Positions 1 to 31,023 of a DNA stretch of 31,023 nucleotides are shown here, one piece after another. The DNA is from a virus. The number at the start of each line of letters is the position of its first letter. Position 1 is the stretch's first letter. Both the position numbers and the translations under genes were made by a program. Where the stretch lies: positions 1 through 31,023 of IMG/VR virus record IMGVR_UViG_3300024891_000009; one strand, 5' to 3'. The notes under the pieces were generated by a model that saw nothing but the letters and a program-made list of their open reading frames with translations, did not search any database and was not told where the DNA came from.

Positions 1-181
1 CCTCAGCCGTGCCCATATTGAGCTCGCCCAGGCCAGCGGCACGCATGGCCAGATTTGTCTGGATTTCCGCGTCCAGATAGTCCTGGTCGGTGAGTATTCG
101 CAGACCGACAACCACGCCAGCGCCTAAATCGGTCGTCTTTATCGCTGTATGACTTTGTTTGAGCTTTTCCAAAACATTCAC
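1..181 (-). CDS. Tail assembly protein, Mu gp41/E-like (5' part only)
   Basis: This is the N-terminal ~60 residues of a gene that runs off the left edge. I place the start at a GTG (179-181), six bases after an AAGGAGGT ribosome binding site (188-195, minus strand). That site overlaps the 3' end of the tail tube gene, so the two are translationally linked. The visible protein begins MNVLEKLKQS and contains VVGLRILTDQDYLDAE and a helical segment. Its place immediately after the tube gene matches the Mu tail assembly gene (gp41), which is followed by the tape measure in Mu-like phages. A programmed frameshift is common at the end of this gene, but that region is outside the window. Confidence 0.65.
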   Translation of the reverse strand, partial: MNVLEKLKQSHTAIKTTDLGAGVVVGLRILTDQDYLDAEIQTNLAMRAAGLGELNMGTAE

Positions 182-183
182 GA

Positions 184-540
184 TCAAACCTCCTTGCAAT
201 CCAGCGCGCCGAATACTAGCTTGACCTCGCCCTTCTCCAGCTCCAGCGCATTGCCGCACCAGGCGCCGTTCAGCACAAAGCTGGCCCCGGTATCGGTATC
301 GGTATCGAACGAAATGGTCGCCGCCGTCATGGCTCTAAAGTCGGCCAGCTTCACATCGCTGGTATGCGGGATGACGCATTCAACGCCTGGCGCTTCGGTC
401 TTTTCCGAGAAGCCGACCACGCCGGTATCGGCGACAACGGTTTCGCGCGAGACGCCGCCGTACATCAATTTAGCGCCTTCCTTAGACGCCAAGCGCTTGC
501 CGGCGACGGTGATAAAGACGCGGCCCGTTACTTGTGCCAT
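184..540 (-). CDS. Phage tail tube protein (Mu gpM-like)
   Basis: This 118-residue protein begins MAQVTGRVFITVAGKRLASK, the usual opening of Mu-type tail tube proteins. It is of normal family length and lies directly downstream of the sheath, as in Mu (L then M). The product should form the inner tube of the contractile tail. Residues in the second half include a short DTDTDT run from three GGTATC units (289-306), which is a small coding microsatellite. Nine bases separate it from the sheath stop. Identification rests on position, length and the N-terminal pattern. Confidence 0.85.
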   Translation of the reverse strand: MAQVTGRVFITVAGKRLASKEGAKLMYGGVSRETVVADTGVVGFSEKTEAPGVECVIPHTSDVKLADFRAMTAATISFDTDTDTGASFVLNGAWCGNALELEKGEVKLVFGALDCKEV

Positions 541-549
541 GATCGACTC

Positions 550-2028
550 CTAGAGAATGAATTGAACCGCCGCCGCGAACACGTCGAACTGATTGACGGT
601 ATTCGGCGGGATGATCGCGTTGACGCGGTTGACGTCGCTTGTCGAGCGCACCACGATCAAGTCCGCGATGAACTGGTCGAGGTCCTCCAGCAGGCCGGCG
701 CGCTCCAGATCGGCCGACGCCGCGATCAGCGTATTGCGGATCAGCTTCGGCGTCGTGATCGGCTGCCCAGGCTGGATCTTGCCGAGCACGTCGTCGCCGA
801 CCAGTTTATGGCGCGGGTAATCGCGCAGCACCGCCACGCGGAACGCATACCTCATATAATCCACGGTCCATTTAGTATTCAGCTTCAGCAGTGACACATC
901 CTCAACGCCGAAACTGTTTTGTTGATACGTGGTGATGACCTGCTCGATCATCGCCGCATCGGCCTGGTCGACGATGATCGACGAGATTCCATCATGCAGC
1001 AGATTGTTGCGCTCGGTATCGGTAAAGCGGTCTGCCTCGACCGGAGCCAGCACACTCGGTAGGCTGATCGAGCGGAACGGCCGCGCCGGATCGTTGGCGC
1101 CGGCAAACTCGACCGCCGCGCCGAACTGTGCCGAGATGACCCACGGCAGAGTCGGCGATTTGTACAGTCCACTAAAGGTCGTGTGCGCCGAATTGCGCGC
1201 CGAGCCGTAAGCGGCCAGCGTCGAATAACTGCCGGATTTGTGCGCGAACACATGCCCGGTGCGCATGTCCATGCCGCCCCAGCGGCTGTCCAGCTCGGCT
1301 TCAAGCTGCTGGATGTTGGCGGTGTCGGTCCAGCCGCATAGGATCGTGTACGGATTCATCGTCGACATCGCCGAGATCGCCGCCGAAACGTCCGGATTGC
1401 CGGTGCCGGTAACGCTTGATGCAAACGCCACCGCCAGACCGGTCGGCAGGAACTCGCCACTGTAATAGTTGACCCGGTAATCGATATCGTTGCCATCGAC
1501 GCCCTTGTGCCGCGCCGTGCAGGTAACCACGCCCAACGCGTTGGTGGCCGTCACCGCGCCGTCCGGATCCGCGTTGATCGCCGCCGCCACCGCCGTTGCG
1601 ATGTTGGTCATCGTCTCGCCGGCAACGACCTGCACCGACAGCCGCCGGCCGCCGATGTATAGATAGAGCGTGCCCGAGGCGGTGACCGCACCGGTCAGGG
1701 TGATCGTCTGCGCCGCCGCCACGCCCGCGACCAGGTCGTCGAGCGCCAGTGCCCAGCATTCGGTGTACGGGTTGACCCGCAACGCCGCCTCGATCTGCTG
1801 CGCCAGCATCGAGCCGCGCCCGAAATAATTGACGCCGTCTTCCTTGCGGCTGACGCGGGTCAACACGCCTGCGGCCACGGTGCCGGTAGACAGCCTTTGG
1901 CCCAACACCAGCATCTTGTGCGGCATCACCGGCAGGCCGCGCACGGCCTTGGTGTGATCGATCTCGGCATAGGCGCCGGGGACGCGCCAGTCGAGGGGGA
2001 TGGTTAAAAATGGGATGTTATCGGGCAT
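550..2028 (-). CDS. Contractile tail sheath protein (Mu gpL-like)
   Basis: This 492-residue protein is close to the length of the Mu L sheath. The N-terminus contains the typical IPFLTIPLDWRVPGAYAEID segment, followed by VRGLPVMPHKMLVLGQ. The C-terminal half has the conserved sheath region with SLPSVLAP, a run through RFTDTERNNLLHDGISS, then LNTKWTVDYMRYAFRVAV. It ends in a domain that would form the inter-subunit handshake around the tube. It would assemble around the tail tube and contract on host contact. It lies between the 64-residue DUF2635 protein and the tube gene, the same order as in Mu. Confidence 0.92.
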   Translation of the reverse strand: MPDNIPFLTIPLDWRVPGAYAEIDHTKAVRGLPVMPHKMLVLGQRLSTGTVAAGVLTRVSRKEDGVNYFGRGSMLAQQIEAALRVNPYTECWALALDDLVAGVAAAQTITLTGAVTASGTLYLYIGGRRLSVQVVAGETMTNIATAVAAAINADPDGAVTATNALGVVTCTARHKGVDGNDIDYRVNYYSGEFLPTGLAVAFASSVTGTGNPDVSAAISAMSTMNPYTILCGWTDTANIQQLEAELDSRWGGMDMRTGHVFAHKSGSYSTLAAYGSARNSAHTTFSGLYKSPTLPWVISAQFGAAVEFAGANDPARPFRSISLPSVLAPVEADRFTDTERNNLLHDGISSIIVDQADAAMIEQVITTYQQNSFGVEDVSLLKLNTKWTVDYMRYAFRVAVLRDYPRHKLVGDDVLGKIQPGQPITTPKLIRNTLIAASADLERAGLLEDLDQFIADLIVVRSTSDVNRVNAIIPPNTVNQFDVFAAAVQFIL

Positions 2029-2034
2029 AATGGC

Positions 2035-2229
2035 TTAGCCTTTGGGTTTTGATTTTGTGGTTACGGCATCGTCCGACGTGACGATCTCGATATCGCCGGC
2101 ATTCAGGCGGCGTAGCCAGTAGTTGGAGGCAATTACGGTTTCTCCGCCGGGCAGCAATTGCAGGCCGTTTTCCTTGCGGACTAGAGCTGTTGTGACAGGT
2201 TTTATTATGATGGGTTGGCCTAAAATCAT
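2035..2229 (-). CDS. DUF2635 protein (Mu gp38-like), stand-alone copy
   Basis: A 64-residue protein beginning MILGQPIIIKPVTTALVRKE, with GGE, YW and RR motifs typical of the DUF2635 family found just before the sheath in Mu-like phages. The exact role is unknown; position implies tail morphogenesis. A homologous stretch (about 23 of 50 residues identical by my own alignment) forms the N-terminus of the large protein at 3114-4910. The phage therefore has two copies of this module, one free and one fused. The stop is 6 bases before the sheath start. Confidence 0.85.
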   Translation of the reverse strand: MILGQPIIIKPVTTALVRKENGLQLLPGGETVIASNYWLRRLNAGDIEIVTSDDAVTTKSKPKG

Positions 2230-2238
2230 GCCGCACTC

Positions 2239-3111
2239 CTATGGAAAAGTTGCAGGGTCTGTGTAGGTGTCGTTGTAGAATTTGCCACCCGCTGCAAAGG
2301 CCGCTGCATATAAGGCGTCATCGATAGCCTTTACCTGGGCATATGTCCGCCCAGACGCAGTCAGATCTTCGGCATAAGCTCGATAGAGTATTCGGCTAGG
2401 CGCTTTGTTTTGGTTAAAGCCACCCCAAGCACCGAAGTTACCGACAACGAGGGTGATATTGTCTGTCGCTCCAGGTCCAGAACCTGAGATTCCAGATGGA
2501 TTAATCGTCAGATGCACTTTTTCAAGTGGCACCGCTGAAACATCCTCTGTATGAGCTGCATCTCGGCCTTTATTTGAGCCCGCACAACTAGGTATACCTG
2601 CCGCCGCGTAGAATAAGAAATTGGTCGTGCTGGGTGCGAAATGAAATGGAGACTGAACCGATGCGGAGGATAGCGCGGCCCTTGTTACAGCATACCAAAT
2701 TGAAAAGTAATAAGAACGGGTTGGGTTGCCGTGGACATAATCACGAATAGCAGCTGGAAAGTTTACCCCCCAAAAATTCAACCCCGCCGTTTGGTTAACA
2801 TGGCTCACTAATCCATGCACGCCGCCTTTTCCGGTGCGCTCCGTAAGCATCTTCGTGGCTTCATTAGGGTTTGTGGAGGAAACGACACCAGACAACGATG
2901 CTTGCGAACCGGAGCCTAGTAACTCGGCAGCCTGTTTCCATGCCACGTTTGGTATGGCAGAAGCCGCCCCTGGAATCCCTGTAAATCCTCCAAGCGAATG
3001 CCCAGGATCGAAAAGAAACAGGGACCCATCTATTAACAAATAATCGTCCCTCAGTTTTTGAAGTCCGGTTCCTGTAAACGTCGTATCTGACAACACTATT
3101 TTTTGACCCAT
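2239..3111 (-). CDS. Unknown tail-region protein, probable fibre or receptor-binding accessory
   Basis: A 290-residue protein from the ATG at 3111, with AGAGG a few bases upstream. A TTG at 3120 in the same frame is less likely. I do not recognise the family. The protein is rich in Gly, Ser, Ala and aromatic residues, with segments such as RSYYFSIWYAV and DNITLVVGNFGAWGGFNQN, which suggest a beta-sandwich (lectin-like or carbohydrate-binding) fold. It has no signal peptide or membrane segment. It starts two bases after the stop of the SGNH fusion gene. Its codon use is visibly more AT-rich than the flanking tail genes. It and its neighbour look like a cargo block inserted between the DUF1834 and DUF2635 genes. 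Confidence 0.6.
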   Translation of the reverse strand: MGQKIVLSDTTFTGTGLQKLRDDYLLIDGSLFLFDPGHSLGGFTGIPGAASAIPNVAWKQAAELLGSGSQASLSGVVSSTNPNEATKMLTERTGKGGVHGLVSHVNQTAGLNFWGVNFPAAIRDYVHGNPTRSYYFSIWYAVTRAALSSASVQSPFHFAPSTTNFLFYAAAGIPSCAGSNKGRDAAHTEDVSAVPLEKVHLTINPSGISGSGPGATDNITLVVGNFGAWGGFNQNKAPSRILYRAYAEDLTASGRTYAQVKAIDDALYAAAFAAGGKFYNDTYTDPATFP

Positions 3112-3113
3112 CT

Positions 3114-4910
3114 TTACCAACCTCTTCTATTAATTTCGGACGCCACATAAGCGGCAATTTGGGCATGAAATGCGGTGGTGAAGTGCACGCTATCGATACG
3201 CAACGAACGCGGCACGGTCTCTTTAGCAACATCGGCCAAATCATCGGCGCTGCCATTGTTGAACTGGAACGAAAATTCACGGATTTTTATCACGCGATCG
3301 CCGTATGTCTGCACCGCCCAGTCCTCGATCGCCTTGATATTCGTGAGCGTTGACGAACCGGTGCCTTCTGTTGTCGATTGACCGCTGGTTAATGTGCCTC
3401 CGTTTGGCGGGGTAAGAATCAGGAATCGCTTTTCGATGGTCGTCTGTTTGCCAACACAAGACGCAATATCACGCTTAACGTCATCGGGGGTCCCAAGATT
3501 GTTACGACCAATGAAGATCAATAAAGTATCGCGATCATGCGTACTAATGTCGGGGATAAACGGCATCTTGGCGCCGACGTTAACCACGCTTCCTGCCGTT
3601 GTCCTGGTAAAGGTATAGTTGCCACTTCCGTCACGACTCAATGTTCCAGGAATGCCTGCAATTGAGCCTACAATGGTTTGGGTACCTTGCGCAGACAAAA
3701 CATCGATGGTTCTCGATGTCACCGCAACACCGCCGCTGGCTGGGATTTGATTACCGGTCAGCGTCAATAAGCTCACATAGGCGCCAAATTTCGCCGCTTG
3801 TTGCGTCGAGGTTTCGCCGCCGACCGCCTGTGTGACATGAGTGCGCGCCGATATTAAGGCCACGAGTGCTTGACGCCATGTCGTTTGCGACCCCGCGCCT
3901 GCGGTCAGGCTGTCGCCAATGAAATAGAGATTTTTACTGGGTTGAAGATATTCAGACCCTGCAACAACGGCCACCGGGAAATCTCCTATGACCTTGCCTT
4001 CATTGGTAATCGCCAGGCCGATTTTTCCGGTGCTGTCCACTACTGCCCAGGCATAACCGGAATCTTTGATGACAGACTGAGGTAACAGCGCCTGCAACTC
4101 TGTCGCCGATTGCACAGAAAACTTTGGCATATGCACGGCTCCCGCTGCATCGATCATGAGTGCCGCCTGGCCCAGAGTATCGACGATTGCCCAGACATAG
4201 CCCGATTCTAAAGGCATGACTTTGCCGATATATTGGGAGTTTGCGCTAGGGTAAATGGCAATCAATGTAGAACTACTAGCGTTAACACGTCGGTACTCAT
4301 AGGCGGCAACATCACCAGAACCCTGCACCTTGAACGCAACCCCATCCGCCACAGCAGCGCGCCCAGTTGGTTCGTCAACGTAAACGCCAGCGCCAATGAT
4401 AGCCGCATCCCTAGCAGCCTCGGCGGCCGTCTTAGCATTAGCAGCCAAAAGTGCAGCAGTTTCGATGGCAGTAATACCTCCATCTCCCCATATCGTCCCG
4501 TTGGAGACCGAATAAGATCCGTCCGCCGTCCGCCAATTGCCGATGCCTAGATCGGCCGCGGCAGGGCGATCATCGACAGAATCGCTGTAACCATCGCTGA
4601 ACCACCAGCCTTGAGTCGATGTGCATTTGATGTAAATCTTATCCGTTATGATCTCGCACGACTTTTTGCCAAATTCAGGCGCAGGCGGCCGGTCAGCAAG
4701 CGCGCCATACAGCGTAATCGCCCGCTCGCCAATTGGTGGATTTCGGATCAAGCCCGCGCCGATGACTTCCACGCTGCCGTCCGCTACCCGCCGCTGCCAA
4801 TAGGGGCTTCCCCGAACAATTTCGCCACCCGCAGACAGATTGGAGCCGTCCGGTTTTTTCACGACCGCGCCATTCAGAGGGCGTATTGAAACAGGTTGTC
4901 CAATAATCAT
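3114..4910 (-). CDS. DUF2635-SGNH/GDSL hydrolase fusion, tail fibre-like protein
   Basis: A 598-residue multidomain protein. Residues 1-50 are a DUF2635 module (MIIGQPVSIRPLNGAVVKK, then GGE, YW, RR). Residues ~75-175 have Trp-rich and Ala-rich fibre-like segments. Residues ~235-266 and ~283-313 are two copies of a repeat with the pattern SGYxWAxVD...G...L.I...G.V. Residues ~326-598 are an SGNH hydrolase: block I GDSLTAG with Ser334, a Gly pair at ~364-365, block III GRNN at 468-471, and block V DSVH with Asp573 and His576. The catalytic set is intact, so it may deacetylate or de-esterify a surface polysaccharide. The DUF2635 part would anchor it where the free copy acts. The hydrolase assignment is firm; the virion role is inferred. 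Confidence 0.82.
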   Translation of the reverse strand: MIIGQPVSIRPLNGAVVKKPDGSNLSAGGEIVRGSPYWQRRVADGSVEVIGAGLIRNPPIGERAITLYGALADRPPAPEFGKKSCEIITDKIYIKCTSTQGWWFSDGYSDSVDDRPAAADLGIGNWRTADGSYSVSNGTIWGDGGITAIETAALLAANAKTAAEAARDAAIIGAGVYVDEPTGRAAVADGVAFKVQGSGDVAAYEYRRVNASSSTLIAIYPSANSQYIGKVMPLESGYVWAIVDTLGQAALMIDAAGAVHMPKFSVQSATELQALLPQSVIKDSGYAWAVVDSTGKIGLAITNEGKVIGDFPVAVVAGSEYLQPSKNLYFIGDSLTAGAGSQTTWRQALVALISARTHVTQAVGGETSTQQAAKFGAYVSLLTLTGNQIPASGGVAVTSRTIDVLSAQGTQTIVGSIAGIPGTLSRDGSGNYTFTRTTAGSVVNVGAKMPFIPDISTHDRDTLLIFIGRNNLGTPDDVKRDIASCVGKQTTIEKRFLILTPPNGGTLTSGQSTTEGTGSSTLTNIKAIEDWAVQTYGDRVIKIREFSFQFNNGSADDLADVAKETVPRSLRIDSVHFTTAFHAQIAAYVASEINRRGW

Positions 4911-4911
4911 C

Positions 4912-5514
4912 TCAATCCTGCAAGTTGGTTAAATCGTCAGTCAATTCGGGCCGGCTCGCCGTATAAACCGGCGGCTCGGCGATCCATTTTTGATGCTCGG
5001 CCTGCGTCTGGTGCGGGTCCACATCGTAATCGGCATGGAAGGTCGCGAAGTCGGCCATGGCTGCCAGGGCGGTGTCATTGATCGCCGCATTCGTCGCCTT
5101 GGCCGTCAACTGCAAACTGCCTGCCTGGAGCCCGCTGTTTAGCCAGACAGCGCCCTTGGCGAAGTCCGCGCTTTTTGCCGACCAGACCGTGCTGGTCGTT
5201 TTCAAACTGTCCAGATAGGAAGCCAGGGTGTCGATGATCTGGTATAAGCCTATCGTCTGCGCATCGCCATGCCGGGAGGCTTCGACGCCGCGGGCATTGC
5301 GGGCGATGCAGATCAGATCGAAGCGGACCTCGGCATACGCATCACCATAACCCACAGGGCCGGCGACGGTATAAACCGCCGGCGCAGAACTCGCGAAGCG
5401 TTTCACCACCGTAGCGCCGTCGCCATCCGGCATGACCGCCACTTCGCGCAGGTTCGCCGCGATCGGCGAAAGCTTCACGGCGGCGATCAGTTCCTGTTCC
5501 AGCTCGACCAGCAT
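4912..5514 (-). CDS. DUF1834 family phage protein (Mu gp37-like)
   Basis: A 200-residue protein that begins MLVELEQELIAAVKLSP and continues through a domain typical of DUF1834 (gp37 of Mu-like phages), with a segment reading AEVRFDLICIARNARGVEAS and a helical IGLYQIIDTLASYL. It lies between DUF1320 and the DUF2635-containing genes, the canonical order. The family is presumed to contribute to head-tail joining or tail completion; no catalytic motif is visible. It ends two bases before the start of the DUF2635-SGNH fusion and begins three bases after the DUF1320 gene. Confidence 0.85.
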   Translation of the reverse strand: MLVELEQELIAAVKLSPIAANLREVAVMPDGDGATVVKRFASSAPAVYTVAGPVGYGDAYAEVRFDLICIARNARGVEASRHGDAQTIGLYQIIDTLASYLDSLKTTSTVWSAKSADFAKGAVWLNSGLQAGSLQLTAKATNAAINDTALAAMADFATFHADYDVDPHQTQAEHQKWIAEPPVYTASRPELTDDLTNLQD

Positions 5515-5516
5515 GA

Positions 5517-5927
5517 TTAAAAACTATCCCGGCTAAATACCGACGGGCTGGAGCTGAACTCCGCCGTGCCGCCGGCAACTTCCGGCAGGGAGCCGGCGGT
5601 GTCCGGCGCCAGCTTGATCTTCCCGGTCGCGACCTTTTCCAGATACTTGATCGCATTGTCGTAATCGTCCTTGACGCGGTCCGTCACCTGCTCGCGATAC
5701 AGCCGATATCGGGTAATGTCGCAGGCCAACCGCTTCAAGTTGGCGGGCACCACCGCCAGCGGCAGATAGTTGATCAGATAGCCGTCGATCTCCGCGTCGG
5801 CGTCGGCGATCGCGACGTTCAGCACCGTATCGTCGATCACGCCAAGATTGTCCAGGTCGGTGAGCTGGATCAACTCCCGCTCGCCGCCTGGTCGATCCAA
5901 TAGGTCGGCTTTGGCGCAGTAGCTCAT
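5517..5927 (-). CDS. DUF1320 family phage protein (Mu gp36-like)
   Basis: A 136-residue protein beginning MSYCAKADLLDRPGGERELI. It contains the family pattern with an acidic ADADAEIDGYL segment, LKRLACDITRYRLY, and DRVKDDYDNAIKYLEKVATG. These are characteristic of DUF1320 proteins (Mu gp36), which are related to head-tail connector (gp6-like) adaptors. It follows the HI1506-like gene and precedes DUF1834, as in Mu. It probably binds the portal ring to complete the head-tail connection, but that is inferred from the fold family. Confidence 0.88.
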   Translation of the reverse strand: MSYCAKADLLDRPGGERELIQLTDLDNLGVIDDTVLNVAIADADAEIDGYLINYLPLAVVPANLKRLACDITRYRLYREQVTDRVKDDYDNAIKYLEKVATGKIKLAPDTAGSLPEVAGGTAEFSSSPSVFSRDSF

Positions 5928-5930
5928 CGC

Positions 5931-6152
5931 TTACTCTTCGGACCCTGCGTCCAGCGCGATCTCGATGTCATCGACGACCAGCAGCGGCTCGGCCTTGATC
6001 TGCGCGATCTGCTCCTTGGTCAGTTCGCTGCATGCGATCTCGGTAGTTCCAGACCATTCGCGGCCGCCACGGCGGAAGCCGTTGCGAGCCGAGCGGACCC
6101 GGAGGCCCGGCACTGTCTTTGTGTTTTTCTTTTCAGTGGTTGCAGCCATCAT
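5931..6152 (-). CDS. HI1506-like small phage protein (FluMu gp35-type)
   Basis: A 73-residue protein with a Lys/Arg-rich N-terminal part (VRSARNGFRRGGREWSGT) followed by an acidic C-terminal half (LTKEQIAQIKAEPLLVVDDI). The second half matches the HI1506 pattern found between capsid and DUF1320 genes in Mu-like prophages. Two consecutive ATG codons (6152 and 6149) follow an AGGAG site at 6157-6161. The second has the better spacing. The function in the virion is unknown. Confidence 0.75.
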   Translation of the reverse strand: MMAATTEKKNTKTVPGLRVRSARNGFRRGGREWSGTTEIACSELTKEQIAQIKAEPLLVVDDIEIALDAGSEE

Positions 6153-6161
6153 CAACTCCTA

Positions 6162-7223
6162 TTAACCCGCACCGGTGCTGCCGACAGACAACTGCCAGAA
6201 GCCGTAAATGCCTGTCGCCCGCGCTTCCGCGCCGAACTTGTACTCGGCCTTCATGAACACGTCCTCATTCTCCATCGAAGTTTGCGAGACGAATTCAGGG
6301 CGCTTGCGCATCTGCACGATGAACGGCTTAACGGCCTTGCTGGTGACATGCAGGAACCAGGCGGTATCAGAGGTCAGCGCCGGATTGACGATCACCGTGG
6401 CCGTGCCCTTATAAGGGTTCGGACTGTTGTCGTCGAGCTTGTCCGCGTTGATCAGTTTGTTGGCGACCGCTTCCAGCGCCGGCGGCACTTCCAGTGTGTC
6501 CGGAACCAGGCGAAGCGGCATGCCTTCGTCGTCCTTAAACTTCATGATCGCGGTGCGCGCCGCGCCGTAACTGGCCAAGGCCGCCGCCGGAGTCGCGGAA
6601 CTCAAGACTGCCGTCAGCTTATTGCTGACCGACGCGCCGGCCACCGAGTGATCGGTATCGTAAAAATACTGGCCGTCGATGCCGGTGTTGGTAAATGCAC
6701 CGTTTTTCAAACTGTCGACGATGATGTCGTTCAGCTCGGCGGCGCTGTCGCCGGCCATTTGGGCCTGCGCATTGTAGATGCCGAGACTGTCGTCCTCGAT
6801 GTCGTTCCGGAGCACGGCGATCGTGGTTTCCCAGTCCTCGTTGATCGCGGTGTATTTGCCGGCCGCCAGCGATTTTACCGACTTCTCGCCGACCCACTTT
6901 CGCATCATCGGGAAGCGGCTTAGCCAGGCGTAATCCTCGCTTTTGCTTGTCGACAAGATCTCCATCGTGGTCGCCTGCCAGTTGCCGACTTCCGCCTTCA
7001 GCGCATTGTTGAAGACGGTTTTGAGACCGGTGAAGATCGTATTGATCGTCGCCTTGTTGACGATCATGCCGCCGAACGCGACCGGCAAACCGATGGTTGC
7101 GGCGACTGCGTCATGTACGTGATCGGCGGAGTCGCCGACCGCGAAGGCGTTAAACGCCAACATCGGCGCCAGGATGGCCAGCACGATGGTCAGGCCATAA
7201 ACTAAAAATTTTCGTGATTTCAT
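6162..7223 (-). CDS. Major head (capsid) subunit, Mu gpT-like, with N-terminal signal-like extension
   Basis: A 353-residue protein. From residue 53 it matches the gpT family start (MIVNKATINTIFTGLKTVFN) and continues with family motifs such as WLSRFPMMRKWVGEK and FYDTDHSVAG. It builds the icosahedral shell. Upstream of residue 53 the frame is open and encodes a Lys/Arg-led hydrophobic stretch (MKSRKFLVYGLTIVLAILAP, then MLAFNAFA), which looks like a Sec signal peptide with an AFA cleavage motif. The upstream ATG has a GGAG-like site about 11 bases before it, and the internal ATG at 7067 has none that is convincing. The extension may be removed by the head protease, or the true start may be 7067. 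Confidence 0.9.
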   Translation of the reverse strand: MKSRKFLVYGLTIVLAILAPMLAFNAFAVGDSADHVHDAVAATIGLPVAFGGMIVNKATINTIFTGLKTVFNNALKAEVGNWQATTMEILSTSKSEDYAWLSRFPMMRKWVGEKSVKSLAAGKYTAINEDWETTIAVLRNDIEDDSLGIYNAQAQMAGDSAAELNDIIVDSLKNGAFTNTGIDGQYFYDTDHSVAGASVSNKLTAVLSSATPAAALASYGAARTAIMKFKDDEGMPLRLVPDTLEVPPALEAVANKLINADKLDDNSPNPYKGTATVIVNPALTSDTAWFLHVTSKAVKPFIVQMRKRPEFVSQTSMENEDVFMKAEYKFGAEARATGIYGFWQLSVGSTGAG

Positions 7224-7240
7224 CGTTTTATTGCTCCGTA

Positions 7241-8092
7241 TTAGGCGCTAGGGGTAATCAGAAAGATTACGTGGCCGAGTTTCGCGGCATCGTTGGTGCC
7301 GCCGACGGTGATCGACAGCACATCGCCGACAGCCAGTACGTTCGCGGCCGACGGCGTTACGTTGTCCACGTCGCCGGCAGCGCTGCCTGCCTGGGTGACG
7401 GTGATGGCGCCAGTGGTCACGGCAACAGCGCCGATCTTCGCAGTCAGCGTGGCGTCGCCGGTCGTCAATGCGCCGTCGATCACGCTGTAAATCTTGCTGA
7501 TGGTGCCGGCAATCGGCGAGACCACGCGCTTGACTTCAGCGGTTGCGCCGACCAGGTTGATGTCGCGAATCTCCAGCAGCATCTTATTCGCACCGCCGCC
7601 CAGGTTAGCGCGCGCCGTTGCCGCCGCGGCCAAATCCGATAGATTGCTCGCTGCCAGCAAGGCGCCGGCTGGAGCGACGAGTGCGTCCTGCCCCATGCGG
7701 ACCCAGACACCATCGCTATCGACATCTTCGATGATGCCGGCCGGGGATCGTGTACCGCCGCCGCTGGTTTTCGCAACGGTTTGATCGTCGACGATGAAGC
7801 AGACGCTGCCGACCTGTGCCAAGGCGATGGCGTCGCCGCCGCCGGAATTGGCCCAACGGAAAATGCCGTTTTCCACGTTCGCCCGTACATCGCCTGCTTG
7901 GCCGGCGCTGTTGTCTACCTGTTCGCTGATGCGGCCGACGCAGACCAGGCCGGTCGCAACCGCGCCTTTGGTCAAATAGCCGCTGGAATTGATCGCGCCG
8001 ATGCTGCCGGCAAAAACCTTGACGGCCGCCAGCGGATAACTGAATTGCTGCCCGGCCCGCGATGGGGTGTTACGGTCTACTGTTAGAGCCAT
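7241..8092 (-). CDS. Head decoration-like protein with C-terminal fibre-like domain
   Basis: A 283-residue protein. Residues 1-130 have the pattern common in small capsid-associated proteins of Mu-like phages (MALTVDRNTPSRAG, then VENGIFRWANS, CFIVDDQTVAKTSG, RSPAGIIEDVDSDGVWV). Residues ~145-165 read ASNLSDLAAAATARANLGG, a linker usually seen in phage fibre proteins. The remaining ~115 residues are a separate, beta-rich, Gly/Ala/Thr-rich domain. It lies between the protease/scaffold and capsid genes, where a decoration protein is expected. The product probably coats the capsid surface and displays the extra domain. The decoration role is inferred. Confidence 0.7.
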   Translation of the reverse strand: MALTVDRNTPSRAGQQFSYPLAAVKVFAGSIGAINSSGYLTKGAVATGLVCVGRISEQVDNSAGQAGDVRANVENGIFRWANSGGGDAIALAQVGSVCFIVDDQTVAKTSGGGTRSPAGIIEDVDSDGVWVRMGQDALVAPAGALLAASNLSDLAAAATARANLGGGANKMLLEIRDINLVGATAEVKRVVSPIAGTISKIYSVIDGALTTGDATLTAKIGAVAVTTGAITVTQAGSAAGDVDNVTPSAANVLAVGDVLSITVGGTNDAAKLGHVIFLITPSA

Positions 8093-8094
8093 GA

Positions 8095-8643
8095 TTATTT
8101 AGCCTCTTTCGTTGCTTTGAATTCTTCGGCGCCGATGTTCAGCGCGGAGCACACCGCCAGCTCGTCGGCGGTCAAACCGCTCGCATGATCGACCGCCGGC
8201 GCCTTGCCGCCCGTCTGCATGCCGGACAATGCGGCAATCGGTTGCGCGCTGCCGATGAACGCTGTCAGCGCGGCCATATCGGACTTGCCAAGGCCACGAG
8301 CCCATTGTTCCTGCGCCGGCAACAGACGGCCATCGGCCAGGGCCGGTTCGATCAGCGCATTGATGTCGCGGTCGGTATCTTTCGCCTTCAGCGCAGCCAG
8401 CTCGGTTTGCATCGCGGTCACTACGGCGACCGGGGCATAGTGAGCCGGGTCCGGCGCGGCGGTTTTCAGCGCGGCGATTTCGGCGTCGCGCGCGGTCAGC
8501 AATCCGAACACACCGGAACCGGCGGCCGCTACGTCCGGCGTGATCATGCTTTTCAGCTTATCCAGCTCGGCAGAGATCGCAGCCGCATCGGCGGTAATCG
8601 GTAGGTTCAGCAAGTAGCGCAAGCGCTCCAGCAGTTCATCCAT
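8095..8643 (-). CDS. Internal in-frame start: scaffold protein (Mu gpZ-like)
   Basis: An ATG at 8643, in frame with the protease gene, follows GAGGAG at 8650-8655 (minus strand) with a six-base gap. It would yield a 182-residue protein starting MDELLERLRYLLNLPI. In Mu the same gene makes protease I and, from an internal start, scaffold Z. This arrangement appears conserved here. The product should template procapsid assembly and be digested by the protease. Confidence 0.65.
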   Translation of the reverse strand: MDELLERLRYLLNLPITADAAAISAELDKLKSMITPDVAAAGSGVFGLLTARDAEIAALKTAAPDPAHYAPVAVVTAMQTELAALKAKDTDRDINALIEPALADGRLLPAQEQWARGLGKSDMAALTAFIGSAQPIAALSGMQTGGKAPAVDHASGLTADELAVCSALNIGAEEFKATKEAK

Positions 8644-9171
8644 TGGGGTCTCCTCGGGGATGGGGTTGATTAGGGATTGAGCGGCCGCGGCCACGGTAAC
8701 GGCATCCATACCGTCGATGGCCGGGCTATTAGTCAAAGCCACGTTGATTAGGTCGAGCACTTCGCCGGTCGTTTTATCGTAAGAAAACACCGGAGAGAGG
8801 TAGCGGTATTCGTCGGAGGCGATCGCCGCCTGGGCCCCATCTGTCCATTTAAAGCCAGATGTCATCAGGCCCTTTTCCGGATCGAAATATAAGGAGTTGG
8901 GTTTGATCCAGCCGGCGGCCGGCACCGGCTTGCCGTTTGTTGCGCTGAGCAATGACTGATGTTCGTAGTCGATCAGCATGTCGTTGATGCGCTGGCCGAC
9001 CTTGGCGATGACACGGGCGGCGGCATCGCTTGTCAGCGTCCACGGCCCTTGGCCGGCCAACGCGCCGCGCGGGGCGTCGAACCGGCCTGAGGGCAGCAGT
9101 TGCAAGGCGCCGCCATCGGATGACAGCGCCAGGGACAAAGCGGCAATGTTGGGGGCGGTTTTGCGTTTCAT
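8095..9171 (-). CDS. Phage head maturation protease (Mu gpI-like)
   Basis: A 358-residue protein of the Mu I family. The N-terminal ~165 residues form the protease domain, with VGQRINDMLIDYEHQSLLSA, GKPVPAAGWIKP and EYRYLSPVFSYDKTTGEVL as family landmarks. The C-terminal ~180 residues are a helical, Ala/Leu-rich scaffold segment. The protease processes capsid and scaffold during head assembly. There is no clear ribosome binding site before the ATG at 9171. The gene heads the leftward structural operon and is divergent from the G-like gene at 9285, whereas in Mu, G and I are co-directional. Confidence 0.9.
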   Translation of the reverse strand: MKRKTAPNIAALSLALSSDGGALQLLPSGRFDAPRGALAGQGPWTLTSDAAARVIAKVGQRINDMLIDYEHQSLLSATNGKPVPAAGWIKPNSLYFDPEKGLMTSGFKWTDGAQAAIASDEYRYLSPVFSYDKTTGEVLDLINVALTNSPAIDGMDAVTVAAAAQSLINPIPEETPMDELLERLRYLLNLPITADAAAISAELDKLKSMITPDVAAAGSGVFGLLTARDAEIAALKTAAPDPAHYAPVAVVTAMQTELAALKAKDTDRDINALIEPALADGRLLPAQEQWARGLGKSDMAALTAFIGSAQPIAALSGMQTGGKAPAVDHASGLTADELAVCSALNIGAEEFKATKEAK

Positions 9172-9207
9172 GGCGGTCAGTGTACCGGCATGACGCGGGG
9201 CGCATAA

Positions 9208-9260
9208 TGCGAAAGGCTTCGCAATGGGGGTTTTGAGCGGAGGGGTGTAGGCTATAGCCT
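9208..9260. promoter_or_regulatory. Divergent I/G control region with two perfect dyads
   Basis: The gap between the leftward protease gene and the rightward G-like gene (9172-9284) holds two inverted repeats. TGCGAA-AGGC-TTCGCA lies at 9208-9223, and the 12-base perfect palindrome AGGCTATAGCCT at 9249-9260. A CATTAT-like -10 (minus strand, 9205-9210) without a good -35 suits an activator-dependent late promoter reading into the protease gene. The palindrome may be the activator (Mor/C-type) site. The role is inferred. Confidence 0.45.
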
Positions 9261-9284
9261 GACCAATTTTAGAGCATCCATCAA

Positions 9285-9734
9285 ATGGCTACGATAGAAC
9301 TGAACGATGAGGAGATCCGCCGCGCGCTGAACAACTTGCTGGCGACCGCCGGCAATCTCAACCCTGTGCTATCCGAGATCGGCGAGCATCTGGTCGAATC
9401 GACCAAGCGGCGCTTCGGGGCGCTGACCGGTCCGGACGGCGGCCATTGGGAGGATAACAGCCCGGTCACGGTCGAGCGCAAGGGACGCAATCAGCCGCTG
9501 ACCGAGCATGGATCGCTCGGCGAACAGATCCATGCGCAGCTGCTCGGAAACAATACGCTGGCAGTCGGCAGCAGCATGGAATATGCGGCCATGCAGCAGT
9601 TTGGCGGCAGCCGCTCCGAGTTTCCGAATTTGTGGGGGGATATTCCGGCACGGCCGTTCTTGGGGATATCGGGGGATGACAAGACCCAAATTTTGGACAT
9701 CATCGCGGCGCATTTGCGCGATGCGGCGAATTGA
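9285..9734 (+). CDS. Virion morphogenesis protein (Mu gpG-like)
   Basis: A 149-residue protein of the phage virion morphogenesis family (Mu G). Landmarks are LSEIGEHLVESTKRRFG, DGGHWEDNSP, EHGSLGEQIHAQ, a segment reading MEYAAMQQFGG, and IPARPFLGIS near the C-terminus. Its role is in tail or head completion. In Mu it lies between F and I on the same strand. Here it is a single-gene plus-strand unit, separated from the MuF gene by about 20 kb and divergent from I. A terminator follows at once. Confidence 0.9.
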   Translation: MATIELNDEEIRRALNNLLATAGNLNPVLSEIGEHLVESTKRRFGALTGPDGGHWEDNSPVTVERKGRNQPLTEHGSLGEQIHAQLLGNNTLAVGSSMEYAAMQQFGGSRSEFPNLWGDIPARPFLGISGDDKTQILDIIAAHLRDAAN

Positions 9735-9754
9735 GCCCGCGACATGACGAGAAA

Positions 9755-9806
9755 CCCGCGCCATAAACGTTTATAAACGGGGCAGACGGCGCGGGCGGGA
9801 TTTTTT
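9755..9806 (+). terminator. Rho-independent terminator after G-like gene
   Basis: CCCGCGCC (9755-9762) pairs with GGCGCGGG (9788-9795), and a T6 run follows at 9801-9806. Inside the loop is a 12-base perfect palindrome, ATAAACGTTTAT (9763-9774), which may form a second stem. It would stop rightward transcription before the convergent lysogeny genes. Confidence 0.7.
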
Positions 9807-9868
9807 CGATACGTTATAGCCGTGAGAAGCGCTTAGGCGCTCTGTGGGCGTCTGGTTCAATCTTGTAG

Positions 9869-10390
9869 CTAAACATCTATCGTTTCGCCAGGCGGCAATA
9901 ATTTGTAACTGCGGCCCTGCTTTAGCCGAACGATATGGCCTAGCTCATGCGCGAAATACAGCACATAGCGAAGTGTTTCCTGGTCGTAGCCTGGCGCAAA
10001 GCCGTAAATCTTGCTTTGCAGAATGCCTTGGTTTTGTTGGATGACTGGCAACAGTAAGGCCATCACCTCGCGGTAAAGCGGGTCTTGTTCGGCGAAGCGG
10101 GTCATCAGCGCCTTGAAGCTGTCCTTTTCTTGCTGGCTGACGTGATCACCTACCATTTCATAAGCCATCTTTTGCAGGGCAGTCCTGGCCCAATCCCAAT
10201 TGCCGGAATTGATTGCGCCCTCGATATCGGCGGCCGCGTATCCGCCGGGCTGGGTTACGCTGGAGATTCTGGGTTGCGCCGTCTGTCGATCCGGCGTAGC
10301 AGCCGGCTTTTTAGGCGGCTTGCTGAAGGAATTGATGGCTACCTTGAACCCCAAAAGACACATCACCAAAATAATAATCGCCAACCACAT
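9869..10390 (-). CDS. Membrane-anchored protein with HELGH motif, probable lysogeny-expressed gene
   Basis: A 173-residue protein whose ATG follows a strong GGGAGGT site. Residues 1-16 are a hydrophobic anchor (MWLAIIILVMCLLGFK). A Pro-rich, low-complexity linker follows (~25-50), then a helical domain. An HELGH motif lies at residues 148-152, only 21 residues from the C-terminus. HExxH is the zinc-binding signature of metallopeptidases, and ImmA-type proteases lie beside repressors in other mobile elements. The usual third ligand region is absent here, so activity is doubtful. The gene lies downstream of the repressor on the same strand, separated by a hairpin, in a place typical for lysogenic-conversion or exclusion genes. 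I do not recognise a named family. Confidence 0.7.
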   Translation of the reverse strand: MWLAIIILVMCLLGFKVAINSFSKPPKKPAATPDRQTAQPRISSVTQPGGYAAADIEGAINSGNWDWARTALQKMAYEMVGDHVSQQEKDSFKALMTRFAEQDPLYREVMALLLPVIQQNQGILQSKIYGFAPGYDQETLRYVLYFAHELGHIVRLKQGRSYKLLPPGETIDV

Positions 10391-10434
10391 AATTACCTCC
10401 CATTTTCTCTACGAACGTGCTCAATATTTAGAAA

Positions 10435-10451
10435 GGTACGCGCAGCGTACC
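10435..10451 (-). terminator. Hairpin after repressor gene
   Basis: GGTACGC (10435-10441) and GCGTACC (10445-10451) form a perfect 7-base stem with a 3-base loop. On the minus strand it is followed by TTTCT. It lies between the repressor stop and the HELGH gene start and could partly terminate repressor transcripts. The U-tract is short, so it may be leaky. Confidence 0.45.
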
Positions 10452-10485
10452 CTACGAACTACGCACTTTTCAGAACCCGGTTGCA

Positions 10486-11271
10486 TTATGAACCGCGTTT
10501 TTTAGCAGCGACATATCGATACACCTTTTCGAGCTCATCATTGGATAGATCCGATAAACTCGATGCGCTGAAATTCTTTGCGATATAGCGTTCTACGATA
10601 GCAGGATCGTTTTTTGAGTTGATCTTGATGTAGGCATACTTACGCTTACGCCAAGCATCTCCGTCCTTTATCGGAGCCGATGACATGGAATTGAGTCGGC
10701 CAATCCATTGACGCAAGTATTTTTCCGCTTTGTCATAGCCCATTGCCGGAATCAGTAAATAGCGCGTTACGCTCATATGCGCATTAAGAGACCCCCAGAC
10801 AGAACGATGCGTCTTGGGTTTCTGTTTGAGTTTGCTTTCTAACTCAACGATTTCATTGACCAAAGCCGTCAGCGTAGCTGCTTGCTCTTGCGTAATATGT
10901 TCATCGCCAGGCTTAACTTCTGCCTTGACAGTTGTTACATGCTTATCGGTTTTGATCTGATTGACAGTGCCTCCGTTGACTATACCGATGACATTCGTGC
11001 TCCTATTAATCGAGACGACAGGCTGAATAGCTGCTTCTACTTCAGCTCTGTTTCTGGAAGCGACCCCCGTTAACACATACTGCACATCGACACCTAATGT
11101 AGCTGCATTTGCAATAAACTCAGCCCCCATTTCGCGTTGCCCCATCTCATATCGCCTGACCGTTTCATTGCTTACGGATAATTTTTCCGCAAAATCTCGC
11201 TGACTAAATCCCAACCTAGCCCGCTCCTCAACTAGTCGTATTGCAATTTCTGCGCGACCTGTTTTTTCCAT
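10486..11271 (-). CDS. Prophage repressor: XRE helix-turn-helix plus ORF6C-like domain
   Basis: A 261-residue protein. Residues ~10-60 form an XRE-type helix-turn-helix (GFSQRDFAEKLSVSNETVRR). Residues ~85-110 have a short beta-like segment (STNVIGIVNGGTVNQI). Residues ~125-190 resemble the ORF6C domain of phage antirepressor-type proteins (HRSVWGSLNAHMSVTRYLLI, then YLRQWIGRL). A final helical tail contains SLSDLSNDELEKVYRYV. It is divergent from the early operon and should bind the operator at 11272-11315 to maintain lysogeny. No peptidase domain of the LexA/cI type is seen, so induction may need an antirepressor, and one is encoded at 11572. No ribosome binding site precedes the ATG, so the message may be nearly leaderless. 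Confidence 0.85.
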   Translation of the reverse strand: MEKTGRAEIAIRLVEERARLGFSQRDFAEKLSVSNETVRRYEMGQREMGAEFIANAATLGVDVQYVLTGVASRNRAEVEAAIQPVVSINRSTNVIGIVNGGTVNQIKTDKHVTTVKAEVKPGDEHITQEQAATLTALVNEIVELESKLKQKPKTHRSVWGSLNAHMSVTRYLLIPAMGYDKAEKYLRQWIGRLNSMSSAPIKDGDAWRKRKYAYIKINSKNDPAIVERYIAKNFSASSLSDLSNDELEKVYRYVAAKKRGS

Positions 11272-11274
11272 AAA

Positions 11275-11315
11275 TACACCAATATGTTGACACCCACCAA
11301 ATGGTGGTGTATATT
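11275..11315 (+). promoter_or_regulatory. Early lytic promoter with overlapping operator
   Basis: TTGACA (11287-11292), a 17-base spacer and TATATT (11310-11315) make a near-consensus sigma70 promoter reading into the early operon. The spacer contains the dyad CCACCA-AA-TGGTGG (11294-11307). ACACC half-sites recur at 11276-11280 and 11291-11295, with an inverted GGTGT at 11306-11310. Repressor bound here would block RNA polymerase. Confidence 0.8.
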
Positions 11316-11358
11316 TTTAACCGCGATGCCGCCTTATTAACTGTTATAGGAATTACAA

Positions 11359-11562
11359 ATGACCACCCCCAACTTCGATCCCAACACCGTAAAACACACC
11401 CTGCGTCAGCGGGGCTACACCTTAACCTCTTGGGCCGCCGAAAACGGCTTCCGTTTCCGCGACGTTTCCGATGTCGTGCGCGGCCAGCGCCTGGGTCATT
11501 ACGGCAAGGGCCGCGAGATCGCCGAAAAGCTGACCACGTTCATCAACCAAAAAGCCGCTTAG
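11359..11562 (+). CDS. Small helix-turn-helix regulator, BcepMu gp16/Ner-like
   Basis: A 67-residue protein, the first gene of the early operon. AGGA lies eight bases upstream of the ATG. The core VKHTLRQRGYTLTSWAAENG, followed by VSDVVRGQRLGHYGKG, matches small DNA-binding proteins of the BcepMu gp16 family. By position it is equivalent to Mu Ner, which turns down early and repressor promoters. The gene stop overlaps the ribosome binding site of the antirepressor gene. Confidence 0.75.
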   Translation: MTTPNFDPNTVKHTLRQRGYTLTSWAAENGFRFRDVSDVVRGQRLGHYGKGREIAEKLTTFINQKAA

Positions 11563-11571
11563 GAGGCCGTC

Positions 11572-12255
11572 ATGCAAAACTTCATTCCCGTCCCCTTCCA
11601 GGAAGATACCTTGTTCCTCACCGATCACGAAGGATTGCCGTATACCCCTTTGAGGCCTATTGCCGAAGCTCTCGGCTTATCCTGGAGTAGCCAGGTTCAA
11701 AAAATCAAAAACTATGGCCTGGGCGAGCGTTTAGGGTGTGTCGATATCAACACACCTTCGCCAGGCGGAACACAGCACATGATCTGCATTTCAGTCCGCA
11801 AATTGCCAGCCTATTTATTCAGCATCAGCGCCAACAAAGTCCGCCCCGATCTCCGCGACAAGCTGATCCGCTATCAAAACGAATGCGACGAAGTGCTCTG
11901 GCGGCATTGGTCCGGGCTGAACCAGCCGCAGGGCGCCGGCACGTCTCCCGAGATGCTGGACGTGCTGCGCGGCATTCAATCGCAATTGGCCGTGCTGTCT
12001 GCCACCACGCAATCGTCGATCGCGGCGCTGGCCCAGGCGCTGGACGTGACCCAACGCTATACCGCCCTGCTGGAAAGCCATCAGCGCAAGCCGCGCCGCG
12101 AGTGCCGGCCGATTACCCGCGAAGACGAAGCCCAAGTGCTCGACCTGACCGCACAAGGGCTATCCGGCGCCGACATCGCCCGGCATTTGGGCATTTCGAC
12201 CGCTTCGGTTTGCCTGCTGAAAAGCGGCAAGTATCGATTCAACGCCCATCAATAA
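11572..12255 (+). CDS. Antirepressor protein (P22 Ant N-terminal type) with C-terminal helix-turn-helix
   Basis: A 227-residue protein with AGGAGG a few bases before the ATG. Residues ~1-115 match the P22_AR_N domain: VPFQEDTLFLTDHEGLPYTP, LRPIAEALGLSWSSQVQKI, then GTQHMICISVRKLPAYLF and LIRYQNECDEVLWRHW. The middle is helical. The C-terminal ~45 residues form a resolvase-like helix-turn-helix (AQVLDLTAQGLSGADIARHL, then GISTASV). Such proteins inactivate phage repressors or act as inducible regulators. Here it would counter the repressor at 10486-11271 or tune the early operon. Confidence 0.8.
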   Translation: MQNFIPVPFQEDTLFLTDHEGLPYTPLRPIAEALGLSWSSQVQKIKNYGLGERLGCVDINTPSPGGTQHMICISVRKLPAYLFSISANKVRPDLRDKLIRYQNECDEVLWRHWSGLNQPQGAGTSPEMLDVLRGIQSQLAVLSATTQSSIAALAQALDVTQRYTALLESHQRKPRRECRPITREDEAQVLDLTAQGLSGADIARHLGISTASVCLLKSGKYRFNAHQ

Positions 12256-12272
12256 TCCCGATCGAGGACGCC

Positions 12273-12530
12273 ATGTCAGAAGAATTTTGGAAAACCATCG
12301 ATCCACTGCTTGCACCTGTGCCAGCGCCGGCAGCTCAGAATGATTGGGGCGCGTCCTTCGATGCGCCCCTCATTGGCTCAAAAGTCATTGATTATTGTGA
12401 AAACGACGATTTGCGCGCATTTGGTCAAACTCATCAGCCAGCCCAAGCAGCATTCGACGAGCCGCCGCCGTGCACTCGGGTTGGCCTGGCACAGTCCGTT
12501 CAGCCGCATAACGATGGATTCGATCAGTAA
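12273..12530 (+). CDS. Small unknown early protein, antiparallel overlap with next gene
   Basis: An 85-residue reading frame with GAGG (12264-12267) before the ATG and 17 bases after the antirepressor gene. The first 45 residues (MSEEFWKTIDPLLAPVPAPA, then NDWGASFDAPLIGS) look protein-like. The last ~45 lie opposite the minus-strand gene at 12385-12642 and are rich in Pro, Gln and His, so the C-terminus may be a shadow. No family is recognised. Confidence 0.45.
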   Translation: MSEEFWKTIDPLLAPVPAPAAQNDWGASFDAPLIGSKVIDYCENDDLRAFGQTHQPAQAAFDEPPPCTRVGLAQSVQPHNDGFDQ

Positions 12531-12642
12531 ATAGAGGCCCATCAATATGTCCATTCATTTCAAGCTGCGCGGCAACGCTCAAAACAAAATTAGCCAAGCC
12601 TTCTATGCGGCCTGCCAGTTCGTCAAAATCTTTTTCGCTCAT
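12385..12642 (-). CDS. Small unknown protein on the opposite strand of the early operon
   Basis: An 85-residue protein beginning MSEKDFDELAGRIEGLANFV, with GGGAGA about eight bases upstream on the minus strand. It is helical, with balanced composition (AAQLEMNGHIDG, AARRMLLGLADEFDQMRA). Its 3' half overlaps the plus-strand gene at 12273-12530 by 146 bases, tail to tail. It is the only leftward candidate inside the early operon. Strong early transcription would run through it antisense, so the two genes could interfere. The family is not recognised. Confidence 0.55.
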   Translation of the reverse strand: MSEKDFDELAGRIEGLANFVLSVAAQLEMNGHIDGPLFTDRIHRYAAERTVPGQPECTAAARRMLLGLADEFDQMRANRRFHNNQ

Positions 12643-12751
12643 CGGTTTCTCCCGTCTGTTATCAGTCGGGAATATTTTTGCACTTTAAAACAATTTTTCA
12701 CCAGATGCAAAGCCGGATTTTGTTTGGAAGCTCTGATTCTGTGGGGTTCCA

Positions 12752-13228
12752 ATGGCTAAACGCAACTGGAAACGCGTACAACCCGGCAATCTTCGCCAGT
12801 CGATCGACCTGTGCCTTGACCATGCCCGCGAAAATCACAACCGCTCAGTCGATAACATCGCCGAATTAATGGGCGAGGTGAACAAGTGGACGTTTTACAA
12901 ATGGGTGGAAACTTGCAACCTACCGCTGCGCATGCTGAAGCCGTTTGAACATGCTTGCGGTATCGATCTGGTCAGTCGTTGGCTGGCGGTATCCGGAGGC
13001 AAGCTGGTAATCGACATCCCTCGCGGAAAAAAACTGGAGTCAGGCGACATCCTGGCTTTACAACAAACCCTTAACAATACCGTTGGCGCGTTGTTGGATT
13101 TCAATGCTGACAAGATCAGCACCGAAGAAACCATCTCGGTAATACAAACCGCGCTTGAGCAACTCGCCTGGCACAAGATGAACGTCGAAAAATCGCATCA
13201 ACCCGAACTGCCGTTTGACGAAGAATAA
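12752..13228 (+). CDS. Predicted DNA-binding regulator (phage CII-like)
   Basis: A 158-residue protein beginning MAKRNWKRVQPGNLRQSIDL. It contains a helix-turn-helix-like region (SVDNIAELMGEVNKWTFYKW) followed by LPLRMLKPFEHACGIDLVSRWL. The pattern resembles regulators encoded beside transposase genes in BcepMu-like phages and the CII/CP76 type. The C-terminal half is helical. It starts a tight run of genes (next start two bases after its stop) leading to the transposase. The assignment as a regulator is moderate. Confidence 0.6.
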   Translation: MAKRNWKRVQPGNLRQSIDLCLDHARENHNRSVDNIAELMGEVNKWTFYKWVETCNLPLRMLKPFEHACGIDLVSRWLAVSGGKLVIDIPRGKKLESGDILALQQTLNNTVGALLDFNADKISTEETISVIQTALEQLAWHKMNVEKSHQPELPFDEE

Positions 13229-13229
13229 C

Positions 13230-13544
13230 ATGACAACAAAAACAAGAACGACACAGGATACAAAAAGCGCCCTGAAGGTATTGACCGTGCTGGATGTGCT
13301 GCTGCGCAACTTTGCCCACGGCTTCAACAATACCGAGTTGGCCAGGGAAACCGGATTTTCGGCGAGCGACATCACACGCTATGTCGCCACCCTGGAGACA
13401 GCCGGCTTTGCCGAACGCATCCCGGAGACAGGACGTATCAGGCCAAGCCACCGCCATGCACAGTATGCCGTACAGATTTTGAAGTCGCTGAATAGCGCCG
13501 CTGAACGGATAGCCGAATCACAAAACCGATTGAACAGAGGATAA
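13230..13544 (+). CDS. IclR-type winged-helix DNA-binding protein
   Basis: A 104-residue protein. I start it at the ATG at 13230 rather than the TTG at 13215. Residues ~10-75 match an IclR-type N-terminal helix-turn-helix (SALKVLTVLDVLLRNFAHGF, NNTELARETGFSASDITRYV, TLETAGFAERI). The IclR effector-binding domain is missing, so it is a bare DNA-binding module. It has a short helical C-terminus. It lies between the CII-like gene and the coiled-coil gene and probably regulates early genes or aids transposition. Confidence 0.7.
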   Translation: MTTKTRTTQDTKSALKVLTVLDVLLRNFAHGFNNTELARETGFSASDITRYVATLETAGFAERIPETGRIRPSHRHAQYAVQILKSLNSAAERIAESQNRLNRG

Positions 13545-13547
13545 ACG

Positions 13548-14525
13548 ATGGCACGTACCCCAACAGACACGCAAGTCGAACAATTTACCGACGCATCCCA
13601 GGAAAATAGCACCCTGGCCGAGATTCGCAGCGAGAACAACGCCGTAGCCGCCGCCGATGCGGTGATCATGGGCAGCTTTGATGCGATCAAGGCACTGGGA
13701 CGGATTGAAGCGGCACAATTTTACGAAACGGTTTCGGGTAAATTCATTGCTGAAACCGCTATGAAAATCAAGGAAACCAAGCAATACAAGGGCTTGCCAT
13801 ATCAGGACGAAAACGGAAACACGAAACACGTTTCGCTTTTTGAGGAGTTCTGCGAGGTTTTCCTTGGTAAGTCTGCACGACGGGTACAGCAGCTCATAGG
13901 AAATTACAACGCACTGGGATCAGAACTTTACGAACAGGCTGAAAAGCTAGGCTTCCGCCAACGCGACTACAACGCCTTAAAAGCCCTGCCCAACGACGAC
14001 AGACAAATCATCGCCCAGGCGATCGAATCCGAAAGCCTGGACAACGCGCTGGACTTGATGCAGCAGCTGGCCGCCAAGCACCAACGCGAGAAGGAAACGC
14101 TGGCATCCGAAAACACCGAGCTGAAAAAACGGGTGGCTTCGCAAGAGGGCGTCATTCAGAACAAGGAAAAGAAAATCACCGAACTGGACATTGAACTGGA
14201 GAGACAACGCCTGGACCGGCCGCAGTTTGCGCATATCGATTGGCCGGCGGCGTTTGGCGGCTATTTGGATCAGATCGACGCCAGCCGCAAAAAGATCAAG
14301 CACGGACTGGGTTCGCTCGATGTGATCCGCGAACAGGCGATGAAGATAGAGCCCGCGTCGGAAGCCGAGGAAGCGGCGCTGAATCGGGCGCGGGAAATGT
14401 TGGCGGCCGAACTGGTCGGCATCCATAACGAATGCGCGGACATGCTGGAAGCCTTGGGCATGAGCTTTGACCGCACCCTGGGCGCCTTCAGCGACGCCCG
14501 CATCCGTTGGTTGGCGCAGTCGTGA
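13548..14525 (+). CDS. Coiled-coil protein upstream of the transposase, DNA-binding candidate
   Basis: A 325-residue protein with GAGGAT before the ATG. Residues ~25-170 are helical and resemble the early part of ParB/DUF3102-like proteins (SLFEEFCEVFLGKSARRVQQ, then YNALKALPNDDRQIIAQAI). Residues ~170-225 are a coiled coil (HQREKETLASENTELKKRVA, then NKEKKITELDIELERQ). The C-terminal ~100 residues form a helical domain with alternating charges. Its stop overlaps the possible GTG start of the transposase, and the position suggests a transposition or replication accessory factor. No confident family name can be given. Confidence 0.65.
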   Translation: MARTPTDTQVEQFTDASQENSTLAEIRSENNAVAAADAVIMGSFDAIKALGRIEAAQFYETVSGKFIAETAMKIKETKQYKGLPYQDENGNTKHVSLFEEFCEVFLGKSARRVQQLIGNYNALGSELYEQAEKLGFRQRDYNALKALPNDDRQIIAQAIESESLDNALDLMQQLAAKHQREKETLASENTELKKRVASQEGVIQNKEKKITELDIELERQRLDRPQFAHIDWPAAFGGYLDQIDASRKKIKHGLGSLDVIREQAMKIEPASEAEEAALNRAREMLAAELVGIHNECADMLEALGMSFDRTLGAFSDARIRWLAQS

Positions 14526-14551
14526 ACAACAGGACGCAGGAGTGGATGGTG

Positions 14552-16345
14552 ATGAACCGACCAAGCGCGGAGATGATGGAATGCCTGCTGGAACTGAAGC
14601 GGAAACTGGACGCCGCCGCGCACGGGCAAGGCGGCAAGCTGGTGGACGAGTTTGCGGCGATGCATAGCCGCAGCAAGCAGACGGTATGGAAGTGGTTGGC
14701 ACTATTTGCCGGATATCAGTCCGGCCGCAAGCAGCGCAGCGATACCGGCATGACACGCCTATCCAAACAAACGTTAGACCACATCGCGGCGTTTAAAAGC
14801 GTATCGGTGCGCGCCAACGGCAAAGCCACCAAACCGACCGCCGTGGCGATGAACATCGCCGACGCCAACGGCCTGGAAGTGAATGTGGGTGTCGCCCAGG
14901 TAAACCGGTTGCTACGCGCCCGCAAGCTGGACGTAAAAAGCCAGGCCAACGCCCGCAACCACGGCAGGCTGCGCGCCGAATGCCCGAACGCGGTACACGA
15001 GATCGACCCGTCGCTGTGCCTGATCTACTACATGGGCAACCGGCAGATGATGATGACCGAGGCCGAGTTCAACAAGAACAAGCCGGCGGCAATGGAGCGG
15101 GTCAAGCTGAAGGTATGGCGCTATACACGCTATGACCATGCCTCGGCATCGATCGACGTGAAGTATTACCAAGCCGCCGGCGAGAACCAGGCCAGCCTGT
15201 TCGATTTTTTGCTGCACACCTGGGGCGAGCAGCCACAGCGCCTGTCGCACGGCTTACCCAAGCGGCTGTTGTGGGACAAAGGCAGCGCCAATACCAGCAG
15301 CGGCATCGTGCGCCTGTTGGACGCCTTGGGCGTAGTACACGAAACCCACGCCACCCACCACGCCTGGGTCAAGGGCGGCGTGGAAAAGGCTAACCACATC
15401 GTGGAAATGCACTTTGAATCGCGGCTGCGCGAACAACCGGTCAGCAGCGTGGAAGAGCTGAACGAGGCCGCCGAGCGTTGGGTGCGCGACTACAACGCCA
15501 ACATGATCAAGCATGTGGATTGCCGGGTGCGTCGGCACGATGGCGAGAAGCATGTGCGTGATGATTTGTGGCAGTTGATTCTGCGTTATCCGGACGCGTT
15601 GGTGAAGATGCCGGAGCGCAAGGTATGCGCCTGGTATTTGACGGGCCAAGAAGCATCGCGGCAGGTGCGCGACGGCCTGATTACCTTTGTGCACCCGGAA
15701 ATAGGCAAGAGCCGGGTGTACGACCTGACGCAATGGGCGGAATTTTACAGCCAACGCGACAAGGTCAAGGTGATGCCGATGCTGCTGGCCGACGGCGCGG
15801 TGCGCGTGGAGATCGAGCGGTTAGGCCAGGAACCGCTGTTGGTTGAGGTCATGCCGGAGACCGAGTTTACCGAATTCGGTCAGCTGCAAAGCGCCGCGCT
15901 AATCGGCGAGGAACACCGCGCCGCACCGCTAACGGTGGCCGAGCAGGCAGCCAAGGACATCGCCCGCACCGCTTACGGCGATGTGAACCTGGACGAGGCG
16001 GAGGCGCTGCTGCGCAAGAACGTGCGGCCGTTTCAGCAGTTTAACGACGGCAAGGGCATGGTCGCGCATTCGCACCTGGGACAAGGCGAGCTGCCTGAAC
16101 GCTTGCTGCCGAAGGCGCAGGATCTGGCATTGCGTGCGTCGGAGACCGAGCAAAAGCGCAAGAACATTGTGCAAATGATGGTCTGGCTGCGTGGGCATTT
16201 GCAGAGTGAGTTTCGGCCAGAAATACGGGCTGACTTGGAACGCCGGTTTCCGGATGGTGCGACCGAGCCGGAACTAGAAGAGGTGCTTGCTGACCTCCGT
16301 GCAGGACGCACGGCGGCCGGGCGGGCACATTTGAAAGCTGTTTGA
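14552..16345 (+). CDS. Mu-type DDE transposase (A protein)
   Basis: A 597-residue transposase from the ATG at 14552, which has AGGAG nine bases upstream; ATG 14546 and GTG 14522 are alternatives. The N-terminal ~130 residues contain helix-turn-helix DNA-binding segments (SRSKQTVWKWLALFAGYQSG). The rve catalytic core has Asp152 (EIDPSL), Asp242 (LLWDKGSAN) and Glu278 (VKGGVEKANH), an exact DD(35)E spacing. The C-terminal part has the Mu-transposase beta-barrel and a tail that would contact the ATPase. It cuts and joins phage ends during integration and replicative transposition. It should bind the repeated motifs near 30825-30884. Confidence 0.95.
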   Translation: MNRPSAEMMECLLELKRKLDAAAHGQGGKLVDEFAAMHSRSKQTVWKWLALFAGYQSGRKQRSDTGMTRLSKQTLDHIAAFKSVSVRANGKATKPTAVAMNIADANGLEVNVGVAQVNRLLRARKLDVKSQANARNHGRLRAECPNAVHEIDPSLCLIYYMGNRQMMMTEAEFNKNKPAAMERVKLKVWRYTRYDHASASIDVKYYQAAGENQASLFDFLLHTWGEQPQRLSHGLPKRLLWDKGSANTSSGIVRLLDALGVVHETHATHHAWVKGGVEKANHIVEMHFESRLREQPVSSVEELNEAAERWVRDYNANMIKHVDCRVRRHDGEKHVRDDLWQLILRYPDALVKMPERKVCAWYLTGQEASRQVRDGLITFVHPEIGKSRVYDLTQWAEFYSQRDKVKVMPMLLADGAVRVEIERLGQEPLLVEVMPETEFTEFGQLQSAALIGEEHRAAPLTVAEQAAKDIARTAYGDVNLDEAEALLRKNVRPFQQFNDGKGMVAHSHLGQGELPERLLPKAQDLALRASETEQKRKNIVQMMVWLRGHLQSEFRPEIRADLERRFPDGATEPELEEVLADLRAGRTAAGRAHLKAV

Positions 16346-16357
16346 TTAGGAGGATTT

Positions 16358-16579
16358 ATGGAGCAACCCAAAGTGCTCGACGAAGACCCAGAGCGCGATG
16401 AAATTGTGCAATGCACTCGCTGTAGGAACAAGCACCTGATAAGGGAGCGAATCGAAAGCGATGTGAATAAACGCGGATTTAGGACGTTGGTATGCCCTAG
16501 ATGCAACGGACACAACTATTACAAAACGGACGACGCAAAAGATAAGCCGATCGAACAAGTCTTTGACCCTAACTGTTAA
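16358..16579 (+). CDS. Small zinc-ribbon protein
   Basis: A 73-residue protein with AGGAGG before the ATG, between the transposase and ATPase genes. It has two Cys-x-x-Cys knuckles (VQCTRCRNKH and LVCPRCNGHNYY) about 28 residues apart, which should bind one zinc ion. The rest is acidic at the ends. It resembles short zinc-ribbon proteins in phage early operons, possibly binding nucleic acid or protein. No specific function is known. Confidence 0.75.
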   Translation: MEQPKVLDEDPERDEIVQCTRCRNKHLIRERIESDVNKRGFRTLVCPRCNGHNYYKTDDAKDKPIEQVFDPNC

Positions 16580-16599
16580 TTAAACCCGAGGAATTTTGA

Positions 16600-16821
16600 A
16601 TGCTTAGCTTTTTTAAGAGACACCTGAAGCCCGAAAGCGTTGCCCAGTCGACGACCGCCGAAGCGGGCAAGACCGATGCCGAACTGCTGATCCTGTATCG
16701 CCAGTTTTCCCGCAAGGCCCTGTTCCACAAGAACGTGAGGGTCCACATGAGCAAGTACGACGCGGACCTTCTGGCGGCGATCGATGCGGATATTCGCGGC
16801 GAGGAGCGTGCGCATGGCTAA
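16600..16821 (+). CDS. Small unknown early protein
   Basis: A 73-residue protein with a GAGGAA site before the ATG. It begins MLSFFKRHLKPESVAQST and then has a helical segment (DAELLILYRQFSRKALFH) and an acidic end (YDADLLAAIDADIRGEE). It has no Cys motif or membrane helix. It overlaps the next gene by eight bases, so it belongs to the transposition operon. The family is not recognised. Confidence 0.65.
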   Translation: MLSFFKRHLKPESVAQSTTAEAGKTDAELLILYRQFSRKALFHKNVRVHMSKYDADLLAAIDADIRGEERAHG

Positions 16822-17023
16822 GTTCATTTTGGTGATCGAAGACGCGCCGAACGGCCAAGTTGCTGTCAATTGCATGCGGCAAGCGCCCGTAGGCGAGACA
16901 CTGAATACACCATCGAATGCAGCAAAAGCGGTCCATGCGGTGCGATTGAAATTGGTGGAATTGTTCGCGGCCGGAGCTGCGGAGCGAGCCAACGTAGAGC
17001 GGGCGGAACAATGCTGCCACTGA
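16814..17023 (+). CDS. Small unknown early protein
   Basis: A 69-residue protein starting MAKFILVIEDAPNGQVAVNC, a beta-hairpin-like opening, followed by a helical segment (SNAAKAVHAVRLKLVELFAA). GAGG-type bases lie upstream within the previous gene. It overlaps the previous gene by eight bases and the ATPase gene by 13, so translation is coupled. Comparable small proteins occur just before the transposition ATPase in Mu-like phages. The function is unknown. Confidence 0.65.
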   Translation: MAKFILVIEDAPNGQVAVNCMRQAPVGETLNTPSNAAKAVHAVRLKLVELFAAGAAERANVERAEQCCH

Positions 17024-18171
17024 AAACGCTGCTACAGCGCAAGGGAATGAGCCAGGCGCGCCTGGCGCGCAAGGTGAGCCTGAGCCCATCGACCATCGCA
17101 CAACTTTTAAACAAAGGCATTTGGCCGACAAATCCACCGCGCGATGCGTTGCAGGCATCGATTACGGCGGTGTTGACGGCCAAGGGCATCGCGGTTTCGG
17201 CCGCGCACTTCGAACCCGCGCCAGTTGCAGAGGACGCGGAAAACAACCATAACGCCCAGGAGGGCATTGATATGCTATTACGAAAGCAAACCTTAAGTCC
17301 ACAAGCGCGCAAACATTTTGGCCTGTTCCGCGATCCGTTCGACAACGACGTGACCGAAGCCGGCGACGTGTTCGTGACGCCGGACAGCCGCTATGTGCGG
17401 GAAGCGATGTGGAGCACCGCCAAGCTGGGCGGCTTTATCGCGGTGGCCGGCGAGTCCGGCAGCGGCAAGTCCACCCTGCGCCGCGACCTGATCGACCGCA
17501 TCGCCCGCGAAGACGCGCCGATCGTGATCATGGAACCCTACGTGCTCGGCATGGAAGACAACGATATGAAAGGCAAGACGCTGAAGGCCGGATCGATCGC
17601 CGACTCGATGATCCATGCGCTGAGCCCCTTGGAAAAGCCGCGGCAGACGATGGAGGCGAAAGGCCGCCAGTTGCACCGATTGCTGAAGGACAGCCGCAAG
17701 GCCGGCTTCGTGCATTGCCTGATCATCGAAGAGGCGCACGGCCTGAGTGTGCCGACGCTGAAGCATTTGAAGCGCTTCTTCGAACTGGAGGACGGCTTCA
17801 AGAAGCTGCTGTCGATCATCCTGATCGGCCAGACCGAACTGAAAACCAAGCTCAGCGAGCGGGCGCCGGAAGTGCGCGAGGTGGTCCAAAGATGCGAGCT
17901 GGTGGAACTGGCGCCGCTGGACAGCCACCTGGACGCTTACCTGAAGTTCAAGTTCGACCGCGTCGGCAAGGCGTTTGACGAGGTATTCGAGGCCGGGGCG
18001 CTGGACGGCCTGCGCGCCCGGCTGATCTTCAGCAAGGGCGGCAAGAACGACCGGGGAACGATCAGCCTGGTGTACCCCCTGATGGTGAACAACCTGGTCA
18101 CGGCGGCGCTGAATCAGGCCGCATCGCTGGGATTTCCGAAGGTTTCGGCGGATTTGATTCGGGAGGCGTAA
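17011..18171 (+). CDS. AAA+ transposition ATPase (Mu B-like)
   Basis: A 386-residue protein. Residues 1-45 carry a helix-turn-helix (MSQARLARKVSLSPSTIAQL) like the N-terminus of Mu B. An Ala-rich linker follows, then an ExeA-like AAA+ domain: Walker A GESGSGKST at 147-155, Walker B CLIIEEAH at 236-243, and the sensor/arginine region ILIGQTELKTKLSERAPEVR. It binds target DNA, stimulates the transposase and provides target immunity. An internal ATG at 17272 (residue 88) follows AGGAGG (17258-17263) with an eight-base gap. A second, ATPase-only product of 299 residues is therefore possible. Confidence 0.93.
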   Translation: MLPLKTLLQRKGMSQARLARKVSLSPSTIAQLLNKGIWPTNPPRDALQASITAVLTAKGIAVSAAHFEPAPVAEDAENNHNAQEGIDMLLRKQTLSPQARKHFGLFRDPFDNDVTEAGDVFVTPDSRYVREAMWSTAKLGGFIAVAGESGSGKSTLRRDLIDRIAREDAPIVIMEPYVLGMEDNDMKGKTLKAGSIADSMIHALSPLEKPRQTMEAKGRQLHRLLKDSRKAGFVHCLIIEEAHGLSVPTLKHLKRFFELEDGFKKLLSIILIGQTELKTKLSERAPEVREVVQRCELVELAPLDSHLDAYLKFKFDRVGKAFDEVFEAGALDGLRARLIFSKGGKNDRGTISLVYPLMVNNLVTAALNQAASLGFPKVSADLIREA

Positions 18172-18590
18172 TGGCTAACCAGATCGATGCGACCGGTGAT
18201 GCGAAAAAAAGTCTTCCAGAGTTTATCAATGCCGACCAGGTCGCTGAATTGTGTGGCAAAAAAACGCCGGGCTTTACCCACATGAAAATTCGCGACGATC
18301 GCAGCTTTCCCAAACCGCTGAATGGCCGCACCGGCGCCGGCGGACCGCGGATGCTGTGGCGACGCGCGGATATTGTGTCTTGGTTGGAATTGGATAAGAA
18401 CCGCAAAAAGGATCTGGCAGGACGCAATATAGGACCGGACCGGCTGGACAACGAAACTGCACTGAAATTCATTACCGGGGCGTTCGACGCGCCCCATGCA
18501 CAAACCGATCGCCAGCGCCGCATCGAGCGGGCTCGGCGGAACGGCGTTAAAAACACCAAACAAATCAGAATACAGGGGGATTGGCAATGA
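18171..18590 (+). CDS. AlpA-like helix-turn-helix protein
   Basis: A 139-residue protein whose ATG overlaps the ATPase stop (TAATG). Residues ~18-75 form an AlpA/excisionase-like winged domain (FINADQVAELCGKKTPGFTH, RSFPKPLNGRTGAGGPRMLW, RRADIVSWLEL). The C-terminal half is basic (RQRRIERARRNGVKNTKQ) and could contact DNA. It may act in DNA binding at phage ends or in regulation. The domain type is fairly clear; the role is inferred from position. Confidence 0.7.
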   Translation: MANQIDATGDAKKSLPEFINADQVAELCGKKTPGFTHMKIRDDRSFPKPLNGRTGAGGPRMLWRRADIVSWLELDKNRKKDLAGRNIGPDRLDNETALKFITGAFDAPHAQTDRQRRIERARRNGVKNTKQIRIQGDWQ

Positions 18591-19075
18591 ACTATTCAGA
18601 TCAAGAGGTAGAGCGTTTCGGCGAATTGTTTTGCCGACTGGAAGCCATGTATCGGGTGCGTAGCCGGCATGCGCTCTCGTTCGACCTATTCATGACCGCG
18701 CCGGAGCAGAACGAACGTTCGATACACATTTATTTCTCCAATCGGCACCTGCTGGGCAACCGCCGCGAAGGCGCCAACGTCACGCTGCTGGCCTACCTGC
18801 AAAACGGGCCGGCCTTTGTGCTGCTCGGCGCGCAGTTGATGGACGAGCAGCAGCGCGACTCGATCGGCCTGGTCGCCGAACATGCGCTGCTGCCACGGCA
18901 GCGGGCGGCGGGCCAGGTGTTCGACACGATGAACGAATATGCGCTGCAAGAAGCCGCCGACAACCGCTTCGAACGCACGCATACCGTCGAGCGCCGCGGC
19001 GCCTGCTATGTCGAGGCGTTCCACGACTATCATCCGCCGGTCAAATGGAAAACGCGAGGTGTGCATGTCGCATAA
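18587..19075 (+). CDS. Unknown early phage protein
   Basis: A 162-residue protein from the ATG at 18587, with AGGGGG upstream; a TTG at 18581 in the same frame is less likely. It begins MNYSDQEVERFGELFCRLEA. It has segments such as RSIHIYFSNRHLLGNRREGA and LLAYLQNGPAFVLLGAQLMD that suggest an alpha/beta fold. No catalytic motif or membrane segment is visible. It overlaps its neighbours by a few bases on both sides and so is part of the early operon. The family is not recognised. Confidence 0.65.
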   Translation: MNYSDQEVERFGELFCRLEAMYRVRSRHALSFDLFMTAPEQNERSIHIYFSNRHLLGNRREGANVTLLAYLQNGPAFVLLGAQLMDEQQRDSIGLVAEHALLPRQRAAGQVFDTMNEYALQEAADNRFERTHTVERRGACYVEAFHDYHPPVKWKTRGVHVA

Positions 19076-19397
19076 CGCAGCGCAAGGTTTTCCGGTGTTG
19101 GCCCTGGCCGTTGGCATTGGCGCGATCGGACTGATCGGCATAGGCCTGATGATGGCTCAGTTGCTGCGGGAGATGATCAGGGCTTCGGCTCCGCTCAGCC
19201 GGCGGGGGACTATAGCCGAGCGGATGGCGGCGGCTGATCTTAAAGCAGCGGCCAAGCAGATAGCGGCGGCCGAGTGGAAAAGCGCGGAAAGAAAAGAGCC
19301 GGAGTATTGTTTTTATCCCGAATGCACCTGCCCTTTCGATGCGCCCGGCGGAACGGGTTGGTGCTTGCGCAAACTGCCGCACAGGGAGCGCAAATGA
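19065..19397 (+). CDS. Small membrane protein with Cys-rich C-terminus
   Basis: A 110-residue protein from the ATG at 19065, which overlaps the previous gene by 11 bases. Residues ~8-34 form one or two hydrophobic helices (VLALAVGIGAIGLIGIGLMM). A charged helical middle follows, then a C-terminal Cys motif (YCFYPECTCPFDAPGG, then WCLRK) with four cysteines that could bind zinc. The membrane anchor plus Cys cluster is unusual for an early phage gene. The function is unknown. Confidence 0.6.
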   Translation: MSHNAAQGFPVLALAVGIGAIGLIGIGLMMAQLLREMIRASAPLSRRGTIAERMAAADLKAAAKQIAAAEWKSAERKEPEYCFYPECTCPFDAPGGTGWCLRKLPHRERK

Positions 19398-19999
19398 AGC
19401 TGGCATGCCCATCCTGCGGCGCCCTGATGAGCCTGGACATTATCGTCGCCCACGACGGCGCCCGCGACGCAGTACAGATGGCGCTGAATCTGCCTGCGCC
19501 GCTCGGCAAACTGATCATCCAGTACCTGACCCTGTTTCGCCCGCAAAAGCGGCAGTTGACCCTCGACCGGGTCGCCGACATCCTGGCCGAACTGCTGCCG
19601 ATGATCCTGGCCGAGCGCATCAGCCGCAACGGCAAGGAGCACCAGATCGCGCAGTTCGTTTGGGCGGCCGGGCTGAAGGAGATCATGATCCGGCACAAGG
19701 ACAAGCCGTTGACTACGCCGCTGAAAAACCACGGCTACCTGTTCGAGATATTGATCAGCCAGGCGGCGACCGCCGAGGCCAAGCTGGAAGCCAAGGTCGA
19801 GCAGCAACGCCGGCAGCCGCCGGCGCGGGAGCAGGAACAGCGCAGCGGCGGCATGAAGGATGTCGGCCAGCATCTGGCCGGCATGAAAGCCGCGCTGAAA
19901 GGCCAGCAGGAGCCATCGATCAGCTTTGCGGAGCTGACCGCGATGGCGCAACAGAAAGAACGTGAACGTAACCAACCCCAAGAGGCAACACATGAGTGA
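19394..19999 (+). CDS. Unknown early phage protein with N-terminal Cys pair
   Basis: A 201-residue protein from the ATG at 19394, overlapping the previous stop (ATGA). It starts MKLACPSCGALMSLDIIVAH, a CPSCG knuckle with no second pair, so zinc binding would need dimerisation. A helical region follows (LLPMILAERISRNGKEHQIA), then a Gln/Arg/Glu-rich low-complexity tail (~135-200) that looks disordered. Similar genes lie just before DUF3164 in Mu-like phages, but the role is not known to me. Confidence 0.65.
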   Translation: MKLACPSCGALMSLDIIVAHDGARDAVQMALNLPAPLGKLIIQYLTLFRPQKRQLTLDRVADILAELLPMILAERISRNGKEHQIAQFVWAAGLKEIMIRHKDKPLTTPLKNHGYLFEILISQAATAEAKLEAKVEQQRRQPPAREQEQRSGGMKDVGQHLAGMKAALKGQQEPSISFAELTAMAQQKERERNQPQEATHE

Positions 20000-20618
20000 T
20001 GTAGCAGAACAACCGATCAATACCCAGTACAAGCGCAACGCGCTCGGGCACCTGGTGCCCGTCGAGCAGATCGACGAAATCGACCTGATCAGAGACGAGC
20101 TGGTGGACAAGATCATCAAGAACAGCCGCCACCTGCAAGCCGCGATGCGCGACTTTAAGGACCGCACGCTAACCGAGATAGACGCCTTCATCGACCTGTC
20201 CGCCGCCGAATACGACACGCAGATCGGCGGCGCCAAGGGCAACGTGACGCTGACCAGCTTCGACGGCAAGTACCGGGTGCAGATCAAGAACCAGGCGAAC
20301 ATCGCCTTCGATGAGCGCCTGCAAGTCGCCAAGCAATTGATCGACGAACTGATACACGAATGGGCGCAGGGCAGCCGAGGCGAAATCCGCGCGCTGCTGG
20401 AACACGCCTTCCAGACCGACAAGGAGGGCAACATCAACAAGGGCCGCGTGATCAGCCTGTTCAAGCTGAAGATAGACGACCCGAAATGGCTGGCGGCGAT
20501 GGATGCGATTCGGGACAGCATGCAGGCATCGCACAGCAAGGAGTATTTGTCGCTGTACGAGCGGGTCGGCAACGAAGATAAGTACGTGCGCATTAGCCTT
20601 GATATTGCGGGGCTGTGA
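19992..20618 (+). CDS. DUF3164 family phage protein
   Basis: A 208-residue protein from the ATG at 19992, with AAGAGG seven bases upstream; the ATG at 19962 lacks such a site. The family core is clear: YDTQIGGAKGNVTLTSFDGK, ANIAFDERLQVAKQLIDELI, EWAQGS, LEHAFQTDKEGNINKGRVIS, and the ending KYVRISLDIAGL. DUF3164 proteins are common in early operons of Mu-like phages next to GemA. The biochemical function is unknown. This is not Gam, although it takes a similar place in the operon. Confidence 0.88.
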   Translation: MSDVAEQPINTQYKRNALGHLVPVEQIDEIDLIRDELVDKIIKNSRHLQAAMRDFKDRTLTEIDAFIDLSAAEYDTQIGGAKGNVTLTSFDGKYRVQIKNQANIAFDERLQVAKQLIDELIHEWAQGSRGEIRALLEHAFQTDKEGNINKGRVISLFKLKIDDPKWLAAMDAIRDSMQASHSKEYLSLYERVGNEDKYVRISLDIAGL

Positions 20619-20872
20619 TGGTTTGGGTAATGATCGACCTTTGTGACGGCAAAGAACCGCTCGGATTTTCCGTGAAAGAGGCAGACGAGGCAAGGCTGCG
20701 CCAGTTCATTGCCGACTGTCATGCAGACAAACTGGATGCGACGAGATACCGCCGGCTTAGAACTGAAAATGAAGAGGGCTCATTGTTTGTCGGTTACGAC
20801 AATGAAGACGGCGGTTGTTGGGTTGGTTGCGATCTTGACGCGGCTATTGACGGCCTATTACAGGAGGGTTAA
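20618..20872 (+). CDS. Small unknown acidic protein
   Basis: An 84-residue protein from the ATG at 20618, whose first base is the last base of the DUF3164 stop. A GTG at 20615 is in frame. It is acidic, with beta-rich segments (MVWVMIDLCDGKEPLGFSVK and EGSLFVGYDNEDGGCWVGCD). It ends by overlapping the GemA start (TAATG). No family is recognised. Confidence 0.6.
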   Translation: MVWVMIDLCDGKEPLGFSVKEADEARLRQFIADCHADKLDATRYRRLRTENEEGSLFVGYDNEDGGCWVGCDLDAAIDGLLQEG

Positions 20873-21342
20873 TGGACGCAAAAAAACAAACCGACAACCG
20901 CAATCGCCTATACAAGCTGCTCCAGGTCGGCAAACAGCAGCTCGGCTATGACGATGAATTCTATTATGGCATCTGGCTACCGATGCAGGGCGCGACCAAG
21001 AACGCCGACGGCCGGTATTCGGCGACCACGCTGGACATCGGCAAGCTGACGCAGGCGGTCGAGACGATGAAGCGGGCCGGCTTCAAGGTCAAGGCCAAGG
21101 CCGATACCAGCAACCGCCCATTGGCCGGCGATGCGCAGTCGAAGAAGATCCGCGCGCTGTGGCTACATCTGCACGGTATCGGCGCGGTGCGCGATCCGTC
21201 CGAGGCGTCTTTGAACGCCTACGTCAAGCGGCAGACCGGCATCGAGGCGCTGCAATGGCTCAGCGAGAAGCAGGCCAGCGGGGTGATCGATGTGCTGAAG
21301 CGTTGGCAGCAGCGCGTCGAGATGCCCAAGGCGTCAGCCTAA
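20872..21342 (+). CDS. gemA: GemA-like regulatory protein (Mu gp16, DUF1018)
   Basis: A 156-residue protein with AGGAGG before the ATG. It shows the gp16/GemA pattern: an N-terminal helical part (RNRLYKLLQVGKQQLGYDDE), then SKKIRALWLHLHGIGAVRDP and EALQWLSEKQASGVIDVLKRW. In Mu, GemA modulates host gene expression and DNA supercoiling. Here it is the last gene of the early operon, before the middle control region and Mor, as in other Mu-like phages. Confidence 0.88.
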   Translation: MDAKKQTDNRNRLYKLLQVGKQQLGYDDEFYYGIWLPMQGATKNADGRYSATTLDIGKLTQAVETMKRAGFKVKAKADTSNRPLAGDAQSKKIRALWLHLHGIGAVRDPSEASLNAYVKRQTGIEALQWLSEKQASGVIDVLKRWQQRVEMPKASA

Positions 21343-21534
21343 TGAAAATGGGTGTTTTATGGCGTTGGAGCAGTGTATGGGTCGGCCTACAACCGCCGCC
21401 TCTGCGTTAACATCTTGCCGTTTATCACCATTTGGATCGTATGGCCTGGCGGCCATACGCCAAAATAAAGCCTATCCTAATAACTAGCCCTTAGTTTGAT
21501 AAAATGCGGGGGTCTTATTCAACGGCCCCCGCCC
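21343..21534 (+). promoter_or_regulatory. Middle control region upstream of Mor with two hairpins
   Basis: This 192-base gap carries no gene. It holds a 9-base perfect stem, CGTATGGCC-TGGC-GGCCATACG (21438-21459). A second stem, GCGGGGG (21506-21512) with CCCCCGC (21526-21532), lies directly against the Mor ATG at 21535. A TTTGATAAAAT (-10-like, near 21494-21504) may be a promoter without a good -35. The second stem would cover the place where a ribosome binding site should be. It may limit Mor translation or act as a terminator on the opposite strand. Confidence 0.5.
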
Positions 21535-21936
21535 ATGATTGACCTCCCCCTTCACCTGTTACCCTCCAAACTGCGCGAGATCGCCGAATACTGCGGCAAC
21601 GATACCGCGATGCTGCTGCTCGAACACGCAGGCGGCGGCACCATCCTCGTCATTAAACCCGAAAATTTGGACGCGATGCATAACCTGGTCATTTGGCTGG
21701 GCGTCGAACGGGCGCAGAAGTTCTGCGACGCCTTTGCAGGCGAGATCATCAAAGTTCCCCGCGCCGCCGCGGCGCTGCGCACCCTCCGCAACCAGAAGAT
21801 CTGCGAGGAACGCCGGGCCGGGGCGACGCTGTTCACGCTAGCCCGGCGCTATGGCATGACCGATCGCCAGATTTCGGCCATTCTCGGCAACGAGGAGACT
21901 AAAGCGGACCAATTCGATCTGTTCGGGATGCCATGA
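21535..21936 (+). CDS. mor: Mor-family transcription activator
   Basis: A 133-residue protein of the Mor/C family. It begins MIDLPLHLLPSKLREIAEYC. It has the dimerisation part (NDTAMLLLEHAGGGTILVIK) and a C-terminal helix-turn-helix (RAGATLFTLARRYGMTDRQI, then SAILGNEE). It should activate middle and late promoters, including those driving lysis, packaging and structural genes. I chose the ATG at 21535. A TTG at 21496 in frame would add 13 residues encoded through the hairpin. No ribosome binding site is seen before 21535. The stop overlaps the next ATG. Confidence 0.9.
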   Translation: MIDLPLHLLPSKLREIAEYCGNDTAMLLLEHAGGGTILVIKPENLDAMHNLVIWLGVERAQKFCDAFAGEIIKVPRAAAALRTLRNQKICEERRAGATLFTLARRYGMTDRQISAILGNEETKADQFDLFGMP

Positions 21937-22073
21937 TGAACTGGCATGTCGTCGAATATTACCGATTAAAATCCTGGATGGCGTCTGATCGCCGCGAGTT
22001 TGTATCGCAGTGGTTCTGGTACATCCAGGCCGAGCTGGAAGCCGATCCTAACTGGAAGGCGCCGAGAATCTGA
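21933..22073 (+). CDS. Small unknown protein coupled to Mor
   Basis: A 46-residue reading frame whose ATG overlaps the Mor stop (ATGATGA). The sequence is MMNWHVVEYYRLKSWMASDR followed by REFVSQWFWYIQAEL and a short acidic end. It is rich in Trp and Tyr, and its composition is unlike random sequence. No family is recognised. The coupling suggests joint expression with Mor. Confidence 0.5.
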   Translation: MMNWHVVEYYRLKSWMASDRREFVSQWFWYIQAELEADPNWKAPRI

Positions 22074-22077
22074 TATA

Positions 22078-22120
22078 GGGCGCGCCCCTACTTAAACCGC
22101 CTAGTCCGAAAGCCTTCGGA
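22078..22120 (+). terminator. Hairpins between the Mor unit and endolysin
   Basis: GGGCGCGCCC (22078-22087) is a perfect palindrome just after the small gene stop. TCCGAA-AGCC-TTCGGA (22105-22120) is a second short stem. Neither has a strong T-run. The 22074-22194 gap probably also holds the late promoter for the lysis genes, but I cannot place a convincing -10/-35. Confidence 0.35.
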
Positions 22121-22194
22121 TTATCCGCACGACCCGCCCCCGATAAACTACTCCGGACTTCGTTATTTACCGCTACCCATCCGGAGCGCTGCAT

Positions 22195-22752
22195 GTGAAC
22201 CCTAACAACCCGCACACGATCGGCCCGTCCGGGCTGGATATCATCAAGACCTATGAGCAGCTGCGGCTGTCGCCGTATTTGTGCCCTTCGAACAAGCTGA
22301 CGGTAGGCTGGGGTCATGTGCTTGTGCCCAGTTGGGATGCCCATCTGTTCGGCATTTCGATGGACGCCCTCAAGCGCATTATCAGCGAATGCCAGCGCGC
22401 GCATCGGGTTACTAAAGAGGCGCAAAACCTGCGCATCAGCCCGGCCCGTGCGGCCGACCTGCTCGACCGCGACGCTAACCAGACCGCGCTGTTCTTGCGA
22501 TCGGTGACGCCGGTCAAGCTCAATCAGCATCAGTTCGACGCGCTGGCGTCGTTCGTCTTCAACATCGGCCAGGGCAACTATGCCGAATCGACGCTGCGCA
22601 AGAAGCTGCATGCGGGCGACTATGCCGGCGCGGCTAATGAGTATGGACGCTGGATTTACGGCACGGTGGACGGCAAGAAAGCCGTGCTGGACGGTTTGGT
22701 TGCGCGGCGCGCGGCCGAGCGGGCTTTGTTTTTGACTCCGGAGGCATCATGA
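22195..22752 (+). CDS. Endolysin, phage lysozyme (GH24)
   Basis: A 185-residue protein from the GTG at 22195, with GGAG nine bases upstream. Residues ~15-45 contain the catalytic Glu21 (IIKTYEQLRLSPY) and the LTVGWGH motif of T4-type lysozymes. FNIGQGNYAESTLRKKLHAG and VARRAAERALF are conserved family blocks. It cleaves peptidoglycan glycan strands to release progeny. There is no signal peptide or anchor helix, so export should depend on a holin, and a candidate lies at 23066-23311. The gene opens the lysis cluster. Confidence 0.93.
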   Translation: MNPNNPHTIGPSGLDIIKTYEQLRLSPYLCPSNKLTVGWGHVLVPSWDAHLFGISMDALKRIISECQRAHRVTKEAQNLRISPARAADLLDRDANQTALFLRSVTPVKLNQHQFDALASFVFNIGQGNYAESTLRKKLHAGDYAGAANEYGRWIYGTVDGKKAVLDGLVARRAAERALFLTPEAS

Positions 22753-23069
22753 AAATGAAGGTTGTTAACTGCGTTTTGTTGTGTATCGTTGCGCTGTCCC
22801 TGTGGACGCTTTGCGCATCGGCACGGGCCGAGACGCCCTGCGAGCGCAGCCGCTTGCAATACGAGGCTGGCGAGGCGGCATGGGATCGCCATTGCGGCCC
22901 CGAGCCCGGCAAGCCCTTCCTGGAAGAGCTGAAGAAGGACTGCGCGACCACGGTCAGCCTGATCGCGGCGCGCAATGCCGTGCCGGGAAATTTTGCATCG
23001 TGGAATAGCGAGTACGGCTGGGCGTTCGACAGCGCTTGTGAATCATTGGCCCGGGGCGACAAACAATGA
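22749..23069 (+). CDS. Secreted Cys-containing protein, unknown
   Basis: A 106-residue protein with GGAGG before an ATG that overlaps the endolysin stop. Residues 1-28 are a signal peptide (MKMKVVNCVLLCIVALSLWT, then an ARA cleavage motif). The mature part has four cysteines (TPCER, RHCGP, KDCAT, SACES), which probably form two disulfides in the periplasm. It lies between endolysin and the holin-like gene. It could modulate lysis or the cell wall, but no family is recognised. Confidence 0.7.
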   Translation: MKMKVVNCVLLCIVALSLWTLCASARAETPCERSRLQYEAGEAAWDRHCGPEPGKPFLEELKKDCATTVSLIAARNAVPGNFASWNSEYGWAFDSACESLARGDKQ

Positions 23070-23311
23070 GCGGCTGGAAAACCTGGGCGGCCGTTGCACT
23101 GGCCTTTATTTACGGCATAGGCGGTTATTTTCTTGGGCTGCATGGCGGCGACCAAGTGTTCTATTTCATCAATTTGGGCATCGGCTTTTTAGGTGTTGGT
23201 CACAAGGTCGAAAAAGCATCAAAAGCCCAGCAAGCGGCAATAGCAGAAATCTATGAAAAGGCAAAAACTGATGCTCTGGCTGATCTGGTGCATCGCAATA
23301 GCGAACATTAA
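23066..23311 (+). CDS. Holin-like membrane protein
   Basis: An 81-residue protein starting four bases before the stop of the preceding gene. It has two predicted membrane helices (residues ~8-25, AAVALAFIYGIGGYFLGL; ~31-45, VFYFINLGIGFLGVG) followed by a charged, helical tail (HKVEKASKAQQAAIAEIYEK). Small size, two helices, a charged C-terminus and a place next to endolysin fit a class II holin. The assignment is by topology, not by a recognised family. Confidence 0.65.
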   Translation: MSGWKTWAAVALAFIYGIGGYFLGLHGGDQVFYFINLGIGFLGVGHKVEKASKAQQAAIAEIYEKAKTDALADLVHRNSEH

Positions 23312-23546
23312 TGGTTGTTTTTATGGCGGCCCGACCGTAAGGGAGACCGCATCCTATGGCGGCCCGACAGTAAGGGAGACCGCATCCTCATGTGTGCAGA
23401 TCCCCGCGCCGGCGCCGCTGGCCAAGGACATCAAGATGAGCATTTACGAAGGCGATTTGCTGTCTTGCAATGCAGGCTGCGAAAAGCTGCTGCGCGAATA
23501 TACGGGGACTCGCGAAGCCATTTTGGAAGCATGGCCGCCAAAATAA
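23253..23546 (+). CDS. Predicted outer-membrane lipoprotein with a recent 11-residue tandem duplication
   Basis: A 97-residue protein whose start overlaps the holin-like gene by 59 bases in another frame, reminiscent of nested spanin genes. The n-region MKRQK, hydrophobic stretch LMLWLIWCIAIA and lipobox NINGC point to a lipoprotein. Just after the lipidated Cys are two copies of YGGPTVRETAS, from a 33-base tandem repeat with one mismatch. The mature part has a Pro-rich segment (CVQIPAPAPLAKDI) and three further cysteines. It may be an outer-membrane spanin (Rz1-like) or a cell-surface protein. ATG 23271 is an alternative start. Confidence 0.6.
   Translation: MKRQKLMLWLIWCIAIANINGCFYGGPTVRETASYGGPTVRETASSCVQIPAPAPLAKDIKMSIYEGDLLSCNAGCEKLLREYTGTREAILEAWPPK
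23322..23387. repeat. 33-bp tandem repeat, two copies
   Basis: Positions 23322-23354 and 23355-23387 are identical except for one base. The unit is a multiple of three and stays in frame, giving two YGGPTVRETAS copies in the lipoprotein. This is a likely recent slippage or duplication event. Confidence 0.9.
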
Positions 23547-23683
23547 GGGCATGGTCAGCTGCATGCCTAATCACGTTAACCGGCTGCGCGAGTCCGTGCC
23601 GGTTAACGCTGGCATACCAAGGCGAGCTGACGCAGCCGCTTTATCTGTACCACTTTCAGCCGGGGGTGAAGTGTGTTTATTGA
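23531..23683 (+). CDS. Tiny lipoprotein, spanin (Rz1-like) candidate
   Basis: A 50-residue reading frame from the ATG at 23531, overlapping the previous gene by 16 bases. MAAKIRAWSAACLITLTGCA has a positively charged start, a short hydrophobic run and a good lipobox (LTGC). The mature part is ~32 residues with two further cysteines. Length and type fit an outer-membrane spanin, but no partner inner-membrane Rz with a coiled coil is recognisable. It overlaps the next gene by 11 bases. Confidence 0.55.
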   Translation: MAAKIRAWSAACLITLTGCASPCRLTLAYQGELTQPLYLYHFQPGVKCVY

Positions 23684-23813
23684 ATGGCGCAAACGAATTG
23701 AACACCGGCTGACGGTGTATTTACTGGCGGACTATCGCGGCGGCCGCTTTGATGGCTATTGCTGGGCGATGGTGGCGTTTTTGGTTATGGGATTGGGAGT
23801 GATCTATTTATGA
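23673..23813 (+). CDS. Tiny membrane protein
   Basis: A 46-residue reading frame from a GTG at 23673, preceded by GGGGGTG. It starts MFIEWRKRIEHRLTVYLLAD and ends with one hydrophobic helix (CWAMVAFLVMGLGVIYL). A positive N-terminus and a C-terminal helix suggest an inner-membrane protein with the N-terminus in the cytoplasm. The stop overlaps the next ATG (ATGA). It is possibly a lysis accessory; no family is recognised. Confidence 0.5.
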   Translation: MFIEWRKRIEHRLTVYLLADYRGGRFDGYCWAMVAFLVMGLGVIYL

Positions 23814-24007
23814 CCCTGCAACAAATTAGCGAGTGGCTGAAATCGCTGCTCAAGTTCGCGACACGTACTGTAAGGGCATTAGCGCCTGCGGCAGAAGTTG
23901 TGGGTGCAGCGACCGGTAACGCAGAAGTTGTCGGTGCGGCAAAACTGGCCGAAGCCTCGGCGACGGCAGTCGATAAAGCGATGGATGAAGCGGAGCGGGA
24001 AAAATAA
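23810..24007 (+). CDS. Small Ala-rich helical protein
   Basis: A 65-residue protein from the ATG at 23810, overlapping the previous gene by four bases. It starts MTLQQISEWLKSLLKFATRT. It contains an internal repeat (AEVVGAATGN followed by AEVVGAAKLA) and an acidic helical end (AVDKAMDEAEREK). The first half may be an amphipathic membrane-associated helix. The function is unknown. Confidence 0.55.
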   Translation: MTLQQISEWLKSLLKFATRTVRALAPAAEVVGAATGNAEVVGAAKLAEASATAVDKAMDEAEREK

Positions 24008-24008
24008 C

Positions 24009-24179
24009 ATGCGCCGTGGACATCTGTTTATCGCTGCGATAGCCGGCTTGGCATTTTCTGCCCCGTGTGAGCATGTGCCGCGAATGGTTTTGTCGCCTAT
24101 GCCCATGGAATCCATCGCATTTCATCGCGAAGGCAAAGGCAAGCGCAGACGCTCACGACATGAAGTAAGAGGCTGGTAA
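24009..24179 (+). CDS. Tiny basic protein with N-terminal signal-like segment
   Basis: A 56-residue reading frame, MRRGHLFIAAIAGLAFSAPC at the start and a very basic C-terminus (REGKGKRRRSRHEVRGW). The first 18 residues resemble a secretion signal with possible cleavage after FSA. The next gene starts in its stop codon (TAATG), which supports translation. No family is recognised. Confidence 0.45.
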   Translation: MRRGHLFIAAIAGLAFSAPCEHVPRMVLSPMPMESIAFHREGKGKRRRSRHEVRGW

Positions 24180-24370
24180 TGGACATCGCCGACCGCGCCG
24201 ATCTGGAGATCGAAATACAACAACGGGTGCAGCGTGAGCACATGCACCGCGACACGCCCGAGGCGATCGCGATCGGCGAATGCCTGTTTTGCGGCGAGCC
24301 GCTGGCTGTCGGCATGCGCTGGTGCGGCACCGAATGCCGGGACGATTGGGAAAAAGAGGTCAGCCGATGA
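24179..24370 (+). CDS. Small zinc-finger protein, TraR/DksA-like
   Basis: A 63-residue protein from the ATG overlapping the previous stop. The N-terminus MDIADRADLEIEIQQRVQRE is a helix as in TraR-like proteins. A four-Cys finger follows (GECLFCGEPLAVGMRWCGTE, then C). Phage TraR/DksA homologues bind the RNA polymerase secondary channel. Some features (WCGTEC) also fit other short zinc ribbons, so the class is tentative. It overlaps the next gene by four bases. Confidence 0.65.
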   Translation: MDIADRADLEIEIQQRVQREHMHRDTPEAIAIGECLFCGEPLAVGMRWCGTECRDDWEKEVSR

Positions 24371-24756
24371 GCACCGTATTGGAATTTTGGCCCCTTTTCG
24401 TCGCCGCCGGCGCGATCATGACGACCTTTGTCGGGGCGCTGTGGGCGGTCGGCAAGGTGCTGATCAAGCAGGTGATGGCGCGGCTCGACGAGCGATTCCA
24501 GGCGATGGAGGCCGCGCGCATCGAGGCAAGCCGGCACTGGGACAACAAGTTTGCCGCGTTGGAGCAGGCCGCCAGCGACAACGAACAGGAATGGCGGCGC
24601 GTCGAGCGCGACGTGCTGACGCTGAAGGCAGACCTGCCGCTGCATTACGTGCGGCGCGAGGATTATGTGCGCAACCAAACGGTCATCGAAGCCAAAATCG
24701 ACGGCCTGGCGATACGACTTGAAAACGCATTTTTAAAAGGAACCCACGATGGCTGA
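24367..24756 (+). CDS. DUF2730-like membrane/coiled-coil protein (Mu gp25-like)
   Basis: A 129-residue protein from the ATG at 24367. Residues ~8-30 are a membrane helix (FWPLFVAAGAIMTTFVGALW). A long helical part follows (IKQVMARLDERFQAMEAARI, then NEQEWRRVERDVLTLKADLP). It ends with a short domain (YVRREDYVRN, IRLENAFLKG). It matches Mu-like gp25 by topology, size and its place directly before the gp26-like gene. The role is unknown, perhaps lysis or packaging support. One could also see it as an Rz-like coiled coil. Confidence 0.65.
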   Translation: MSTVLEFWPLFVAAGAIMTTFVGALWAVGKVLIKQVMARLDERFQAMEAARIEASRHWDNKFAALEQAASDNEQEWRRVERDVLTLKADLPLHYVRREDYVRNQTVIEAKIDGLAIRLENAFLKGTHDG

Positions 24757-25060
24757 CATGCAAAAGATCCGCCGCGAAACGATTCGCTGGATGATCTTGC
24801 TGACCCTGAACAACGCCCGCCCCGAAGGCGCCTACGAAAAGATCCCCCTCTCGGTGGTGCAATCGGAATACCCGGATTCGACGCAGCAGGAAGTCCGGCG
24901 GGAGCTGGATTATCTGCACGAGCGCGACCTGATCATGATCGACAAGCAGCCCGACGGCCGCTGGAAGTGCAAGCTGGACCGCTACGGCATCGACGTGGTC
25001 GAGTATACGGTGCCGGTAGAACCGGGTATTGCGCGGCCGGAGAAATACCATGACGCGTAA
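24749..25060 (+). CDS. Mu gp26-like protein (VpaChn25_0724 family)
   Basis: A 103-residue protein with AAGGA before the ATG, overlapping the previous gene by eight bases. It contains IRRETIRWMILLTLNNARPE, VQSEYPDSTQQEVRRELDYL and HERDLIMIDKQPDGRWKCKL, the winged-helix-like pattern of the family that precedes the terminase genes in Mu-like phages. It may bind DNA near the packaging start, but that is inferred. The family match is good. Confidence 0.82.
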   Translation: MADMQKIRRETIRWMILLTLNNARPEGAYEKIPLSVVQSEYPDSTQQEVRRELDYLHERDLIMIDKQPDGRWKCKLDRYGIDVVEYTVPVEPGIARPEKYHDA

Positions 25061-25289
25061 GGTCACGCTGTCAGCGCCGCAGAAAGAGATCATCGATGTG
25101 TTCGCGCATGTCATGGTGGCGAGCGATATCGCCAAGAATGTCGAAGGCATGGCCGGTTTTCTCGATAGCTATTTAAAAGAGGCAATGACGCCAAAGCAGC
25201 AAGCCATATGGCAAGCGCTGCTGAACAGATCGACGCAGGTCAGGAAGGATATGCTCAAGGAGCTAACACAGGAGAAATCCGGTGCCTAG
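25050..25289 (+). CDS. Small unknown packaging-region protein
   Basis: A 79-residue protein from the ATG at 25050, overlapping its predecessor by 11 bases. It is helical (APQKEIIDVFAHVMVASDIA, FLDSYLKEAMTPKQQAIWQA) and ends by overlapping the small terminase start by eight bases. The close packing places it in the DNA packaging unit. No known family is recognised. Confidence 0.65.
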   Translation: MTRKVTLSAPQKEIIDVFAHVMVASDIAKNVEGMAGFLDSYLKEAMTPKQQAIWQALLNRSTQVRKDMLKELTQEKSGA

Positions 25290-25833
25290 ACCGTCGCCGA
25301 TCGACGACTTTACGCCGGAGCAGCGCGCCGCATTCGAGGGCGAGCTGATCCGGCGCAACTTCAAGGATTATGACGGCCTGGTCGACTGGCTGAAGGCCAA
25401 CGGCTTGGAGCTTTCGCGCAGCGCCGCCTATCGGCACGGCAGCAAGTTGCAGCGCCGCTTGCAGGCTGTACGCAATAGTACAGAGGCCGCCAAGCTGATC
25501 GCGGAAGCCGCGCCGGACGATGCGGACCTGCGCTCGGCGGCGGTGATTTCGATGGTGCAGTCGGAGCTGTTCGATGTGATGGTGACCTTGCAGGATCTGG
25601 ACGAGGCCGAGCCTGGCGAGCGGGTGGGATTGCTGAAAGAGGCGGCGCGCTCGGTGCTGGATATGACCAAGGCGAGCGTGTTGCAGAAGAAGTGGCAGGC
25701 CGACATCAAGGACAAGCTTGACAAGGCGTTCAGTAAGTTGGAAACGCAGGCCGGCGAGACGCAGAGCGGGCCGAAAAAGCTGGATGCGGACACGTTGGCG
25801 GCTGTGCGGAGGGAAGTTTATGGCCTCGTTTGA
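25282..25833 (+). CDS. Small terminase subunit, DUF3486 (Mu gp27-like)
   Basis: A 183-residue protein from the GTG at 25282, with AGGAG about eight bases upstream. The N-terminal ~60 residues are a DNA-binding helix-turn-helix (PSPIDDFTPEQRAAFEGELI, then LELSRSAAYRHGSKLQRRL). The rest is helical, with SAAVISMVQSELFDVMVTLQ and a C-terminal KKLDADTLAAVRREVYGL. This is the DUF3486 family that recognises phage DNA for packaging. It overlaps the small membrane gene that follows by 14 bases. Confidence 0.88.
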   Translation: MPRPSPIDDFTPEQRAAFEGELIRRNFKDYDGLVDWLKANGLELSRSAAYRHGSKLQRRLQAVRNSTEAAKLIAEAAPDDADLRSAAVISMVQSELFDVMVTLQDLDEAEPGERVGLLKEAARSVLDMTKASVLQKKWQADIKDKLDKAFSKLETQAGETQSGPKKLDADTLAAVRREVYGLV

Positions 25834-25981
25834 GTTGAAGGCCTATGCACTAATCGGCGCCATCGTTGGAGCATTATTTGCATTACCGGCTTACATATTG
25901 TTTGGAATCTGTGAGGGCGTAGTCAAGGCAGTAAAACACGCGATTGCAGACTATAACGAAACAATAGCTCCATTCAAATGA
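25820..25981 (+). CDS. Tiny membrane protein between terminase subunits
   Basis: A 53-residue reading frame from the ATG at 25820 (GGGAAG just upstream). It holds one hydrophobic helix of ~24 residues (LIGAIVGALFALPAYILFGI) and a charged tail (KAVKHAIADYNETIAPFK). It overlaps the genes on both sides by a few bases. A membrane protein is unexpected at this place in a packaging operon. It may be a moron or an exclusion factor; no family is recognised. Confidence 0.55.
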   Translation: MASFELKAYALIGAIVGALFALPAYILFGICEGVVKAVKHAIADYNETIAPFK

Positions 25982-27327
25982 CCGCCCTCGACCTTTATCT
26001 TTATCAGAAGACCTGGCTGAAGGACAACAGCCGCTTCAAGCTCGGCCGCTTTGCCCGGCAGACCGGCAAGACCTTTACGACCACGCTGGAACTGGTAGAC
26101 GACGCCCTGCAAGCCGAGGCCGCCGGGAGACGTTCGCCCTGGGTGATCCTGTCGCGGGGAGAACGACAGGCGCGGGAGGCGATGGAAGAAGGCGTATTCC
26201 GCCATCTGGAAGCCTACGGCCGCGCCGCATCGAGCTATGGGGTGGAGGAAATCGACTGGTACGACGAGGACTCGGGGCTCAAGCGCAAGGCGCTGCAGGT
26301 GGTCCTCAGCAAGTTGAACAAGATCACCGCGCTGCCGGCCAATCCGGACACCGCGCGCGGCTTCTCGGCGAACGTCTTCCTGGACGAGTTCGCCTTCCAT
26401 GCCGACAGCCGCAAGATCTGGACCGCGCTGTTTCCGGTCATTTCCGCCGGCTTCAAGCTGCGCGTGACCAGTACGCCCAACGGCAAGGGCAACAAGTTTT
26501 ATGACCTCTGCACCAGCGAAGACAGCGCCTGGTCGCGCCATACCGTCGATATTTATCAGGCGGTGGCGGACGGCTTGCCGCGCGATGTGGAGGAAATGCG
26601 CCAGGCGTTGAACGACGAGGACGCCTGGGCGCAGGAATTCGAGCTGAAATGGCTCGATGAGGCTTCGGCCTGGTTGTCGTTTGAGTTGATCAATAGCGTC
26701 GAGCACGATCATGCGGGCGTTCCGGAGCATTACACCGGCGGACCGGTTTTCGTGGGAGTCGATATCGCGGCTCGGAACGATTTGTTTGTAATTTGGATTT
26801 TTGAGGTGATTGGTGATGTTCTCTGGACACGTGAAATTGTGGCTAAGCGCCGTATTAGTTTTGCTGAGCAGGATGCTCTTCTGGCCGATGTATTTGCGCG
26901 ATATCGTGTTTTGCGCTGCTGCATGGACCAGACAGGAATGGGCGAAAAGCCGGTTGAAGATGCTCAAAGACGTTATGGCACAAGCCGCGTCGAGGGCGTG
27001 CTTTTTACCGGCCCGAATAAGCTCTTATTGGCGACAACAGGCAAGGAGACGTTCGAGGACCGTCGGCTACGCATCCCCGCGGGAGTCGCCGAACTTAGAA
27101 ATGATTTGCATAAGCTGAAAAAAGAAGTCTCGGCAACCGGAAGCCCGCGCTTTGTCGCGGACTCCGACAGTGCAGGCCACGCCGACCGGGCGTGGGCCTG
27201 CTTTTTGGCGATTCATGCGGCCACCGGCACGCAATCGATCATTGAATATAACCCGATGCCTGGGAAAAATGACCGCTATGCGGGCAAGCGTAACGATGCT
27301 TTAACGGCCGTGGATGGGGCCTGGTGA
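25978..27327 (+). CDS. Large terminase subunit (Mu gp28-like)
   Basis: A 449-residue packaging motor. The ATPase half has Walker A-like RQTGKT at residues 27-32 and Walker B NVFLDEFAF with Asp136/Glu137. The nuclease half has an RNase H-like acidic set: Asp262 (GVDIAARND), Asp317 (CMDQTG) and Asp403 (GHADRAWA). It translocates DNA into heads and cuts the headful. From about 26690 the coding sequence becomes clearly more AT-rich than the first half, as if the nuclease domain came from another phage. Confidence 0.93.
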   Translation: MTALDLYLYQKTWLKDNSRFKLGRFARQTGKTFTTTLELVDDALQAEAAGRRSPWVILSRGERQAREAMEEGVFRHLEAYGRAASSYGVEEIDWYDEDSGLKRKALQVVLSKLNKITALPANPDTARGFSANVFLDEFAFHADSRKIWTALFPVISAGFKLRVTSTPNGKGNKFYDLCTSEDSAWSRHTVDIYQAVADGLPRDVEEMRQALNDEDAWAQEFELKWLDEASAWLSFELINSVEHDHAGVPEHYTGGPVFVGVDIAARNDLFVIWIFEVIGDVLWTREIVAKRRISFAEQDALLADVFARYRVLRCCMDQTGMGEKPVEDAQRRYGTSRVEGVLFTGPNKLLLATTGKETFEDRRLRIPAGVAELRNDLHKLKKEVSATGSPRFVADSDSAGHADRAWACFLAIHAATGTQSIIEYNPMPGKNDRYAGKRNDALTAVDGAW

Positions 27328-27333
27328 TGAAAC

Positions 27334-27537
27334 ATGAAAAATTTCTTTTTTAATTGGTGCCCAGATTTAATCGTCAGAACTGATCATGGCCATAGTTCGC
27401 ATCCTGACTTCAAAAGTATTGCGACTATGGAATGTAGGGCGGAGAGAGAAAACAGAAAGTGTTGCAGACGCGGAATGTGCGTAGAAGCGATCGACAATAA
27501 TGGCCACAGAGTGTCATCCAAAACATTTAATTCATAA
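27334..27537 (+). CDS. Small AT-rich Cys-containing protein, moron candidate
   Basis: A 67-residue reading frame between the terminase and portal genes, which normally abut. It starts MKNFFFNWCPDLIVRTDHGH and has a Cys/Arg cluster (ECRAERENRKCCRRGMCVEA). The ribosome binding site is weak (GGTGA). Base composition is far lower in GC than the portal gene and continuous with the AT-rich end of the terminase gene. It was probably acquired together with that segment. The function is unknown. Confidence 0.5.
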   Translation: MKNFFFNWCPDLIVRTDHGHSSHPDFKSIATMECRAERENRKCCRRGMCVEAIDNNGHRVSSKTFNS

Positions 27538-27561
27538 CTCATTTTTACCGAAGCCTAATCC

Positions 27562-29142
27562 ATGAATCTGCTCGACTGGTTTAAGCAAGCCATATCACCG
27601 AAAACCGTGAGCGAACGCCAGACCGACGCGCCGCGCATGGGCATTCTGCACCGTGAATTTGCCGGCCATCCGGCCAAGGGCCTGACGCCGGCGGATCTGG
27701 CTTCGATTCTGGCCCAGGCCGAACAGGGCGACATGATCGCCCAGGCCGAGCTGTTTATGGACATGGAGGAGAAAGACGCGCACATCGCCGCCGAGCTTTC
27801 CAAGCGCAAGATGGCGGTCAAAAAGCTGGACTGGACGCTGGAGCCGCCGCGCGATGCCTCTGCCAAGGAAAAGAAGGCCACCAAGACGCTGGAGATGCTG
27901 ATCCGCGACGAGCTGGACATCGACGATCTGCGCATGGACCTGCTCGATGCGATCGGCCACGGTTATTCGTGCATCGAGCTGGGATGGGGCCGCACGCTGC
28001 AAGGCTTATGGTTTCCGGACCGGGTAGAGCACCGGTCGCCAAGCTGGTTTGCCTGCCACCCAGACGACCGCAACACGCTGCGCCTGCGCGACTCATCGCA
28101 GACCTACGGCGCGCCGCTGCAGCCCTGGGGCTGGATTCCGCACACGCACAAGTCGCGCTCGGGCTATCTGGCGCGGGCCGGCCTGCACCGGGTGCTGGCG
28201 TGGCCGTACCTGTTCAAGAATTATTCTGTCCGCGACTTGGCCGAGTTTCTGGAAATCTACGGCCTGCCGATCCGGATCGGCAAATACGGGCCGAATGCCG
28301 GCGACAAAGAAAAGCGGGATTTGTTAAAGGCAGTGCTGAGCATCGGCCACCATGCGGCCGGTATCATCCCCGATTCGATGCAGGTGGAACTGGCGACGGT
28401 TGCGGCCGGTGGCAATGCCGACGCCTTCAAGGTGATGATCGACTGGTGCGAAGCCAGCGAATCGAAGGCGATTCTGGGCGGCACGCTGACCAGCCAGACC
28501 GCCGCGAACGGCAACCGCGCGCTCGGCGACGTGCACAACGAAGTCCGCATGGACATCCGCGATGATGACGCCAAGCAGGTCGATCAGTCGCTGGGCGTGT
28601 ATCTGGTCTATCCGATGGCGATGCTGAACGGGCTGTTTGCGGACAACCGCAGTCCGAGTTTCGTCAGCGATACGCAAGAGCCTGACGATTTGGCGCTGTA
28701 TTCGGACGCGCTGCCGAAGTTGACGGGAATCGGGATGCGTATCCCAACACGCTATGCCCACCAAAAACTGAAGATTCCCGAGCCGGATGGCGACGAACCG
28801 GTATTGGCCACAGCATCGGCAGCCACACCGGAAACGCAGCCGAATCCACCGGCCGTAGGCGCTACGTCGCTACGCATCGCCGCCCTATCGAGCCCGGTCG
28901 ATCAGCTGACGCCGCCGGAATTGCAGGCTGAACGCCTGGCGAAAGACGCCCAAGCGCCCGGCCGCGCCTGGATGGACAGGATTCTGGTGATGGTCGATCA
29001 GGCCGAAAGCCTGGAGCAGCTGCGCGACATGCTGCTGAACGCCTACGGCGATTTGCCGAGCGAGGATATGAGCAATGTGATGGCGTTGGCGTTTGCTGCG
29101 GCGGATCTGGCTGGCCGCTTCGACGTGCAGAACGGTAACTAA
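27562..29142 (+). CDS. Portal protein, DUF935 (Mu gp29-like)
   Basis: A 526-residue protein, close to the Mu portal length. Landmarks include LADLASILAQAEQGD-type residues near the start (LTPADLASILAQAEQGDMIA), ELSKRKMAVKKLDWTLEPPR, GHGYSCIELGW, EIYGLPIRIGKYG, and a C-terminal Ala-rich region. It forms the dodecameric ring through which DNA enters the head and binds both terminase and the head-tail adaptor. It abuts the MuF gene with no gap, the order found in Mu. Confidence 0.93.
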   Translation: MNLLDWFKQAISPKTVSERQTDAPRMGILHREFAGHPAKGLTPADLASILAQAEQGDMIAQAELFMDMEEKDAHIAAELSKRKMAVKKLDWTLEPPRDASAKEKKATKTLEMLIRDELDIDDLRMDLLDAIGHGYSCIELGWGRTLQGLWFPDRVEHRSPSWFACHPDDRNTLRLRDSSQTYGAPLQPWGWIPHTHKSRSGYLARAGLHRVLAWPYLFKNYSVRDLAEFLEIYGLPIRIGKYGPNAGDKEKRDLLKAVLSIGHHAAGIIPDSMQVELATVAAGGNADAFKVMIDWCEASESKAILGGTLTSQTAANGNRALGDVHNEVRMDIRDDDAKQVDQSLGVYLVYPMAMLNGLFADNRSPSFVSDTQEPDDLALYSDALPKLTGIGMRIPTRYAHQKLKIPEPDGDEPVLATASAATPETQPNPPAVGATSLRIAALSSPVDQLTPPELQAERLAKDAQAPGRAWMDRILVMVDQAESLEQLRDMLLNAYGDLPSEDMSNVMALAFAAADLAGRFDVQNGN

Positions 29143-30678
29143 ATGCCTCTGAAACTCGGCCCCGATCAGATCGGTTTCAACGCCCGTGGTGATGGCCCGT
29201 TCGCGCTGCCGTTTCCCGAGCAGATCGATTATTTTCGGCAAAAGCTGAACCTGCCGACCCAGCATTACGACGACATCATCAAAAGCGCGCACGATCGTGC
29301 TTTTGTCGTCGCCGGCGCGGCCAAGGCGGATCTGTTGAACGATCTGCGCCAGGCGGTTGACCGCTCGATCGTCGAGGGCAAGTCGATCGGCTGGTTCCGG
29401 CAGGAATTCGACAATATCGTCAAGAAAAACGGCTGGCACGGCTGGACTGGTGAGGATACCGCGGATGGCCGCGACTGGCGCACGCGCGTGATTTACCGGA
29501 CCAATCTGTCGGCGAGCTATGCGGCTGGAAGGTACGCCCAACTGACGAATCCGGCGCTTCTAAAAAGCCGGCCGTATTGGAAATACATCCATAATGATAC
29601 GGTCCAGCATCCCCGCCCATTGCATCAGAGTTGGAACGGTCTGGTCTTGCGCTATGACGATCCTTTTTGGCAATCGCATTTCCCGCCGAACGGCTGGGGC
29701 TGCCGCTGTCGGGTGACGGCGGTGCGGGCTGACGAGTACAACGGCGGCCAAGCTCCCGATGATGGCACGTATGAGCATGTCGATCGCCATGGCGAGGTGC
29801 ATACGATTCCGAAAGGCATCGATTACGGCTGGGACTATACGCCTGGGGCCGGAATCGTGGAAAATTTGAAGGATACGGCGCTTAAAAAGGCGGAGGATCT
29901 GCCGAAACCGCTTGCAAAAGCCTTGGAAACTGATATAAAACAGGCCGGCGTCAAGGTTTTCGAGCCGCAAAAAACGGCGAAATTGGCGGCTAAATGGGCG
30001 ATGGATAATGACCTGGTCGATTTTGCCGATTACGGCAAGATCGATGCGGCGGTCGCCAATGCGATGAATCAATCGCTTTTTGAGCATTTGCGGGAATTTC
30101 CGGAGCTTAGAACGAATCAGAAGTTTGTCGGTACGGCGCAGCAGCAGTTCAAGCGCTGGCGCGAGTTGTCGATCGCCGACTATGTTGCTAAGCTGAAGGA
30201 CAACGGCATAAGCGAGGATATCGCGCAGCAATACGCTGAGCGTATGATCAAGCCGTTAAAGATGAAAGGCAATGCTTTCGCGCATTCCTGGAAGCAGGCT
30301 CAGGTTTCTGGCATCGCGGTCAATGAGAAATGGGGCAAAACGCCGGTCGATTTCAATGAGGCGTTGGCCTTGTCTGTCCGGTCGTCGTTTCATCCGATCG
30401 GCTGCGATACAATCAAGAGCGTAGTCGATCACGAACTGGGTCATCAGCTTGACGATCTGCTTGGCCTTGATGCCATGGACGAGGTCCGTACTTTATATAA
30501 GGAAGCGTTGCGTGCAGGGATCAAAGAAGAGGTGTCCGGTTATGCCGGCAAGAACATTAAAGAATTTATCGCTGAATGTTGGGCTGAGGCACTGAACAAT
30601 GAAACCCCAAGAAAATATGCCAAAGAAGTCTCCGCTATCATCAGATCCGAATATCGCCGTCGATTTGCCGCCTCCTGA
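29143..30678 (+). CDS. MuF head morphogenesis protein with C-terminal HELGH (zincin-like) domain
   Basis: A 511-residue protein. Residues ~1-200 are the Mu F domain (FALPFPEQIDYFRQKLNLPT, VIYRTNLSASYAAGRYAQL, then HFPPNGWGCRCRVTAVRADE with the Cys pair at ~187-189). A linker follows. Residues ~255-511 are a helical domain not found in Mu F. It has HELGH at 430-434 and a downstream FIAECWAEAL with Glu478 and Glu482 as possible third zinc ligands. Polymorphic C-terminal effector domains on MuF proteins are known in temperate phages. This one could be an injected peptidase or toxin. The domain's codons are more AT-rich than the MuF part. The fusion is seen directly; activity is inferred. Confidence 0.88.
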   Translation: MPLKLGPDQIGFNARGDGPFALPFPEQIDYFRQKLNLPTQHYDDIIKSAHDRAFVVAGAAKADLLNDLRQAVDRSIVEGKSIGWFRQEFDNIVKKNGWHGWTGEDTADGRDWRTRVIYRTNLSASYAAGRYAQLTNPALLKSRPYWKYIHNDTVQHPRPLHQSWNGLVLRYDDPFWQSHFPPNGWGCRCRVTAVRADEYNGGQAPDDGTYEHVDRHGEVHTIPKGIDYGWDYTPGAGIVENLKDTALKKAEDLPKPLAKALETDIKQAGVKVFEPQKTAKLAAKWAMDNDLVDFADYGKIDAAVANAMNQSLFEHLREFPELRTNQKFVGTAQQQFKRWRELSIADYVAKLKDNGISEDIAQQYAERMIKPLKMKGNAFAHSWKQAQVSGIAVNEKWGKTPVDFNEALALSVRSSFHPIGCDTIKSVVDHELGHQLDDLLGLDAMDEVRTLYKEALRAGIKEEVSGYAGKNIKEFIAECWAEALNNETPRKYAKEVSAIIRSEYRRRFAAS

Positions 30679-30778
30679 TCTCGACTTCGGCATCATCACA
30701 TCGGGATCTTGCCCGACGCCTGAAGACCAGGATTTTTTCGACCAAAACGTCAAAGTAAATCCCCCCTCCGACGCCTGA
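30617..30778 (+). CDS. Candidate 53-residue acidic protein overlapping the MuF 3' end
   Basis: An open frame from the ATG at 30617 to the TGA at 30778, shifted relative to MuF and overlapping it by 62 bases. The product is acidic (nine Asp/Glu against three Lys): MPKKSPLSSDPNIAVDLPPP, then DLDFGIITSG and PTPEDQDFFDQN. Only weak purine-rich bases precede the start. It lies where an antidote to a MuF effector could lie, but such a short frame could be chance. Confidence 0.3.
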   Translation: MPKKSPLSSDPNIAVDLPPPDLDFGIITSGSCPTPEDQDFFDQNVKVNPPSDA

Positions 30779-30896
30779 TTTATCGTTTTCACATCCTGAA
30801 AACTTCTTTTATTTTTCGTTCCGTTTTATCTCCCTTCATTTCGTTTCATTTCTATTTATCTCGTCATTTCCTGATCATTTATCTAATCTCTGTTCA
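30779..30896. other. Prophage terminus with repeated TTTATCT motifs (transposase-binding candidates)
   Basis: This AT-rich, gene-free end contains TTTATCT at 30825-30831, 30855-30861 and 30878-30884, each in a similar context (TTYCRTTT just upstream in two of them). The terminus is TGTTCA, with CA at 30895-30896, matching the TG...CA ends of Mu-like elements. The repeats are good candidates for end-binding sites of the transposase. The other end is outside the window, so the pairing cannot be checked. Confidence 0.65.
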
Positions 30897-30901
30897 GTAA
30901 T
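30897..30901. repeat. Predicted 5-bp target-site duplication GTAAT (one copy visible)
   Basis: Mu-type integration duplicates five host bases. The host sequence next to the terminus starts GTAAT, so the same five bases should flank the unseen left end. Confidence 0.45.
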
Positions 30902-31023
30902 CGGCGTTTTCGAAGCGGGCTTTACGACGATCGGACAGCCGGCGGCGATCGCCGGGGCGATTTTATGCGCGACCAGATTCAACGGAAAATTAAACGGTGT
31001 AATCGCGGCGACTACGCCGACCG
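30897..31023 (-). pseudogene. Host aldehyde dehydrogenase gene interrupted by the prophage (fragment)
   Basis: On the minus strand, 31021 down to about 30897 encodes 41-42 residues of an NAD(P)-dependent aldehyde dehydrogenase: [20 protein letters not shown], then [19 protein letters not shown]. This is the conserved cofactor-binding region about a third of the way into such enzymes. The catalytic Glu and Cys lie downstream and are cut off. The frame continues only seven codons into prophage DNA before a stop. The exact substrate cannot be told. The rest of the gene should lie beyond the left end of the prophage. Confidence 0.85.

Follow-up and report, generated by a model that had tools for sequence, protein, structure and literature searches.

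The domain DUF2635 (Mu gp38) is encoded nearly universally beside the sheath family of Mu, yet it has no established function. The IMG/VR record IMGVR_UViG_3300024891_000009, analysed here over its whole stretch of 31,023 nucleotides (the window), stems from a Mu-like contractile phage and carries the domain twice, once alone and once at the N-terminus of a fibre-like protein with SGNH hydrolase motifs. What does so small a module do at the head of such a protein? The natural fusion to a host-binding enzyme links DUF2635 to the tail, either in its assembly or in attachment to it, and is of interest because it makes the function of DUF2635 (Mu gp38) testable.

Two DUF2635 copies between tail terminator and sheath

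The gene order on the minus strand of the window is gp36, gp37, the fused gene (3114-4910, 598 residues), a gene of about 290 residues, the stand-alone DUF2635 gene (2035-2229, 64 residues), sheath and tube. The flanking genes are counterparts of the Mu head-tail adaptor gp36 (5517-5927; PF07030, E 2e-35), the tail terminator gp37 (4912-5514; PF08873, above cut-off), the sheath gpL (550-2028; PHROG 165, E 3e-163) and the tube gpM (184-540; PF10618, E 1.5e-29). Both DUF2635 copies thus lie between gp37 and the sheath, which is also the place of the domain in Mu, SfV, PG1, AH07, martha and others; the stand-alone copy is the positional counterpart of Mu gp38. PHROG 490 and the RefSeq Mu record NC_000929 label gp37 counterparts, here the product of 4912-5514, as 'portal protein'. 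This label looks wrong, since gp37 is the tail terminator according to the cryo-EM structure of Mu (PMC11915804).

In Mu the late genes are colinear, whereas late-type genes of the window are split over both strands, either by a true inversion or as a contig artefact. Protease-, head- and tail-like genes occupy 9171-1 on the minus strand. For 9285-30678 on the plus strand, reading of the translations points to gpG-, terminase-, portal- and F-like ORFs, of which the latter three kinds sit at the far right end of the contig as given.

The first-pass annotation had described DUF2635 as duplicated, with one copy fused to the fibre, and this description holds. Both ORFs are present, and the 64-residue protein aligns with residues 1-50 of the 598-residue protein without gaps (23/50 identical residues or 46%, 34/50 positive, E 1e-14 in a BLASTP pair comparison). 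None of 100,000 composition-preserving shuffles of the partner reached 23 identities (maximum 14, mean 4.5). Against PF10948, the stand-alone copy scores 39.3 bits and the fused copy 30.8 bits, both above the Pfam cut-off of 26.6. The two modules are also alike in predicted structure: AlphaFold2 gives both copies the same small strand-strand-helix-strand fold (strands 6-11 and 30-33, helix 36-43/44, strand 47-49) at a pLDDT of about 92 and 96, an agreement that is not fully independent because many alignment rows are shared by the two jobs.

A fold search of DUF2635 against the PDB gave nothing significant (best E 1.6); the highest VIA Z, 4.5, came from GINS domains and ribosomal proteins and is within noise. 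A relation to Mu gp35/FluMu_N, raised by a weak viral fold match, found no support in a profile comparison.

The conserved DUF2635 positions P, L, G, W, RR and G(D/S)V are retained in all six distinct fused copies known from the search described below. Substitutions among them are D46S, R18K and K10R or K10Q. The Asp of the G-D-V motif is present in 65/70 stand-alone copies and replaced by Ser in 6/6 fused copies, which amounts to divergence of the fused head at a key position. Having lost this Asp, fused DUF2635 may not share the partner of the stand-alone copy.

A tree was built of 76 DUF2635 domains from only 66 columns. It groups the fused copies into a single clade (97/80) nested among stand-alone copies of the same lineage (95/94), with the long-branch rows L122 and L067 adjoining the fused group. 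Duplication followed by fusion is therefore the simplest origin. The next-nearest relatives, with 84-86% sheath identity, have the order gp37-DUF2635-sheath and an empty site. Elsewhere the domain is typically small, stand-alone and located before the sheath, as the first-pass annotation had assumed; this is true of every copy seen outside the lineage of the window. At the loci collected via the sheath, DUF2635 directly precedes the sheath in nearly all cases, and it is only in the lineage of the window that long C-terminal extensions occur. Among 767 genome draws scanned with Pfam there were about two dozen DUF2635 matches, and in none of those re-read did the protein continue for over 50 residues past the domain. 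Apparent fusions of DUF2635 to the preceding gene (L069, L130, L132, L133, L134 and L137, as well as L163 and L170 from the genome survey) were rejected, as each looks like an out-of-frame extension of the DUF2635 ORF into that gene; an internal Met precedes the domain wherever the sequence was read.

A constant head with exchangeable tips

The fused protein begins with the DUF2635 module (residues 1-52, 4755-4910), followed by a spacer with two 'DRPxA..' modules that is modelled at low confidence (residues 53-145, 4476-4754), a predicted long Ala-rich helix (residues 146-173, 4392-4475) and a variable C-terminus, in which an SGNH hydrolase-like receptor-binding domain spans residues 326-598 (3117-3935). 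The SGNH motifs occur in order: GDS at 332-334 (S334), GG at 364-365, GxN at 468-470 (N470) and DxxH at 573-576 (D573, H576). The intact Ser/Asn/Asp/His set reported previously is thus confirmed, though the hits to Pfam GDSL models, at 26.6 and 20.9 bits, fall short of the respective cut-offs of 32.9 and 23.6 bits. The C-terminal half matches PHROG 11419 'tail fiber' (4e-55), the solved tail spike 9sij (E 1.6e-7) and other phage minor tail or tail fibre proteins; the model of this part has a pLDDT mostly under 60. With the Pfam GDSL scores sub-threshold, it is PHROG 11419 and 9sij that support a receptor-binding protein. Two SGNH tail fibres from Klebsiella prophages are active esterases (PMC13123978), and by analogy with these tested fibres and from its own motifs the 598-residue protein may be an esterase as well.

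The first-pass annotation had proposed a search for other DUF2635 fusions. Searching virus contigs with the 598-residue protein, its head and the sheath revealed five further distinct fusions in sister contigs; the 598-residue protein itself recurs at 100% identity in three other metagenome contigs. In L006, the same head is carried by a protein of 764 residues with polysaccharide-deacetylase similarity below cut-off. The fusion in L009 has 887 residues, matches the PHROG 4201 tail-fibre family and shows GQSN and QGE motifs of a sialate-esterase/SGNH-like type, while that in L078 (903 residues) has GDS and DxxH motifs. L074 and L076 encode fusions of 636 and 647 residues, respectively, each followed by a gene for 469/470 residues. 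Across the six distinct fused proteins, all of which keep the DUF2635 head, the tails are SGNH esterase-like in three cases, polysaccharide-deacetylase-like in one and of unknown type in two.

The fused proteins of the window, L006 and L009 are about 90% identical over residues 1-172, and identity is near zero thereafter; the collapse falls within residues 160-200, just past the predicted helix. A constant head with exchangeable tips across six proteins is the pattern of receptor-binding proteins. Virion-attached receptor-binding proteins usually combine a constant N-terminus with exchangeable enzyme or binding modules.

The gene at 2239-3111, between the two DUF2635 genes, was absent from the first-pass account. 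It encodes 290 residues from an ATG just after the stop of the fused gene, or 293 residues from an upstream TTG, and its product is similar to the C-terminus of the PHROG 36751 minor tail protein. In the sister contigs this second gene is either replaced by a dissimilar one, as in L009, or missing. It varies together with the C-terminus of the spike (290 residues in the window, 276 in L009, 469/470 in L074/L076, none in L006 or L078), which would fit a cassette in which partner gene and fibre tip travel together. GDSGSP, preceded by a conserved His, marks the products of L074:4383-5792 and L076:4380-5792 as candidate chymotrypsin-like proteases; neither Pfam (E under 0.1) nor PHROG gave a family match for them.

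Is it the DUF2635 module that holds these proteins on the particle? The spacer could serve instead and fix the spike to the baseplate or to another site, leaving the DUF2635 head with another role in attachment or none. This reading gains from the window, L006 and L009, in which spacer and DUF2635 are equally conserved (88-100%), and loses in L074, L076 and L078, where spacer identity drops to 18-56% while DUF2635 stays at 62-79%. For L074/L076, identity is 62% over DUF2635 residues 9-50, 28-30% over residues 63-105 and 18-20% over residues 106-145; DUF2635 is the best-kept part in the most divergent fusion pairs. A canonical baseplate fibre gene, which also speaks against the spacer as the attachment part, is present in the same phage: the contig G002, which carries the same 598-residue protein, encodes, ordered as is usual in Mu, gp47, gp48, a 299-residue Gp53-like_C fibre and a tail-fibre-assembly-like protein. 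Attachment through the spacer is accordingly considered improbable. Since a baseplate-type fibre gene lies at its usual position, the DUF2635 spike is additional, and the 598-residue protein looks like an extra receptor-binding protein.

The head could also be a passive remnant without function, if a spike gene happened to insert downstream of a duplicated beginning of DUF2635; a copy made next to its parent is indeed the simplest origin. Fused DUF2635 is under purifying selection, however, with a dN/dS of 0.07-0.24 over residues 1-52 (Nei-Gojobori, based on few substitutions), and the head is retained in six different proteins, which makes a functionless remnant very improbable.

The stand-alone protein in virions and in assembly

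The first-pass annotation had further proposed that DUF2635 is an anchor that docks cargo on the virion. The fusion itself, the constant head with exchangeable modules and the selection on the head favour this proposal; the record of the stand-alone protein in virions does not. Mu gp38 is listed as probably structural, yet it was not resolved in the Mu structure (PMC11915804). The GenBank record of Mu names it 'putative sheath terminator protein' with the evidence unstated. Literature searches on DUF2635 and Mup38 returned nothing, and the main text of the virion proteomics paper on the Mu-like SuMu does not mention gp38.

A weak fold match links DUF2635 to a 68-residue protein of phage 7-7-1, taken to be gp125 as the length fits. 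This protein (JQ312117; L175:4733-4939) is encoded between terminator gp124 and sheath gp126 and matches PHROG 208. Its PHROG 208 counterpart in phage Milano is gp19 (MK637516; L176:2501-2704), located between gp18 and gp20. Both Agrobacterium phage proteins are distant members of PHROG 208/DUF2635 and are annotated just as hypothetical. A text search found no mention of gp125 in the 7-7-1 structure paper or of gp19 in two cryo-EM papers on Milano; the Milano tail paper does discuss a gp125, but this is a baseplate protein of Milano, different from that of 7-7-1. The list of 7-7-1 virion proteins from mass spectrometry lacks gp125 and includes gp124, gp126 and the 28-residue gp117A. A weak match of 7-7-1 gp125 to the N-terminus of the Skarpretter/C130_2 tail spikes was taken as chance, as the spike carries an annotated Head_binding domain and the DUF2635 profile does not match its N-terminus.

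Given that it is unresolved or unmentioned in the structure papers checked and missing from the 7-7-1 mass spectrometry list, stand-alone DUF2635 is either a low-copy, disordered part of the virion or an assembly factor. As an assembly factor, for instance a helper that holds sheath or terminator while the tail is built, it would be no ordered virion component; the fused head would recruit the spike to the growing tail or aid its folding, and another part of the protein would attach it lastingly. Such a role would agree with the non-detection in three neck and tail structures and in the 7-7-1 list, and with a gene located directly before the sheath gene at nearly every locus. The non-detection carries little weight, however, since terminator gp124 yielded a single peptide in the same mass spectrometry data and a handful of 7-kDa copies arranged in a flexible ring might escape notice. 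Moreover, a covalent fusion to exchangeable host-binding domains that is kept under selection is the usual layout of a head for lasting attachment. On balance, a purely assembly-related role appears unlikely, with a somewhat better claim than attachment through the spacer.

A proposed spike and its relation to known systems

The 598-residue protein is probably an extra receptor-binding spike or fibre attached to the tail through its DUF2635 head, all docking sites taken together. We infer that it is part of the virion. Its head, a diverged paralogue of the stand-alone DUF2635 of this phage, is connected by spacer and helix to an exchangeable C-terminal module, here a putative SGNH domain of the polysaccharide O-acetyl-esterase type. 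The tail component that binds stand-alone DUF2635 would recognise the fused head as well, so that the spike is attached to the particle, and the C-terminal enzyme would bind and deacetylate a host surface sugar. Judged by gene position, from which the neck or terminator is suggested as the site, docking would most likely occur around the terminator or the top of the sheath. More specifically, and rather tentatively, DUF2635 might mark a docking site at the terminator/sheath end, with the second copy as a universal plug for interchangeable sugar-modifying neck spikes beside the baseplate fibres. That such a head could act as a natural display system, as suggested earlier, is a reasonable conjecture.

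The head resembles Mu gp38/DUF2635 (PF10948, PHROG 208) in scoring above the Pfam cut-off and in its predicted fold, and the stand-alone copy stands in the order gp37-gp38-L. DUF2635 usually occurs alone with about 55-100 residues, whereas in the lineage of the window it is also duplicated, fused N-terminally and altered from G-D-V to G-S-V. A conserved N-terminus and an exchangeable enzymatic C-terminus are shared with modular receptor-binding proteins of the SGNH/polysaccharide-deacetylase kind, such as PHROG 11419 members, the Klebsiella prophage fibres (PMC13123978) and gp63.1 of coliphage G7C (cited in PMC13123978). Unlike these, the 598-residue protein starts with DUF2635, and its gene is located between tail terminator and sheath, whereas theirs follow the baseplate genes. 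The Anabaena phage A-1(L) has neck fibres in addition to those of its baseplate, anchored by gp82N on pentadecameric gp5 (PMC10966104). DUF2635 is not reported for them; for the spike of the window, a neck position may be suggested by gene position. A modular tail fibre or spike is of a known kind, and the DUF2635 head on such a spike is new.
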